This document shows, piece after piece, positions 1-64,000 of a stretch of 64,000 nucleotides of DNA. The first letter of the stretch is position 1; each line of letters begins with the position of its first letter. Made by a program: the position numbers and the translations under genes. The stretch is from positions 62,001 through 126,000 of the forward strand of contig NZ_JAALJI010000003.1 in assembly GCF_011064595.1 (NCBI RefSeq), read 5' to 3'. Under the pieces are notes generated by a model, which saw only the letters and a program-made list of their open reading frames with translations, was not told the DNA's origin and ran no database searches. The stretch comes from Paludisphaera soli. Its GTDB lineage: Bacteria; Planctomycetota; Planctomycetia; Isosphaerales; Isosphaeraceae.

Positions 1-951
1 CTCGTCGCCCTCCCAGCCGTCGAGGTCGCGGCCGTTGAAGAGCGGCGTGTAGCCGGCCGTTTCCACGACGGGGGGCTCGCCATCCAGCCGACGCGACCAG
101 TAGGTGAGGATCGAGGCGGAGTACGTGGCCCCGAGGTTTCCCTCGCCGTCGGGCGTATTGGAATAGGTGCCGTCCGACTTCCGACAACGCGCGATGAAGG
201 CCCGCAGGCGGTCGAGGTCGGGCTTCTCCTTCAGCATGTAGAGGGCGCGCATCACCCGATAGGAGGCGCCGAGGTCCGAGGGGCCGCCGTCCTTCGACCA
301 GCCGCCGTCGGGCCGCTGTCCGGCCTTGATGGCGTTGAGGACGGCCTCTCGGTTCTTGAGGCTGCCGCCGGCGCGTAGGACGGTCGCCGCAACGGTCCCG
401 GCCGCGAAAGCCTGGCCGGGGCCGTCGGCGAAGGTCCCGTCCGGGTTGCCGAGCTTCTCGATCTGCTCGACCCAACGGGGCATGTCGCTGGAGCTCCCCT
501 CCACCGCTTCCAGCCCCGCGATCGCCATGCGGACCTGCTCGTCCTCCTTCGCATTCTCGCGGAAGAATGCGACGGACTCTTCGATGACCGCGCGATCGGT
601 GAGCTTCAGTTCGCCGACGGCGAGCAGGCCGATCGAGGTGGTCAGCGAGTCGGGCTTGCCGCCGGGGGTCGGGGCGAATCCGCCCCCGGCCCGGCAGGAC
701 TTCACGTACTGGATGCAGCCGAGGACGTCGGGGATCGAGCCGCCGACGTAACGAAGGATCCTGATCGCCCCGCTGGTCGACCCGAGATTGGAAGGTTGCC
801 CCGGCGCCGGGCCGAAGCCGCCGTCAGGATTCTGGAGCGATGCGACGTAGGCTGCCGTCTGTGCGAACTCGGCCGGGGACTGGGCCCAGGCGGGCGGAGC
901 CGTGACGACTCCGACGAGCAAGACGGCGAAGGGTCCGATCAGACGTCTCAT
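1..951 (-). CDS. Secreted prenyltransferase/squalene-oxidase-repeat protein entering a DUF1080 domain (3' end outside window)
   Basis: Reading leftwards from an ATG at 951, the product starts with a signal peptide (MRRLIGPFAVLLVGVV then a cleavable AWA-QS site). It continues into several alpha/alpha-toroid repeats with the typical signatures LQNPDGGFG, GTFADGPGQ, GQRPDGGWS and SDGTYSNTPDG. These are the repeats of prenyltransferases and squalene-hopene cyclases, widely reused in secreted planctomycete proteins. The last visible residues, GYTPLFNGRDLDGWEGD, match the opening of a DUF1080 (3-keto-disaccharide hydrolase, concanavalin-like) domain. The protein is therefore a fusion whose C-terminus lies beyond base 1. 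It is divergent from the amidohydrolase gene, with 240 bp between the two starts. Substrate and role are unknown; a sugar-related periplasmic role is inference from DUF1080. Confidence 0.85.
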   Translation of the reverse strand, partial: MRRLIGPFAVLLVGVVTAPPAWAQSPAEFAQTAAYVASLQNPDGGFGPAPGQPSNLGSTSGAIRILRYVGGSIPDVLGCIQYVKSCRAGGGFAPTPGGKPDSLTTSIGLLAVGELKLTDRAVIEESVAFFRENAKEDEQVRMAIAGLEAVEGSSSDMPRWVEQIEKLGNPDGTFADGPGQAFAAGTVAATVLRAGGSLKNREAVLNAIKAGQRPDGGWSKDGGPSDLGASYRVMRALYMLKEKPDLDRLRAFIARCRKSDGTYSNTPDGEGNLGATYSASILTYWSRRLDGEPPVVETAGYTPLFNGRDLDGWEGDE

Positions 952-1191
952 GGCGAGATAGCTCCTGGGATGAGGCTCGACCCTGGAGGGGCGACGTCGC
1001 GGACGCGACGCCCCGGCACGCTCCGAATCGACACACAGTCTGCCGCGCCACGGAGGAGTGGGCAACGCTCCGCCTCCCGCCGCGTCGGCCGCCGCATGGC
1101 CCGAAAGATTGGCTTCCGGGGCTCTCCATCGACTAAGATGCTCCGACAGCCAGGGCTCGCCGCTCCCAGCCATTCTCCGAAGAGGTCATCG

Positions 1192-4100
1192 ATGAGCAGG
1201 CCGTCCGCACCGCAAGCACGCCCCGGACCGAGCGCGGTCCTCCGCCTCCCAGCCCTCCTGATCGCTTTCGCAACCGCCTGCTTCTCCGTCGCGAGCCGGG
1301 CGGCGGACGAGAGCGACGCCGGGTTCCCTTCCGCGTACGCCGTGAAGGGCGCCAAGCTGTTCATCGCCCCCGGCAAGGTTGTGGACGACGGGGTCCTGGT
1401 GATCCGCAAAGGGCTGATCGAAGCGGCTGGCCCAGCCGCCGAAGTCGCCGTTCCTTTCGACGCCGAGGTGATCGAAGGGAAGGGCCTCTTCGTCTATCCG
1501 GGCTTCCTCGACCTGTTCACCTCGGCCGGCCAGAAATCCGGCGTGGAGCGGTCGGCCACCGGACGCGGCGCTCCCGTCGACCTTTCCGAGACGACACTGG
1601 CCGCAACGCCGACCGACAACCGCAAGGGTCTGACCCCGGAGTTCCTGGTCGCCGACGCCCTGGACCTGAACGACGGCTTCGCCGATCCCCGCCGTCGCCT
1701 CGGGTTCACGGGCCTGCTCACCGCGCCGGCCGGGGCGATCGCGACCGGCCGGAGCGCCGTCGTGAGCCTGACCGGGCTCCCACGGCGCGACGCCCTGCTC
1801 CGCTCTCCCGTCGCCCTGCATATCCAGGTCGCGCCGCCGCAAGAGCCGACGACCGGAACCGGGGAGCCGACGCCCGGCCCAGGCGGGCAGCGAGGGCGGG
1901 GGTTCGGCGCCCGCGAAGGAGGGGTCGAGAACCCCTACCCGCGAGTCTTGATGGGGTCGGTCGGACACCTTCGGCAGGCCATGAGCGACGCCGATCATCA
2001 TCAAAAGCTGCTGGCTTATGAGAAGGCTCACGGCGGCGCGCCCGTCCCGGACGACCCGGCGCTCGCCGTCCTCGCCGAGGCCCGCGCGAAGACGCTCCCG
2101 GTCTGGTGGCAGGCCGAGACACGCGACGAGATCCACCGGGCGCTCGACCTGGCCCAGGAATTCGGGACCTCGGCGGTGATCGTCGGCGGTCGCGAAGCGT
2201 CCAAGGTCGTCGATCGATTGAAGGCCGAGAAGACTCCCGTCGTGCTCAGGCTCGACTTCCCCGACGAGCCGAAGCTCCCGACCGAGGACGAATATCGCAA
2301 GCGCCCCGAAGCCCAGCGCGACGAGCCGCTGCGGATCCATGCCGAGTACAAGGAACGATGGAAGGAGAGGGTCGGCACGGCCGCGTTGCTGGCCCGGGAA
2401 GGGGTCCCATTTGCCATCGGGACCGAGGGCGTCGACAAGCTGGAGAACGTCCCGGCGAAGCTCCGGTCTCTGATCGCCGAAGGTCTCCCCCCCGAGAAGG
2501 CCCTCGACGCGCTGACACGTTCGGCGGCGACCCTGGCCGGCCTCGACCGGCGGCTGGGCACCCTGGAACCGGGCAAGCTCGCGCACGTCGCGATCTTCTC
2601 GGCGCCGTTTGAAGATGAGAAATCAAAGGTCAAGTACACGTTCATCGACGGTCGCAAGTTCGAGGTCAAGTCCGACGACGCGTCCGGAGGAGAGGGCCGA
2701 CCCGGAGGTCGCCGCTCGCCGGACGGCGGCCGTCCCACGTCCGACGAGACCAAGCCCGAGGAGAAGAAAGACGAGCCCGCGAAGGACGAGAAGCCGCAGG
2801 AGACCAAGCCCGAGGAGAAGAAGGACCAGCCCGCGAAGGACGAGAAGCCCAAGGACGAGCCGGCGCCGCCGTTCGTGGACGTGGGGACCGAGCTCGACTC
2901 GGATCGCAAGCCGAGGATCCGGACCGGCGGCGACGTCCTCATCAAGGACGCCGTGATCCTGACCGGGACCAAGGGGACGATCGCCAAAGGATCGATCCTG
3001 ATCGAGAAGGGTAAGATCAAGGCGATCGGCCCCGATGTGACGGCCGCGCCTGGCGTCGCCGTCATCGAGGCCGAGGGGCTCGTGGCGGCCCCCGGCGCGA
3101 TCGACACCCACTCGCACATCGCCGTGCAGGGGGGCGTCAACGAGTTCAGCCTGTCGGTGGTCCCGGACGTCCGCGTCAAGGATGTGATCACCGGCGACGA
3201 CGTCTCGATCTACCGGGCGTTGGCGGGGGGGACCACGACGGCCCGCGTGCTCCATGGATCGGCGAACACCATCGGCGGCCAGGACGCCGTGATCAAGCTG
3301 AAGTACGGCCTGCCGGGCCGCGATTTGATCCTGCGCGACGGCCCTCAGGGCGTGAAGTTCGCCCTCGGGGAGAACGTCACCCGGTCGACCGGCCGTTTCC
3401 CGAACACCCGGATGGGCGTCGAATCCGTGATCAGCGGCGCGTTCGAGCAGGCCCTCGCCTACAAAAAGACGTGGAAGGACTACAACGAAGCCCTCGCCGA
3501 CAGGGGCGAGTCCGCAGGCCCGCCCCCGCGCCGGGACTTCCGCCTGGAAGCCCTGGAGCGGATGCTCGACGGATCGATCAAGATCCACAGCCACTGCTAC
3601 CGCGCCGACGAGATCCTGATGCTGCTGCGGACCGCAGAGCGATACGGCGTCCGCGTGCAGTCGCTCCAGCACGTCCTGGAGGGCTATAAGGTCGGCCCCG
3701 AGATCGCCGCCCACGGCGCTCACGCATCCACGTTCTCCGATTGGTGGGCGTACAAGATCGAGGCCTTCGACGCGATCCCATTCAACGCCATGCTGATGAC
3801 TCGGGCCGGGGTCGCTGTGAGCATCAAGAGCGACAGCGAGGAGCTGATCCGCCACCTCTATCATGAGGCGGCCAAGATGGTCAAATTCGGGGGTGCGAGC
3901 GAGGAACAGGCCCTGGCCTTCGTCACCATCAATCCAGCGCTGGAACTGGGTCGAGAGGATCGCATCGGGTCGCTGGAGGTCGGCAAGGACGCCGACGTCG
4001 CCCTGTTCAACGGCCACCCCTTCGACGCCTTCGCGCGGTGCGAGATGACCCTTATCGACGGCGAGGTCTACTTCCAGAGGCCGGCGCCCGCCGACGGCAA

Positions 4101-5544
4101 GACCGTCACGCGCCCCGGCGACCGGTCCAGGATGCCGGTCGCCCCCGAGCCGCCGCGGGGCCTCGACCTCGCGTTCACGTCGCAGCCGAAGCGTGCCTAC
4201 GCCCTGATCGGCGCGACGATTCATCCGGTCAGCCGGCCCGATATCCAGGACGGCGTCCTGGCGATCGTCGACGGCAAGATCGCCGTCGTCGGCCCCGCGG
4301 GGTCTCCGTTCCCCCCCGAATGCCAGCCGATCGAGGCCAGGGGGTTCGACGTGTGGCCGGGGATGATCGACGCCGGAACGACCGTGGGTCTGGCCGAGAT
4401 CGGCAGCCTCAACGAGACGCAGGACTTCGCCGACGCCAGCCGCTTCCAGCCCGAGTTGCGCGCGGGGACGGCCATCAAGGCCGACAGCGAGCACATCCCC
4501 GTCACCCGCTCCAACGGGGTCCTCGCGGGACTGGTCGAGCCCTCGGGAGGGACGATCTCCGGCCAGGCCGCGCTCGCCAACTTCCACGGCTGGGTCCCTC
4601 GCGAACTGGCGTTCGTCGATCCCGCGGCGCTGTCGGTGAACATTCCTCGGTACAACCGACGGCCCCTCGGCTCCCAGTCGCGTCCCGGGGGCCCGGGTGG
4701 CGGCGGTCCGGACGCCTCCGATCCCAACGCCCGCCGCAAGGAACAGCTCGAGGCCCTCAAGCAGCAGTTCCTCAGGGCACGGCGATACGACGAGGTCGTG
4801 GCCGAAGCGAAGGCCAAGAATCTTCCCGTCCCGAAACTCGATCCCCGACTTGAGGCCCTCGCTCCATACGCCAAGGGGGAGAAGCTCGTCATCTTCCACG
4901 CCGACGAGCGGATGGAGATCCTGGACGCCCTGGCCCTCGTTAAGGAGCTGAAGCTGAAAGCCGCGCTCTCCGGCGCGGCCGACGCCTGGAAGGCGGTCGA
5001 GGAGATCAAGAAGTCCGGCGTCCCCGTGCTGGTGGCCGGGACCCTCAACATCCCAGCACGGGATTACGACCCGTACGATGCGGCCTACGCCAATCCGGCC
5101 AGGCTGCACGCGGCGGGCGTCCCCTTCGCCATCCGGTCGGCCCCCGGGGCCTCCTCGCCTCGGAACAGCCGTCTCCTGCCGTACGAGGCGGCGACGGCGG
5201 CCGCGTTCGGGCTTCCCGAGGGAGAGGCGCTCAAGGCCGTCACGATGGCTCCGGCGCAGATCCTGGGAGTCGCCGATCAACTCGGCTCGCTCGAGGTCGG
5301 GAAGCGAGCCAATGTGGTCGTGACTTCGGGCCATCTCCTCCAACCGACGACTCCCGTCGTCCTGGTCTTCATCGACGGCAAGCCCGTCGCGCCGTCGAAT
5401 CGTCATACGGATCTGTATGAGAAGTATGGACGACGTCTCGACGAGGTGAAGCGAGGGCAGGCGCCGATGGGCCTCGACCGCACCTCGGCCGACCGCATCG
5501 GCCCCGGCCCGGGCGTTCGCCCCCGGGCGGCGAGCGCCCCCTGA
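1192..5544 (+). CDS. Secreted triple-domain amidohydrolase (one intact, two degenerate domains)
   Basis: A 1450-aa protein. The ATG at 1192 is chosen because a signal peptide follows directly (hydrophobic LPALLIAFATACFSVASRA). Three amidohydrolase/imidazolonepropionase-like units follow: about residues 35-480, 575-960 and 1000-1450. Units 1 and 2 are joined by a Lys/Glu/Pro-rich linker (about 515-560, repeats of KPEEKKD). Only the middle unit keeps metal-site residues: HSH at H640/H642, H801, H827 and D881 in KSDSE. At the matching place unit 1 reads PGFLDLFTS and unit 3 reads PGMIDAGTT, both without HxH. All three retain the flanking beta-sandwich and the closing LG.LE.GK motif. The middle unit probably hydrolyses a cyclic amide or a peptide-like substrate in the periplasm; the substrate is unknown. 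A strong hairpin follows the stop. Confidence 0.88.
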   Translation: MSRPSAPQARPGPSAVLRLPALLIAFATACFSVASRAADESDAGFPSAYAVKGAKLFIAPGKVVDDGVLVIRKGLIEAAGPAAEVAVPFDAEVIEGKGLFVYPGFLDLFTSAGQKSGVERSATGRGAPVDLSETTLAATPTDNRKGLTPEFLVADALDLNDGFADPRRRLGFTGLLTAPAGAIATGRSAVVSLTGLPRRDALLRSPVALHIQVAPPQEPTTGTGEPTPGPGGQRGRGFGAREGGVENPYPRVLMGSVGHLRQAMSDADHHQKLLAYEKAHGGAPVPDDPALAVLAEARAKTLPVWWQAETRDEIHRALDLAQEFGTSAVIVGGREASKVVDRLKAEKTPVVLRLDFPDEPKLPTEDEYRKRPEAQRDEPLRIHAEYKERWKERVGTAALLAREGVPFAIGTEGVDKLENVPAKLRSLIAEGLPPEKALDALTRSAATLAGLDRRLGTLEPGKLAHVAIFSAPFEDEKSKVKYTFIDGRKFEVKSDDASGGEGRPGGRRSPDGGRPTSDETKPEEKKDEPAKDEKPQETKPEEKKDQPAKDEKPKDEPAPPFVDVGTELDSDRKPRIRTGGDVLIKDAVILTGTKGTIAKGSILIEKGKIKAIGPDVTAAPGVAVIEAEGLVAAPGAIDTHSHIAVQGGVNEFSLSVVPDVRVKDVITGDDVSIYRALAGGTTTARVLHGSANTIGGQDAVIKLKYGLPGRDLILRDGPQGVKFALGENVTRSTGRFPNTRMGVESVISGAFEQALAYKKTWKDYNEALADRGESAGPPPRRDFRLEALERMLDGSIKIHSHCYRADEILMLLRTAERYGVRVQSLQHVLEGYKVGPEIAAHGAHASTFSDWWAYKIEAFDAIPFNAMLMTRAGVAVSIKSDSEELIRHLYHEAAKMVKFGGASEEQALAFVTINPALELGREDRIGSLEVGKDADVALFNGHPFDAFARCEMTLIDGEVYFQRPAPADGKTVTRPGDRSRMPVAPEPPRGLDLAFTSQPKRAYALIGATIHPVSRPDIQDGVLAIVDGKIAVVGPAGSPFPPECQPIEARGFDVWPGMIDAGTTVGLAEIGSLNETQDFADASRFQPELRAGTAIKADSEHIPVTRSNGVLAGLVEPSGGTISGQAALANFHGWVPRELAFVDPAALSVNIPRYNRRPLGSQSRPGGPGGGGPDASDPNARRKEQLEALKQQFLRARRYDEVVAEAKAKNLPVPKLDPRLEALAPYAKGEKLVIFHADERMEILDALALVKELKLKAALSGAADAWKAVEEIKKSGVPVLVAGTLNIPARDYDPYDAAYANPARLHAAGVPFAIRSAPGASSPRNSRLLPYEAATAAAFGLPEGEALKAVTMAPAQILGVADQLGSLEVGKRANVVVTSGHLLQPTTPVVLVFIDGKPVAPSNRHTDLYEKYGRRLDEVKRGQAPMGLDRTSADRIGPGPGVRPRAASAP

Positions 5545-5559
5545 TGTTCGAAACGTCAC

Positions 5560-5598
5560 GACGCCGAGGCCCGTCCTCAGCGGACGGGCCTCGGCGTC
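5560..5598. terminator. Bidirectional hairpin terminator between convergent genes
   Basis: A 17-bp perfect inverted repeat (5560-5576 pairing with 5582-5598, GC-rich, loop 5577-5581) lies between the amidohydrolase stop (5544) and the convergent receiver-protein stop (5621). The position fits a shared terminator, although neither side has a long T-tract. Confidence 0.7.
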
Positions 5599-5620
5599 GG
5601 GGCCGACAGGAGGCTTCACA

Positions 5621-6103
5621 TCAAAGTGCGGTGGCGATCGATCCCAGTTTCGCCGCCGGCTCGGCCTGTCGAATTGAATCCTCGCCCGCATACTCATGAG
5701 CCCAGACCGGCAGGCTCCAGCCGTTGGTTTCGGGAGTCAGCGCGACCAGGACGGTCGCCATCGCCTCTCCATGCTCGCACTTGCCGACATACTCATCGAC
5801 TCCGAGCTGGAACAGGAGGGTGGCCTCGTCGACCCGATAGTCTTCGGCGACGATCATGACCGAGGCCGGCCGGCCCTGGATCGAGTTCTTCCACAGCAAC
5901 GACGTGATCGCGTCGAAGCTCCCGTCCTCGCGCTTCCAGTCGACGACGATCAATCGGGGCCGCGCGAATTCCAGGAGCCGTTCGGCCTCCTCGATGGACT
6001 CGGCCACGACGAGCCGACCCCTTCCCGTCGCGTGGAGGAACGGACGCATGCCGATCAGCCATTCGGCGTCCTTCGTGACCGTCAGGATAGTGGTGCTTTG
6101 CAT
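5621..6103 (-). CDS. Stand-alone response-regulator receiver-like protein
   Basis: 160 aa with a CheY-like layout. There is a beta-1 acidic patch (TKDAEW, residues 10-15), the putative phospho-acceptor D55 in LIVVDWKRED and the conserved lysine K108 in EYVGK. The usual Thr/Ser at the end of beta-4 is replaced by Ala (A86 in MIVAED), which would weaken the normal Y-T coupling. No output domain follows; the last 40 residues are not recognisable. No histidine kinase lies nearby, so the partner is unknown. It could be a phosphorelay shuttle or a degenerate receiver used for protein-protein contact. Start is the ATG at 6103. It converges on the amidohydrolase across the hairpin at 5560-5598. Confidence 0.8.
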   Translation of the reverse strand: MQSTTILTVTKDAEWLIGMRPFLHATGRGRLVVAESIEEAERLLEFARPRLIVVDWKREDGSFDAITSLLWKNSIQGRPASVMIVAEDYRVDEATLLFQLGVDEYVGKCEHGEAMATVLVALTPETNGWSLPVWAHEYAGEDSIRQAEPAAKLGSIATAL

Positions 6104-6668
6104 GACTAAACGTGATCCCCCGCGGTACGAGTGCGGCTTGCATCCCAGGGATGTTCAACGATCAGGGCGGGCCGAGAACGGAAGTCGAAAGCGAGCTTCT
6201 CGCGGCCCCCCATCCTGGAGACCGCGATTCCGGCCTCGCGGCGACACGCCAACCTCCTGGAATTTCCGCGCCGGTCGATTCGTCCGTGAACTAACGTAAT
6301 TCACCGAATCCTTGACGAGACCTCGGACCGGCCTTCTCTCCGGGCGGGGCTAATGTAAGTGAAGTTCCGTCTGCCGTTTACATGATCTTGAAAATTTCAA
6401 ACGGACGCTCGACTTGGACGACGAGATTTGACGCGAATCGCAATCAATCGTGCCTAGGAACATCGCCGCGAGGTGATTTCGCTTCAATCGAATCGTGGAT
6501 CACCCCTTAGCAGCAAGCATGCAATCTCCGAGATATCCAGGCGGGTGACGGAGGGGATTTCGCGGCTGGTCGCTTGCGTTCGAGGATTCGTCGCGCGAAC
6601 ATCGATCTCGACCCCGGGCCGACTCGATGCTCGCGGGCTGCTACGATCTCGCTGCGAGGTGAACCGCG
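6104..6668. other. 565-bp intergenic region with divergent starts
   Basis: This stretch separates the divergent receiver gene (start 6103) and the metallo-beta-lactamase-fold gene (start 6669). It is clearly more AT-rich than its surroundings around 6290-6440. Short open frames on both strands lack credible ribosome-binding sites or GC3 bias. It presumably holds both promoters, but I cannot place them. Confidence 0.5.
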
Positions 6669-7766
6669 ATGAGCCAGTCACGACATCGGACCATGCCCCC
6701 GATCCGGATCGCCATCCTCGGCGTATTCCTCACGGGCCTGACGGCCCTGTTTCCGCCGATCGCGAATCACGTCGCGGCTGAGGAGCCGTCGACCGGGCTT
6801 CGGATCTATTTCGTCGACGTCCTGGGAGGGGCGGCCACGCTCGTGGTCACTCCCGAACGCGAGACGATCTTGATCGATTCGGGCTGGCCGGGCCAGGACG
6901 ACCGGGACCCCGAGCGGATCGTCCAGGCCATCCGGGACGCCGGCTGCGAGCGGATCGACCACCTCGTCACCACGCACTGGCACATCGACCATTTCGGCGG
7001 CGTCGCCGGGCTGGCGAAGCGACTGCCGATCGGGACCTTCTGGGACCGCGGCTTGCCGGAGGACGGCCTGCCGGGCGAGTCTTATCCGGACGGTCCCAAG
7101 CCCGACGACCCTCTCGGCATCGCCTATCGGAAGGCCTCGCAAGGCAAGCGAAAGATCCTCAAGGCCGGAGACTCCCTCCCGCTTCGGGGCGAGACGTCCG
7201 CCATCGTCCTCGCCGCCTCGGGCAAGGTCATCGCGGCTCCCGCGGGGGCAGGCCCCAATCCGGCCTGCTCCACCGCTCCCGGCGCCTTGCCCAAGGATGG
7301 ATCGGACAACGCCCTGAGCATCGTTTTGAGATTCCACCTGGGCTCCTTCGACTTCCTGGACTGCGGCGATTTGACATGGAACATCGAGCGGGACCTCGTC
7401 TGCCCCGTGGATCTCGTCGGCAAGATCGACCTCTATCAGGTCACCCACCACGGGATGGACATCTCGAATCATCCCACTTTGCTCAAGACGATCGCCCCCA
7501 GCGTGGCGATCATGAACAACGGCCCCCGCAAGGGGGGCTCGGCCGCGACCGTCCAGCGTCTGCGTGAGATCCCTTCGCTCCAGGCCGCGTACCAGCTCCA
7601 TCGCAACGCCGCGACCGGCGAGGCCGACAACACGGCGGCCGAGATGATCGCCAACGCCGACCCGGCCGGAGGGCGCTACATCCGCGTCTCCGTCGCCCCG
7701 GACGGCTCCAGTTACAAGGTCAAGCTGGGCGCTGACGGTCCCGAGCGTACGTTCACCTCGCACTGA
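6669..7766 (+). CDS. Secreted metallo-beta-lactamase-fold hydrolase (ComEC/Rec2-like group)
   Basis: 365 aa. GAGGTGA lies 7 bases before the ATG. An N-terminal hydrophobic segment (about 12-37) suggests export. The metal-binding signature is THWHIDHFGG with H103, H105, D107 and H108, followed by a later ligand region DFLDCGD and QVTHHGMD. The order GLRIYFVDVLGGAATLVV then LIDSG resembles the extracellular competence-protein-like MBL branch, in which stand-alone enzymes degrade phosphodiesters or other esters. The true substrate is unknown. It lies 54 bp upstream of the M16 peptidase pair on the same strand and may be co-transcribed with it, although an 8-bp hairpin sits in the gap. Confidence 0.82.
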   Translation: MSQSRHRTMPPIRIAILGVFLTGLTALFPPIANHVAAEEPSTGLRIYFVDVLGGAATLVVTPERETILIDSGWPGQDDRDPERIVQAIRDAGCERIDHLVTTHWHIDHFGGVAGLAKRLPIGTFWDRGLPEDGLPGESYPDGPKPDDPLGIAYRKASQGKRKILKAGDSLPLRGETSAIVLAASGKVIAAPAGAGPNPACSTAPGALPKDGSDNALSIVLRFHLGSFDFLDCGDLTWNIERDLVCPVDLVGKIDLYQVTHHGMDISNHPTLLKTIAPSVAIMNNGPRKGGSAATVQRLREIPSLQAAYQLHRNAATGEADNTAAEMIANADPAGGRYIRVSVAPDGSSYKVKLGADGPERTFTSH

Positions 7767-7820
7767 TCGCTCGTTCGGCCTGGCCGCCGAACGCCGCACC
7801 TCGCCGGAGACCGACAGCCG

Positions 7821-9173
7821 ATGAAGCCCCAGATCCTCCTCGCGGTCGTCCTCGCGTCCGCGTCGTTGCCGGTCCCGGCCCTCGCCGGCGACGAGCCCAA
7901 GGCCGCGGCCCTCCCCTACCCGATCCGCCGTGCGACGCTCGACAACGGGCTGGAGATCGTGACCGTCCCCTTCGACTCGCCGGGGATCATCGCCTACTAC
8001 ACGGTCGTCCGGACGGGGTCGCGGAACGAGGTCGAGAAGGGGCTGTCGGGCTTCGCCCATTTCTTCGAGCACATGATGTTCCGGGGTACGGAACGTTACA
8101 GCCAGGAGGCCTACAACGACGTCCTCAAGGCCCTCGGCGCGGATTCCAACGCCTTCACGACCGACGATTGGACATGCTACCACATGACCATACCGGCGAC
8201 CGCTTTGCCGACGGCCGTCGAGATCGAAGCCGACCGCTTCCAGAATCTCAGGTACGACGAGGCCGCTTTTCAGAAGGAGGCACGGGCCGTCCTGGGCGAG
8301 TACAACAAGAGCGCCTCGTCTCCGTTCCTCAAGCTGGAGGAAGCGATCGCCGACACGGCTTTTACGACGCACACTTACAAGCATACGACGATCGGCTTCC
8401 TCGCCGACGTGAAGGACATGCCGAATCAGTACGCGTACAGCAAGCTCTTCTTCGACCGCTGGTATCGCCCCGAGAACTGCACGATCGTCGTCACCGGCGA
8501 CGTCGACCATGAGAAGGTGGTCGAGCTGGCGCGGAAGGAGTACGGCGGCTGGGCCCGTGGAGGGCGGAGCGTCACGATCCCCGAGGAGCCCGCGCAGGAC
8601 GGCCCCCGGAACGCCGCGCTGACCTGGCCCCTTCCAACGCTGCCGATCCTCGCGCTGGCCTACCACGTCCCGGCCTCCGACCCGTCGAACCCGGACGTCG
8701 CCGCGCTCCGTGCGCTCCAGGAGGCCGTCTTCGGCGAGACCAGCCCGCTCTACCGGGCCCTGGTGCTCGACGAGCAGAAGGCCGAGACCCTCACCGCCTA
8801 CGCCGACCCGCACCGGGATCCGCACCTGTTCACCGTTTTCGCCCGCGGTCGAAGGATCGAGTTCATGCCCGAGATCCGCAGGCGCATCGGCGAAGCCCTG
8901 GATTCGGCGGCCCGGACGCCGATCGAGCACGACCGGCTGAGGTCGATCCAGTCGCACCTGCGCTATGCGTTCGCGACGGAGCTCGACAGCGCCGACGCCG
9001 TCGCCCGCGCCGTCGGGGAGTCGATCGCGATCACGGGAAGGCCGGACGCCGTGAACGAGACCTACGCGGCCTACGACCGCCTCACCCCCGCCGACCTCCA
9101 GCGCGTGGCCGCGAAGTATTTCGCGTCCGGCAACGAGACGGCCGTCACCCTGGAGACGAAGGACGCCCCATGA
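7821..9173 (+). CDS. M16 family zinc peptidase, catalytic subunit
   Basis: 450 aa with a signal peptide (ILLAVVLASASLPVPALA). The inverted zinc motif HFFEH is at H80-H84 (E83 catalytic). The downstream glutamate lies in ARAVLGEYNK. The two-lobed M16 layout follows: an N-terminal catalytic half, then a half containing the GRRIEFMPEIRRRIGEAL region. The gene overlaps the next by the four bases ATGA, so the two are translationally coupled. In bacteria such pairs assemble as heterodimers of one active and one inactive chain. Location is predicted to be periplasmic; the peptide substrate is unknown. Confidence 0.92.
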   Translation: MKPQILLAVVLASASLPVPALAGDEPKAAALPYPIRRATLDNGLEIVTVPFDSPGIIAYYTVVRTGSRNEVEKGLSGFAHFFEHMMFRGTERYSQEAYNDVLKALGADSNAFTTDDWTCYHMTIPATALPTAVEIEADRFQNLRYDEAAFQKEARAVLGEYNKSASSPFLKLEEAIADTAFTTHTYKHTTIGFLADVKDMPNQYAYSKLFFDRWYRPENCTIVVTGDVDHEKVVELARKEYGGWARGGRSVTIPEEPAQDGPRNAALTWPLPTLPILALAYHVPASDPSNPDVAALRALQEAVFGETSPLYRALVLDEQKAETLTAYADPHRDPHLFTVFARGRRIEFMPEIRRRIGEALDSAARTPIEHDRLRSIQSHLRYAFATELDSADAVARAVGESIAITGRPDAVNETYAAYDRLTPADLQRVAAKYFASGNETAVTLETKDAP

Positions 9174-10714
9174 TAAGCTCTCCCTCGCATGGACTTTGGC
9201 GTGGATCGGTCGCGTCGACGGTCGCCTTCGCCCTAGCCCTCGCCCTCTTGCTCCCCCTCCCCTCGACGGCCGCCGCTCCGCTCGCCGAAGACCAGGGCGG
9301 CGTCGTCCTCGTCCCGACGTCCGGGCCGCTCGTCTCTGTCCGATACCTCTTCGAAGTCGGTTCGAAGGACGACCCCAAGGGCAAGGAGGGGCTCGCCGCC
9401 CTCACGGCGTCCATGGTCGCGCGTGGCGGGACCACGTCCCTCCGTTATGAAGAAGTCCTCGATCGCTTCTTCCCGATGGCCGCGAGCCTGGACGGGGCCT
9501 GTCTCAAAGAGGTCACGATCTTCTCCGGGACCGTCCACCGGGACAACCTCGCTGCATACATCGGACTTTCGACCGAGATGATCGCCTCGCCACGATTCGC
9601 GCCCGAGGATTTCGAGCGGCTTCGCGACGAGGCCCTGGACTACCTGACCAAGACGCTGCGAGGCAACAACGACGAGGCCCTTGGCAAGTGGACGCTCCAG
9701 TCCGCTCTCTACGAGGGGCACCCGTACGGTCGTCCCGACGAAGGGCTCGTCGCCGGGCTCAAGGCGATCACTCTGGACGACGTGAAGTCGTTCCACCGAG
9801 ACCACTTCACTCAAGCCGCACTTCGACTGGGACTCTGCGGGGCCGTGGATCAGGCTACGATCCAGCAGGTTCGCGAGGGGTTGGCCCAGTTGCCCCCCGG
9901 CGAGGTCCGCGCCGAGGCCCTCATCCCGAATGCGGAACCGATCAAGGGCCTGGAAGTGACCATCGTGTCCAAGCCGGCGGAGGCGACGGCGATCTCGCTG
10001 GGATTTCCGCTGTCGATCACCCGCGCCGACGACGATTTCTACGCCCTGGTCGTGGCCAATTCATTCCTCGGCGAGCACCGGACCTTCAATGGCCGGCTGA
10101 TGCGGGATCTTCGAGGGAAACGCGGGCTGAATTACGGCGATTACTCGTACATCGAGGACTTCATCCAGGACGGCCAGTCGACATTCCCGATCCCGAACAA
10201 CCACCGTTCCCGGCAGTATTTCTCGATCTGGATCCGGCCTGTGCCGACCGAGAAGTCGGTCTTCGCCCTCCGCGCGGCCCTTTGGGAGCTGGATCGACTG
10301 GTCGAGAAAGGCATGACCCTCGAAGAGTTTGAAGGCACGCGTTCTTTCCTGCTGAACTACAGCAAGCTGTGGGTGCAGACCCTCTCACGAAGGCTCGGCT
10401 ACGAATTGGAAGGGCGGCTATACGGCAGGAAAGACCTCGTGACCGAGTTGGCCGAGCGCCTACCGAAATTGACGCTGGAGCAAGTCAATGAAGCAGTTCG
10501 CAAGCACTTGAAGGTCGGCGGGATGAAGGTGGCGATGGTCGCAGGCGACGCCGAAGCGCTTCGCGAGCGACTCACGTCCGGAAAGCCTTCACCGATGGTC
10601 TACGACACCGAGGGGACGGCCGACGAGGTCCTCGCCCAGGACAAGGAGATCGAAGTGTTCCCCCTCCGGGACCTCAAGGTGCGGGTCATCCCGGTCGAGA
10701 AGATCTTCGAGTGA
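9170..10714 (+). CDS. M16 family peptidase-like protein, non-catalytic partner
   Basis: 514 aa with a signal peptide (VAFALALALLLPLPSTAAA). It aligns with the M16 fold: the region GKEGLAALTASMVARGG stands where HXXEH would be, so there is no zinc motif. The C-terminal half carries substrate-cradle features (NSFLGEHRTFNGRLMRDLRGKRGLNYG, shortened here to the core GRLMRDLRGKRGLNYG). The start codon overlaps the stop of the catalytic partner. The role is inferred as the structural or substrate-binding half of a heterodimeric periplasmic peptidase. Confidence 0.88.
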   Translation: MISSPSHGLWRGSVASTVAFALALALLLPLPSTAAAPLAEDQGGVVLVPTSGPLVSVRYLFEVGSKDDPKGKEGLAALTASMVARGGTTSLRYEEVLDRFFPMAASLDGACLKEVTIFSGTVHRDNLAAYIGLSTEMIASPRFAPEDFERLRDEALDYLTKTLRGNNDEALGKWTLQSALYEGHPYGRPDEGLVAGLKAITLDDVKSFHRDHFTQAALRLGLCGAVDQATIQQVREGLAQLPPGEVRAEALIPNAEPIKGLEVTIVSKPAEATAISLGFPLSITRADDDFYALVVANSFLGEHRTFNGRLMRDLRGKRGLNYGDYSYIEDFIQDGQSTFPIPNNHRSRQYFSIWIRPVPTEKSVFALRAALWELDRLVEKGMTLEEFEGTRSFLLNYSKLWVQTLSRRLGYELEGRLYGRKDLVTELAERLPKLTLEQVNEAVRKHLKVGGMKVAMVAGDAEALRERLTSGKPSPMVYDTEGTADEVLAQDKEIEVFPLRDLKVRVIPVEKIFE

Positions 10715-10730
10715 GGGCCCCTGGGGGCTG

Positions 10731-11696
10731 TCAGCCGGCGGCGAGCTCGGATCGGGCCGAGTCGGGCTTCGAGGCCCTCTTCCGCGCGAGCGGCTGGTGC
10801 TTCCAGCGACGATGGAGCCAGAGGTACTGGCTCGGGTCCTGGCGGATCAACTCCTCCAGGGCGCTGGTATAACGCTGGGTCAGCAGCCGGGCGTCGTCGG
10901 ACCCGCCGGTGAACTCGGCCGGGTCGATGATCTGGGCGCACCGCATCTCATAGCGGAATCCAGGGCCGACCCGACGAGCCACGCCGACGACCACGGGGGC
11001 GTTGTGCTCGATCGCCAGGAGGGCTATCGCCTTGTGGGTCGACGCCGGCCGGCCGAAGAAGTCGACGAACAACCCGCGCTGGCCGGCGTCCTGATCGGCC
11101 AGCATGGAGAGCGTCTTGTTGGACTCCAGGACCTCGACGATCTGGTCGTAACCGCCGGCCTTGGGGATCATCCGCTGGCCGGTGCTCTCTCGAAATGTCC
11201 TCAGGTAGCGTTCGAGGTACGGGTTGTCGAGCGTCCGCGCTACGGACCATGTGGGGAAGCCGAAGAGCCCGAAGAGGTAACCGGCGACCTCCCAGTTGCC
11301 ATAGTGGCCGGTGAGGAGGATCATCGGCTCGCCGCTGATCATCCGGTCGAGGATCGGCGGATGGCCGACAAGCGTGATGTAGCGCCGGTAGTTCTCCAGG
11401 TTGATGGTCTTCGGCGTGTGGAAGATCTCCATCAGCATCGTGCAAAAATGGCGGTAGACGCCCCGCACGACGGCGTCGCGCTCGGCCTCGCTCATCGCAT
11501 CGCCGTAAGCCAGGCGAAGGTTCTCCAGCCCGACAAGGCGGTGGCGTTTGTCGACCTTGTACAGCGTCCAGCCCAGGAACCGGGCGAGCGCATACGACTG
11601 GGCGATCGTGAGGGACTGGACGAGGAACACCAGGGACCGCACGGCGATGTAGACGAGATAGTCGAGCCAGTGGCGTTGGACCTTGCGGCGGGCCAT
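10731..11696 (-). CDS. LpxL/HtrB-like lysophospholipid (lipid A) acyltransferase
   Basis: 321 aa. AAGGAG precedes the ATG at 11696. The catalytic HX4(D/E) motif of the LpxL family is visible as GHYGNWE (H131, E136). It is followed by the family pattern of an arginine-rich acceptor region (VARTLDNPYLERYLR) and DQDAGQRGLFVDFFG. An N-terminal hydrophobic segment (about 12-35) would anchor it to the inner membrane. It should transfer an acyl chain to a lipid A precursor or another lysolipid, consistent with the outer membrane of Planctomycetota. It converges on the M16 gene with 16 bp between stops. Exact acyl acceptor unknown. Confidence 0.88.
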   Translation of the reverse strand: MARRKVQRHWLDYLVYIAVRSLVFLVQSLTIAQSYALARFLGWTLYKVDKRHRLVGLENLRLAYGDAMSEAERDAVVRGVYRHFCTMLMEIFHTPKTINLENYRRYITLVGHPPILDRMISGEPMILLTGHYGNWEVAGYLFGLFGFPTWSVARTLDNPYLERYLRTFRESTGQRMIPKAGGYDQIVEVLESNKTLSMLADQDAGQRGLFVDFFGRPASTHKAIALLAIEHNAPVVVGVARRVGPGFRYEMRCAQIIDPAEFTGGSDDARLLTQRYTSALEELIRQDPSQYLWLHRRWKHQPLARKRASKPDSARSELAAG

Positions 11697-11787
11697 GTGC
11701 GGTCACTCCTTGACCAGTCGAGCGCGCGGGGAATCTGCGGGGAGTATGGCGCGGAAGCCCCCTCTCGTCAAGGCTCGCCGCACCGGC

Positions 11788-12864
11788 TCAGAACGACGGC
11801 GCGTCGTGCGCCAGGGGGAGTTGGACGGCTCGGCCTTCTCGCGCCGAAAGGTAGATCGCGCGGATGATCTCGACGGACTTGCGGCCCTCTCGGCCGTCGA
11901 CGAACGGGTCTCGACCCTCGTCGATCGACTGTAGGAAGTCGGCGATCTGGTCGCGATGACCGACGTGCGCGATGCCGCGGGGGTCGCTGGCCCCTGAGTT
12001 TCCGGCCGAGCGGCCGGCGATCGCGGCGAGGAGGATGTTGTCGCTCGGGAGCTTCTCCTGGAAGTCCCACAGGGTCACGTCGTCCTGCTCGATCCGGGCC
12101 GAGCCTCGGTCGCCGTGGATCTCGATCCGCTTGGAAAGACCAGGGTACGCGCTCGTCGCCGCCTGGATGACCCCCAGGGCCCCATTCCGGAATCGGACGC
12201 TGGCGACGGCCGTGTCCTCGACCTCGATCCGGACGTGCGCCAGGGTGGCGGTGTGGGCCACGACCGACTCGACGTCGCCCATCATCCAGTACAAAAGGTC
12301 GACGTTGTGGATCGCCTGGTTCATGAGGGCCCCGCCGCCGTCCAACCGCCAGGTCCCTCGCCAGCCGCCGGAGTCGTAGTACTCCTGCGTGCGCCACCAT
12401 TTGACGTGCGTGTCGCCGAGGGTCAACCGGCCGAAGCGTCCGCCCTCGACCGCTTCCTTTAGCCGCCGGTTGGCCGGGGAGAATCGCGACGGGAAGATCG
12501 CACAAAGCCGGACGCCCGCGTCGTCGCAGGCCCGGATGATCGCATCGCAGCGGTCGAGATCGACTTCCAGCGGCTTCTCGACGACGACGTGCTTCCCGGC
12601 CCGGGCCGCTTGCACCGCCGGCTCCATGTGGGCCCCGCTGGGGGTGCACACGCAGACGACGTCGACGTCCGGCTGGCGGAGCATCGCACCGAGATCATCA
12701 TAGAGTTGGCAGTCGCGGCCGGCGAGGCCGGCGATCTTCTCGGCGTTCGTCCGCGACCGGCTGTAGGCGGCGGCGACGCGGGCACCCTCGATCTCGTTGA
12801 TCGCGTGGGTGTGGAACTCCGCGATCATGCCACATCCGATGATTCCAATCCCATGTTCGGCCAT
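11788..12864 (-). CDS. Gfo/Idh/MocA family NAD(P)-dependent oxidoreductase
   Basis: 358 aa. The Rossmann dinucleotide motif GIGIIGCGMIAEFH is at the N-terminus. The conserved EKPLEVD (catalytic Lys of the EKP motif) lies near residue 97, and the C-terminal alpha/beta domain contains GGWRGTWRLDGGGALMNQAIHNVDLLYW, cited here by its core DGGGALMNQAIHNVDLL. The ATG at 12864 is preferred to a GTG nine bases upstream because the Rossmann strand begins right after it. Family members oxidise or epimerise sugars and inositols; the substrate cannot be read from sequence. It lies 61 bp downstream of tyrS on the same strand and may be read through from it. Confidence 0.9.
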   Translation of the reverse strand: MAEHGIGIIGCGMIAEFHTHAINEIEGARVAAAYSRSRTNAEKIAGLAGRDCQLYDDLGAMLRQPDVDVVCVCTPSGAHMEPAVQAARAGKHVVVEKPLEVDLDRCDAIIRACDDAGVRLCAIFPSRFSPANRRLKEAVEGGRFGRLTLGDTHVKWWRTQEYYDSGGWRGTWRLDGGGALMNQAIHNVDLLYWMMGDVESVVAHTATLAHVRIEVEDTAVASVRFRNGALGVIQAATSAYPGLSKRIEIHGDRGSARIEQDDVTLWDFQEKLPSDNILLAAIAGRSAGNSGASDPRGIAHVGHRDQIADFLQSIDEGRDPFVDGREGRKSVEIIRAIYLSAREGRAVQLPLAHDAPSF

Positions 12865-12925
12865 GCAGTCCACCCGGGGCTGGAGACGATCAAGGCGGGG
12901 AAGGCGACCGAGTCGCTCCTTCAGT

Positions 12926-14170
12926 TCAGACGAGGCGGATCTCGGCGATTTTCCGCTTCCCGACCCGCACGACGAGGCCGTCGCTCACGTAGACGAGGGC
13001 CCTCGGGTCGGAGACCGTCTCGCGGCGCGGGCCCACGTTGAAGCCGCCCCCCTCGATCACACGCCGGGCGTTCGACGTGCTCGACTCGAAGCCGATCTCC
13101 TTGATGAGGCTGGGGGCCGCGATCCGCCCTTCCGCGTCGAGTTTGTCGGCCGTGAGGTAGGCGATGGGGATCTCCACCGGATCCTCGCCCGACGCGCGGC
13201 GACGGAACGCGGCGGCCGCCTGCTCGGCGGCCTCGGCGTCGTGATACTGCGAGACCACGGCCTTGCCGAGCACCTCCTTGGCGTCCCTCGGGTTGGACCC
13301 GGGGGCGAGGAGCGCCTTGACCTCCTCGGCCGGAAGGTCCGTAAGCAGGGTGAAATACTGCGCCATCGGCTCGTCGGGCACGCTCATGATCTTGCCGAAC
13401 ATGTCCTCGGCCGAATCCGCCACGCCGATATAATTCCCCAGGCTCTTGCCCATCCGGCGGACGCCATCGGTCCCCACCAGGATGGGCATGGTCATGGCCA
13501 CTTGCGGCTCCTGGCTGCGGAGGGGCTGGAGCTGCCGGGCCACCATCAGGCTGAAGAGCTGCTCCGTCCCACCAAGCTCCACGTCGGCGCGAATTTCGGC
13601 CGAGTCCCAGCCTTGCATCAAGGGGTACATACACTCGTGGAGATAGACGGGCTTCTCCTCGGCGATCCGCTTGGCGAAGTCCTCGCGGGCCGAGATCTGG
13701 CCCAGGGTCATCCGCCGCATGAGGTCCAGTACGTCCAGGAACGACCACTTCCCGAACCAGTCGCCGTTATGGTGGACCTCGGCGCGTTCGAGGTCGATGA
13801 TCCGCCCGACCTGCTTGAGATAATCCCGAGCGTTCGCATCGACCTGGTCCTTGGTGAGGGCGTCGCGGGTCTTGTCGCGACCCGAAGGATCCCCCACCAT
13901 CGCCGTGTAGTCCCCGATGATGATCACCGCGGTGTGCCCAAGCTCCTGAAACTGCCTGAGCTTGCGCAGGGGCACGGTGTGGCCCAGGTGGACGTCGATG
14001 CCGGTGGGGTCGATGCCGTACTTGACCCGGAGTGGCCGGTTCTCGCGGACCGAGCGTTCCAGCTTCTTGAGGAAGTCGGCCTCGGGGACGATCTGCTCGA
14101 CCCCCCTGCGGAGGATTTCCAGTTGGCTTGCGACGTCCAGCATCGGTTCGTTGGGCTCCTGAGAGATCAT
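12926..14170 (-). CDS. tyrS: Tyrosyl-tRNA synthetase
   Basis: 414 aa class Ic synthetase that charges tRNA-Tyr. The HIGH-type motif is HLGH (61-64), preceded by VKYGIDPTG. The KMSKS-type loop reads RRMGKSLGN, a tolerated variant. The tyrosine/ATP pocket segment GDYTAMVGDPSGRDKTR is intact. A C-terminal S4 RNA-binding domain ends the protein (FNVGPRRETVSDPRALVYVSDGLVVRVGKRK region). Length is normal for the shorter TyrRS subtype. The ATG at 14170 is divergent from the CPBP protease gene (149 bp apart). Confidence 0.96.
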   Translation of the reverse strand: MISQEPNEPMLDVASQLEILRRGVEQIVPEADFLKKLERSVRENRPLRVKYGIDPTGIDVHLGHTVPLRKLRQFQELGHTAVIIIGDYTAMVGDPSGRDKTRDALTKDQVDANARDYLKQVGRIIDLERAEVHHNGDWFGKWSFLDVLDLMRRMTLGQISAREDFAKRIAEEKPVYLHECMYPLMQGWDSAEIRADVELGGTEQLFSLMVARQLQPLRSQEPQVAMTMPILVGTDGVRRMGKSLGNYIGVADSAEDMFGKIMSVPDEPMAQYFTLLTDLPAEEVKALLAPGSNPRDAKEVLGKAVVSQYHDAEAAEQAAAAFRRRASGEDPVEIPIAYLTADKLDAEGRIAAPSLIKEIGFESSTSNARRVIEGGGFNVGPRRETVSDPRALVYVSDGLVVRVGKRKIAEIRLV

Positions 14171-14319
14171 CGACGTCTCGCGGCGGCGTCGAAAGCGATT
14201 CGCCGATTCTAGGGACCCAGGTCCGACTTCTCAAGGTGGCCGGAGCCGCGGCGGCTTGCTACGATCGCGGGTAACCCTCTCCATCCCGACGACGCCCCCC
14301 CTTCCCGCCGCGAGGTTCC

Positions 14320-15489
14320 ATGCCGCCCGTGTCGATCCTGGAGTTCCTGCTCTTCTTCGTCTCCTTACTCCTGGAAGCGGCCCTGATCGGCATGGTCGTC
14401 GCCTGGGGATGGGCTCTCCAAAGGCTCGTCCGCGGACTTCCCGTACTCCCGGAGGACGCCTTCCTAACGCTTCCCATGGCGCGGTGGGGCCTGGGGACGG
14501 TCCTCCTCGTGGTCCTGCTGCACGTAGGAGCCGGGAGCGCGGCTGGGGTGGCCTGTCGCGAGCTTTTCGGGATCGATCTCGGGCAACTCGTCGCCCGAGA
14601 GAAGCCTCCGGTTCCGATCCACGACGTCGGGGCGGAGCCCGCCGCAAGAAACGCGGAAGGCCCGGATGCTCGACGGTCGTCGGCGTCGGCCCGACAGCTC
14701 ATGATCTGGAACGCGAGCTACAACGCACTTTTCCTTATGGCATTTCCCTGGTTCTTCCGGCGCGCCTCGGGCGCCGACGCGAAGGAACTCGGGCTGAGCC
14801 TGGAACGCTGGCCCGAACAACTGCGCCTGGGCGTCGTCGCCGGATTGATCGCCGCCCCGTTGATTTACGCGATCCAGTTCCTGTCGCTCACGATCTTCGA
14901 AGTCAACGCCCATCCGATCGAGCAGATGCTGCAGGAAGGCTTCGACGGCGGTCTGGCGATGCTCGCCCTCGTCTCGACCGTCGTCCTGGCGCCGCTGACC
15001 GAAGAGCTCATGTTTCGAGGCGTCCTGCAAGGCTGGTTGACGCGGGCCTGGTCGACCCTCACCGCGCATCCCTCCCGCACCTCCCCGCCAGGGGGCGCGG
15101 GCTCGATGCCGCCGCAAGATCAAGTCGGGCCGCCGACGTCCGCCGCCCGCCCCGGCGAGGGCTCTGGCTCGCGTCCGGTCGCTGCTCCCAATCGCATCTG
15201 CTGGCCTGCCGTGGTCGTGACCTCATGCCTATTCGCCGCCCTCCACGGGCCGCAATGGCCCGCGCCGATCGCCCTGTTCTTCTTCTCGATGATCATGGGA
15301 GCGCTTTATCAGCACTCGGGGAGCCTGATCGCGTCGATCGCCATCCACGGGCTGTTCAACGGCTGCAGCACTCTGCTGCTGCTGACGCAACAGCTCGCCC
15401 GCTCCGTCCAACAGCCCGACGTCGAGGTCGGAGCGGCCGTCGGTGGCGTCGCCGCGATCTGGGACGTCCTCCTTCAGATCTCGAGATAA
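14320..15489 (+). CDS. CPBP family intramembrane glutamic protease
   Basis: 389 aa with several transmembrane helices. The CAAX-protease/bacteriocin-processing motifs are all present: motif 1 EExxxR as TEELMFRG (E228, E229, R233), motif 2 FAALHGPQWP (H309) and motif 3 IHGLFNG (H343, N347). A soluble loop of about 45 residues rich in Pro/Ala/Ser separates the first helices from the core, and another low-complexity loop (about 252-285) interrupts the region between motifs 1 and 2. Family members cleave within the membrane or process prenylated or secreted peptides. Substrate unknown. Confidence 0.9.
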   Translation: MPPVSILEFLLFFVSLLLEAALIGMVVAWGWALQRLVRGLPVLPEDAFLTLPMARWGLGTVLLVVLLHVGAGSAAGVACRELFGIDLGQLVAREKPPVPIHDVGAEPAARNAEGPDARRSSASARQLMIWNASYNALFLMAFPWFFRRASGADAKELGLSLERWPEQLRLGVVAGLIAAPLIYAIQFLSLTIFEVNAHPIEQMLQEGFDGGLAMLALVSTVVLAPLTEELMFRGVLQGWLTRAWSTLTAHPSRTSPPGGAGSMPPQDQVGPPTSAARPGEGSGSRPVAAPNRICWPAVVVTSCLFAALHGPQWPAPIALFFFSMIMGALYQHSGSLIASIAIHGLFNGCSTLLLLTQQLARSVQQPDVEVGAAVGGVAAIWDVLLQISR

Positions 15490-15573
15490 GCGATCGGAAA
15501 ACGTCGCTTTGAATAAGGTTGACGCGTCGTCTCGGAAAAGCGTAAAGCAATCGGCTATTTTCCTGGACGAGCT

Positions 15574-15690
15574 ATGGGCGGGCTGATAGATTTCCTGAGA
15601 GATGACTCCGTCGGTCGGATGAACATTCTCCGACAGGTCGACGCCGAGAGCCGGCTCAACTCGCCGCGTAATCCCTGGCTGAAGAAATAG
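15574..15690 (+). CDS. Possible 38-aa small protein
   Basis: An ATG at 15574 opens a 38-codon frame ending with TAG at 15690 (MGGLIDFLRDDSVGRM ... NPWLKK). The product is amphipathic and charged and is not recognised. GC at third positions is above random but below neighbouring genes, and the ribosome-binding site is weak (GGACGAG). The rest of 15490-15920 shows nothing else. Kept as a low-confidence candidate. Confidence 0.25.
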   Translation: MGGLIDFLRDDSVGRMNILRQVDAESRLNSPRNPWLKK

Positions 15691-15920
15691 CCAGGTCCGT
15701 CCGATTGTGATAGGGTGCGCCGACGGGAAGCCCGACGCGGGCTTCGCCCTGTCGGACGCCTGTGTCGCAACCGGGGACGGACGAGGTATGGACCGACTCG
15801 GTCATCCGGCTAGGGAAAGCGACGTCGCGCGGGATTCGGGTCCTTCGCGGCCCAAGGGAGTGGTGGAGCGTCAGCCCGAGGTTCCCGGGCGGCGTTTCTC
15901 CTATCGGGAGAGCTGATTCG

Positions 15921-16118
15921 ATGAGCGACGAGAACGTCAAGAAGGCCACTTCCACGCCGGCCGGTTTCGAGTGGGCGGGTGCCGTGGCCCGCGTCCGCCG
16001 GGGCGGGAAGTCGGTCCGCGCGGGTCGCCGGGCCGCCCTGCTGGGCGCCCTGACCGCCGCCTACGCGAACTCCTCCCGGGGCGGTCGAGCCTCGGATCGC
16101 ACCGCGAACGGCCGTTGA
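15921..16118 (+). CDS. Small Arg/Ala-rich hypothetical protein
   Basis: 65 aa from an ATG at 15921 preceded by GGGAG with 8-base spacing. Third-position GC is as high as in the flanking genes, supporting real coding. The product is basic (ARVRRGGKSVRAGRRAALLGAL) with no known domain. It lies upstream of the debranching enzyme on the same strand. Between its stop and that gene lies a run of eight T residues (16255-16262), striking for this genome, which could end its transcript. Function unknown. Confidence 0.45.
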   Translation: MSDENVKKATSTPAGFEWAGAVARVRRGGKSVRAGRRAALLGALTAAYANSSRGGRASDRTANGR

Positions 16119-16326
16119 TTTCATCTGACGAAGCCTCCGGCGTCGAGTCTCTTCCTGGCTCCGCCGATCTGGTTTCGCTTGAATTTCGACTCCTGCCGTC
16201 GGTTTGATCGCCGGACCCTCTCCCCGACACGTCGTCGGGTGGCGTGGTTCGGCCTTTTTTTTGACCCGAAGGCGGCCGGCCCGCGATCCTCCGCCGTCGC
16301 CGCTTCCTTCCCAAGGACAACACGCC

Positions 16327-18435
16327 ATCTCTGGGTTCATCTCGGGCGAGTCCGTCGAGGCCGAGTATCTCTTCCGCGACTGCGTCCTGACCGTGAAGCG
16401 GGGCCGTCCCCTCCCCCTGGGGGCGATCACCGAGACCAGCGGGGTGAACTTCGCCGTGGTCTGCCGCCACGCCACAGCGGTCTGGTTGGTCCTGGGCGAT
16501 CCCCTGACGGTCGGTTTCGAGACTGAGGTCCAGCTTGATGCGCGACTGAATCGGACGGGCGACCACTGGCACGTCCGCATCGACGGGCTCCCCGACGAAT
16601 TCTGCTATGGGTACCGCGTGGAAGGTCCCCAAGGGAACGGCTTCCGTTTCGATCCGACGATCATCCTGCTCGATCCTTACGCCCGCGCCGTTTCTTGCTC
16701 CGGTCGTTGGGGGGAGCCGTCGCCAACGCCCCGCCGCAGCCTCGTCAACGAGGCGATGACCGAACGCGAGCCGGTGGTCGGGCCCGGAACGCCCCTCGAG
16801 GACACGATCATTTATGAGCTTCACGTCCGGGGCTATACCATCGATCCCAGCTCCGGCGTCCGCCATCCCGGGACCTTCGCCGGTCTGGCGGAGAAGATCG
16901 ACTACCTCCACGACCTCGGTGTGACGGCCGTCGAACTGCTGCCGGTCGACGAGTTTGATGAGACCGACTGCGCCTACGTCAATCCCCTGACCGGAGAGCG
17001 ACTGCTTAACTTCTGGGGCTACAACACGATCGCTTTCTCGGCGCCCAAGACGACCTACGCGGTCAGGTCGGGGCGATTGGAGCCCTGGGAAGAGTTCGGC
17101 GCGATGGTCGACGCGTTCCACAAGCGTGGGATCGAAGTCTACCTGGACATTGTGTTCAACCACACTGCGGAGTCCGACGACGACGGACCCACGTACAGCT
17201 TCCGAGGGTTCGACAACCCGCTCTATTACATCCTCGACGAGCGGGGGAGGTACCTCAACTTCACGGGATGCGGGAACAGCTTCAACACCGACCACCCGGT
17301 CGTCCGCAACTTTCTCCTGGCATGTCTGCGGAACTGGGTGGCCGAGGCCGGGGTGGACGGCTTCCGCTTCGACCTGGCCTCCGTCCTGGGACGTGACCGT
17401 CGCGGTGAGGTCCTCCTCAACCCGCCGACGATCAACCGAATCTCGGAGGACTCGCTTCTCTACGGGACTAAACTCATCGCTGAGCCCTGGGATGCGGGCG
17501 GGCTCTATCAGGTCGGCACGTTCCCCGGCGGCGGTCGATGGTCGGATTGGAACGGGCGCTACCGCGACGACGTGCGGCGGTTCTGGCGCGGAGAGCCCGG
17601 GATGACTTCGGAGCTGGCCACGCGGCTCTGCGGCAGCGACGATCTGTATTCAGGTCGAGGCCCGCTGCATTCCGTCAACTTCATCTCCTGCCACGACGGA
17701 TTCACGCTCCACGACCTCGTCTCTTACGACCACAAGCACAACGAGGCGAACGGCGAGGGCAACCGCGACGGCAACAACGCCAACTACAGCTGGAACTGCG
17801 GGATCGAGGGGCCGACCTCCGATCCGGAAATCCTGGCTCTGCGGATGCGGCAGGCCCGCAACCTGATGGCCACACTGCTGATTTCGCAAGGGATCCCCAT
17901 GATCCTCGGGGGTGACGAGTTCCTCCGGACGCAGAAGGGGAACAACAACGCCTGGTGCCAGGACAACGCCGTGAGCTGGGTGGACTGGTCGCTGGCGGAA
18001 TCGCACGGCGACTTCCTACGTTTCGTCCGGGAGATGATCGCTCTGCGCAAGGCGCACCCGGTCTTTCGACGACGGAATTTCTTCGAGGGAGCGGCTTCGG
18101 TCGGGCCCCCCGACATCCTTTGGCACGGCGTCATGCCAGTGCAGCCCGACTTCTCGTCGACCTCACGGAGCCTGGCTTTCGCGTTGGACGGACGTCAGTG
18201 CAATCGACCGGGCGTGATCGATCGGGATTTCTATGTGGCGATGAATGCCGACGATGTCGCCCTGGAGTTTCGAATTCCGGCCGCTCCGACTGGCCGCCGC
18301 TGGCGTCGGGTGGTGGACACCTCACTGAGTCCGCCCCACGACATCAGTCCGGTGGACGACGGCCCGGAGATCGGTGTGATGTCGAGCTACTGCGTCGGGC
18401 CTCGCTCGCTCATCATCCTCGCGTCTCAGGCTTGA
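16327..18435 (+). CDS. glgX: Glycogen debranching enzyme (GlgX/isoamylase, GH13)
   Basis: About 702 aa. It hydrolyses alpha-1,6 branches of glycogen or maltodextrins. An N-terminal CBM48-type beta-sandwich (about 20-120) precedes the GH13 barrel. Catalytic residues are D349 in GFRFDLAS (nucleophile), E386 in IAEPWD (acid/base) and D457 in SCHDGFTL. The GlgX/TreX signature EPWDAGGLYQVGTFPGG is present. The start is uncertain. Coding bias begins near an ATC at 16327 that has AAGGA nine bases upstream; the nearest canonical in-frame starts are TTG 16204 and GTG 16393, neither with a clear ribosome-binding site. No other glycogen genes are adjacent. Confidence 0.92.
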   Translation: MSGFISGESVEAEYLFRDCVLTVKRGRPLPLGAITETSGVNFAVVCRHATAVWLVLGDPLTVGFETEVQLDARLNRTGDHWHVRIDGLPDEFCYGYRVEGPQGNGFRFDPTIILLDPYARAVSCSGRWGEPSPTPRRSLVNEAMTEREPVVGPGTPLEDTIIYELHVRGYTIDPSSGVRHPGTFAGLAEKIDYLHDLGVTAVELLPVDEFDETDCAYVNPLTGERLLNFWGYNTIAFSAPKTTYAVRSGRLEPWEEFGAMVDAFHKRGIEVYLDIVFNHTAESDDDGPTYSFRGFDNPLYYILDERGRYLNFTGCGNSFNTDHPVVRNFLLACLRNWVAEAGVDGFRFDLASVLGRDRRGEVLLNPPTINRISEDSLLYGTKLIAEPWDAGGLYQVGTFPGGGRWSDWNGRYRDDVRRFWRGEPGMTSELATRLCGSDDLYSGRGPLHSVNFISCHDGFTLHDLVSYDHKHNEANGEGNRDGNNANYSWNCGIEGPTSDPEILALRMRQARNLMATLLISQGIPMILGGDEFLRTQKGNNNAWCQDNAVSWVDWSLAESHGDFLRFVREMIALRKAHPVFRRRNFFEGAASVGPPDILWHGVMPVQPDFSSTSRSLAFALDGRQCNRPGVIDRDFYVAMNADDVALEFRIPAAPTGRRWRRVVDTSLSPPHDISPVDDGPEIGVMSSYCVGPRSLIILASQA

Positions 18436-18542
18436 GGCCTCGATCGTGAAGCGAACGCGCAGGAGGTTTTGGGCACGGCCACTCCCTGATCCGGAGGAGC
18501 GCCGCCGCGACGAAGTGGTATGTGGCGGGTTATCCGCCTCAG

Positions 18543-18615
18543 CTCCCCGACAAGGACTCGAACCTTGAACCTAGCGGTTAACAGCCGCTCGCTCTACCGA
18601 TTGAGCTATCGGGGA
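18543..18615 (-). tRNA. tRNA-Asn (GTT), copy 1
   Basis: 73 nt on the minus strand with a full cloverleaf. The 7-bp acceptor stem is TCCCCGA/TCGGGGA, the D-arm GCTCAATCGGTAGAGC and the anticodon loop CTGTTAA gives GTT. The T-arm carries GGTTCGAGTCC, and the discriminator is G as expected for Asn. CCA is not encoded. Confidence 0.97.
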
Positions 18616-18711
18616 TTCAGACTAGCAGCAACACGCGCAATAAAAGACGCCCCGTCTCGAGGGGGCGTCGATTCTTACGCCGGAGCTGGAGGCGTGAAGT
18701 ACACGCCTCAG

Positions 18712-18784
18712 CTCCCCGACAAGGACTCGAACCTTGAACCTAGCGGTTAACAGCCGCTCGCTCTACCGATTGAGCTATCGGGGA
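18712..18784 (-). tRNA. tRNA-Asn (GTT), copy 2
   Basis: A second 73-nt copy, identical base for base to copy 1 and in the same orientation, 96 bp away. It has the same GTT anticodon, and CCA is not encoded. As the minus-strand-upstream copy it is probably transcribed first, possibly as one precursor with copy 1. Confidence 0.97.
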
Positions 18785-18904
18785 ATACGCCCCAGAGGAT
18801 ACCGGTTGGATCGGGTAGGCTCAAGGGCAATCTCGAGAATTCCTGGGAACTCTCATCTTCGCAAAAGTATATTTTGACGGCCGATCGCGCGGCCCGGCGT
18901 CTGT

Positions 18905-19066
18905 TCAGCTGGCCTGGGCGGCCTTGTTGTGCTGCTCGATCGCCTTCTCGAGGATCCCGACGATCAGCGCGTTGAGCGAGGCTTTGTCTTCCTTCGCCCA
19001 GCTGGCCAGCTGCTCATGGAGTACGGGTGGCATCCGGATTTGGAAGTGGACGACTGTCTCGGGCAT
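18905..19066 (-). CDS. Small ribbon-helix-helix DNA-binding protein
   Basis: 53 aa from ATG 19066, with GAGGAG well placed upstream. An in-frame upstream ATG at 19111 is less likely because the RHH strand begins at once after MPETVV. The pattern beta-strand VVHFQIRMP, then helix VLHEQLASWAKEDKAS, turn, and helix LNALIVGILEKAIEQH is the Arc/MetJ/CopG fold. No toxin gene is adjacent, so a type II antitoxin role is not supported. It is more likely an autoregulated repressor; a palindrome lies in its own leader (19122-19158). Target unknown. Confidence 0.75.
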   Translation of the reverse strand: MPETVVHFQIRMPPVLHEQLASWAKEDKASLNALIVGILEKAIEQHNKAAQAS

Positions 19067-19121
19067 GGGATCGACTCCTCGGAGGAGAAAGGTGACGCGG
19101 AGGCGCGACACGCCATGAAAC

Positions 19122-19164
19122 GCCCTCTCGACGCCGGCTAGCCGGTGCGATCGAGGGCATTGTA
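19122..19164 (-). promoter_or_regulatory. Candidate promoter -10 and overlapping palindrome of the RHH gene
   Basis: On the minus strand TACAAT (19159-19164) resembles a -10 box. Immediately downstream GAGGGC (19153-19158) and GCCCTC (19122-19127) flank the 12-bp perfect palindrome CCGGCTAGCCGG (19134-19145). RHH proteins bind inverted repeats next to promoters, so this may be an autoregulatory operator. No good -35 box is visible. The rest of 19165-19515 shows an AT-rich patch (19185-19200) and no gene. Confidence 0.35.
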
Positions 19165-19515
19165 CACGCGTCCGGACTCGTTCTTATAGTTTTTTACTTG
19201 AGAGAGGGAGATACGTCGACCTCCTATTGTGGGACTTCCGGCCCTGGATGCAAGGTCTTCCAAGCGATGCGGTTGCCCATTCGTCCCGAGATGCTCGCAC
19301 GACCCGTCGGAATCGCACGACCGGTCGCCATCCTCGGGTTCCCCCCGCGGAGCAATCTCCTCGATCGATTCGGGAACGAATTCCCTCGGCCCCTGCCGTC
19401 GTCAACGGACCCGACGAGCGACGCCTTCCGGACTTCCCTGTCAGGTCGTATTCTGAGGCGTCGGTTCGATCTGCTCGACCTGCCGGCGGACCGGATCGCG
19501 TTCGCAGGAGGATCC

Positions 19516-20085
19516 ATGGATTCATCGCCCATCGACCGTTCGACCGACGAGTCGGCCTCCGGCTCCTCGGCCGACACGCTGATCCGTCGCTTCGTGGAGC
19601 ATTGGGGCGTGATGGCGCGCGCCTGGGGCATCAATTCCACGATGGGGGAATTGTTCGCCCTGCTCTACATCACGGGGGCCGACTGGACCGCCGAGGACCT
19701 TCGGGCGAGGCTCGACGTCTCTCGCGGAAACGTCAGCATGAATCTTCGCGAGTTGATGGGCTGGGGGGTCGTGCGCAAGGTCCACCGGCCGGGAGAGCGG
19801 CGTGAACTCTATCGCGCCGAAGCGGACGTGTGGACTCTCTTCCAGAGAATCATGGCCGAGCGAAAGCGACGCGAGCTGGACCCGACCGTCAGGGTCCTCG
19901 ACGACCTTGCTGCGGCCGCCGAGGTGGATTCCAAGCTTCGCGAGTTGCAAGGGCGGGTGGAGACGCTGCGGAATCTTTTGGGGGCGATCGACGGCCTGTC
20001 GACGAGGCTGATGCGCCTCGATTCCGGGGACCTCGTCGAGATCGGCAGACTCCTGTCAGACGACATCGACGACGGGCCGATCTAG
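19516..20085 (+). CDS. GbsR/MarR-family transcriptional regulator
   Basis: 189 aa. The ATG at 19516 is fixed by AGGAGG six bases upstream. A winged-helix domain lies at about 35-115: INSTMGELFALLYITGADWT, then LRARLDVSRGNVSMNLREL (recognition helix) and the wing VVRKVHRPGERRELYRAE. The C-terminal part (about 120-189) is helical and coiled, probably the dimerisation arm. This is the GbsR-type arrangement used for osmolyte and transporter genes, but the effector here is unknown and no transporter is adjacent. A shared hairpin follows the stop. Confidence 0.85.
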   Translation: MDSSPIDRSTDESASGSSADTLIRRFVEHWGVMARAWGINSTMGELFALLYITGADWTAEDLRARLDVSRGNVSMNLRELMGWGVVRKVHRPGERRELYRAEADVWTLFQRIMAERKRRELDPTVRVLDDLAAAAEVDSKLRELQGRVETLRNLLGAIDGLSTRLMRLDSGDLVEIGRLLSDDIDDGPI

Positions 20086-20091
20086 ACGCAA

Positions 20092-20128
20092 ACGACCCCT
20101 CGCGGCCGCAGGGGACGCGAGGGGTCGT
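20092..20128. terminator. Bidirectional hairpin terminator
   Basis: A 12-bp perfect stem (20092-20103 with 20117-20128, ACGACCCCTCGC and its complement) has a 13-nt loop. It lies in the 68-bp gap between the convergent regulator (stop 20085) and coiled-coil protein (stop 20154). Confidence 0.65.
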
Positions 20129-20153
20129 GGGTCGGTCAAGGGAGAGAAGCTCG

Positions 20154-21722
20154 TCAGGGCTGCTCGTCCATGCCCGCCCCCTCCGCGGGGGGAGTGGGCT
20201 GGGCCTCGTTGTTCTTGGTTCGGGGCTCCGTGAGACGCTGGAGGGCCCGATCGTCGACGGCCTCGGAGCGGCCCGAGATGGGCGCATTCATGTCATATCC
20301 GAGGTAGGCGAGAAGGCGTCCCAAGCTGATCGGCCTGATGCCGTTCTGGCGAGCTTCCTTAACCATCTCCCCGAAACGCTGATCGAAGAGCGCCTGCTGG
20401 GCGATCGAGGCGTCGGACTTGGCGACGTAGGTGTCGCGGAGGGGCGGACGCTCCTTCACGTCGTCGGTGACGTACCAGGCGATCCGGGCCGACAACTTGC
20501 CGCTCTCCTTGCCGACCTCGGGCGGGGGCAGATCGTACTCGATGGACCCGCCGGCTCCCTCGATCATCCGCTTCAGGTCGTCCCGATCGTCGCGGCCGTC
20601 GCGGTTCACGTCGATCTTGCCGATGAGCGCGAACTTCATGGGCTCGTTGGGGGACCAACTGGGCGAATAGACGATGTCGCCGACACGCATGGGCTCGATC
20701 GGGCTGTTCGTCTTGAGGATCTTGGCCACGCTGAACCGGTCCCCGACCTGGGTCAGCATGATGCTCCCCTTCGGCTTCTCGGTCGGGATGCCAGGCGAGC
20801 CCTGATCGAAGATGGTCATGGTCATTTGGGGACGGGCGCCCTGCTGCCGGGTTACGTCGACGTGGACCTCGTTGCGATCGAAGTCGACGAAGGTGATCCG
20901 GCCGTCGGGGCGATCGAGGACGTTCGCGGTCTTGTCGAGGGCGTCGCGCTGCTCGCGAAGGATGGCGGTCAGCTGATCGACCTTGCGACCGTCCTCTTCC
21001 TTGGTCTGTCGGAGCTGAGTGGTCAAATTGGCGATGTCGGTTCGCGCCTGGTCGAGGTCGGTCGTGAGTTGGTCGACCTTGGTCAGGAGGACCTGACGTT
21101 CCTGCTCGTGCTTGTTGTGCTCGGCCTCGAGGTCGGCCCGGGTGCCCTCGGCCGACTTCGACTGGACCGAGATCTGGTCCTTGGCCACGCTGGTCGCGGA
21201 TTCGAGGTTGTTCCGAAGGGCGGCCTCGTTGGCGGCCAGCTCGGCGTCCACCAGCGAGAGGTTCTCCAGCAATTCGACCAGGCGGTCGAGCGCCGAGATG
21301 TAGTTCTTGTTCGGTTCCTTCTTGAAGGACTCGATCGCGAGCTGGACCTTCTGCTTGGCGTCTTCCAGTTCGGGCCCCTGGGCCCCGGCCGCCTGGGCGC
21401 GGGAGACGGAGGCGTTGACCATGTTGGCGATCCCGAGCAGGCGGTCCTCGACCTTCTTCAGGTGGGTCGCGATCTCGGTCTTGGCGGGGTCGAACTCCGT
21501 GGCGCGTGCGCCGATCGTCTTGCGGAATTCGTCGTATTGGGTCAGCGCCTCGTCGGCCTCGCGACGCGACTTCGAGGCCTTGTCGGCCTCCGACGCGAGC
21601 AAGCCTTCCGAACGGGCGTAGGACGAGTACAGGAAGTAGGACGTCACGGCCAGGATCACCGTGAGCGTCACGAAGACCGCCACGGCGATCTTGAGACCCT
21701 GGGATTCGTTGGATGCGGCCAT
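20154..21722 (-). CDS. Membrane-anchored coiled-coil protein, planctomycete hypothetical
   Basis: 522 aa. GAGGAG precedes ATG 21722. One transmembrane helix (about 10-32, GLKIAVAVFVTLTVILAVTS) is followed by a long heptad-rich coiled coil (about 35-290) with many Lys/Glu/Gln and the pattern VDQLTTDLDQARTDIANLTT. A globular region (about 290-450) holds a beta-rich segment (GRITFVDFDRNEVHVDV) and a calcium-loop-like stretch NRDGRDDRDDLKRMIEGAGG. The last 60 residues are Pro/Glu-rich. No enzyme motif is seen. By shape it could tether the envelope or act as a scaffold. It is divergent from polA (260 bp apart). Confidence 0.75.
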   Translation of the reverse strand: MAASNESQGLKIAVAVFVTLTVILAVTSYFLYSSYARSEGLLASEADKASKSRREADEALTQYDEFRKTIGARATEFDPAKTEIATHLKKVEDRLLGIANMVNASVSRAQAAGAQGPELEDAKQKVQLAIESFKKEPNKNYISALDRLVELLENLSLVDAELAANEAALRNNLESATSVAKDQISVQSKSAEGTRADLEAEHNKHEQERQVLLTKVDQLTTDLDQARTDIANLTTQLRQTKEEDGRKVDQLTAILREQRDALDKTANVLDRPDGRITFVDFDRNEVHVDVTRQQGARPQMTMTIFDQGSPGIPTEKPKGSIMLTQVGDRFSVAKILKTNSPIEPMRVGDIVYSPSWSPNEPMKFALIGKIDVNRDGRDDRDDLKRMIEGAGGSIEYDLPPPEVGKESGKLSARIAWYVTDDVKERPPLRDTYVAKSDASIAQQALFDQRFGEMVKEARQNGIRPISLGRLLAYLGYDMNAPISGRSEAVDDRALQRLTEPRTKNNEAQPTPPAEGAGMDEQP

Positions 21723-21982
21723 GAACGAAGACTCCTCGGAGCGGAGCGGAGGCGACAGCGCATGCGGTCGGCCGGTTTGCAGATACTATGTCACATGAGA
21801 CGGGAGAATACGAAACCTGCGCCGGGAATTCCGACGCCGGCGATCCGATCGGAACGGTATCTTCGGCAGAATTGGCGTGGGCGGAAGGGCCGCAAGGCTC
21901 CAGAACGCCGCCCGGCGGACCGACAACAGGAACGGCGGGCCGTACGCTCGGAACGCGCCCCGATCCCCTCCGGGAAACTACG

Positions 21983-24691
21983 ATGGCCAACCGCCCGACG
22001 TTCTATATTCTGGACGCTTATTCTCTGATTTTCCAGGTTTTTCACGCCATCCCCTCGATGACGAGCCCGACGGGGGGGCCGACCAACGCGACCTTCGGGA
22101 TTTTCCGGGACCTCCTCAACCTGTTCCGGGATCGCAAGCCCGACTACATCGCGGCAGCGTTCGACGGCGGCGGGCCTGTCTTCCGCTCCGAGATCTTCGC
22201 CGACTACAAGGCCAATCGGGCCGAGATGCCCGTGGACCTCGTCCCCCAGATCGAGCTGATCAAGCGCGTCTTCGAGGGGTTCGAGATCCCCGTGCTGATC
22301 CAGCCCGGCATGGAGGCCGACGACGTGATCGCGACGCTCGCCCGCCGAGGCGAGGAGCGCGGCCTCGACGTCTTCATCTGCACGTCCGACAAGGACGCCC
22401 GCCAGCTCATCACGGATCACATCAAGATCCTCAACATTCGCAAGAACACGGTGATGGACGCGGAAGCCCTAGAGAAGGATTGGGGGATCCGCCCCCAGCA
22501 GGTCGTCGACTTCCTGGCCCTGACCGGTGACGCCGTCGACAACGTGCCGGGCGTTCCGGGCATCGGCCCCGTCCTCGCCTCAGGTTACCTCAAGCAGTTC
22601 GGCGACCTGGAAACCCTGCTGGCCAATCCCGACAAGGTCAAGGGCCCCAAGAAGCAGCAGGCCCTCCGCGAGAACGCCGAGGTCGCGCTCAGGGCTAGGA
22701 GCCTCGTCGCGCTCCGGGAAGATCTCCCGATCGCCCTCGATTGGAATGCCCTTCAGACCTCGGCCCCGAACGTCCCGGTCCTTCGCGAACTCTGCCTCGA
22801 ATGCGGCTTCCATCGCTTCGTGGCCGAACTCGCCGAGGCCAAGGGGGCGGAGCCCGCCGTCGCGAAGGTCGAGTGGGTCGCCCGGTATTCGACGATCGAC
22901 ACTCCCGAGGCGTTCCAGAAATTCCTGGGGGAGTTGCGGAAGCAGGAGCGGTTCTGCATCGACACCGAGACCACGTCGATCAACCCTCTCCTCTCCAGCC
23001 TGGTTGGGATCGCCGTGTCGTGGAAAGCCGGCGAGGGTTATTACATCCCGTTGCGGGCGCCCATCGGCTTCAAGATCCTCGACCCCGAGATGGTCCTGGA
23101 CGCCTTGCGGGCGGTCCTCGCCGACCCCAACGTCGAGAAGGTCGGCCAGAACATCAAGTACGACATGCTCGCCTTCCGACGCGCGGGGGTCTCGATCGAA
23201 GGGCCGATCGTCGACACGATGATCCTCAGCTATCTGCTGGAGAGCGGCGAGCGCAACCACAGCCTGGACCAGCTTGCGGACCGTCTCCTGGGCCACGCGA
23301 TGATCCCGATCAGCGACCTCATCGGGAAGGGGAAGAATCAGCTCCGCATGGATCAGGTCGACGTGCCGAGGATCGCCGAGTACGCCGGCGAGGACGCCGA
23401 TGCAACCTGGCGCGTGTACGAGATCCTCGCCCCCCGCGTCCGCGAGGAGGGCCTGTGGGATCTCTACGCGGATCTGGAGCGTCCCCTGATCTCGATCCTG
23501 TCCCGGATGGAGGAGGTCGGGATCAAGGTGGACGTCCCGCGGCTGAAGGAGCTTTCGGAGGATTTCGCCGCTCGCCTCGCGGGAATGGAGGAGGAGATCC
23601 ATCGGCTCGCCGGACGCCCCTTCAACATCAACTCGGTCCCGCAACTCCGACAGATCCTCTTCGAGGAGTTGAAGCTGCCCAAGCTTCAGAAAACCCCGGG
23701 AGGCGAGCTGAGCACCGCCACCGAGGTCCTGGAGGAGTTGGCGAGCAAGCACGCGCTGCCGGCCCTCTTGGTCCGCCACCGCCAGCTCACGAAGCTCAAG
23801 GGGACGTATCTCGACGCCCTGCCGCTCCTCGTCCATCCCGACGACGGCCGGATCCACGCCTCGTTCAACCAGGGCGTCGCCGCGACCGGCCGACTCAGCT
23901 CCAGCGATCCCAACCTCCAGAACATCCCCGTTCGGACCGAGGAGGGGCGGCAGATCCGGCAGGCGTTCGTGGCCGAGGGGGCGGATCATAGGCTACTCAC
24001 GGCCGACTACTCCCAGATCGAGCTGCGGGTCCTCGCCCACTTCTCCGAGGACCCCGCCCTGCAGAGGGCCTTCGAGGCCGACCACGACATCCACCGGGCG
24101 GTCGCCGCCCGGATCTACGGGGTGGCCGAGGATCAAGTCGATAACGCGATGCGGCGCGTGGCGAAGACGGTCAATTTCGGGGTGATCTACGGCCTGAGCC
24201 CGTTCGGGCTGGCCGGACGGCTGGGCATCAAGCAGGCCGAGGCCGCGGCCTTCATCGACGCCTACTTCCAGGAATACCAGGGCGTGGACCGCTTCATCAC
24301 GCGGACCCTCGAATCCGCCCAGTCCTCGGGACGGGTGGAGACGATCCTGGGCCGTCGACGGCCGATCTCGGGGATCAAGGCGACCACCGGCCGCAATCGG
24401 AACCTCGCCGAGCGGACGGCCGTCAACACCGTCATCCAGGGCTCGGCGGCCGACCTCATCAAGCGGGCGATGATCCTCGTGGATCGGCGACTCGGCGAGG
24501 AAGGGCTTAAGGCCCGCATGCTGCTCCAAATCCACGACGAACTCCTATTCGAGAGCCCGGTCGAGGAGCTGCCCACGCTCGCCGCCCTGGTCCGCGAGGA
24601 GATGACCCGAGCCCTGGCGCTGTCCGTCCCCCTCAAGGTCGACCTCGCCGTGGGGCCGAACTGGCTGGACGTGGAACCCCCCGATTATTGA
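21983..24691 (+). CDS. polA: DNA polymerase I
   Basis: 902 aa replication/repair polymerase. The 5'-3' exonuclease domain occupies about 1-300 (ILDAYSLIF, EADDVIATLA, TSDKDARQL, GDAVDNVPGVPGIG). The 3'-5' proofreading domain (about 310-500) keeps its acidic residues: D327 and E329 in CIDTETTS, then GQNIKYD and YAGEDADATW, so proofreading looks active, unlike Thermus or Bacillus enzymes. The polymerase domain (about 510-902) has motif A DYSQIELR (D675), motif B RRVAKTVNFGVIYG and motif C QIHDELL (D852). The ATG at 21983 is chosen because the exonuclease strand starts immediately; the frame stays open further upstream without homology. Confidence 0.97.
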   Translation: MANRPTFYILDAYSLIFQVFHAIPSMTSPTGGPTNATFGIFRDLLNLFRDRKPDYIAAAFDGGGPVFRSEIFADYKANRAEMPVDLVPQIELIKRVFEGFEIPVLIQPGMEADDVIATLARRGEERGLDVFICTSDKDARQLITDHIKILNIRKNTVMDAEALEKDWGIRPQQVVDFLALTGDAVDNVPGVPGIGPVLASGYLKQFGDLETLLANPDKVKGPKKQQALRENAEVALRARSLVALREDLPIALDWNALQTSAPNVPVLRELCLECGFHRFVAELAEAKGAEPAVAKVEWVARYSTIDTPEAFQKFLGELRKQERFCIDTETTSINPLLSSLVGIAVSWKAGEGYYIPLRAPIGFKILDPEMVLDALRAVLADPNVEKVGQNIKYDMLAFRRAGVSIEGPIVDTMILSYLLESGERNHSLDQLADRLLGHAMIPISDLIGKGKNQLRMDQVDVPRIAEYAGEDADATWRVYEILAPRVREEGLWDLYADLERPLISILSRMEEVGIKVDVPRLKELSEDFAARLAGMEEEIHRLAGRPFNINSVPQLRQILFEELKLPKLQKTPGGELSTATEVLEELASKHALPALLVRHRQLTKLKGTYLDALPLLVHPDDGRIHASFNQGVAATGRLSSSDPNLQNIPVRTEEGRQIRQAFVAEGADHRLLTADYSQIELRVLAHFSEDPALQRAFEADHDIHRAVAARIYGVAEDQVDNAMRRVAKTVNFGVIYGLSPFGLAGRLGIKQAEAAAFIDAYFQEYQGVDRFITRTLESAQSSGRVETILGRRRPISGIKATTGRNRNLAERTAVNTVIQGSAADLIKRAMILVDRRLGEEGLKARMLLQIHDELLFESPVEELPTLAALVREEMTRALALSVPLKVDLAVGPNWLDVEPPDY

Positions 24692-25147
24692 GGCGACGGG
24701 GACGATGCGGACGGTCTTTCCGGACGGCCGATCGGAGCCTCCCCGGGGCCCTCGTGATTTCAACGAAGCGCCATTGCAGGCCCGCCACCGAGGGCGTATA
24801 AGTTAATGAGTCGATCGTGACTGGCCTGCTGTCGGTTTCCGGCGCTTTCCCATCACCCCCCCATCATGTCCTTCCTGCGGCCTGCACTCCATGACTCGCC
24901 CAGGATCGAGATGACGGCCATGAGATTTCTCCTTCGCCCGCCCGCTCATCCGAAGTCGCACGCCTTACTCGTGCCGCCGCGGATGGGCCGGATAGTCCGC
25001 CACGACGCCGGTCGAGCCTAATCGTCCCCGCGTCTTGACACGGCAGCTTCTTCTGCGCCCCGAGGCGTCGGCCCACCAGGGTCGACCCGTCGCGGGCCGC
25101 GTCTGCTCTATCCACCTAATTCCCCCGAGTTGAGCAACAGGTCCGTC
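24692..25147. other. 456-bp intergenic region, nothing recognised
   Basis: This lies between polA and coaE on the same strand. A 51-codon frame at 24866-25021 is present but lacks a ribosome-binding site and homology. TTGACA occurs at 25035-25040 without a matching -10 box. No hairpin with a T-tract is evident after polA. Confidence 0.5.
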
Positions 25148-25909
25148 ATGTCCGAGTCGTTTACGACCATCGGCGAACCCGCCGCGCCGTCGCGGCGATG
25201 GAAGGCGGGGAAGATCCCCGTCGTCGGCCTGATCGGCGGCGTCGGGGGGGGCAAGAGCACGGTCGCCGCACTCCTCGCCGGCCGCGGGGCGGCCGTGATC
25301 GACGCCGACGCCGTGGGGCACGCGGTGCTGAAGCGACCCGAGATCGCATCACGGGTCGTGGATCGGTTCGGCCCCGAGGTCCTCGGTGCCGACGGCGCCG
25401 TCGACCGTCGGAGCCTCGGACGCCTGGTCTTCGCCGATCCGGCGGCGCGGGTCGACCTCGAAGCGCTGGTCCACCCTCCGATGTTCCAGGAATTCGCCAG
25501 GGCCATCGCCGAGGCGGAGCGGGGATGCGAGGCCCGGTTCGTGGTCCTCGACGCGGCGATCCTGCTGGAATCGGGATGGGACGGGGCGTGCGACCTCGTC
25601 GCCTTCGTCGACTCCCCCAGGGCGACCCGCCTGGAGCGCGTGCGGGCGAGTCGCGGCTGGACCGAGGAGGAGCTGGCGGCCCGGGAAGCCGCACAATGGC
25701 CGATCGATCGGAAGAAGGCCCGCGCCGATTACGTCCTGAAGAACGAAGGGGACGCCGAGGGCCTCGAAGCGGACGTCGATCGCTTCGTGGACTGGCTGGA
25801 GTCCGAGCCGGGCCGTCCCGGCTGCGAGATCCCGCCCGAGGAGTCCGGGAGCGACGCGTCCGGCGACCCACCGTCGCCTCCTCGTCGCCGGTCTCGACTC
25901 CCCAAGTGA
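25148..25909 (+). CDS. coaE: Dephospho-CoA kinase
   Basis: 253 aa. It catalyses the last step of coenzyme A synthesis, phosphorylating the 3'-OH of dephospho-CoA with ATP. The P-loop GGVGGGKST is at 30-38. Other family signatures are IDADAVGH (substrate-binding Asp), LVHPPMF, LLLESGW-like AAILLESGWD and RKKARADYVLKNEG near the end. There is an N-terminal extension of about 22 residues before the first strand and a basic Pro/Ser-rich tail. The ATG at 25148 is preferred to the TTG 18 bases upstream. Confidence 0.93.
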   Translation: MSESFTTIGEPAAPSRRWKAGKIPVVGLIGGVGGGKSTVAALLAGRGAAVIDADAVGHAVLKRPEIASRVVDRFGPEVLGADGAVDRRSLGRLVFADPAARVDLEALVHPPMFQEFARAIAEAERGCEARFVVLDAAILLESGWDGACDLVAFVDSPRATRLERVRASRGWTEEELAAREAAQWPIDRKKARADYVLKNEGDAEGLEADVDRFVDWLESEPGRPGCEIPPEESGSDASGDPPSPPRRRSRLPK

Positions 25910-26183
25910 AGTCCGCTTCGACCCGGCCCTCGCCCAGAGTTTCAGCCAACCTGGTTTCTCCTGTCACCGTTCCTCGCTTTCCAAAGGCACCTCCTCGGTC
26001 ATGCACGTCGACAACCCCTCCCGCATCCGACGATCCCCGCCTTCGACGACGCCCATCCGCGGTCGCGACGCCGAACGGTCGCGGCGCTCGGGCCCAAGTC
26101 GACACCACCCCGCCCCGTGCCATATCCCGCATCCGCGGCTCGGCTGAATCACTCGTCTAGTCTGTCCAGGAGATCGGTTCATC

Positions 26184-28115
26184 ATGCCCAACGAGACACG
26201 CCCCCGCCGGGAGTCTTCCGGAAGCTCCCGCATCCGCAAGACCGCCGGCTCCCCCCCCCCGCCCGCCCAAGACGAGAATGCCGGGAACATCGCCCCCAGC
26301 CCCAGCTATCCCCCGGCCGTCGAGACGCCTCCGGTCGCCGAGACCTATCGCGAGCGCGAGCGTCCCTCCCGCGAGCCCTATCGCGAGGAAGGCCCCGCCG
26401 ACCGCGAACCGATCCGCTTCATCCGATCTCGCGACCGGAGCGAGCCGGCCGCCGAGCGTCCGGAACGCGAGCCGGGCATGACGCTCCGCGAGCGGCTCGC
26501 CCGCGATCGCGCCGAACGCGACGCCGCCAGCGCACCGCCCGCCCACGACGGCGTCCCTCTTTCACGCGACCGCGATCGGGATCGGGATCGGGATCGCGAA
26601 CCGGCCCCGACCGTCCGCGAGCGCGTTCGCGAGGTCCGCGATCCCGAGGCCGCCGTCGCCCCCCGCGACCGGGCCGATCGCGAGGCCTCGTTCAACTCGC
26701 GCGACCGCGACTACGGCGCGCAGACGAAGCCCGAGCGCACCCCGCCGCCGGTCCTTGAAGAGGCCCCGTCCGGGGAATTCTCGGACGTCGACGACGAGGA
26801 CGTCTTCGGCGACGTGGCGATCCATGATCGTTACGAGGACATCAAGCGCGGCGAGATCCATCTCACCGAGCTGCAGAAGATGACGATGCCCCAACTGATC
26901 AAGACGGCGAAGTCCGAGGGGATCGCCGAGTACATGGGCCTGAAGAAGCAGGACCTGATCTTCAAGATCCTCAAAGAACGGGTCAAGCAAAACGGGCTGA
27001 TGTACGGCGAAGGGACCCTCGAGGTCCTGCCCGACGGCTTCGGCTTCCTCCGCAGCCCGGATTACAACTACCTCCCCTGCCCCGACGACATCTACGTCTC
27101 GCCCAGCCAGATCCGCCGCTTCGGGCTGAAGACCGGCGCGATCGTCTCCGGCCAGATCCGCCCCCCCAAGGAGAACGAGCGGTACTTCGCCCTCCTGCGG
27201 GTCGAGGCGATCAACTTCGAGGACCCGGACAAGCTCAGCGAGAAGGTCGGCTTCGACGACCTCACCCCGCTGCACCCCCAAGGTCGCATCAAGCTGGAGA
27301 CGACCCCCGAAGAGATCAACATGCGGGTCGTCGACATGGTCACGCCGATCGGCTTCGGCCAGCGCGGCGTGATCGTGGCGCCGCCGCGGACCGGCAAGAC
27401 GATCCTCCTCCAGAAGATCGCCAACAGCGTCCTCACGAACCATCCCGAAGCCTACGTCATGGTCCTGCTGATCGACGAACGGCCCGAGGAAGTGACGGAC
27501 ATGGAGCGGTCGGTGAAGGGGCCGACGGCCGAGGTCATCAGCTCGACCTTCGACGAGCCCGCCTCGCGGCACATCCAGGTCGCCGAGATGGTCATCGAGA
27601 AGGCCAAGCGGATGGTCGAGTTCGGCAAGGACGTCGTCATTCTCCTCGACTCGATCACCCGGCTCGCCCGCGCCTACAACACCGAGGCGCCCCATTCGGG
27701 CAAGATCCTCACCGGCGGCATCGACGCCTCGGCGCTGCAGAAGCCCAAGCGCTTCTTCGGGGCCGCCCGCAAGATCGAGGAGGCCGGCAGCCTGACGATC
27801 CTGGCCACCGCCCTGGTCGACACCGGCAGCCGCATGGACGACGTGATCTTCGAGGAGTTCAAGGGGACCGGCAACATGGAGCTGCACCTCGACCGCCGCC
27901 TGGTCGACAAGCGGATCTGGCCGGCCATCGACGTCAACAAGTCGGGCACCCGCCGCGAGGAGCTGCTGATGGACGCCGACGAACTCCGTCGCGTCTGGAT
28001 CCTCCGGCGCGTCCTCAACGACATGAACCCCGTCGAGGCGATGGAGTTGCTCACCGGGCGGATGAAGAAGTCCAAGAACAACGGCGAGTTTCTCACGAGC
28101 ATGAACCTGTCCTAA
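26184..28115 (+). CDS. rho: Transcription termination factor Rho
   Basis: 643 aa, about 220 longer than E. coli Rho. Residues 1-210 form a disordered extension dense in Arg, Asp, Glu and Pro, with an RD dipeptide run ([10 protein letters not shown]) encoded by a short GATCGG repeat near 26571-26599. Then come the Rho_N helical domain (about 225-265), the cold-shock-like RNA-binding domain ([17 protein letters not shown], from 274) and the RecA-type ATPase with Walker A PPRTGKT (K405), Walker [11 protein letters not shown] and the Q/R-loop region. It acts as a hexameric RNA helicase ending transcription. AGGAG lies 11 bases before the ATG. Confidence 0.97.
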
Positions 28116-28149
28116 GATCGATCCTCTCGGACTCGACCGACCCACGCCC

Positions 28150-28188
28150 GGGTCCGCGCCGGGCCTCGCACGAGGCCCGGCCGGACCC
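28150..28188 (+). terminator. Intrinsic terminator after rho
   Basis: An 18-bp stem with one bulged C (28150-28156 and 28158-28168 with 28171-28188), nearly all GC, is followed by TTTCCGTTT. It sits 34 bp after the rho stop. Confidence 0.65.
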
Positions 28189-28224
28189 TTTCCGTTTCGA
28201 CGAACTCCAACCCCCCCACCGAAC

Positions 28225-28695
28225 ATGCCGATCCACGAAGGCGACTTCTCCCCCCCCTCGGGCCGGTTCGCGATCGTCGTCTCGCGCTTCAACTCGCTCG
28301 TCACCGAAGCCTTGCTTTCGGGATGCCGCGACGCCTTCGTGCGTCACGGAGTGGCCGACGACCGCCTCGACGTCTATTGGGTCCCCGGCTCGTTCGAGGT
28401 CCCGCTCGTCGCCCGCAAGCTCGCCGAGCGGGCGTCGCATGCCGCGATCGTCTGCCTCGGCTGCGTGATCCGCGGCGAGACCGGCCATTACGACCACGTC
28501 GCGGGACAGGCCGCCGGGGGCGTCCTGCAGGCGGGGCTCGCCACCGGAGTTCCTGTGATCTTCGGAGTCTTGACCACCGAGACCGTCGAGCAGGCCCTCA
28601 ATCGCGCCGGGCTCAAGGCCGGCAACAAGGGGGGGGAGTCCGCGATGGCGGCGATCGAGATGGTCAACTTGCTGAGCAAGCTGGACGCCCAATAA
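28225..28695 (+). CDS. ribH: 6,7-dimethyl-8-ribityllumazine synthase
   Basis: 156 aa. It is the penultimate enzyme of riboflavin synthesis, condensing 5-amino-6-ribitylaminouracil with 3,4-dihydroxybutanone phosphate. Family motifs are all visible: VSRFNSLVTE at the N-terminus, VPGSFEVPL, LGCVIRGETGHYDHV (with the catalytic His in HYDHV), PVIFGVLTTET and NKGGESA. Length is typical, so an icosahedral assembly is expected. There is no Shine-Dalgarno sequence before the ATG; no other rib genes are adjacent. Confidence 0.97.
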   Translation: MPIHEGDFSPPSGRFAIVVSRFNSLVTEALLSGCRDAFVRHGVADDRLDVYWVPGSFEVPLVARKLAERASHAAIVCLGCVIRGETGHYDHVAGQAAGGVLQAGLATGVPVIFGVLTTETVEQALNRAGLKAGNKGGESAMAAIEMVNLLSKLDAQ

Positions 28696-28780
28696 ATCGA
28701 TCCGCGGTGCGAACAGATACCGACGGCTTCCCCGTCGTCACGCGCGTCAGCGTTCCGACTTAAGGAAAGGGGAGGGATCG

Positions 28781-29104
28781 GTGCACCCGTATCATCGCGA
28801 AAAGGCCGGCAAGCTCTCGGCCGGGATCTGGCTGATCGGGATCGGCCTGCTGCTCGCTTCCAGGAGCTTCTGGCCGGGCATCCTGTTCCTGGCCGGCGCG
28901 ACCGCTCTGATCGGGGCGTACTTCGACCCCGAGCGTCGCGGTTCCGCCCGCGCCGGCATCGTTCTGATCCTGCTCGGCCTCTGGTCGATCATGCGTTTCA
29001 GCGTCCCGTTCCTGCTGGTCGCGATCGGCGTGGGGATGATCCTTTCCGCGATATCGGCCGTGGCACCCGCCAGAAAGCCCTACGTCGATCAGACCCTGGA
29101 TTGA
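28781..29104 (+). CDS. Small integral membrane protein (LiaI/LiaF-like transmembrane region)
   Basis: 107 aa from a GTG at 28781, fixed by AAGGAAAGGGGAGG just upstream. Four short hydrophobic segments (ISLIGIGLLLASRSFWPGILFLAGATALIG region, then GIVLILLGLWSIM and FLLVAIGVGMIL) match the helical part of LiaI/LiaF-type envelope-stress proteins. There is no soluble domain. It lies 85 bp after ribH and 33 bp before the next gene, so it may be in one unit with both. Function unknown. Confidence 0.7.
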   Translation: MHPYHREKAGKLSAGIWLIGIGLLLASRSFWPGILFLAGATALIGAYFDPERRGSARAGIVLILLGLWSIMRFSVPFLLVAIGVGMILSAISAVAPARKPYVDQTLD

Positions 29105-29137
29105 TTCCACCCCGGGACCCCGACCACGGAGCCCTCT

Positions 29138-29803
29138 ATGTCCTCGGCACTTCTGCCGCAAGCCTTCTGGTTCCGGATCTCGGCCTCGTCGCCGCGCGTC
29201 GAGAAGATCCCGCGCGAAGCGGCCGAGGGCGCGCTGCTGGACCTTCCGGCCTCGTGCGCCATCCCCGATCTCGCCGCGCTCGAGGGCCGCAAGTCGTGGG
29301 CAACTGTCCGCGTGGGCTGGAACGTCGGGGGGCTCGGGATCGCCGTGCAGGCCGACGGCCTGGGGATGAACGCGAAGTCGCCGGACCGCCCCGAGGGGTT
29401 CGCGAACGTCGCCTTCTGGATCGACACCCGCGACACCCGAAACGTCAGCCGCGCGACCCGCTATTGCCAGCGATTCCAGGCCCGCCTCACGCTCTCCCGC
29501 GACAGGAAGTCGCTCCGATCGATCGTCGAGCAACGACCGATTGCGAGGGCCACGGCCGACGCCCCGCTCGCGTCACCCTCGCTGCTGGTCCATCGGGCCG
29601 AACTGCTCAAGAAAGGCTGGCGATTCGAGCTGTTCCTCCCCGCCAAGGCCCTCCACGGCTTCGACGCCGACAACAACCGTCGGCTCGGCTTCGCCTACCA
29701 GGTCTCCGACGCCGAGCGCGACGACCAGTACCTGGGCGTGGGCCGCGATTTCCCGCTGGGCGAGAACCCCAGCCTCTGGTCGACGCTGGAGCTCAAGGGC
29801 TGA
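29138..29803 (+). CDS. CBM9/DOMON-like beta-sandwich protein, function unknown
   Basis: 221 aa, with GGAG seven bases before the ATG. There is no signal peptide, so it is probably cytoplasmic. The pattern [44 protein letters not shown] and [19 protein letters not shown] resembles the CBM9-like domain found in sugar-binding proteins, with characteristic WIDTRD and LGFAY strands. A cytoplasmic copy is unusual for a carbohydrate-binding fold. It follows the membrane gene by 33 bp. Confidence 0.6.
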
Positions 29804-29942
29804 AGCCTGCTGGGGATGCTCCATACCGCCTGTCGCGTCGGGCGGAAAAGGCATAAAATCAAGGCTCATCGGCCTTCGCGCGGAACATTGCGGGCAGTGC
29901 CGCCTCGCGCCTCCGCGGCGGAGGGCCGCTGGAGGAACCGCA

Positions 29943-31571
29943 ATGCCTGAATTCGTCTATCAGAATCCCTTCCCGCTCGGCCTCGACGCGACCGAATATC
30001 GCAACCTTGGCAAGGACCTGGTCTCGACCGCGACGTTCGAGGGGGCGGAGATCCTCAAGATCCAGCCCGAGGCGCTGACCCTGCTGGCCCGGGAAGCTCT
30101 CCGCGACGTGTCCTTCCTCTACCGTGCGGGGCACCTGGAGAAAGTCGCGGCGATCCTCGACGATCCCGACGCCTCGCCCAACGACAAGGGAGTGGCGATC
30201 GCCCTGCTCAAGAACGCCGTCGTCGCCGCCGGCTTCCAGCTCCCCATGTGCCAGGACACCGGCACCGCGACCGTCGTCGCCAAGAAAGGCCAGCGCGTTT
30301 GGACGGGGGCCGTGAAGGATGAGGAATGGATCTCGCGCGGCATCTACGAGACCTATCAGAAAGAGAATCTTCGATACTCCCAGACGGTCCCGCTCTCGAT
30401 GTTCGAGGAGGTCAACTCGGGGACGAACCTCCCCGCGCAGATCGACGTCCTCGCCACGAACGGATCGAGCTATGACTTCCTGTTCATCGCCAAGGGGGGC
30501 GGTTCGGCGAACAAGTCCTACCTGTATCAGGAGACCAAGGCCCTCCTAAACCCGGCGAGCCTGGAGAAGTTCCTGACCGAGAAGCTGCGCTCGCTGGGCA
30601 CTGCGGCCTGCCCCCCTTATCACCTCGCCGTCGTCATCGGTGGGACGTCGGCCGAGGCGACGATGAAGACCGTCAAGCTCGCCAGCGCGAAGTATCTCGA
30701 CCACCTGCCGACCGAGGGGAACAAACTCGGCCAGGCTTTCCGCGACCTGGAGATGGAAGCCAAGGTCATGGAGATCGCCCGCAAGAGCGGGATCGGCGCC
30801 CAGTTCGGAGGGAAATACTTCGCGCTCGATGCGCGAGTGGTCCGACTCCCTCGGCACGGCGCCTCGTGCCCCGTCGGGCTGGGCGTCTCGTGTTCGGCCG
30901 ACCGCAACATCAAGGGTCGCATCGACCGCGAAGGCGTCTGGCTCGAAGTCCTGGAACGCGACCCCGCTCGGTTCATCCCCGCCCGCTATCGGTCCGGCCT
31001 TGGGGCCGAGCATGGCGTGAAAGTGGACCTCGACCGGCCGATGCGGGAGATCCTTGACGAGCTTTCGAATTACCCCGTGTCGACCCCGCTCAAGCTGAAC
31101 GGCCGGATGATCGTGGCCCGCGACATCGCCCACGCGAAGATCAAGGAGCGTCTCGATCGGGGCGAGGGGATGCCCGATTACCTCAAGGCCCATCCCGTCT
31201 ATTACGCCGGGCCGGCCAAGACCCCCGAGGGGATGCCGTCCGGTTCGTTCGGCCCCACGACCGCCGGCCGCATGGACAGCTATGTGGACCTGTTCCAGTC
31301 GCAGGGCGGCTCGATGATCATGATCGCCAAGGGGAACCGCTCCCAGGCCGTCACCGACGCCTGCAAGAAGCACGGCGGATTCTACCTCGGCTCGATCGGC
31401 GGCCCCGCCGCCCTGCTCGCGCACGACAGTATTAAGAAGGTTGAACTGCTGGAGTACCCCGAGCTGGGGATGGAAGCCGTCTACCAGATCGACGTCGTGG
31501 ACTTCCCGGCGTTCATCCTGGTGGACGACAAGGGGAACGAGTTCTTCTCGCAGCTCCCCGTCGTGTCCTGA
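29943..31571 (+). CDS. Class I (iron-sulfur) fumarate hydratase
   Basis: 542 aa. It interconverts fumarate and malate in the TCA cycle through an oxygen-sensitive 4Fe-4S cluster. The ATG at 29943 has GGAGG seven bases upstream. Both halves of the FumA/B type are present: the N-terminal alpha domain ([57 protein letters not shown], giving three cluster cysteines) and the C-terminal beta domain ([38 protein letters not shown]-like [26 protein letters not shown]). No class II fumarase is in the window. Confidence 0.95.
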
Positions 31572-31632
31572 CAGCGACCGCCGCGTGCGGGCGGTGCATC
31601 TCAGGGCCCGCCTTCACGCCTCCGGTTAGACC

Positions 31633-32958
31633 TTAGGGGAGCGTCGCACGGCCGGCGAATCGGGCGTTCGGCCCGAGCGCTTCCTCGATGCGGATCAGGC
31701 GGTTGTATTTGGCCAGCCGCTCGGATCGCGCGACGGAGCCGATCTTGATTTGCCCGGCGGCGGTCCCGACCGCCAGGTCGGCGATCGTGGCGTCCTCGGT
31801 CTCGCCCGATCGCGCCGAGACGACCGGGCGGAACCCGGCCCGACGGGCCATTGCCAGGGCGTCCAACGTCTCGCTGAGCGTCCCCACCTGATTCACCTTG
31901 ATCAGCACGGCGTTCGCCGCCTTCTCCTCGATCCCCCGGCCGAGCCGGGCGGTCTGGGTGACGAACAGGTCGTCACCGATGAGCTGGACCTTGTCGCCGA
32001 GACGGGCGGTCAGGGCCTGCCAACCCTCCCAGTCGTCCTCGGCCAGGCCGTCCTCGATCGAGATGATCGGATAGCGGTCCGTCCAGTCGGCGAGCATCTC
32101 GATCATGGCTCCTGCTTCGAGCGGGCGCGAACCGGTCGCCGACAGGCGGTAGGTCCGCGTGGCCTCGTCGAAAAAGTGGGTGGAGGCGACGTCGAGGGCG
32201 ATCGCGCCGTCCTCGCCGGGCTTCAGGCCGCAGACACGCATCGCGTCGACGACGATCTCGAGGGCTTGCTCGTCGCTTTTCAGCTTGGGCCCGTATCCCC
32301 CCTCGTCGCCGACCAGGGCGGACTCCAGCCCGAGCTTCGCGATCCCCCCCCCGACCGCCCGATACATGGCGACGATGATCTCCAGGGCCTCGCCGTAGCT
32401 CGCGGCCCCGGTCGGGATGAATAGGACGTCCTGAATGTCCAGGTTGCGTCCCGCGTGGAGCCCCCCCGAGATCATGTTGACCATCGGCAGGGGGAGAGTC
32501 GGTGCTTGCAGGATCGACGGGTCAAGACCTCTCCCGCAAGCCTGCCACAGACGGTGGATGTGGAGGTAGAGTTCCTCGGCCCTCGAGGCGGCCGAGCCGT
32601 GCGCCACGGCCATCGACGAGCCGAGCATGGCATTGGCGCCAAGTCGGCTTTTGTTCGGGCTGCCGTCGAGCTCGATCAGGGCCGAGTCGATCGCCTGCTG
32701 ATCGTCGAGCTTCATCCCGACGATCGCCGGTGCAATGACGTTGTGGATGTTCGCCACGGCTTTCGACACGCCGAGCCCCGCGTAGTGGGCCGGATCGCCG
32801 TCGCGGAGTTCGAGAGCCTCGTGGCGACCTGTGCTGGCCCCCGAGGGGACGATGGCCCTCCCCCGGGCTCCGTTCGACGCCACGGCGTCGACCTCAACGG
32901 TCGGGCGACCTCGTGAGTCCAGGACTTGACGAGCGTGCAGGGACCGGAGAGTCGGCAT
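31633..32958 (-). CDS. eno: Enolase, divergent at the active site
   Basis: 441 aa. The fold and most ligands are those of phosphopyruvate hydratase: SGASTG loop, H168, metal ligands D256, E302 and D329, catalytic bases E219 and K354, and K405 in AGQIKIGS. Two normally invariant positions differ. QEFMI becomes QDVLF (D177 in place of Glu168, yeast numbering). The SHRSGE loop reads SARSGE (A382 in place of His373). NGG before HA is SGG. It may be the working glycolytic enolase of a divergent lineage, or a paralogue with altered activity. The ATG at 32958 has GAGG nine bases upstream. It is last in a three-gene minus-strand cluster. Confidence 0.88.
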   Translation of the reverse strand: MPTLRSLHARQVLDSRGRPTVEVDAVASNGARGRAIVPSGASTGRHEALELRDGDPAHYAGLGVSKAVANIHNVIAPAIVGMKLDDQQAIDSALIELDGSPNKSRLGANAMLGSSMAVAHGSAASRAEELYLHIHRLWQACGRGLDPSILQAPTLPLPMVNMISGGLHAGRNLDIQDVLFIPTGAASYGEALEIIVAMYRAVGGGIAKLGLESALVGDEGGYGPKLKSDEQALEIVVDAMRVCGLKPGEDGAIALDVASTHFFDEATRTYRLSATGSRPLEAGAMIEMLADWTDRYPIISIEDGLAEDDWEGWQALTARLGDKVQLIGDDLFVTQTARLGRGIEEKAANAVLIKVNQVGTLSETLDALAMARRAGFRPVVSARSGETEDATIADLAVGTAAGQIKIGSVARSERLAKYNRLIRIEEALGPNARFAGRATLP

Positions 32959-32987
32959 CGCGGAACACCTCGGAGTGCGAAACGAAA

Positions 32988-34013
32988 TCAAGGGGCGGAA
33001 CGGACGACGCGATCCAGGATTTGATGCATCTCGTCCCAGTCGTTCGGCGCCCCGTCGAACAGCGCCAGGCCCGACCGCCTCGCCGTCGCCCGTCCCCTCT
33101 CGTCGAGATACTCGACGGGGCTCTTGCCGTCGACCCTCGCGAGCAGGCAGGCGGCGGTATGGCGAATGGCGCGTTCGGTCAGGTCGGCGTGCGAGCCCAG
33201 GCGATCGTCGAGTTCGGCGAAATAGCTCGTGAGGAACGCGTCCGCGAGTCGAAGCTGATCCTCGTCGCTCACCACGCCATGGATCCGCTTCAGCACTAGA
33301 TGGCTGAGGAAGAAGCCCAGATCGAATCCCGGATCGCCGAGATGCGCGCACTCGAAGTCGAGGAGGACCAGGCCGCTGGCGTGGACCAGGATGTTCTTCG
33401 GGCTGAAGTCGCCGAGCACCAACGCGCGGCTGCCTTCAGCAAGGCTCATGGCGGCGATGAGGGCGTCGAATTCGTCGCGGAGTTCGGGATGGGCGCGAGC
33501 GGTGGTGCGATAATACGGGTCGATGCGCAATTCTTCGAAGAGCGAGACGTCGAGGAGCCGCGGATCGAACGAGGGATGCCCCGGGGCCTTCCCGTGGATC
33601 GTCGCCAGGAGCGTCCCGAGCCGGGCGGCGACGTCGGGGTCGGCGTCGCCTCGCATCAGTCGGGTTTTCCAGGTCTCGGAATCGTCGGGGGCGCAGGTCA
33701 TCGCGAACAGGTATTCGTCGCGGTCCTCGAACAGGATTCGAGGCGTCGCGCTTTCGGGCAGGATCTCGGCCAGAACGCGGAGAGTCGCGTGCTCGACCCA
33801 GATTCGGTCCAGCCTGGCGAACCACTCGACGGCCACCCGCAAGCGTTCGCGACATTGCTTGACGACGAACGGCTCGCGATCCGCCGCGTCGACGCGCAGC
33901 ACGACGTTCGACACGCCCCCGCTCAGTTCGCGAACGCTCATCCCGACGTCCGCGGCGATCCTGCCGGACCGCCGCAGATACTCCGCCGTGTTCTCGGACG
34001 TCAGCTCGTGCAT
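32988..34013 (-). CDS. Aminoglycoside-phosphotransferase-fold small-molecule kinase
   Basis: 341 aa. The APH/choline-kinase fold is shown by an N-lobe lysine (K52, FVVKQ), a catalytic loop LGDFSPKN (D202, N207) and a metal-binding DFE (D219). The usual histidine of HGD is Leu. Overall spacing resembles 5-methylthioribose kinase, but the match is not decisive. It lies 13 bp after the isomerase and 29 bp before the enolase, all minus strand, so the three are probably co-transcribed. It likely phosphorylates a sugar or amino-alcohol metabolite rather than an antibiotic. Confidence 0.8.
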   Translation of the reverse strand: MHELTSENTAEYLRRSGRIAADVGMSVRELSGGVSNVVLRVDAADREPFVVKQCRERLRVAVEWFARLDRIWVEHATLRVLAEILPESATPRILFEDRDEYLFAMTCAPDDSETWKTRLMRGDADPDVAARLGTLLATIHGKAPGHPSFDPRLLDVSLFEELRIDPYYRTTARAHPELRDEFDALIAAMSLAEGSRALVLGDFSPKNILVHASGLVLLDFECAHLGDPGFDLGFFLSHLVLKRIHGVVSDEDQLRLADAFLTSYFAELDDRLGSHADLTERAIRHTAACLLARVDGKSPVEYLDERGRATARRSGLALFDGAPNDWDEMHQILDRVVRSAP

Positions 34014-34026
34014 GATCGGGGAGGGC

Positions 34027-34803
34027 TCAGAGCAGGGTTTCGAGGAGGAGCTTGAGCTTGCGGACCTCGACCTCGCGGTCGAACGCGTTGTCGGGTCGGT
34101 CGAGGATCGCGACGGTCAGGGCGCGATTGTAGCCGTTCCGCTGGAGCAGGTTGACGATCCGGGCGTACTCGATCTGCCCCTGACCGATACGGACCTGGAA
34201 CTCGTTCGCCTGCTTCCCCGTGTCGCGCAAGTGGATGTTCTGAACATATGGGTAGAGTTGATCGACGTCCGATTCCTTGGAAGGGCCGCCGACGAAGTGG
34301 CTGGGGTCCAGCGTCAGGCCGAGTCCAGGGACCGACTTGCAGAGCTGGAGCGCGGCGGCGGCGTCGCCCGTCACGGAGTCCCGATGGGTGATCAGGGCCA
34401 GGACTAGGCCCTCGCGCATGGCGGTGGCCGAGAGGCTCGACAAGCGGCGGATCTCGGCGTCGAGAGGTGTTCCGGCCGGTGCCGCGGTCATCGTGAGCAC
34501 GGCCACGTGCAGCGACTTGGCGAACCGGCAGTGGTTGTCGAACCGCTTCTTCTGAACGGGGTCGGCCCAGTCGACCGGCCCGAAGTCGAGATACAGTGTG
34601 GAGGGGATGAGCGCCGGTCCCCGCTTGAGCCGGAGGACGGCCCCCTCGGGATCCTCGCCGACCTCGGACGGTCGGAGGTGCTGGCCGTCCTCCACGACGG
34701 CGAGTTCGAACTTGTCGAACTCCAACTCGGCGATATGCCGCAGCGCGGCCTCCAGGGGCTCATTCGCGAAGCAGAGCGTGCTACAGGCTACGAACACCGG
34801 CAT
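34027..34803 (-). CDS. Sugar phosphate isomerase/epimerase-like TIM-barrel protein
   Basis: 258 aa of the xylose-isomerase-like (AP endonuclease 2) superfamily. Recognisable segments are FDKFELAVVEDG (beta-2 Glu), LALITHRDS, LGLTLDPSHF (metal Asp/His pair), VQNIHLRDTG and ALTVAILDRPD at the last strand. The ATG at 34803 lies right after AAGGAGG; a GTG 42 bases upstream is the alternative. It is first in the isomerase-kinase-enolase cluster. Substrate unknown. Confidence 0.82.
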   Translation of the reverse strand: MPVFVACSTLCFANEPLEAALRHIAELEFDKFELAVVEDGQHLRPSEVGEDPEGAVLRLKRGPALIPSTLYLDFGPVDWADPVQKKRFDNHCRFAKSLHVAVLTMTAAPAGTPLDAEIRRLSSLSATAMREGLVLALITHRDSVTGDAAAALQLCKSVPGLGLTLDPSHFVGGPSKESDVDQLYPYVQNIHLRDTGKQANEFQVRIGQGQIEYARIVNLLQRNGYNRALTVAILDRPDNAFDREVEVRKLKLLLETLL

Positions 34804-34924
34804 CTCCTCCTTCTTCCCACCGCAGTCGCGCCGGACGTCGTCCACGTCGCCTCGGCGGCCTTGCGGCGCGCCGAATTCAGCGGAATCGCGAGTCGGCCCC
34901 GGTCCTCCACCGGGCGGGCCGATC

Positions 34925-37900
34925 TTACCGCAGCGTGCGGTCGTCGGGTAGGGCAGAAGCCGCGGGCGCGACCTCGCGCGGCGGGGGCCGCGCCGTGGAA
35001 AGCTCGGCGGGCGGGCCGCCCCGAATCAAGGCGAGGAGCCCCGGATGCCTGGCCCAGTGGGAGTCGGCGAGCCGGGCGAACTCAGCGTAGCGCCGCTCGC
35101 GGAACGCCTGCAAGGCCGCCAGGAGCGTGCGCTGGGCGTTGAGCCGGACCGACTTGGGCGCGATCTCGCCGAGGATCTTCACGTCGTCGACCCAGAGCGT
35201 GCCGGGGGTGGTCGATTCGAACCGAATTCGGGCGGAGCCGAGCCCGCCGGGAGGGATGTCCGAGGCCCGCACGACCATTGGGCGCCAATCCGTCGAGACG
35301 GACACTTCCGAGCGTCGGACGTACGGCCGGCCCTGACGCTCGCCCTCGATCCAGACCCGCACGGTTTGAGCCTTGTCTCCCTTGAGGTACGCCTGCACGA
35401 GCATACTGGTCCCGGCCCCAGGGCTGAATTCGCCGCTCAGCACCGACGCCGCGCTTTGTGGGGAGTCGACCCGGAGGGACCGTGCGCCGGCGTGCCTGTG
35501 CTCTTCGTCGACGGAGGCCGTGGCTCCGCCCCGCGCCCCGACGTCCAGCTTCCAGCCGCCGGGGATCGACGCGCCCGGCCCGCCGGTCGATCCCTTTGCC
35601 GGTTCCTGCTCGAAACCGGCGTTCGGGGGCTCCACGAGCGGGTCCGCGAGACCGCGGTTCAGCGAGGCGAGCTGCGCCGAGAGGTCCTGAAAACGGGTTT
35701 CCATCCGCGCCAATTCCGGCTCGGGCGGATAGAGCGTCGGTTTCTCGAAAGTAGCCCCCTCGGCCCCCACGCGGACGACCGACACGGTGAAGGGTGTAAG
35801 GTCGAGGACGAGCTGCCGCCCCCCCTCGACCGGCTGAGGCGCCAGCTTGAGCCGCCGGCCGAGGTCCTCCACCGCCGCCGAGGGTTCGCCCTTCAGTACG
35901 CCGGCGAGCCGGATCGCATAAGGCGTATCGTTCACGATCTCCAGCATCGTCCGCCCCGAATCCGGGAGCGTTCGGACGACCACGCCCGAATCCCTGGCCT
36001 CGACGGAAGCCGCGGAGATCGGGCCCTCGACCGCGGGAAGGCGGCGGAACGCCTCCGAAAATCGGCGGACCCGATCCTCTCGACCGGCGACCGCCGTAGC
36101 CGTCAGGACGACCCAACGGGCGTCGAGCGCCGCGACGGCGTGAGCCATCGGCGCGTCGACGGAACCGGCCTTGCCGGAGTCCGAGGCCATCGCCGCAAGC
36201 CGAGGAGCCCCGGCCCCCTCGCCGACGGACGAGGAGGACTCGGCGTGGAGCAGAAATCCGCGACGAGGGAACGCTTGCAACTGGGCGTCGAGGTCGGGGT
36301 GGGCGGCCAGGTCGCGGGACAGGTCGTCGGAGGAAAGCCCGGTGCCACGGAACAGGACCGGAGCTTCCGGGCCCCGAGGCCATTGCTCCAGGTCGAGGCC
36401 CATGCTCCGCCAGGCGTGGCTCGGGGCGAGACCCGCAAGGTCGACACGCCGCGCCTCCGCGCCGACGGGTCCATCCTCGAGCGACGGGGTGGCGAGGGCC
36501 AGGACTCCGCGGGGCGACGCCTTGCGGACGGCGTCGTTCAACTCGGCGTAGAGCGATGCGACGGCCCTAGACCGCCAGGTCAGCCAGGGCATCCGACCGA
36601 CGCCCGCGAGGTACTTCGCACGCAGGGCGAACCGTTCGGGCTTCGAGACGTCCAGGCCCGGGACCTCGCTGGCCACCTCAGGCCCGAATGTCTCGCGGAC
36701 GAATCGGGCATAGGTCTCGTCGTCGATGCCGGTATCGGGGGTCCCCAGGAGGGTCGGGCCGCGACCCAAACGGACGAGAACACCGGAGAAACCAGGCCGG
36801 CCCGAGCGATCTCCCAGGGCCTCGACGAGCCGCCGCTTCAGGGCATCGCGAACCCTCGGATGCAGCGGTTGATAGGCGTCCCCGTCGGACTGTCCGGCGG
36901 CCCCAAGCCGGGCCAACCCTTGCTGGGTCGCCTCGGCAGATCCGGGAGGGGGGAGTTCGGGGAATGAGTCGGGGCGTTCGAAATCGGGCTCGACCCAAGC
37001 GGCCGCCCCTTGACGGTGGAGCACGCGAAGAACCATGTCGAGGCGGTCGGGCCCGGTCGAGTCCTCGCTCAGTCGGCCCGCCAGGCGTCTTCGCCTCGAG
37101 CGATCCTCCAGCCGTTCCGGCAGGACGACGAACGAGGCTCCGCAGGTCGTCAAATACGTCGCGAGGTTCTTGGCCTCAGCCAGCGTATCCTCCAGGCCCG
37201 GCTCGGGGACGACCGCGAAGCGTTCCAGCGCATCGCGTCCCGCCAGTTGGAGCCCCACCTTGCGACTCTCCGACTGGGCGGGGGGCGGGGTCGGGGCGTC
37301 GGCCTGGGGCTCCAGTTCGACGAGCTTGACCGAGCCGATGGTCACGTCCGAGGCGGGGTTGCGGTTGATCAGGATGAGCAGCGGCTCCGTCGAGCCCGGC
37401 CAGAGGATCCAATCGAGGGTCGGAGGGACGGCGTCCTTCGCCGGCCCCTCGGCCCCGCAGGCGTCCAGCAACACTCGGGGGCGGCGGTCCGGCGCCCCGG
37501 GATCGATCAGGAAGACCGCCAGGCCCGAGGGATCGCCGCCGGTGACAGCGACGGAGAGGCGGTGAGGCCGGTCGGGGCGGGGCGCGGCTCGCAGCGCGAC
37601 CGCCGACCAGGCGAGTCCCGAGAGCTCCGCCGACCCCAGCCGGGCGGGCTCGGCCCCCGCCTTGCTGATGAAGCTCCGCAGCCAATCCCGCTCCTTCTCG
37701 CGCCGAGTGGCCATCGCCAGGATCTCCGCCGGGGGCTCCCAGGCCGAGCCCCCAGTCGCGGTGGCCGTGCGGCCCCAGGCCGAGAACCGGGTGTTGCGCA
37801 CCCGAGAAAGGTCGAAGGCGTCGACCTCCGTCTCGCGGGGCGGAGCGACCGTATCCAGCAACGAGGCCGGTCCCCGATCGGCCTGCGGGGCGACGACCGC

Positions 37901-38773
37901 CAGGACGACCCGTCTTGAGGTCGAGGCGGCGCCGCCCGTCGGCCTGCGTCGTCGGATCAACCGGCCCAGACGCGAGCCCTCTCGCGTCCCCGCGGGCTCC
38001 CAGGCCGCCTCGACCTCCAGGACGTAGGTCCCCTCGATCGCCGGGGCCGGCACCGACCAGATCCGGGCGGGCGGATCGAGGCGATTGGCCGGCAGGAGCT
38101 CGCGCTGCTCGAAATGCCAGAGCGGATCTTGCTTGCCAATCGCCCGAAGGACGGCGGTCGTACGGACCGTCACCTCGGTCGCGTCGACCTGGAGGATGTT
38201 GTAGCCGATCGTCACCGCCACGGCCGCCCCCGGCTCGGCGACTCCCTGCTCGGCCCCTGGTCCGAAATCGATCGCGAGGGCGTCCCAGGGCACGCGTTCG
38301 AGGGTCACGCTCAGGCCCGATTCGAGTGCGACGGCCTGGGGGCGTTCCAGGACGGCCGCGATCGGCAGCCGGATGATCTGGTCCCCTCGTCGCACCGCGA
38401 GGACGGACTCCAACCCGGCCTCGATTCGCATCCGCACGTGACCGCTCGGCTCGGATCCAAGCCTCCAGGCACCGGCCTCGATCGGGCCCGGATCGCCGGG
38501 GCCGGACGGCGAATGATCGAAGTCCCAGGGCCAGGCCGCGGCTTCAAGGCCCCGACCGTCGGTGAACTCCAGCAGGACGTCCTGGGCGGGCGCCTCAAGG
38601 GCGAGCTTCTTTTCCGGCGCGACCGGGACGCTCCAGCTGAGGTCGATGGTCAGGCCGACACGCTGGGGGGCGTCCTCCCCGGCGCGAGCGCCGGCGAAGG
38701 CCGCGAGGGGGCCCAGAGTCCCTATCGCGGACGCCGCCAGTATCGCCAGGACCTCGCGCCATCCCCTGCGCAT
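34925..38773 (-). CDS. Large secreted glycoside-hydrolase-like protein with C-terminal carbohydrate-binding-like domain
   Basis: 1282 aa. The ATG at 38773 begins a signal peptide (EVLAILAASAIGTLGPLAAFAGARA). Residues 30-500 are beta-rich and unrecognised. About 530-900 resembles the GHL10-type TIM barrel: CGASFVVLPERL, AAWVEPDFE, FSGVLVRLGRGP, MPWLTWRSRAVASLYAELNDAV, then VLALATPS. The putative acidic catalytic pair cannot be assigned with confidence. About 1050-1205 looks like a CBM4/9-type jelly roll (NAGFEQE, GWKLDV, AGARSLRVDSP, TPGTLWVDDVKILGE). The C-terminus is Pro-rich. The gene stands alone, 121 bp upstream of the isomerase cluster. Role inferred as polysaccharide degradation; sulfated or complex glycans are typical planctomycete substrates. 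Confidence 0.75.
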   Translation of the reverse strand: MRRGWREVLAILAASAIGTLGPLAAFAGARAGEDAPQRVGLTIDLSWSVPVAPEKKLALEAPAQDVLLEFTDGRGLEAAAWPWDFDHSPSGPGDPGPIEAGAWRLGSEPSGHVRMRIEAGLESVLAVRRGDQIIRLPIAAVLERPQAVALESGLSVTLERVPWDALAIDFGPGAEQGVAEPGAAVAVTIGYNILQVDATEVTVRTTAVLRAIGKQDPLWHFEQRELLPANRLDPPARIWSVPAPAIEGTYVLEVEAAWEPAGTREGSRLGRLIRRRRPTGGAASTSRRVVLAVVAPQADRGPASLLDTVAPPRETEVDAFDLSRVRNTRFSAWGRTATATGGSAWEPPAEILAMATRREKERDWLRSFISKAGAEPARLGSAELSGLAWSAVALRAAPRPDRPHRLSVAVTGGDPSGLAVFLIDPGAPDRRPRVLLDACGAEGPAKDAVPPTLDWILWPGSTEPLLILINRNPASDVTIGSVKLVELEPQADAPTPPPAQSESRKVGLQLAGRDALERFAVVPEPGLEDTLAEAKNLATYLTTCGASFVVLPERLEDRSRRRRLAGRLSEDSTGPDRLDMVLRVLHRQGAAAWVEPDFERPDSFPELPPPGSAEATQQGLARLGAAGQSDGDAYQPLHPRVRDALKRRLVEALGDRSGRPGFSGVLVRLGRGPTLLGTPDTGIDDETYARFVRETFGPEVASEVPGLDVSKPERFALRAKYLAGVGRMPWLTWRSRAVASLYAELNDAVRKASPRGVLALATPSLEDGPVGAEARRVDLAGLAPSHAWRSMGLDLEQWPRGPEAPVLFRGTGLSSDDLSRDLAAHPDLDAQLQAFPRRGFLLHAESSSSVGEGAGAPRLAAMASDSGKAGSVDAPMAHAVAALDARWVVLTATAVAGREDRVRRFSEAFRRLPAVEGPISAASVEARDSGVVVRTLPDSGRTMLEIVNDTPYAIRLAGVLKGEPSAAVEDLGRRLKLAPQPVEGGRQLVLDLTPFTVSVVRVGAEGATFEKPTLYPPEPELARMETRFQDLSAQLASLNRGLADPLVEPPNAGFEQEPAKGSTGGPGASIPGGWKLDVGARGGATASVDEEHRHAGARSLRVDSPQSAASVLSGEFSPGAGTSMLVQAYLKGDKAQTVRVWIEGERQGRPYVRRSEVSVSTDWRPMVVRASDIPPGGLGSARIRFESTTPGTLWVDDVKILGEIAPKSVRLNAQRTLLAALQAFRERRYAEFARLADSHWARHPGLLALIRGGPPAELSTARPPPREVAPAASALPDDRTLR

Positions 38774-39001
38774 GAGCCCTACGCCGCCTCTCCTCGTTCG
38801 TGAACAGCTGCGTCCGTCGGCTGCATCAAAGCGTCCCTGCCAAGCAGGCGGTCGCGGAGCCGATGGGTCGATCCATCCCGACGGGACGCGGGAAGCGTGC
38901 CGGCGGGGCGCGAAGAAATGCATCTCAGTCTAGTGATCGACTTTCGGCGGGGGGCACTTCACACGAAATCGCGCAAATCGGCAAGATCGTTCCCGCCCGA
39001 C

Positions 39002-39670
39002 TCATTCGGGGAACAGCTCCACGAAACGGGCGAAACGCTCCGGATCGCGGAGCGGAGGCCCGTGACCAAACGCGATCAGGCGGGGCTCCAGAGCCGCGAG
39101 CCGCCGAGCCGAGCGCCGGTTCCACGCCGGGTCGAGCGAGAACACGCGCTCCGGCTCCCGGAGCATCGGAACCCCGAGATAGATATGGACGTTCGACGCC
39201 ACGTCGCCCAGCACGAGGACGCGATCGCGTTCGCGCCAGAACGAGATGTGGCCCACGGTATGCCCCGGAGTTTCCAGGACAGTGAAGCCCCCGACCTCGT
39301 CCCCCTCGCGGAGCTTGCGAGAGACGGGGTAAGCCGGTCCGGTCCAACGCGGGCCGACGGCCGCGCTGAGCCAGTGGCGTGGCATCCGACTCATGATGAG
39401 CCCTTCGGTCTCAGCAGCCTCCGCGTCGCCTTCGCCGCACCAGAGCGGCACGCCGAAGGTCTCGCAGATCGCGCGGCTGGCCCCCTGGTGGTCGGGATGG
39501 GCATGGGTCAGTGCGTGCGCCGTGATCTCACGGCCTTGGAGTTGTCGCAGGATGCGACGCTTCGCGAAGCGAGTCCCCGCGTCGACGACGACGCCCCCCA
39601 TCAGGTACACGTTGAACGCGTAGGGCGGGAAGCCACGCAGGAGTTCCAGGTCCTCGGCCAGGTGCATCAT
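39002..39670 (-). CDS. Metallo-beta-lactamase-fold hydrolase (cytoplasmic)
   Basis: 222 aa with no signal peptide. The zinc motif is THAHPDHQG (H56, H58, D60, H61), with further ligands in TPGHTVGHIS, LGDVAS and FGHGPPL, so the binuclear site is complete. Compact size and the LETPGHTVGH spacing resemble glyoxalase II-like or quorum-lactonase-like enzymes; the substrate is not predictable. It is divergent from the GT39-like gene 112 bp away. Confidence 0.88.
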   Translation of the reverse strand: MMHLAEDLELLRGFPPYAFNVYLMGGVVVDAGTRFAKRRILRQLQGREITAHALTHAHPDHQGASRAICETFGVPLWCGEGDAEAAETEGLIMSRMPRHWLSAAVGPRWTGPAYPVSRKLREGDEVGGFTVLETPGHTVGHISFWRERDRVLVLGDVASNVHIYLGVPMLREPERVFSLDPAWNRRSARRLAALEPRLIAFGHGPPLRDPERFARFVELFPE

Positions 39671-39781
39671 GGACCGAGGTTACCCCGAACGCTCGACATT
39701 GACCATCCGACCCTCTTCGACCATCATCGCCGCGCCGACGGTGGGCGGTCGGGGAACTCCAAGGCCTTCGAGGGGCTCATC

Positions 39782-41173
39782 GTGAAGGGAACTAATCGTC
39801 GGCTCGTGATCGTCTTGCTCGCGGCCGTGGCCGCCAGGGCCGCAGCGGTGCTGGTACTCCAGAGCCACCTGGTCCCTCGCTCCACCTACGAGCACGGCGA
39901 GATCGCCGCATCCCTGGTCGAAGGGCGAGGGTTCTCCATGCGTTTCCTCGGCGCCGAGGGCCCCACCTCGCAACAGGCCCCAGCGTACCCGTTCCTGGTC
40001 GCCGCCGCCTACTCGATCGGAGGGGTCGAGCAGCCCCGAGCCTTGTTGATCCTGGAGCTTGGCCAGGCGATGCTCGGCGGACTGATGGTGCTCGGCGTCT
40101 TCCGGCTCGCGAGCTACATCGCCTGCGATCGAACGGCCATCGCCTGGTGGTCGGCCTGGATTGCGGCGCTGCACCCGACGCTCGTCTACGCCGCGACGCA
40201 TGTCCAGGTCGCCCTGCTCGCGGCGACGCTCGTCGTCTGGACGCTCGTCTGGGCTCATCGCTCCGCGGCTTCCGGTTCCGTCCGATCCGCCGTCGCGACG
40301 GGCCTGCTGCTGGCAATGGCCGCCCTCGCGGATCCGATCCTGGGCCTCGTCGGCCTGGGTGTCTGTGCAGCCCTGTGGATCTCGCGAGCCGGAGATGCCG
40401 ACGTGCGGCGGACCTGGGCCCTCGGCTCGATCGTCTTCGCGGTCGCCGCCCTCGCGATCACCCCGTGGGTGATCCGAAACGCGCTGGTGCATGGCGAGTT
40501 CGTGCCGATCAAGAGCACGTTCGGATATGCCTTCTGGCAGGGCAACTGCACGATCAGCGAAGGGACGGACAAGGTCGTCCGGGAGGCCGTCGACACGGTC
40601 ATGGACGAGTCCAGGGAGGCCGGGAGCCTCGCCTCCTTCAACCAGACCGTGTGGAAGGCGCGACACACCGCCGGGTACATCGACGACGTCGCCTTCACGC
40701 CCGAGTTCAAGCGGCAACTCGGAAGGCTCTCGGAACCCGAGCGGTCGCGGGTGCTCCTGAAGATGGCAATCCAGGACATCCAGGATGATCCGTCGCGGTA
40801 TCTCCAGCTTTGCGCAAGGAGGCTCCGCTACTTCTGGCTGTTCGACGAGACCAACCCGCGCTCTCGGGTCCTCGTCTATCGGGTCTCCCATCTCGCCCTG
40901 ACGGGCCTGGCGCTGATGGGCCTTCTGATCGGCGGCCCGACCGTTCGCAGGCGGTCGATCCCATTGCTGGCGACCGTCGCGGCGCTCAGCGGCTTCCACG
41001 CGATGACCATCGTCTCGGCCAGGTTCCACATCCCGATCGAGCCCCTGATGGCGGTGTGGGCTGGATCCGGTGTCGTCGCCGTGATAGATCTCCTGGGCTC
41101 GCTCAAACCGACCCGGTCAGTAGCCCCGGCTCGCCACGTCGAACAGGTCGGGATCGTAGGCCGGCTTGGCTGA
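39782..41173 (+). CDS. GT39-like (ArnT/PMT superfamily) membrane glycosyltransferase
   Basis: 463 aa from a GTG at 39782, where the hydrophobic N-terminus starts (MKGTNRRLVIVLLAAVAARAAAV, cited by its core RRLVIVLLAAVAARAAA). About ten transmembrane helices are seen. After the first helix the periplasmic loop has YEHGEIAASLVEGRGFSMRF, where GT-C enzymes carry their acidic catalytic residue (here E in YEHGE). QQAPAYPFLVAAAYSI matches the family's second motif. It should transfer a sugar from a polyprenyl donor at the outer face of the inner membrane. Its last 57 bp overlap the convergent gene on the minus strand. Confidence 0.8.
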   Translation: MKGTNRRLVIVLLAAVAARAAAVLVLQSHLVPRSTYEHGEIAASLVEGRGFSMRFLGAEGPTSQQAPAYPFLVAAAYSIGGVEQPRALLILELGQAMLGGLMVLGVFRLASYIACDRTAIAWWSAWIAALHPTLVYAATHVQVALLAATLVVWTLVWAHRSAASGSVRSAVATGLLLAMAALADPILGLVGLGVCAALWISRAGDADVRRTWALGSIVFAVAALAITPWVIRNALVHGEFVPIKSTFGYAFWQGNCTISEGTDKVVREAVDTVMDESREAGSLASFNQTVWKARHTAGYIDDVAFTPEFKRQLGRLSEPERSRVLLKMAIQDIQDDPSRYLQLCARRLRYFWLFDETNPRSRVLVYRVSHLALTGLALMGLLIGGPTVRRRSIPLLATVAALSGFHAMTIVSARFHIPIEPLMAVWAGSGVVAVIDLLGSLKPTRSVAPARHVEQVGIVGRLG

Positions 41174-41569
41174 GGCTTCAAGCGTCTGCGAGTTCTCGCG
41201 ACGGTGCGCCCGATGGGCCAGGACGCCGAGGATCAAGGCCGTCGCCATCCCGCTCAGGCTGATGAACGCGGCGCAACTCCAGACGATGCCGAGCAACGGC
41301 ACCAGATGATCGACGTCCCTCGGGAAGTTCGCCGTCGCGATCAGCGCGCCGACGATCGAGACGGCGGGCACTCCGCCTCCGATCGCCACGACGGATCCGG
41401 GCCCAGGCGTCTGCGACGAGTTCGGCAACGGCCGACCTGACTTGACCGCCTGCATCCGCTCCAGGTGTTGGTACTGCCGTTTCTGGCCGACGTGCTTGAA
41501 GAGCAGGATAAGGGGGACCAGAATCATGGGAAGCGAGACGGCAACCAGCGGAATAATCATCGTATCCAT
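41117..41569 (-). CDS. Small membrane protein, DUF6249-like, function unknown
   Basis: 150 aa. Three hydrophobic segments are seen: an N-terminal helix (IIPLVAVSLPMILVPLILLF), then about 55-75 (VSIVGALIATANF region) and about 85-115 (VPLLGIVWSCAAFISLSGMATALILG). Between the first two is a basic loop VGQKRQYQHLERMQAVKSG. This layout matches small DUF6249-type proteins. The ATG at 41569 is chosen because the helix starts there. It is divergent from glpK, and its 3' end overlaps the glycosyltransferase gene by 57 bp. Confidence 0.65.
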   Translation of the reverse strand: MDTMIIPLVAVSLPMILVPLILLFKHVGQKRQYQHLERMQAVKSGRPLPNSSQTPGPGSVVAIGGGVPAVSIVGALIATANFPRDVDHLVPLLGIVWSCAAFISLSGMATALILGVLAHRAHRRENSQTLEASAKPAYDPDLFDVASRGY

Positions 41570-41687
41570 AGCATGGACCTCGATTGGAGACACTGCCGTT
41601 CGCGGCCAACTCGGCGACCCGGCCCTTGATTGATGGTAAGTTGAGGCCCGGCCCCCGACCAGTATCCTCAGCAAGAGGCCCTCTCCC

Positions 41688-43193
41688 ATGGCCCGCGACC
41701 ATCTGCTCGTCATCGACCAGGGCACGACCAGCACCCGCGTTATCGTCTACGACCTCAGGCTCCGGCCCGTCGGCCAGGGCCAGGAGGAAGTCCCGCCGAC
41801 GTATCCTCGTTCCGGATGGGTCGAGCACGACCCGCGTGCGATCGTCGCCTCGGTCGGGGCCGAGGTCACGACCGCGTTGCTCAATGCCCGCGTGCGGGCG
41901 GAGCAGATCGCCGCGATCGGGATCACGAACCAGCGCGAGACGACCATCGTCTGGGATCGTCGGACGGGCGAGCCGATCGCCCCCGCGCTCGTCTGGCAGG
42001 ACCGGCGGACGGCCGACCTCTGCAACCGGCTGCGAGACCAGGAGGGCTGGATCTCCCGCAAGACCGGGCTCGTCATCGACCCTTACTTCTCCGCCACCAA
42101 GATCGCCTGGCTCCTCGACAACGTGGACGGAGCCCGGGGTCGGGCCGAGTCGGGCGAGTTGGCTGCGGGGACGATCGACACGCTCCTGATCCGGCACCTG
42201 ACGGGCGGTGAACATCTCACCGACGTTACGAACGCCTCCCGCACCTTGTTGATGGACCTCGAAACCGACCAATGGTCCGACGAACTCTGTGAAGTCTTCG
42301 GGGTGCCGAAAGGATTATTGCCCGAAATCCGCCCCAGCGCCGGCGATTTCGGCAAGACGCGGGGGCTGGATTATCTCCCGGACGGCATCCCGATCACCGG
42401 CGTGGCAGGCGATCAGCAAGCCTCGCTCATGGGCCAGGGGTGCGTCCAGGAAGGCCAGGCCAAGTGCACCTACGGCACTGGGGCCTTTCTGCTCGCCCAC
42501 ACCGGGTCGAGGATCGTGCCCTCGACCCACGGCCTGCTGGCCACCCGGGCCGCGACCATCCGCGACGAGCCCGCCCAGTATGCGCTGGAGGGGAGCGTCT
42601 TCGTCGCCGGGGCGGCCGTCCAGTGGTTCCGCGACGGGCTCAAGGTGATCGACGCCGCCCATGAGATCGGCGACGTGGCGCGCAAGGGGGATGCCGAAGG
42701 CGACGTCGTGTTCGTCCCCGCCTTCACCGGGCTCGGTTCTCCGCATTGGCAGCCGGCCGCCCGCGGGACGATCTTCGGTCTCACCCGTGCCACGACGCTC
42801 GCCGACATCGCCCGAGCGGCGCTGGAAGGGGTGGCCTTCCAGATCGGCGACCTGATCCAGGCCATCGAGGAGGATCTCCAGGAGCCCTTGGCCGCGCTCC
42901 ACGTCGATGGCGGGATGTCGCGTTCGGACGCCTTCCTGGAGTTCCAGGCCGACGTCCTCGCACGGCCCGTCGTCCGAAGCCCGGAGACCGAGTCGACCGC
43001 GCTCGGGGCGGCCCTGCTCGCGGGGCTCGGAGTTGGAGTCTGGCCCGATCGCGCGACGGCTCTCGCGCTCCTGGCCTCCGGGGGCAAGACGTTCGAACCC
43101 GTTCGGGGTCTTGAATGGCGGACGCGGGCCCTGGAGCGGTGGCGACGCGCGGTGGAGACCACCTGCGGACACTACCGGCTCGAAGGCGGGTGA
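41688..43193 (+). CDS. glpK: Glycerol kinase
   Basis: 501 aa FGGY-family kinase, phosphorylating glycerol to glycerol 3-phosphate with ATP. N-terminal phosphate loop LVIDQGTTSTRVIVYD; glycerol-binding segments GWVEHDP and GITNQRETTIVWDRRTGEP; the VTNASRTLLMDL motif; and the ADP-binding CTYGTGAFLL and HVDGGMSRSDAFLEFQAD are all intact. Length is normal. No glpF or glpD is adjacent. It converges on the MFS gene with a 22-bp overlap of the two 3' ends. Confidence 0.97.
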   Translation: MARDHLLVIDQGTTSTRVIVYDLRLRPVGQGQEEVPPTYPRSGWVEHDPRAIVASVGAEVTTALLNARVRAEQIAAIGITNQRETTIVWDRRTGEPIAPALVWQDRRTADLCNRLRDQEGWISRKTGLVIDPYFSATKIAWLLDNVDGARGRAESGELAAGTIDTLLIRHLTGGEHLTDVTNASRTLLMDLETDQWSDELCEVFGVPKGLLPEIRPSAGDFGKTRGLDYLPDGIPITGVAGDQQASLMGQGCVQEGQAKCTYGTGAFLLAHTGSRIVPSTHGLLATRAATIRDEPAQYALEGSVFVAGAAVQWFRDGLKVIDAAHEIGDVARKGDAEGDVVFVPAFTGLGSPHWQPAARGTIFGLTRATTLADIARAALEGVAFQIGDLIQAIEEDLQEPLAALHVDGGMSRSDAFLEFQADVLARPVVRSPETESTALGAALLAGLGVGVWPDRATALALLASGGKTFEPVRGLEWRTRALERWRRAVETTCGHYRLEGG

Positions 43194-44500
43194 TCCGTCG
43201 TCGCCACGGGCGTCGGGGTCGCGGATCGTAGACGGCCGGCGAGCCACAAGCTGACGAGCGTGAAGCACGCGGCGAACCAGCCGACCCGGCCGAAATGCTG
43301 GAGCGAGCCGTCGGGCGCCTTGACCAGGATCCAGCCGCCGACGTCGGCCGCGACGCCCGCCGCCAGGTGCTGCACGGCCGAGTTCGCGCTCATGAAGCCG
43401 CCGCGACGCGACGGCTCGACGCTCCCCGTGATCATGGCCATCGCCGGGACCATGCGTCCCGCGTTGCTGAGCATGAGGCATCCGAAGACCGCCGCCGCCG
43501 TCCAGATCGGCACAACGCCCAGGTTCGTGATCGCCAGCAGCAGGAAGAAGGTCGTCGAGGCGACGACGCGGAAGACCGGGAGCTTGCCGAATCGATCCGC
43601 CGCCCGCCCGATCGCCGGCGCCCCCACCAAGGTCAGCATCCCCCCCGAGACGAAGACCCAGAAAAGCTGATCCTCGCGGATGCCCGAATTGTTGACGAAG
43701 TAGACGCTGATATAAGGGATCACCGAGAACCCGCCGAACATGATCGCCACCGTCAGGGCGAACGCGCGGAGGTGGTTCGCATGGCCGAACATGTCCAGGG
43801 TCCGCCGCCAAATCGAAGTCGGTTCGCCGTGACGGATGTGACCCCGGAGCGGCGGCAGGACGCGAATCGCCAGGAAGAGGACGGGAAGCCCCAGCGCGGC
43901 CAGAATTAAGAACGGCGTCTGCCAGCCGTAGTCGGTCCCCAGCTTCAGGCCGACCGGGATGCCCACGACCGAGGCGATCGCGAAGGCCGACATCAGGACC
44001 CCCGTCGCCCGGCCTCGGCGATTCTCCGGCACCGCGTCCCCGACGATCGCCAGCGCCAACCCGCCGAGGATCCCCCCAAAGACGCCGGTGGCCACCCGCG
44101 CCGCCAGGAGCGTCGAATAGTTCCAGGCCATGCCGCAGAGGAACGTCCCCAGCAGGAATCCGGCGTAGAGCGTCAAAAAAGCCGCCTTGCGGCCGAAGCG
44201 GTCCATCACGAACGAGGCGAAGAACCCCGCGCAGCCGGCTGCGATCGTATATGACGACACGACCCGGCCGAACTGGTCCGGCGTCAGCCCCAGGACGCGC
44301 ATTAGCTGCGGACCCAGCGGCATCACGATCATGAAGTCGACGATGCTGGTGAACTGCACCGAAGCCAGCATCAAAACGAGGATGAGTTCCCGACGCATCG
44401 CGATGCGTCGCGCGGCCTCGTCGCTCTCTTCGACGCCGGTTTCCGGCGTCCTGGCCCTGACTCGGGGCCCCGCCTCCTGCTCGACGGCCTGTCCATCCAT
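43172..44500 (-). CDS. Major facilitator superfamily transporter
   Basis: 442 aa. There are twelve predicted transmembrane helices after an acidic cytoplasmic tail of about 40 residues. The MFS motif A between helices 2 and 3 is MDRFGRKAAF; helix 4 has the ARVATGVFGG pattern and helix 5 the MSAFAIASVVGIPVG motif C common in drug/H+ antiporters of the DHA1 type. The ATG at 44500 is preferred to a GTG at 44524. Substrate unknown; an efflux role is inference from motif C. Confidence 0.88.
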   Translation of the reverse strand: MDGQAVEQEAGPRVRARTPETGVEESDEAARRIAMRRELILVLMLASVQFTSIVDFMIVMPLGPQLMRVLGLTPDQFGRVVSSYTIAAGCAGFFASFVMDRFGRKAAFLTLYAGFLLGTFLCGMAWNYSTLLAARVATGVFGGILGGLALAIVGDAVPENRRGRATGVLMSAFAIASVVGIPVGLKLGTDYGWQTPFLILAALGLPVLFLAIRVLPPLRGHIRHGEPTSIWRRTLDMFGHANHLRAFALTVAIMFGGFSVIPYISVYFVNNSGIREDQLFWVFVSGGMLTLVGAPAIGRAADRFGKLPVFRVVASTTFFLLLAITNLGVVPIWTAAAVFGCLMLSNAGRMVPAMAMITGSVEPSRRGGFMSANSAVQHLAAGVAADVGGWILVKAPDGSLQHFGRVGWFAACFTLVSLWLAGRLRSATPTPVATTDHPPSSR

Positions 44501-44620
44501 CCCGGACCTATCCCCTTCTCTCACGAATACATCGAATTGGAGTATACGTTGGTCGTCGTCCCGATCTCAGACCCGGCGTCGCGAGGGAGGTTCCCCTCGG
44601 AATAACGGAATTTTCCGCCC

Positions 44621-45655
44621 TCAGAGCGTGCTGGGGATGATCTCTCCGCCGGCCCTCGTGGCGGCGGCCCGCCAGACCGAGGGATCGACGCCGTCGCCGA
44701 CGAACGCCGCATGCCCGTCGCCATAGAGGACGTTCACGCCCCCTGAATGCTTGCTCCGCGCCGCCGTCCAGCCGGGATTGTGATAGGTGATGCAATCGTA
44801 ACCGCGGCCGTTGGGCGTCTCGTGATGATTATAGAGGGTGTTCAAGTAGTTCCCGTCCCACCAGCCCGCCCCCTTATTGAACAGCCATCCCAGCGGGGCC
44901 CCGGCGCAGGATTCGTCGGTCAGCGGTGCGGCGGCGCGGGCGGAAGCTCGGCCCGGCTCCGAGGGGAGGGGCGTGGGCGTCGTCTGCGAGTACGGCCCAG
45001 CGAGACCCAATAGGTGCTCCGAGGCTGCCGACGTGGTACTCGTCCCGTCGAGCGCATCGCGGATCGAACGAGCCGGGCCCATCACGAACATCCCGTTCGC
45101 CCCGCTCGCCTCCCCCCCGGCCGATCCGTCGCCCGTGCAGAAAGCGTAGCTGGTGGGGCCCGAGTCCTCGGCCGGCGGCGACGCTCCGTCGCTCGGGCAG
45201 ACGAAGAGGCCGACACGGATCCCCATCGCCGTCGAGTTGGCGGGGTGGAACGGCCAGAACAGCGAGGCGCCCGAGGGCCGATAGCCGAGGGCGAAATCGA
45301 AGTTCAACGCCTGGAACAAGGCCTGTTGCTCCAGGAACGGGGAGAGCTGCGCCAGGGCCGACCACCGATACTGCGAGACGGACGTCGTGGCCGGGACGGG
45401 ACGCGAGGGGACAAGGAAGCCGACGGGAAAGCTCCCCAGGGCGTCGTGATAATTGTGCAGGGCGATCCCGATCTGCTTGAGATTGTTCACGCACTGGGCC
45501 CGGCGGGCCGCCTCCCTCGCAGCCTGGACCGCGGGGAGGAGCAGTCCGATCAGCACCGCGATGACGGCGATGACGACGAGCAGCTCGATCAGGGTGAAGC
45601 CCCGGCGCGCGAGCGCCGAGGCCCAGTCCCGATCACGGTCACTTGCTGCCGCCAT
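44621..45655 (-). CDS. DUF1559 prepilin-like protein
   Basis: 344 aa. A type IV pilin/pseudopilin leader is cut after G19 ([11 protein letters not shown]20 is the new N-terminus, E24 the conserved Glu5), followed by a hydrophobic helix. The DUF1559 hallmark [19 protein letters not shown] and the C-terminal H[12 protein letters not shown] motif are both present. This family is massively expanded in Planctomycetota, probably forming envelope-attached filaments or displayed proteins. Its start overlaps the end of the sorbosone-dehydrogenase-like gene by 17 bp, indicating coupled expression. Confidence 0.95.
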
Positions 45656-46976
45656 GGGCGACTCTCCAGACGGTGCCCGAGGCGTCATCGGTCACCATCA
45701 GCGACCCGTCCTTGGACGTGGCCACGCCGACCGGCCGCCCCCAGACGTCCCCCTCGGGGGTGACGAAGCCGACCAGGAAATCCTCATACTCGCCCGTCGC
45801 GACCCCCTTCTCCACCGGCACCCGGATCACCTTGTAGCCGGTGCGACGGGCGCGGTTCCACGACCCGTGCTCGGCGGCGAAGATGTGCCCGCGATATTCG
45901 GCGGGGAACGACTCGCCGTCGTAGAAGGTGAGGTCGAGCGACGCGGAATGCGACTGGAGCAGGACGTCCGGGGTGATGACCTTGTCCTTCAACTCCGGGT
46001 GCTTCCCCGCGTGTCGAGGATCCTGATGGGCGCCGTCGAGGTAGTACCAGGGCCAGCCGTAGAAGCCCCCCTCCTCGACGTGCGTGATGTAGTCCGGGAC
46101 GAGGTCGTCGCCCAGGCCGTCGCGCTCGTTGACCGAGGTCCAGAGCCGCCCGGTGTTCGGGTCCACCGCCAGACCGACCGGGTTGCGGATGCCCGAGGCG
46201 TAGACGCGCTCGTTCTTGCCGTCGGGGTCGAAAGCCAGGATGTCCGCGCGGCGGATCTCGCGGTCGTCGTCGTCAACATTGGACCGCGAGCCCACCGAGA
46301 CGAACAGCGTGTTGCCGTCGGGCGAGAACTGGATGTCGCGGGTCCAGTGGCCGCCGCCGCCCACCGCTTCGTTGCCGGTCGGAACGTCGTCGATGACGAC
46401 CTCGCCCTCCCCCGTCGCCTTGACGTCGCCGTTCTTGTACGGGAAGCGGACGACCGAGTCGGTGTTGGCGAAGTAGACGTGCTCCGGCTCCCCGCCCAGG
46501 GGGTGGAAGGCGACGCCGAACGGCCGCTTGAGTCCGTCGGCGAAGACTTCGTCGACCTCGGGCTTGCCGTCGCCGTCGGCGTCGCGGAGGACGCGGATCC
46601 GGCCCGCGGCGCTCTCGGCGACGAACAGGTCGCCGTTGGGCGCCCGGACGATCACGCGCGGTTGCTTGAGCCCGGTGGCGAACTTCGTCACCTCGAAGCC
46701 TGCGGGGGCCTTCGGCCAGGCCCCTTCCGGCTGCTTGACGACCTGGGGGTTGTTCCGGGCCGAAGGGGTGTCGTACGGGGTGGACAGGTCGTCCAGGGTG
46801 ATCAGGCGGCGGACGCCCGGGGCGTCGGTCGTCCAGTCGCCCAGGGCCGCTTTCCCCTTGAGCGTGGGGGAAGTCGCCGGTTCTTCAGCGGCACGAGCGG
46901 CGAGGATCGTCCCGGCGAGCAGGAGAAGGGAAAGTGCGAGAGCGGACTGCAGGGCATGTCTCAGGCGGATCGTCAT
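45639..46976 (-). CDS. Secreted sorbosone-dehydrogenase-like (PQQ-type beta-propeller) protein
   Basis: 445 aa with a signal peptide ([22 protein letters not shown]). A six-bladed propeller of the soluble glucose/sorbosone dehydrogenase type is seen. Motifs include [53 protein letters not shown] (catalytic His region), [26 protein letters not shown] and [10 protein letters not shown]. It probably oxidises an aldose or similar sugar in the periplasm with PQQ or a related cofactor. It overlaps the DUF1559 gene downstream. Confidence 0.9.
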
Positions 46977-47083
46977 GGAGGGCGTCCCATGGGTGTAGAA
47001 GGGTGGGGCGATCCTGATCTTCGTATTTTAGCGAATCCGAGGGATCGTGACTTGGGCGTGAGCGAAAAGCGGGCCGAAAAAAG

Positions 47084-47113
47084 AAGGCCGCCGGACGAGC
47101 GTCCGGCGGCCTT
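47084..47113 (-). terminator. Intrinsic terminator of ppdK
   Basis: A 13-bp perfect GC-rich stem (47084-47096 with 47101-47113) has a 4-nt loop. On the minus strand it is followed by CTTTTTT, a textbook Rho-independent terminator, 36 bp after the ppdK stop. Confidence 0.9.
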
Positions 47114-47148
47114 GGCGATTCATCGGGAGCCGGGTCTCGGCCCGTTCG

Positions 47149-49812
<2,664 letters not shown>

Positions 49813-50152
49813 CAGACTCGAAAACTCCTGGACAGGGCCGGTCAAGAAAGTCCAACAGCTCCCGACGATGACGAAGCCGGGGGCCTCGGGGCCTGCATGC
49901 ACGCCTCTTTTGGAGAGGGAGGGAGCCGGTTCCATCCGGCTAAAACGCCGACTCGGGAGGGCCGTTGGACGGGACGACGACGAACCAGGCCGGGCCTTGC
50001 GCGCGGCCGATCGTCGAGAACGTGCGGGATCGTATTCTCTTGTCAAGATACAAGTTAGCGGTCGGGCCTGGCCTCGTCAAGGAGGCAGTCCGGCGATCGC
50101 CGCGCGCGGCGCGATCCCGGCCGGACCGCCCCGATCGACGCCGACGCTTCGC
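49813..50152. other. 340-bp leader region of ppdK
   Basis: No gene is visible. It should contain the ppdK promoter on the minus strand. A short inverted repeat, CTTGT(6)ACAAG at about 50039-50054, lies in its most AT-rich part and could mark the promoter, but no convincing -35/-10 pair with normal spacing is found. Confidence 0.4.
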
Positions 50153-51043
50153 TCACTCCGAGGGCGGGGCGGCGCGGCGGTCGAGCGAGCCGACGACCAG
50201 TCGCGACCCAGGATTCTCGTCCCGCCATTCGCTCCAAGAGACCGACTTGCCTCGCTCCACGAGGGCCAGCTTCTTCCCCTTGTGCGGACCGCTGAACGCG
50301 ACCAGGGCGCCTTCGCCGTCGGCCCAAAGGCTCTCCGTCCCCCGGTCGTAAAGGACGTGCTTGCCCCCCATGCTGAAACCGGTCGAGCCCAGGGTGATCC
50401 TGCGGCCGTCGAGCCGGGGGTCGTAGACCGCGACGGCTTCGAGGGCGGGGGCGAACGGATCGAGATGAACGAGCCGGGGGGTCCCCTCCACGAGGTCGTT
50501 GACGACGAGGACCTTGGCGAGGACCATCCTCGGATACGCGCAGGCGGTCTTCCCGACCGAGAGGCCGATCATGTCGGCCGCGGCGGGGATCCGCTCCCAG
50601 ATCTCGCCTCCGCCGGTCTCGACGGCCGGATAGTCGATCGCCCGGGCCACGTCGCGCCCGATCGGGTCGCCCAGGCTCGCCGGGTCGCATTCGTCGCACC
50701 CGACCGAGAACCAGCAATGGCCGCGCTGGGCGTCCCAACCCGACCAGATCCGGACCTGATCGCCGTCGATGTAGCGGGCCGGGACGGGCTTCGCGGCCTG
50801 AGAGACCGCGGGGAAGATGTTGGGATAGCCGATGACCGCCGAGGCCGCGGCGGCTTGCTCCTCGACCTGGAGGCTCTTCCACTCCTCGAGGACGTAGCTC
50901 CCCCCGAGGCCGAGCGGCACGAGGGTGCAGCCGAGGAGCGCGCCTCGGGCCGTCGCGCGAATGCGCGAGGTGATGCGGGGGGTCGGACTGACGGGGTCGA
51001 CGTTCGAGGAGTCGAGATGGAGAGCGGTGTCGCGCGGGTACAT
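50153..51043 (-). CDS. DUF3179-like membrane-anchored protein lacking the CPLC motif
   Basis: 296 aa. The ATG at 51043 has GGAGGG ten bases upstream. One transmembrane segment (about 33-52, ARGALLGCTLVPLGLGGSYVL region) precedes a periplasmic domain. The DUF3179 pattern is clear: TACAYPRMVLAKVLVVNDLV, then STGFSMGGKHVLYDRGTESLWAD, then a closing SWSEWRDENPGS. Classical members carry a cysteine motif (CPLC) after the strand following VND; here that place reads HLDPFAPA, so the redox-type cysteines are missing there. Cysteine pairs earlier in the domain (GHCWFSVGCDEC) might substitute. Function unknown. Confidence 0.72.
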   Translation of the reverse strand: MYPRDTALHLDSSNVDPVSPTPRITSRIRATARGALLGCTLVPLGLGGSYVLEEWKSLQVEEQAAAASAVIGYPNIFPAVSQAAKPVPARYIDGDQVRIWSGWDAQRGHCWFSVGCDECDPASLGDPIGRDVARAIDYPAVETGGGEIWERIPAAADMIGLSVGKTACAYPRMVLAKVLVVNDLVEGTPRLVHLDPFAPALEAVAVYDPRLDGRRITLGSTGFSMGGKHVLYDRGTESLWADGEGALVAFSGPHKGKKLALVERGKSVSWSEWRDENPGSRLVVGSLDRRAAPPSE

Positions 51044-51199
51044 GGCCGTGAATCCCTCCGAAGCCGTCCTGGACGAACGCGGGGACACGTGAAGAAGGGT
51101 GTCGCGTCGTTATGACAGAGCCCGACCTCGGCGTCAACCGGCCGGGTCGGCCGGGTGGAGGATTGTGCATCCGCGTCACGAAAGCCTTCGGCGCGCGAA

Positions 51200-51226
51200 A
51201 AGACCGCCGGGGTCGCCGGCGGTCTT
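51200..51226 (-). terminator. Intrinsic terminator of fusA
   Basis: An 11-bp perfect stem (51200-51210 with 51216-51226) is followed on the minus strand by TTTT. It lies 40 bp after the fusA stop. Confidence 0.8.
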
Positions 51227-51265
51227 CGGGGTGGATCAGGACGACTTAGGCCTGAGGAAGGACGA

Positions 51266-53344
51266 TCAAGCCTTGGCCTCGGCCTGGACGCGCTTGACGA
51301 TCTCTTCCTGGAACCGCAGCGGGAGCTTCTGGTATTTGAGGAACTCCATGCTGAAGCCTCCCTTGCCCTGGGTCATGCTCCGCAGGTCGTTCGAGTAGCC
51401 GAACATTTCGCTGAGCGGGACCTCGGCGGAAATGACCGTGTATCCCGAACGGCTCTCGGTGCCGAGGATGACGCCCCGCTTGGACGAGACGGCTCCCGTG
51501 ACGGGCCCCTGGAACTCGGTCGGGACCTCGACCTCGACGAGCATGATCGGCTCCAGCAAGACCGGCTCGGCCTTGCGGAAGGTCTCTCGGAAGCAGTCGC
51601 GGGCGCAGATTTCGAAGGCCATGGTCGACGAGTCGACGTCGTGGTACGAGCCGTCCTCGAGGACCATCTGGACGCCCATGACCTCGTAGCCGGCCACGGG
51701 CCCCTTGTGCATCGACTCGCGGAAGCCCTTCTCGACCGAGGGGATATACTCGGTCGGGATGCGGCCGCCGGTCACCTTGTTTTCGAAGACGAACGGCTCG
51801 CTGGCGGAGGGCTCCGTGGGGACGAGCTTGCCGACGACGTGGGCGTACTGGCCCGAGCCGCCGGTCTGCTTCTTGTGCTTGTAGTTGAACGGGGTCTCGC
51901 GGGTCGGGGCCTCGCGATAGCTCACCTTCGGCATGCCGACGGTGCAGTCGACCTTGTACTCGCGGCGGATCCGCTCGACGTAGATTTCCAGGTGAAGTTC
52001 GCCCATCCCCGAGATGATGGTCTCGCTCGTCTCCTGGTCGACGTGGACGCGGAACGTGGGGTCCTCGCGCATGAACCGGTTGAGGGCCTTCGAGAGCTTG
52101 TCGTAGTCCGCCCGCTTGTTGGGCTGGATCGACAGGTCGATGACCGGCTCGGCGGCGAAGATGCTCTCCAGAGAGTAGTTCGTCCCTTCGGAGCAGTACG
52201 TGTCGCCGGTGGCGCACTCGATGCCCATGACCGCGACGATGTCGCCGGCCTTCGCGGCGTCGATGTCTTCCTTCTGGTCGGCGTGGACGCGCAGGATGCG
52301 GCTGACGCGAGCCCGCTTCTTCTGGCGGGAGTTGTAGTAGAACGTCCCCTTCTGGAGCGTCCCCTGATACACCCGCATGTAGGTGACCTGGCCGAAGGAC
52401 TCCTCGACCAGCTTGAAGGCCATGGCGACGAGCGGGGCGTCGGGGTCGGTCGAGAGCGGCACCTCGGCCATGCCGTTGTTGTTGTCCTTCGCGAAGACCT
52501 CGCGGTCCAGCGGGCTCGGCAGGTAGCGGCAGACGGCGTCCAGCAGGGGCTGGATGCCCTTGTTGCGATACGCCGTGCCGACCATGACCGGGCAGAGCTG
52601 CGAGGCGATCGTCCCCTCGCGGATCGTCTTGTGGATGAGGTCGAGCGGGACCTCCTGCTCCTCCAGCAGCAGCGCCATGACCTCATCCGAGACCATCGAG
52701 AGCGCCTCGAGCATGCCCTGGCGGGCGCGGGCGGCCTCGTCGGCGAACTCGGCCGGGATCTCGCCGTAGCGGACGTCCTCGCCCTTCTCGCCGTCGAAGT
52801 AGATGGCCCGGCGCTCGATCAGGTCGATCATGCCCTGGAAGTTGGACTCGGCGCCCATCGGGATCTGGAGCGGCAGGGTGGTCAGGCCGAGCTTGGATTC
52901 GAGCTGGCTGATGACGTTCGCCGGGTTGGCGCCGGTGCGGTCCATCTTGTTGATGAACGCGATCCGGGGCACGTTGTACCGCTTCATCTGGCGGTCGACG
53001 GTGATCGACTGGGACTGCACGCCGGCGACGGCGCAGAGCACCAAAACGGCGCCGTCCAGGACGCGGAGCGAGCGCTCGACCTCGACGGTGAAGTCGACGT
53101 GGCCGGGGGTGTCGATGATGTTGATCTCGCTCTCGCCCCAGCGGACGGTCGTCGCCGCCGAGGTGATCGTGATCCCCCGCTCTTTCTCCAGTTCCATGTG
53201 GTCCATCACCGCGCCTTCACCCTTGACCTCCTTGATCACGTGGGTGCGGCCGGTGTAGTACAGCATCCGCTCGGTCAGTGTGGTCTTGCCCGAATCGATG
53301 TGGGCCGAGATACCGATGTTTCGAAGGTTTCGCAGGTTTTCCAT
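51266..53344 (-). CDS. fusA: Elongation factor G (spd/mitochondrial-type subfamily)
   Basis: 692 aa translational GTPase moving tRNA-mRNA through the ribosome. G1 is AHIDSGKTT (14-22), where the common bacterial form has AHIDAGKTT; G2 lies in ERGITITSAAT, G3 is DTPGHVDF and G4 NKMD. The five EF-G domains follow with normal length, ending in a basic QEEIVKRVQAEAKA tail. AHIDSGKTTLTERMLYYTGR is typical of the EF-G1 group shared by spirochaetes, planctomycetes and mitochondria. The ATG at 53344 is chosen because the family N-terminus MENLRNLRNIGIS starts there. It stands alone, not in a str operon. Confidence 0.95.
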   Translation of the reverse strand: MENLRNLRNIGISAHIDSGKTTLTERMLYYTGRTHVIKEVKGEGAVMDHMELEKERGITITSAATTVRWGESEINIIDTPGHVDFTVEVERSLRVLDGAVLVLCAVAGVQSQSITVDRQMKRYNVPRIAFINKMDRTGANPANVISQLESKLGLTTLPLQIPMGAESNFQGMIDLIERRAIYFDGEKGEDVRYGEIPAEFADEAARARQGMLEALSMVSDEVMALLLEEQEVPLDLIHKTIREGTIASQLCPVMVGTAYRNKGIQPLLDAVCRYLPSPLDREVFAKDNNNGMAEVPLSTDPDAPLVAMAFKLVEESFGQVTYMRVYQGTLQKGTFYYNSRQKKRARVSRILRVHADQKEDIDAAKAGDIVAVMGIECATGDTYCSEGTNYSLESIFAAEPVIDLSIQPNKRADYDKLSKALNRFMREDPTFRVHVDQETSETIISGMGELHLEIYVERIRREYKVDCTVGMPKVSYREAPTRETPFNYKHKKQTGGSGQYAHVVGKLVPTEPSASEPFVFENKVTGGRIPTEYIPSVEKGFRESMHKGPVAGYEVMGVQMVLEDGSYHDVDSSTMAFEICARDCFRETFRKAEPVLLEPIMLVEVEVPTEFQGPVTGAVSSKRGVILGTESRSGYTVISAEVPLSEMFGYSNDLRSMTQGKGGFSMEFLKYQKLPLRFQEEIVKRVQAEAKA

Positions 53345-53887
53345 GGTCCAATCACATCTCAACCGGCGCCGAAAGGGTGGAACGCCCTTCCCGCGGCCAG
53401 AAACCACACGCCGAACTCATCGAGACGGGAGCCGTGGGGTCCGCCGTTCCAAGAACGGACCGTCGGCCATCCGAGGGAAGCGGGGCGCATCGAGCACGGA
53501 AGGCCGGAAGGCTCGGTGCGGGATCGGATCGATCCTGAAGGCTCGCGAAGATCAAGGACGAATCATCTTAACAACCGTCGCGGGGCCGTCAAGGCACGTC
53601 CGCTCGTCGCAACTATTCTACGCATATTGGCTAGCGAACCGCCAAATCGTTCTCGCAAAGTCGCCCCCGAGGCTCGCGGTTTCGCGGCTCGACCACCAGC
53701 CTTGGCTGGTATTTTCCGTGAGTGATCCTACAATTCACAGGAGAGATTTCGTCCTCCTCGTGTACACTTTGAGTGCGACGCGTCCCGGAAGCGGTCGTCC
53801 ATGACGCCTTCCGGGCCGGCGGACTTCCATCGAAGAGGCCGATAAGCCCCCCTTCGCCCCCCCGTGCGCAGTCCCCAGGCTATCTGT
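53345..53887. other. 543-bp divergent intergenic region (fusA leader)
   Basis: This lies between fusA (minus) and the signal-peptidase-like gene (plus). On the minus strand TAGAAT (53615-53620) with TTGGCG (53640-53645) could be a fusA promoter, but the 19-bp spacing is long. This area is more AT-rich than its flanks. No gene or strong hairpin is visible. Confidence 0.35.
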
Positions 53888-54667
53888 ATGACGTCCATCC
53901 CAGCGGACCCGCCGACAACCCCACGACGAGTCGTCGCGGCGTCGCCGTTCTCCACGAACGTGCCGCAGCTGACCTTCCTCGTCCCGGGATATCCCCAGTG
54001 GACGTCCGGCCGTCGGGCTCGGGGTGCGGCGTTGGCGGGGATGTATGCGGTCTCGGCGGCGACTTCGCTGCTGCTCTGGGGGAGTCCGGCGACCTGGTTC
54101 TTCCTGGTCGCCTCGATCGCGTTCCAGGGCCTGAGTTGGGTGGACGCGGCCCGGCAGAATCCGTTCTCCGGGCTGACGCCGACTCCGGTACTCGCCGTGA
54201 CGGGCGCCGGACTCGGGCTGGCCCTCCATGCGCCGGCGTTCGCCCTGCTTACGCTCCTGGCCTGGCCGAGTCACGGCCCCGATCCGGGGGACGGCTCCTA
54301 CCTCGTCAATCGGCTCGCGTACAAGGATCGCCTCCCCTCGCCCGGCCAGTGGGTCTGGCTCGACGGCTCGGCGACGGGGCTGCAGAGCGCGGCCCGGGTC
54401 GTCGCGGTCGGCGGCCAGGAGGTGGAATGGACGGGAAAGCGATGGACCGTCAACGGTGAGGAGATCGACGTGAAGTCGGGGCAGGCGTTCGCCGGGTATC
54501 CGAGGCGCTGGAAGTTCCGAGTTCCAGGCAATCACGTCCTCCTCGACCCCGAGACCCGCCCGCGCCCGGGCGAGTCCCGGGCCCCCCTGATGGTCGTCGA
54601 GAGCGAGCACATCACCGGCCGGGTCTGGGCCCGCTGCTCCCCGTTCTGGGGACGCAGCTTGCTGTGA
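53888..54667 (+). CDS. Signal-peptidase-I-like (S26) membrane protein without the catalytic lysine
   Basis: 259 aa. Two hydrophobic stretches (about 45-82 and 98-126) precede a domain that follows S26 signal peptidases. GDGSYLVNRLAY (134-145) matches the strand after the Ser box, SPGQWVW the next strand, RVVAVGGQEVEW (170-181) the Lys-containing strand, RWTVNGEEID the loop, and HITGRVWARCSPFWG the end. The Ser box reads SHGP (S128), with Met lost and two residues deleted before GD. The residue just before R170, where the catalytic Lys should stand, is Ala169. The protein is therefore probably not a working peptidase. It lies upstream of the HIT gene. A GTG at 53864 is an alternative start. 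Confidence 0.7.
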   Translation: MTSIPADPPTTPRRVVAASPFSTNVPQLTFLVPGYPQWTSGRRARGAALAGMYAVSAATSLLLWGSPATWFFLVASIAFQGLSWVDAARQNPFSGLTPTPVLAVTGAGLGLALHAPAFALLTLLAWPSHGPDPGDGSYLVNRLAYKDRLPSPGQWVWLDGSATGLQSAARVVAVGGQEVEWTGKRWTVNGEEIDVKSGQAFAGYPRRWKFRVPGNHVLLDPETRPRPGESRAPLMVVESEHITGRVWARCSPFWGRSLL

Positions 54668-54913
54668 GCCGATGGGAAGTCGACCGATCCGGTGCGAGCC
54701 CTCGCCGACCGAACGCCCCGCCCATCCGATCCTTTCCCTTGTTTTGATCAGGTCTTGGAGAGACATCTCCGACCCCCGCCTGTTATGATCCATTAGGAGT
54801 CGGCGTGGGCCCGGCTTCTCGGGCGTGACGGACCGTCGTGCGAAACATCCGCTCGCTCTCGATGCCGGCCTCATCCGGGCACCGGGCTTTCCGGAGCCTC
54901 GAGGACCTCGACC

Positions 54914-55441
54914 GTGATCGATCGAATCTGGGCGCCCTGGCGTGCGCAGTATGTTTCCGGCACGGACCCGGAGTCCCGGCCGGCCTCCTCGTGCTTCCTC
55001 TGTCAGGGCCTGGCCGAGGATCGCGATGGCGAGAATCTCATCGCCTGGCGCGGCGAAGAGACGGTGGTGATCCTCAATCGATATCCGTACAACAACGGCC
55101 ACCTGCTCGTCGCCCCGATCGTCCACAAGGGCAGCCTTCAGGACCTCGAGGGCCGATCGCTCGTCGAGCCCGTCCAGACGATTCGCTGGATGCTTCGGAT
55201 CCTCGACCGGATGATGCGGCCTCAGGGATACAACGTGGGGCTCAACCAGGGCAAGGCCGCGGGCGCGGGATTGCCGGGGCACCTCCACTGGCACATCGTC
55301 CCGCGCTGGGACGGAGACGTGAATTTCATGCCGGTGCTCGGCGAGACGAAGGTCGTCACCGAAAGCCTCCGCTCGTTCCAGGAGCGCCTGCGACGCGAGA
55401 TCGAGGCCGACCTCAAGGCCGGCGCGACTTTGACCGAATGA
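54914..55441 (+). CDS. HIT family nucleotide hydrolase/phosphorylase
   Basis: 175 aa from a GTG at 54914. The histidine triad is HLHWHIVPRW (H123, H125, H127). N-terminal MIDRIWAPWRAQYV and the zinc-type CFLC (C27, C30) match the Ap4A-phosphorylase-like branch found in actinobacteria and planctomycetes. Strands NRYPYNNGHLLVAPIVH complete the fold. It probably cleaves dinucleoside polyphosphates or nucleotidyl conjugates in the cytoplasm. The PIN/TRAM gene follows after about 90 bp. Confidence 0.92.
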   Translation: MIDRIWAPWRAQYVSGTDPESRPASSCFLCQGLAEDRDGENLIAWRGEETVVILNRYPYNNGHLLVAPIVHKGSLQDLEGRSLVEPVQTIRWMLRILDRMMRPQGYNVGLNQGKAAGAGLPGHLHWHIVPRWDGDVNFMPVLGETKVVTESLRSFQERLRREIEADLKAGATLTE

Positions 55442-55531
55442 TTTCATCTAGCTTTTTATTTCATTGCGCCCCATCTTGGATCAATGGCCGGACCATCCCG
55501 GCGGTTCGAGCGTAGCGAGGTCCACCATCCC

Positions 55532-56635
55532 ATGTTGCTCGTCCTGATTCGACTGACGTTCATCCTCGTGGTCGCCGGGCTCGGCGTCCGCGTCGCTCGG
55601 GTCGTCGGCGAGAACGAGATCGGCAAGCCGTACGTTTTCTTCATCGGCCTGATGCTGGCCGCCATCGCGTTCGTGATGGGCGACCTGCTGACGCCGCGGA
55701 AGAAGATCCAGACGATCTCGGCGATCTATTTCGGGGTGATCGTCGGCATCTTCCTCAGCAACCTGATCACCGACGCCGTCGAGCCCGCGTTGCAGCTCTA
55801 CATCAACCCCAAGATCCACTCGGCGATCGCCAGCGTGCTGATGATATTCGTCACGTACATCTGCATCTCGACCCTGTTGCAGACCAAGGACGATTTCCGG
55901 TTCGTGATCCCCTACGTCGAGTTTTCCAAGGAAGTCAAAGGGGCCAGGCCCCTGGTCCTCGACACCTCCGTCGTGATCGACGGGCGGATCGCCGACGTGG
56001 CCGAGACCAAGGTGATCGACCAGCCGATGGTGGTCCCGCGGTTCGTCCTCCAGGAACTCCAGGGCATCGCCGACAGCTCGGACAAGCTCCGGCGCAATCG
56101 CGGCCGTCGCGGGCTGGACATCCTGAATCGGCTCCAGAAGTCGCCGGGCGTCGAGGTACGGATCGACGACGCCGAGATCCCCGAGCTGGCCGGCGTCCGC
56201 GAGGTCGACCAGCGGCTGGTGATCCTGGCGAAGCATCTGGGGGGGAAGGTCGTGACGAACGACTACAACCTCAACAAGATCGCAAGGCTCCAGGGGGTCG
56301 ACGTGATCAACCTGAACGACCTCGCCAACGCGATGAAGCCGATCGTCCTTCCCGGCGAAAACCTGAACGTCAAGCTGATCAAGCGGGGCGAGGAGGCCGG
56401 CCAGGGCGTCGGCTATCTCGACGACGGCACGATGGTCGTCGCCGAGCAGGGGGCTCACCACCTCGGCGAGATCGTGCGACTGATCGTAACCAGCGTGCTC
56501 CAGACGAGTGCCGGGCGGATGATCTTCGGCCGCATGGAGCTGCTCCCGCCTCCGAAGGGGAATGCGGTCGCAAGCGGGCCCTCGCATCACGAGAACCCGC
56601 CTCCGACCTCGCACGGGCGAAACCGCGACGCTTGA
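55532..56635 (+). CDS. PIN/TRAM domain membrane protein (YacL-like)
   Basis: 367 aa. Four transmembrane helices (about 3-22, 33-52, 60-80, 98-118) precede a PIN nuclease domain (about 138-270) with acidic residues D144 and D150 in LVLDTSVVIDGR, a later E in VLQELQGIAD and VVTNDYNLNKIA. A TRAM RNA-binding domain (about 285-345, ending ...TSAGRMIFGR) follows. This is the YacL/TRAM family of membrane-attached putative ribonucleases. The ATG at 55532 begins the first helix; an ATG at 55484 would add 16 polar residues. Confidence 0.9.
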   Translation: MLLVLIRLTFILVVAGLGVRVARVVGENEIGKPYVFFIGLMLAAIAFVMGDLLTPRKKIQTISAIYFGVIVGIFLSNLITDAVEPALQLYINPKIHSAIASVLMIFVTYICISTLLQTKDDFRFVIPYVEFSKEVKGARPLVLDTSVVIDGRIADVAETKVIDQPMVVPRFVLQELQGIADSSDKLRRNRGRRGLDILNRLQKSPGVEVRIDDAEIPELAGVREVDQRLVILAKHLGGKVVTNDYNLNKIARLQGVDVINLNDLANAMKPIVLPGENLNVKLIKRGEEAGQGVGYLDDGTMVVAEQGAHHLGEIVRLIVTSVLQTSAGRMIFGRMELLPPPKGNAVASGPSHHENPPPTSHGRNRDA

Positions 56636-56663
56636 TCCGATCGCGGTCGTTGAAACAAAAAGC

Positions 56664-56703
56664 CGCCGCGGGCCCGGGACCAAGTGGGTCCGGGCCCGCG
56701 GCG
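56664..56703. terminator. Bidirectional hairpin terminator
   Basis: A 14-bp perfect stem (56664-56677 with 56690-56703) is made only of G and C. It is flanked by AAACAAAAA on the left and ATTTCGTTT on the right, so it can serve both the PIN/TRAM gene (stop 56635) and the convergent aminotransferase (stop 56734). Confidence 0.8.
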
Positions 56704-56733
56704 ATTTCGTTTCGAATCCCGAACCTGCTCAAA

Positions 56734-57984
56734 TCAGTTGACGGCCTGCTCCAGACGCAGGCAGCGGCCGATCTGGCGGATGGCCTGACGGAGGCGGTGG
56801 GCGTTCTCCACGAGTGCGAGCCGCAACGAGCCTTCGCCCGCCTCGCCGAAGCCTCGGCCCGGGCTGACCGCCACGTTCGCCTCTTCGAGCAGCTTCATGG
56901 CGAAGTCGATCGAGCCCATCTGGCTCCGCCAGGGCTCGGGCATGTTCGCCCAGACGAACATCCCGGCGCGCGGAGCCTCGACCTCCCAGCCCTGTCGCTT
57001 CAGGCCCCGGACCATGACGTTCCGACGCTCCTGATACTCGGCCACCTGGGCGAGCCGGCCTTCCTCGCCGTGCCGCAGGGCCACGATCGCGGCGACCTGG
57101 ACCGCCTGGAAGAGGCCGTAATCGTAGTAACCCTTGATCGCCTTGAGCGCGCCCAGCATGTCGCGGTTGCCGGCCGCGAAGCCGACCCGCCATCCGGCCA
57201 TGTTGTAGCCCTTGGACATGGTCGTGAATTCGCAGCCGACCTTGATCGCGTCCTTGACCGACAGGAAGCTCGGCGGCTGGTAGCCGTCGAAGCCGATGTC
57301 GCCGTAGGCGAAGTCGTGGATCACGAAGAATCGGTACTTCTTCGCGAGCCCGACGATCTCCTCGAAGAAGGCCGGCTCGACGACGGTGGATGTCGGGTTG
57401 TGCGGGTAGTTCAAAACGAGGATCTTGGGCCTGGGGTGCAGGCTCTCGCAGACCCGGGCGATGTTCGTGAGGAAGGACTGCGAGTCCCTTACGTCCAGCG
57501 AGATCACGTTGGCCGAGGCCAGCGCGATGGCGTGGATATGGATCGGAAAGCTCGGGGCCGGCACCAGGGCCGTGTCGCCCGGCCCGAGGAGGGCCAGGCA
57601 CATGTGGCTGAACCCCTCCTTCGAACCGATCGTCGCCACGACCTCATGGTCCGGGTCGAGCTTCACTCCGAACCGTTTCTCGTACTTGGCGGCGACCTCG
57701 CGACGCAGGTTGTAGACGCCGTTGGACACGCTGTAGCGGTGGTTGCGCGAGTCCCGGGCCGCCTCGCACAGCTTGTCGATCACCCAATCGCCGGGCGGGT
57801 CGGTCGGGTTACCCATGCCGAGGTCGATCACGTCGATCCCGGCCGTGCGCTTCCGATACTTCAGCTCGTTGATCTTGCCGAACAGGTACGGCGGGAGGCT
57901 GCGCACCCGGGGCGCGACTTCGATGTCGTAGCGTTCGGTCGACTCGTGCTCTTCAGATCCGGGATTCGTTATCGGATCGATCAT
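56734..57984 (-). CDS. AlaC-like class I/II aminotransferase
   Basis: 416 aa PLP-dependent fold-type I enzyme. The cofactor lysine is K258 in [16 protein letters not shown]. Other ligands are in [17 protein letters not shown] and [12 protein letters not shown]. This whole pattern is that of AlaC (glutamate-pyruvate transaminase) and related LL-diaminopimelate aminotransferases; [13 protein letters not shown] favours AlaC. It most likely makes alanine from pyruvate, or acts in diaminopimelate synthesis. The ATG at 57984 is chosen because the frame upstream has no homology. A hairpin (58023-58058) lies in its leader. Confidence 0.9.
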
Positions 57985-58022
57985 CGCGACCCTCGTCCTC
58001 GGCCCGCGGGAGGGAAATGGCG

Positions 58023-58058
58023 AGAGCCTGCCGTCCATCGGACCCCCCGGCAGGCTCT
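58023..58058 (-). promoter_or_regulatory. Hairpin in the aminotransferase leader
   Basis: An 11-bp stem (58023-58033 with 58048-58058) and a 14-nt C-rich loop begin 39 bp upstream of the start codon. No T-tract follows on the minus strand, so a simple terminator is unlikely; a leader structure affecting translation or RNA stability is possible. Confidence 0.35.
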
Positions 58059-58393
58059 TCTTCGGTTTCTCGACGGAGGTCGGGCCGTCGCCTCGCGGAC
58101 GCCTCGTCCCGACTTCCCTATTACAATACATCAGATCGGCCGAAGCGGGCAGTTCCTTTCTCGCGGACCAGTCCGACCGGCCGGATTTCGGGTTGCGTGC
58201 GGCATTGTGCACCCTCTCCCGACGAGCCGACCCAGTAGGTCCGGATTCCGCGTGGAAGGCCGCGGATTCTGTGATTCCGGCGGCGTGGCGGGTCGATAAC
58301 TCGTTTACCACCAGGACGACCCACCGACATCGTCGCAAGCACCCACTGATCGACCCCGCGGCCCCCGGTCACTTGGATCTTCATAAATCGACG

Positions 58394-58427
58394 AAAGGGC
58401 GGGTCGGCTCACGCCGACCCGCCCTTT
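58394..58427 (-). terminator. Terminator of the DegP-like gene
   Basis: A 15-bp perfect stem (58394-58408 with 58413-58427) has the 4-nt loop TCAC. The minus-strand 3' arm ends in CCCTTT followed by CGTCGATTT. It lies 36 bp after the protease stop. Confidence 0.85.
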
Positions 58428-58463
58428 CTCGCTTTCAGCACCGCGTGCCGAGCGCAACTGGGG

Positions 58464-60044
58464 TCACTTGGATCCCTTGCTCAGCGAGACGAACCGGCTG
58501 GGGGCCGAGCTGGACTGCACGTAGAACGACAGGACGTCGCTCTTGGCGGCCAGCTCCTGGAACGACTTGACGTCGCCCACCGGCTGGATGCTCTTGTCGC
58601 TGACGATCTTCGTGATCAGGTCGCCCTGCTTGAGCCCTTCGGCCTCGGCGGGGCTGTTCTCCTTGACGTCGGAGACGAGAAGACCCTTGACGTCCTCGCC
58701 CAGGCCCAGGGTCTTGGCGAGCTCGGGCGTCAGCGGCTGGACTTCCAGGCCGAAGTCGCCCACCGGGGTCTTCTCCGGCTCCTTGGCCTGCTCACCGGCC
58801 TCGGACTTCTTCTCCATCTCGCGCTCGATGTCGAAGACGACGTTCTCAGCCGGCGCCGGGATGATCGTCGTCGTCTTGCGCTGGCCGTCGCGATAGTACT
58901 CGACCGGGTATTCCTGGCCGGCCGGGCTGGAGGCGACCTTGAGCCGGAAGGCGGGGATGCCGTCGACCTTCTCGCCGCCAAAGCCGACGATCACGTCGCC
59001 CTGCTTGAGTCCCGCCTTGTCGGCCGGGCTGCCCGCGACGATGTCGCCGACGAGGATGCCCTTGGAACCGTTCTCGATCCCGAGCTGCTTGGCCAGCACC
59101 GGGGTGAGCGGGTCGAGCTTGATGCCGATCCGCGAGCGGCTGACCTTGCCCGACTTGATGAGCTGATCGGCCACGTTCTCGGCCATGTCGATGGGGATCG
59201 CGAAGCCGATGCCGTCGTTGCCGCGACCGCCGGTGACGATCGCCGAGTTCACGCCGACCACCTCGCCGGCCATGTTGACGAGCGGCCCGCCGGAGTTGCC
59301 CGGGTTGATGGCCGCATCGGTTTGGAGGAACGACTCGTAGTCGTTGATCCGGACGTTGTTCCGCTCGGTGGCGGAGATGATGCCGGTGGTGACGCTTTGG
59401 CTCAGCTCAAAGGGGGAGCCGACGGCCATGACGAGGTCGCCGACCTTCAACTTCTGGCTGTCACCGCGCGGCAGGGCCGGATAATTGGTGGTGTCGACCT
59501 TGATGACCGCCACGTCCGATTTCTCATCGGCCCCCACGACCGTCGCGGGGAGTTCGATGCCGTCGTGGAAGCCGACGGTGATCTTCTCGGCCCCTTCGAT
59601 GACGTGGTTGTTGGTCAAGATGTGGCCCTGGTCGTCATAGACGAAGCCGGAGCCGACGCCGCTGCCAGGGCCGCCGAACTGATTCTTCTCGGGCATGCCT
59701 TCAGGGCCGAAGAACTTCTTGAGCATCTCCTCAAGGTCCTTCATGTCACGCGGCGACTGGGGACCGCGACCGTTACCGCCGGGACCGCCCGGGTTGCCCG
59801 GCAACGGGAACTGGAAGTTCCTCAGGTTGGGGCCCGAAGCCTTCTTCTTGACGCTGATCAGGACCGCCGAGGGCTTCACGAACTCGGCGACCGACTCGTA
59901 GGCCTGCGAGAGCGCCTCGGCGACCTTCTGCCCCTCGGGGGAAACCTTGGGCGCGGCCGGCATCGGCCGTAGGACGCCCGTCGAGCTGACCAGGGCGGCC
60001 GAGGAGACCACCAGGGCCGCCCAGGCGACGGGATTTCGACTCAT
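58464..60044 (-). CDS. DegP/HtrA-like serine protease with two PDZ domains
   Basis: 526 aa. The ATG at 60044 is preceded by GAGGAGAAGG. An uncleaved or cleavable N-terminal hydrophobic segment (about 5-25) directs export. The trypsin-like domain has the triad H147 (TNNHVIEG), D177 (SDVAVIKVD) and S251 (NPGNSGGP). An inserted Gly/Pro/Asn-rich loop (about 78-100, PGGPGGNGRGP) precedes it. PDZ1 covers about 300-395 and PDZ2 about 425-515, each with a GD-I/L carboxylate-binding region (LKQGDVIVGFGG, LKQGDLITKI). It probably handles misfolded envelope proteins. No CIRCE or clear sigma-32-like promoter was found upstream. Confidence 0.94.
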   Translation of the reverse strand: MSRNPVAWAALVVSSAALVSSTGVLRPMPAAPKVSPEGQKVAEALSQAYESVAEFVKPSAVLISVKKKASGPNLRNFQFPLPGNPGGPGGNGRGPQSPRDMKDLEEMLKKFFGPEGMPEKNQFGGPGSGVGSGFVYDDQGHILTNNHVIEGAEKITVGFHDGIELPATVVGADEKSDVAVIKVDTTNYPALPRGDSQKLKVGDLVMAVGSPFELSQSVTTGIISATERNNVRINDYESFLQTDAAINPGNSGGPLVNMAGEVVGVNSAIVTGGRGNDGIGFAIPIDMAENVADQLIKSGKVSRSRIGIKLDPLTPVLAKQLGIENGSKGILVGDIVAGSPADKAGLKQGDVIVGFGGEKVDGIPAFRLKVASSPAGQEYPVEYYRDGQRKTTTIIPAPAENVVFDIEREMEKKSEAGEQAKEPEKTPVGDFGLEVQPLTPELAKTLGLGEDVKGLLVSDVKENSPAEAEGLKQGDLITKIVSDKSIQPVGDVKSFQELAAKSDVLSFYVQSSSAPSRFVSLSKGSK

Positions 60045-60740
60045 ATTCTGCCTTCTCCTCTTGAAAATCCTGAATAGCGACGGGCTCCGAGAATGACCGG
60101 CCCGCCCGAAACGCATGATCCGGCAAGTCCCGAGGGGGTTCGCCTCGGGCTTTCCGGCCTGATCGTGTGCAATTCCCCATTCCTACGAAGGGTCTTGCCC
60201 AAAGGTTTGTTCATCAAATCCGAGAATCCTCGGCGTGATGAAGAGTATGGAATCTCCGGAATTCGGATCGAACTCTCGGTGCCGCAGGCGAGTGACTGTC
60301 CCAACCGCCTCGACCCGCGAGCGGCGGGCACCATTCCCATTTGGGTTCGTTCGTCCCCACCGAGAACGAAGCCAAATCTCCACAACTCATTTTACCGATT
60401 CGCCTTGCGACACCGGAAGACACGTAGAAATTGGCTTCGTTCGGCGTGCTTTCCCGTTCGACGGAAGGCTTGATCGAACCGCACGACCTTTCATTAGGGC
60501 CAAGGCTCTCGTCGTGGTCTTCGGATCCTGCCCGCGAACATTCAACGGGTGGGGTCGCGAAGTCCTCTCCTGAAGGCGAGACCCCTCGAAGCCGGGTACG
60601 CACGGAAAGTCCCACCCTTACTGTACGATGGATAATGGCAATGCACGCGCCGGTCGGGTTCGATCCTGGAGCCTGACTTCGTTAGACTGGTCGGGCGGGC
60701 ATGATTGCGGCGCGTCCGAGAAGTGGTGGAGTGGACGAAG
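60045..60740. other. 696-bp divergent intergenic region, relatively AT-rich
   Basis: It separates the DegP-like gene (minus) and the rlmN-like gene (plus). It contains a 7-bp hairpin (CCCGAGG, 60129-60135, with CCTCGGG, 60143-60149) in the protease leader and three copies of a 12-13-bp element (separate entry). GATAAT at about 60631-60636 might be a -10 box for the rlmN-like gene, without a good -35. Short open frames here lack support. Confidence 0.5.
60341..60443. repeat. Three copies of a 12-13-bp element in the degP/rlmN intergenic region
   Basis: TTGGGTTCGTTCG at 60341-60353 and TTGGCTTCGTTCG at 60431-60443 are direct copies with one mismatch. GAACGAAGCCAA at 60364-60375 is an exact inverted copy of the core. 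The inverted pair 60364-60375/60431-60442 could also form a 12-bp stem. This could be a binding site array for a regulator of either divergent gene. Confidence 0.5.
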
Positions 60741-61778
60741 ATGGACCCCAGGAACGTCAGGCCGAGCGAACTGGAGGTCTGGGCCGCCGAGCGGGATTGC
60801 GACGCGACCGTCGTTCGCAAACTGCTCTCCGCCATCTTTCGACGCGGCGTCCTCGAACCGGGACGGTGGATGGCGGAGTCGCAGATCCCGAAGCGGCTCG
60901 CCCTGTCCGTCGCGCCGTCCCCCCTGCCCCGCCTGACGCTCGACGGGTCGGTCGTCTCGCCGAAGGACGGATTCCAGAAGCTCCGATTCCGGACCGGCGA
61001 GGGGCTGGCGTTGGAAACGGTCCTGATCCCCCTCCATAAAGAAGGCGCGGTCAGCGTCTGCCTCTCGTCTCAGATCGGTTGCGCGATGGGCTGCACGTTC
61101 TGCGCGACCGCCCGGATGGCGATCCGGCGCAATCTCCAGGCCTGGGAGATCATCGACCAGTTCCTCCAGGCTCGCGAGCTGGTGCAGGCTCAGGGGCGAC
61201 GGGTGACGGGCGCCGTGTTCATGGGGATGGGCGAGCCTTTCCTCAATTACGACCATGTCCTGACGGCGGCCGACCTCCTGCGAAGCTCGTCGGCGGGGTC
61301 GGTGGCCGCGAAGGCCATCACGATCAGCACCGTGGGGCTCGTCCCGGAGATCGACCGCTATACTCGGGAAGGGCATCGCTACCGACTGGCCGTCAGCCTG
61401 GGCGCGGCGACCGACGCGAAGCGCAAAGAACTGGTCCCGGTGGCCTCGCGCTGGCCGGTCGCCGAGGTCGTGGCGGCGGCGCGTCGGCATGCGCTCGCCA
61501 GGCGAGCCCGCGTGACGCTGGCTTACGTCTGCATCGGCGGCGTGAACGTTGGCGAGGAGGACGCCCGGGCCCTGGGCGAGTTGATCGGCGACACGCCGGT
61601 CCGGGTCGACCTCATCGAGGTCACGGACACGACCGGCCGCTACCTTCCGCCCACGGCGGAGGAACTCCAGGCGTTTCGCGACGCCCTGACGCGTCACGTC
61701 GGACAGCCGATCGTCCGCCGCTACTCCGGCGGCAAGGACATCCAGGCCGCCTGCGGCACCCTCGCGGGCGTCGGTTGA
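60741..61778 (+). CDS. RlmN-type 23S rRNA (and tRNA) adenine C2 methyltransferase, radical SAM
   Basis: 345 aa. The radical SAM cluster cysteines are C114, C118 and C121 in CAMGCTFC, preceded by VCLSSQIG. The GEP-type SAM motif is MGMGEPFLN. The C-terminal methyl-carrying cysteine is C338 in AACGTL, as in RlmN and Cfr. The gene is short for RlmN and the N-terminal accessory domain is abbreviated. It methylates A2503-type sites by a ping-pong mechanism; Cfr-like C8 activity cannot be excluded from sequence. The ATG at 60741 has GGAG ten bases upstream. Confidence 0.88.
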   Translation: MDPRNVRPSELEVWAAERDCDATVVRKLLSAIFRRGVLEPGRWMAESQIPKRLALSVAPSPLPRLTLDGSVVSPKDGFQKLRFRTGEGLALETVLIPLHKEGAVSVCLSSQIGCAMGCTFCATARMAIRRNLQAWEIIDQFLQARELVQAQGRRVTGAVFMGMGEPFLNYDHVLTAADLLRSSSAGSVAAKAITISTVGLVPEIDRYTREGHRYRLAVSLGAATDAKRKELVPVASRWPVAEVVAAARRHALARRARVTLAYVCIGGVNVGEEDARALGELIGDTPVRVDLIEVTDTTGRYLPPTAEELQAFRDALTRHVGQPIVRRYSGGKDIQAACGTLAGVG

Positions 61779-61903
61779 AACGGATCGCCGATGCCCGTCG
61801 ATCGACACTGGCGGGGCCGCGGGCGGGCCTATAGAATCGAGCCGCCTCAAGCCCTAGCGGCGCTCCCCGGTTGGATCGAGCGTACCGCGGTCGAGGGCAT
61901 TGC

Positions 61904-61934
61904 TAGGCCTGCGACGCGATGCGTCGCAGGCCTA
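61904..61934. repeat. Perfect 14-bp inverted repeat upstream of the slipin-RT operon
   Basis: TAGGCCTGCGACGC (61904-61917) is followed by GAT and its exact complement (61921-61934). It lies 126 bp after the rlmN-like stop and 250 bp before the slipin start. No T-tract follows, so it is not a classical terminator; it may end the rlmN transcript or open a structured RNA. Confidence 0.75.
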
Positions 61935-61953
61935 ACGTCGGAGGGAAGACAGG

Positions 61954-62020
61954 GAGGCCCGAGCCTCAGGGCGAGGGTCCTCTCGCCGGCCGCGGGAGAC
62001 CGCGGCTCGCGATCGCCCTG
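61954..62020 (+). ncRNA. Candidate structured RNA upstream of the retron-like RT operon
   Basis: Nested pairings can be drawn by eye. GAGGC(61954-61958)/GCCTC(61963-61967) is a small hairpin. CAGGGCGA (61967-61974)/TCGCCCTG (62013-62020) is an 8-bp closing stem. Inside it GCCGCGG (61989-61995)/CCGCGGC (62000-62006) is a 7-bp hairpin with a GAGA tetraloop. In retrons the msr-msd RNA lies upstream of the RT. I cannot identify the branching guanosine or the a1/a2 repeats, and GC-rich DNA pairs easily by chance. Confidence 0.3.
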
Positions 62021-62183
62021 CGTCGGACCGGATACCTGTCGGGCTGCCGAGGGCCTTAGGCTCGCCGGCGCCCGGCATCAAGGATCGGCCCGCGATCGCC
62101 GGCTTGCCCGGCCGCCCCCTCCGACTCGCCGTCATCCCAGCGTCGGTCCCACGAGGGACATTCGTCGTCGAGAGGAGCCGGTC

Positions 62184-62912
62184 GTGTTGCGCCGCACCGT
62201 GATCGTCCGCGAATATGAGCGGGGCCTGCTCTACGAGCACGGCCGGTTCCTTGAGACGCTCCCGCCGGGCCGCTATCGGTCGTGGTTCTGGCAGGACCGA
62301 AACATCGAACGCATCGACGTCCGCGAAGTCAGCGAGACCGTCGAGGCGCAGGAGATCCTCACCAGCGAGAAGATCGGAGTCCGCGTCACCCTGATCGCGC
62401 AATATCGGGTCGCGGATCCGGTCGCCGCGAAACACCGGGTCGAGGATTATCACTCTCAGCTCTATCAGGACCTCCAGCTCACGCTCCGCGAAGCCATCAC
62501 CGGGCGGACCCTGGAAGAGCTGTTGAAGGAGCGCGAGCTGCTGGGGAAGAACCTGTTCGAAAGCGTCGCGCCCCGGGCGACGTCCTACGGCCTGGAGCTG
62601 ACCCGGGTGGGCGTCAAGGACATGGTGCTGCCTGGCTCGGTCCGCTCGGTCTTCCTGCAAGAGGTCGAGGCCGACCTGAAAGGACGGGCCGGCCTGGCCA
62701 CCGCTCGCCACGAGGTCGCCGCGGCGCGGGCCCGGGCGAACACGGCTCGACTCTTCCAGGAGAATCCCCTGCTCCTGCGGCTACAGGAGTTGGAGATGCT
62801 GTCCCGGCTCGCCTCAAAGTCCGGGAACGTCGTCATCATCCCCGGCCTGGACTCATTCCTGGCGAAGCCGCCGATGGTTTCCCCACCCTCCGAGCCGGAC
62901 CGCCCGGCATGA
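62184..62912 (+). CDS. Slipin family SPFH/band 7 protein
   Basis: 242 aa from a GTG at 62184, with GAGGAG seven bases upstream. The SPFH domain runs from about residue 5 (EYERGLLYEHGRFLETLPPG) through LTSEKIGVRVTLIAQYRVADP to VKDMVLPGSVRSVFLQEVEAD. A helical coiled region (about 170-220) follows. No transmembrane segment precedes the domain, unlike typical slipins, so membrane attachment would be peripheral. Its stop codon overlaps the RT start (ATGA), so the two proteins are translationally coupled. SPFH proteins form membrane-associated rings; here the role in the RT unit is unknown. Confidence 0.88.
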   Translation: MLRRTVIVREYERGLLYEHGRFLETLPPGRYRSWFWQDRNIERIDVREVSETVEAQEILTSEKIGVRVTLIAQYRVADPVAAKHRVEDYHSQLYQDLQLTLREAITGRTLEELLKERELLGKNLFESVAPRATSYGLELTRVGVKDMVLPGSVRSVFLQEVEADLKGRAGLATARHEVAAARARANTARLFQENPLLLRLQELEMLSRLASKSGNVVIIPGLDSFLAKPPMVSPPSEPDRPA

Positions 62913-63850
62913 GCCCCTGGCGTCCGCTCGGCCGCCTGATCCCGACGGCCTTGCGGTCGATCCTGCCCAGGTTCGAGCACGATTCCGGCGCGATGGGACG
63001 ACTTTCCACGATCCTCGGGTTGTCCGAGGACGAACTCCGCGCGTTCCGCCTGGGCCCTCGCTACCACTATCGCCCGTTCACGATCCCCAAGCCCGACGGC
63101 CGCAACCGACGGCTCCTCGCCCCATCCGCCGCCCTGAAACGACTCCAGCGAAGTTTGCTCGACGAGTACCTTGGCCGGCTTCCGGTCCATCCCTGCGCGA
63201 CGGCTTTTCATCCCGGGGCGTCGACGGTGCGGCATGCGCTCCCCCACGCCCGCGGGACGCGGATCGCCACGGTCGACCTCCGCGACTTCTTCGAGTCGAC
63301 GACCGCGGCGCGAGTCCGTCGGTTTTTCGTCTCGAAAGGTTGGCGAGGCGAATCGTTGGGCGTGCTGATGCGCCTCTGCACCTACCGCGGCTGCCTGCCG
63401 CAGGGCGCGCCCACGAGCCCTTGCCTGAGCAATCTCGTGAACGAGCGGCTCGACGATCGGCTTCGGGTCCTCGCCCGCCGATCGGGAGGGCGCTACACGC
63501 GTTACGGCGACGACCTGGCGTTTTCCTGGGTCGAACGGCCCATGCCGGCGGGGTTTCAGCGATCCATCGAAGCGGCCCTGGAACGATCGGGCTATTCCAT
63601 CCAGCCGCGCAAGGGCTGGCTCGTCAGGGAGGCCCGCGGACGGCCGCAGGTCACGGGGGTGGTCCTCGCCGGGGACGGGCGATTGCACGTCCCCTGGCGA
63701 TACCGACTTCGGACGGCCTGGCTGCGCTGGCGAGGCTTCTGGAGCCGAGACCCCCACGTGCGGGCGCAGTGGAGGGGCCGCCAAGCGTATCGGCGGATGG
63801 TCGAGCGGGGGAAGGCCGGGCCACGTCGCCGACCTGGGAGAAGCAGCTGA
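62909..63850 (+). CDS. Retron-type reverse transcriptase
   Basis: 313 aa. RT motifs are in order: FTIPKPDGRNRRLLAP (fingers), HALPH at H109-H113 (position of the retron NAxxH motif), VDLRDFF with catalytic D123, LPQGAPTSP (163-171), YGDD at 199-202 with catalytic D201/D202, and QVTGVVL (V248-G250) matching the retron VTG motif. Both active-site aspartate motifs are intact, so it should polymerise DNA. A basic C-terminal tail (WRGRQAYRRMVERGK) could bind RNA. There is no maturase X or HNH domain, arguing against a group II intron. The start overlaps the slipin stop. It may be part of a retron-like defence or regulatory system, or domesticated. Confidence 0.9.
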   Translation: MSPWRPLGRLIPTALRSILPRFEHDSGAMGRLSTILGLSEDELRAFRLGPRYHYRPFTIPKPDGRNRRLLAPSAALKRLQRSLLDEYLGRLPVHPCATAFHPGASTVRHALPHARGTRIATVDLRDFFESTTAARVRRFFVSKGWRGESLGVLMRLCTYRGCLPQGAPTSPCLSNLVNERLDDRLRVLARRSGGRYTRYGDDLAFSWVERPMPAGFQRSIEAALERSGYSIQPRKGWLVREARGRPQVTGVVLAGDGRLHVPWRYRLRTAWLRWRGFWSRDPHVRAQWRGRQAYRRMVERGKAGPRRRPGRSS

Positions 63851-63909
63851 GCACGCCGCGGCCCGTGGGAAGCCACCGCGGCGGGGTCGATTGAAAGCCG
63901 GAGGCAGGA

Positions 63910-64000
63910 TCAGGACTTGCGCGAGCGGGCGCGGCGGGCGGTGTCGTGACGCAGGGCCGCGACGAGTTCCAGGGTGGCCTTCGCGAAGGGGCGAAGCGCG
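63910..64000 (-). CDS. C-terminal end of an unidentified protein (5' part outside window)
   Basis: A TGA at 63910-63912 ends a minus-strand frame that stays open to the window edge. The visible 29 residues read ALRPFAKATLELVAALRHD followed by a basic tail, TARRARSRKS. Third positions are strongly GC-biased like real genes here. It converges on the RT gene with 59 bp between stops. Product not identifiable. Confidence 0.5.
   Translation of the reverse strand, partial: ALRPFAKATLELVAALRHDTARRARSRKS

What the first reader, a model, noticed from the sequence alone, without database searches (positions are those of the whole stretch)
53888..54667. Signal-peptidase-like membrane protein that has lost its catalytic lysine
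Seen: all strands of the S26 fold are recognisable, the Ser box is reduced to SHGP, and the lysine position is Ala169. Known: S26 peptidases use a Ser/Lys dyad. Inference: a non-catalytic derivative, perhaps binding signal peptides or envelope proteins.
Basis: partly seen in the sequence, partly recalled or inferred. Interest (0 to 1): 0.5.

Follow-up and report, generated by a model that had tools for sequence, protein, structure and literature searches.

The report
Dead signal peptidase kept by planctomycetes
This gene makes a membrane protein built like the enzyme that cuts signal peptides off exported proteins, but it has lost the cutting residues, and it belongs to a family of such 'dead' proteins in planctomycete bacteria, which suggests that the fold was kept for holding something rather than cutting it.

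Summary
ORF 53888-54667 (+) encodes a 259-aa protein with three predicted membrane helices and a signal-peptidase (S26) fold (SipA Z 10.3, LepB Z 9.5). The lysine position is Ala169, never Lys in 28 aligned orthologues; residue 128 is Ser in only 4 of 28; three of 28 have no lysine in the S26 half. Three S26 paralogues with intact motifs lie elsewhere in the genome. The gene is not decaying: it is in 36 of 45 family genomes, two as fragments; dN/dS is 0.16-0.47 in 15 genus pairs; fusA, HIT and PIN genes lie nearby in 20 of 20 regions. New: it nests within a wider dyadless family ('Z': zinc ribbon, same membrane domain, dead S26) scattered through Planctomycetota, whose genes lie with DUF1257, TPR and PilT-like ATPase genes (19 of 20 regions each). 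Best reading: a periplasm-facing pseudo-signal-peptidase acting by binding, as proposed for SipA. Non-catalytic is strongly supported; the ligand is unknown. Dyadless S26 proteins are known (SipA, SpsA); this is a new variant.

The parts
53888..54667 (+). Gene of the pseudo-signal-peptidase ('F' protein, 259 aa)
   Evidence: orthologues
53969..54259 (+). Membrane domain, residues 28-124: PG..Q motif and three predicted helices (43-62, 68-89, 99-124), shared with the Z family
   Evidence: AF2 model; conservation; charge pattern fits N-in with the S26 domain outside (inference)
54263..54664 (+). S26 (signal peptidase) fold, residues 126-259
54269..54298 (+). Eroded Ser loop, residues 128-137 (SHGPDPGDGS); no conserved serine
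54392..54394 (+). Codon of Ala169, at the position of the general-base lysine
51266..53407 (-). Neighbour: elongation factor G (fusA), divergently transcribed; homologue within 8 kb in 20 of 20 regions
   Evidence: Pfam
54914..55441 (+). Neighbour: HIT-domain protein; homologue within 8 kb in 20 of 20 regions
   Evidence: Pfam
55484..56635 (+). Neighbour: PIN-domain protein; homologue within 8 kb in 20 of 20 regions
   Evidence: Pfam
54760..54789 (+). Promoter-like site between the gene and the HIT gene (the HIT gene may have its own promoter)
   Evidence: consensus scan only

Best explanation
A catalytically dead type I signal peptidase fold, anchored by three membrane helices with the S26 domain facing the periplasm, kept as a non-catalytic binding or assembly factor for an exported or envelope protein; it works as SipA is proposed to work, not like LepB. 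Shown here by sequence or model: S26 homology; no Ser/Lys dyad in any of 28 aligned orthologues or 20 aligned Z relatives; S26 paralogues with intact motifs in the genome; purifying selection within the genus; a conserved locus. Inferred: membrane topology, that the remaining groove or the new aromatic surface binds a polypeptide, and which one.
For: Fold: AF2 pLDDT 81.7, pTM 0.69; Foldseek SpsB E 5e-5; VIA-align SipA 4n31 Z 10.3 (126 aligned, rmsd 4.7) and LepB 3s04 Z 9.5 (128 aligned, rmsd 3.3), which count as tied. Dyad: Lys column A17/G9/V2, Ser column a gap in 26 of 28; no lysine in the S26 half of 3 of 28. S26 genes elsewhere: three, with SMAPT, YIKR/YVKR and GDN boxes. Selection: dN/dS 0.16-0.47 in 15 pairs; 36 of 45 family genomes (sorted by hand); fusA, HIT and PIN genes within 8 kb in 20 of 20 regions. 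F is one clade (100/100), and F+Z is split from 12 other S26 proteins at 100/98 with the dyad columns removed. Precedent: SipA has Asp and Gly in place of Ser and Lys, no detected peptidase activity, a kept peptide-binding cleft, and is needed for pilus polymerisation (PMC4049620, passages only); S. aureus SpsA is described as inactive (PMC12445088, passages only).
Against: No binding partner, expression or phenotype is known. F changed more than SipA: the Ser loop is shortened, Tyr stands at 138 in 26 of 28 where Z and the others have mostly Val or Leu, and extra conserved tryptophans appear, so the signal-peptide groove may no longer exist. In SipA itself a mutation meant to occlude the cleft did not abolish polymerisation. 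The gene is without a match in 7 of 45 family genomes, only a C-terminal remnant in one (G011), and not found in G060, which is 83% complete, so it is not universally needed. The model has no coordinates that I could measure.
Confidence: 0.6

Rival explanations
1. Regulatory partner: the dead S26 protein pairs with one of the intact LepB-type signal peptidases and tunes its access to substrates or its stability.
For: Three S26 paralogues with intact motifs are in the same genome, and PF10502 is matched in 44 of 45 family genomes. Pseudoproteases that regulate active proteases exist (iRhoms and ADAM17; abstracts in the listing).
Against: No gene linkage: the window gene is at fusA/HIT/PIN, the paralogues are on other contigs. 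No co-evolution test was run.
Confidence: 0.15
2. The S26 fold was turned into an aromatic surface that binds membrane lipid or a cell-envelope ligand that is not a protein; the signal-peptide groove plays no part.
For: Median 8 Trp in the S26 half of 28 F proteins, against 3.5 in 20 Z and 3 in 12 other S26 proteins (medians from the lists); W155, W157, W181, W247 and W254 are each conserved in 21-27 of 28.
Against: The tryptophans could be structural; there is no ligand evidence; where they lie on the surface was not measured. One of the 12 other S26 proteins also has 9 Trp.
Confidence: 0.17
3. An active enzyme using another residue set (for example a different Ser/Lys or an Asp/Lys pair).
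For: S128 and lysines 146, 184, 196 and 209 exist in the window protein.
Against: In the S26 half no Ser, Lys, His or Cys is conserved in 18 or more of 28 orthologues, and Asp only at one place, where the window has N189; three of 28 lack any Lys there.
Confidence: 0.04
4. A decaying gene without function.
For: No match in 7 of 45 family genomes, a remnant in one, not found in one more; long branches.
Against: No stop inside any listed match; dN/dS below 0.5 in all 15 pairs; neighbours kept in 20 of 20 regions.
Confidence: 0.04

Closest known systems
SipA (Streptococcus pyogenes pilus assembly factor; PDB 4n31, 4k8w)
   Same: S26 fold without the Ser/Lys dyad; membrane-anchored, extracytoplasmic; top row of the VIA list (Z 10.3, tied with LepB and SpsB)
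   Different: SipA has an N-terminal membrane anchor within 35 residues, a kept peptide-binding cleft and a pilus operon; this protein has three predicted membrane helices, a shortened Ser loop, extra tryptophans and a fusA/HIT/PIN locus
SpsA (Staphylococcus aureus)
   Same: Signal peptidase I paralogue that lacks two catalytic residues beside an active paralogue (PMC12445088, passages)
   Different: Not compared by sequence here; no shared membrane domain or context known to me
Type I signal peptidase LepB / SpsB
   Same: S26 beta fold, Pfam PF10502, conserved V-P and glycines (P213, G176, G244)
   Different: No Ser/Lys dyad and no GDN box; below the TIGR02227 cut-off
Group Z, found here: zinc ribbon + PG..Q membrane domain + dyadless S26
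   Same: Same membrane domain and dead S26 domain; F nests among Z sequences
   Different: Z has an N-terminal zinc ribbon and a Ser loop of ordinary length, with Asp or Asn at the Ser column in 12 of 20 and Asp at the Lys column in 11 of 20, and lies with DUF1257, TPR, PilT-like and AAA+ genes

Membership tests
Peptidase_S26 (PF10502), homology | Profile match over the curated cut-off | tested here: met
   23.3 against 22.9 bits, just over; 22 of 28 orthologues match at E<=0.05
Peptidase_S26 (PF10502), homology | Signal peptidase beta fold | tested here: met
   AF2 model; Foldseek and VIA hits to SpsB, LepB, SipA
Type I signal peptidase (enzyme) | Catalytic serine in the SM.PT box | tested here: not met
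   Box absent; nucleophile column a gap in 26 of 28, R and L in the other two
Type I signal peptidase (enzyme) | Catalytic lysine (K-R-V/I box) | tested here: not met
   A17/G9/V2 of 28
Type I signal peptidase (enzyme) | NCBIfam TIGR02227 equivalog cut-off | tested here: not met
   26.9 against 47 bits
Type I signal peptidase (enzyme) | Cleaves signal peptides | not testable with these tools
   needs an assay
SipA-type pilus assembly factor | Dyadless S26 fold | tested here: met
SipA-type pilus assembly factor | Located in a sortase-pilus operon | tested here: not met
   Neighbours are fusA, HIT, PIN
SipA-type pilus assembly factor | Peptide-binding cleft retained | tested here: inconclusive
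   Strands predicted, but the Ser loop is shortened and Y138 stands where others have mostly V or L; no coordinates to measure
   Z profile gives 70.9 bits to the window protein over positions 86-341; F+Z against 12 others 100/98
   The window protein has one Cys, C250; the Z profile aligns only from position 86

The most novel reading that the evidence does not exclude
Planctomycetota evolved early a pseudo-signal-peptidase that was built into a PilT-linked envelope machine (AAA+ ATPase, DUF1257 protein, zinc-ribbon pseudo-peptidase, TPR protein, PilT-like ATPase). The window's lineage freed a copy from that cluster, dropped the zinc ribbon and part of the Ser loop, and made it an independent envelope factor kept by most of its family. 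A dead signal peptidase would then have been tied to pilus-type machinery a second time, independently of SipA.
Probability: 0.3. Interest if true: 0.75.

Novelty: new variant of a known kind. Interest (0 to 1): 0.52.

Why it matters
Pseudo-signal-peptidases are known to me from a few Gram-positive cases. A dyadless S26 lineage spread through one phylum, with its own membrane domain and a conserved gene cluster holding a PilT-like ATPase, would be a new place to ask what a signal-peptidase fold does when it no longer cuts, in bacteria with an unusual envelope. It also warns that PF10502 hits in planctomycetes should not be annotated as signal peptidases without checking the dyad.

Tried and rejected
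One search translated minus-strand loci in the wrong orientation; redone. The idea that S128 still marks the nucleophile was dropped after alignment with other S26 proteins. The idea that F belongs to the DUF1257/PilT cluster was tested and dropped: the DUF1257 neighbour was found in 2 of 18 family genomes searched, the two of that set with a Z gene.

Literature: searches for inactive or planctomycete signal peptidases and for DUF1257/Ycf46/Ycf35 listed no paper whose title or abstract start describes this family. Searches found more papers (339, 9,328 and 50) than they listed (20, 12 and 10), and the library holds only open-licence PMC papers, so this is weak evidence of absence.

A search for named relatives with the alignment failed for lack of a conserved stretch; the single-protein search kept one named relative, a Planctomycetales metagenome assembly. 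The membrane domain was not identified: weak Pfam hits (YrhK, VMA21) are below cut-off, and it was not folded alone, so I claim nothing about its fold.

Rows dropped: of the 29 matches, L036 (cut at a contig end) was left out, giving 28. The comparison set of 12 other S26 proteins was picked by me from loci and is not random: 9 have both residues at the dyad columns; L068 and L069 lack both and L074 lacks the Lys. Of the S26 frames read, L075 (which also looks dyadless), L079 and L100 were left out; loci L080-L092 were fetched but not read. Aligned Z rows: 20 of the frames read; L147 and L186 were left out as near-copies, and L158, L160, L162, L172 and L201 as divergent or incomplete. With residues labelled intact or dead, the 60-row tree needs 3 changes, so dyad loss happened, or was regained, outside F+Z too.

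Full report
1. The gene. Window 53888-54667 (+) is an open frame of 259 codons starting at ATG, with codon-position GC of 0.68/0.58/0.87. The window is part of a 7.97-Mb genome, contig C121. That the family is Isosphaeraceae is my recollection of such genomes, not a tool result.

2. Fold. Pfam PF10502 matches residues 138-246 at 23.3 bits (cut-off 22.9); NCBIfam TIGR02227 gives 26.9 bits, below its cut-off of 47. A profile of 28 orthologues finds SpsB in the PDB at 1.1e-8, and the SipA entries 4k8w and 4n31 at 0.034 and 0.062. The AF2 model (28-row alignment, pLDDT 81.7, pTM 0.69) has helices 43-62, 68-89 and 99-124, then a beta domain 126-259. Foldseek: SpsB E 5e-5. VIA-align: SipA 4n31 Z 10.3 (126 aligned, rmsd 4.7), LepB 3s04 Z 9.5 (128 aligned, rmsd 3.3), SpsB 9.3; the best row that is not an S26 protein is a subunit of respiratory complex I at 7.8, aligned to the helices. 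K or R occurs before helix 1 and between helices 2 and 3 in 28 of 28, and between helices 1 and 2 in 4 of 28, which fits an N-in topology with the S26 domain outside (inference).

3. The dyad. Ala169 stands where SpsB has the lysine of YVKR. In 28 orthologues that column is A17, G9, V2. Position 128 is Ser in 4 and Thr in 1 of 28. Aligned with 12 other S26 proteins, the nucleophile column is a gap in 26 of 28 and R and L in the other two, and the stretch between P127 and Y138 holds 10 residues in 22 of 28, against 14 in 8 of 12. Three of 28 have no lysine from W126 to the end. In the S26 half no Ser, Lys, His or Cys is conserved in 18 or more of 28; the conserved polar residues are Tyr, Asn, Arg, Glu and one Asp where the window has N189. 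An alternative Ser/Lys pair common to the family is therefore very unlikely.

4. Intact paralogues. The same genome has three longer S26 genes with SMAPT, YIKR or YVKR, and GDN boxes: two adjacent on contig C1 and one on C111. PF10502 is matched in 44 of 45 family genomes (the dyads of these other matches were not checked).

5. Distribution and selection. With the single protein, 29 of 59 genomes match, its own included: 29 of 37 in the window's family and 0 of 22 in other families of the class. With the profile, 38 of 45 family genomes match. Sorting those by hand, 36 carry this gene (two, G012 and G066, as pieces at contig ends; one, G024, strongly diverged), one (G011) has only a C-terminal remnant between fusA and the HIT gene, and one (G060) has only the Z relative; 7 have no match. 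In G016 the fusA and HIT genes lie together without it. dN/dS by Nei-Gojobori is 0.16-0.47 in all 15 pairs of six genus members; the strong GC3 bias makes dS uncertain.

6. Locus. In 20 of 20 fetched regions (20 of the 36 genomes that carry the gene), homologues of fusA, the HIT gene and the PIN gene lie within 8 kb. The order fusA(-), this gene(+), HIT(+), PIN(+) was read off in four of them (L106, L110, L112, L119). Pfam identities. A promoter-like site lies between this gene and the HIT gene, so co-transcription is not shown.

7. The wider family. Some hits (in G021, G060, G028, G042, G046, G344 and G309) have a zinc-ribbon-like N-terminus (MQCPSC.FENMPG..C..C or similar), the same membrane domain, and an S26 domain. 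I call them Z. With a Z profile, 34 of 392 phylum genomes and 50 of 297 class genomes match at E<=1e-8; these counts also include F genes (2 genomes in the phylum sample, most of the window family in the class sample) and some ordinary S26 proteins. Among 20 aligned Z proteins none has the dyad: the Ser column is D9, N3, A3, gap 2, and I, S, E once each; the Lys column is D11, S3, E2, A2, N1, G1. The Z model (19 rows, pLDDT 79.8) aligns to LepB 1t7d at Z 11.1 and SipA at 10.9. In a maximum-likelihood tree of 60 rows without the dyad columns, F is one clade (100/100), F+Z is split from the 12 others at 100/98, and Z is paraphyletic to F. The simplest reading is one early loss of the dyad for F+Z, then loss of the zinc ribbon and of part of the Ser loop in F. 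The tree is unrooted, so this polarity rests on taking intact S26 as ancestral; the intact/dead label needs 3 changes on the whole tree, as three of the 12 others also lack one or both residues.

8. Z neighbourhood. Of 20 Z regions, 19 have the DUF1257-like gene upstream, 19 a TPR gene and 19 a T2SSE ATPase gene downstream, 17 the AAA+ gene and 15 the radical SAM gene upstream, all on the Z strand. L215, L216, L202 and L209 are cut by contig ends; L220 has only the DUF1257-like gene and is a true exception as far as its 14 kb show. Pfam names, for two regions. The one ATPase tested with NCBIfam is over the PilT/PilU cut-off (395.5 against 319.1 bits). In four regions the longest TPR frame overlaps the Z stop by a few bases. 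The DUF1257 gene was found in 2 of 18 family genomes searched, the two with Z, so F has no link to this cluster where I looked.

9. Mechanism. I commit to a non-catalytic binding or assembly factor. SipA is the precedent: Asp and Gly replace Ser and Lys, no peptidase activity was detected (data not shown there), the cleft is kept, and it is needed for pilus polymerisation; yet dyad-position mutants and a mutant meant to block the cleft still polymerised (PMC4049620, passages only). SpsA is called inactive in a review (PMC12445088, passages only). F differs in having more tryptophan (median 8 in the S26 half, against 3.5 in Z and 3 in the others) and Tyr138 where others have mostly Val or Leu. 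So the surface used for binding may not be the old groove, and I give that rival 0.17.

10. Verdict. The finding is right in its core, and the protein belongs to a larger family that none of my literature listings described (the library is partial). Dyadless S26 proteins as such are known, hence 'new variant of a known kind'.

Noticed in passing
L202-L221 (20 regions), e.g. L204:5001-11633: Conserved gene run radical SAM - AAA+ ATPase - DUF1257 - zinc-ribbon pseudo-signal-peptidase - TPR - PilT-like ATPase, patchily spread in Planctomycetota
   Followed up: partly
L068, L069, L075 (frames printed): Further S26 proteins with Ala for the serine and Met or Ala for the lysine (L068, L069), or apparently neither residue (L075, by eye); the first two branch nearest to F+Z in the quick tree
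   Followed up: partly
L103, L104 (own genome, contigs C1 and C111): The three intact signal peptidases carry a Cys-rich insert (CP.C...C..C) between the Ser box and the Lys box, which looks like a zinc ribbon (by eye)
   Followed up: no
L126 (G011), upstream of the HIT gene: Only a short C-terminal remnant of the gene between fusA and HIT: loss, or an assembly error
   Followed up: no
window 50153-51088 (-): DUF3179 protein beside fusA (Pfam 60.7 bits); a similar frame lies upstream of the HIT gene in G017 (L128), seen by eye only
   Followed up: no
residues 155, 157, 181, 247, 254 of the window protein: Tryptophans conserved in 21-27 of 28 orthologues; Trp is not among the three commonest letters at these columns in 12 other S26 proteins
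   Followed up: partly
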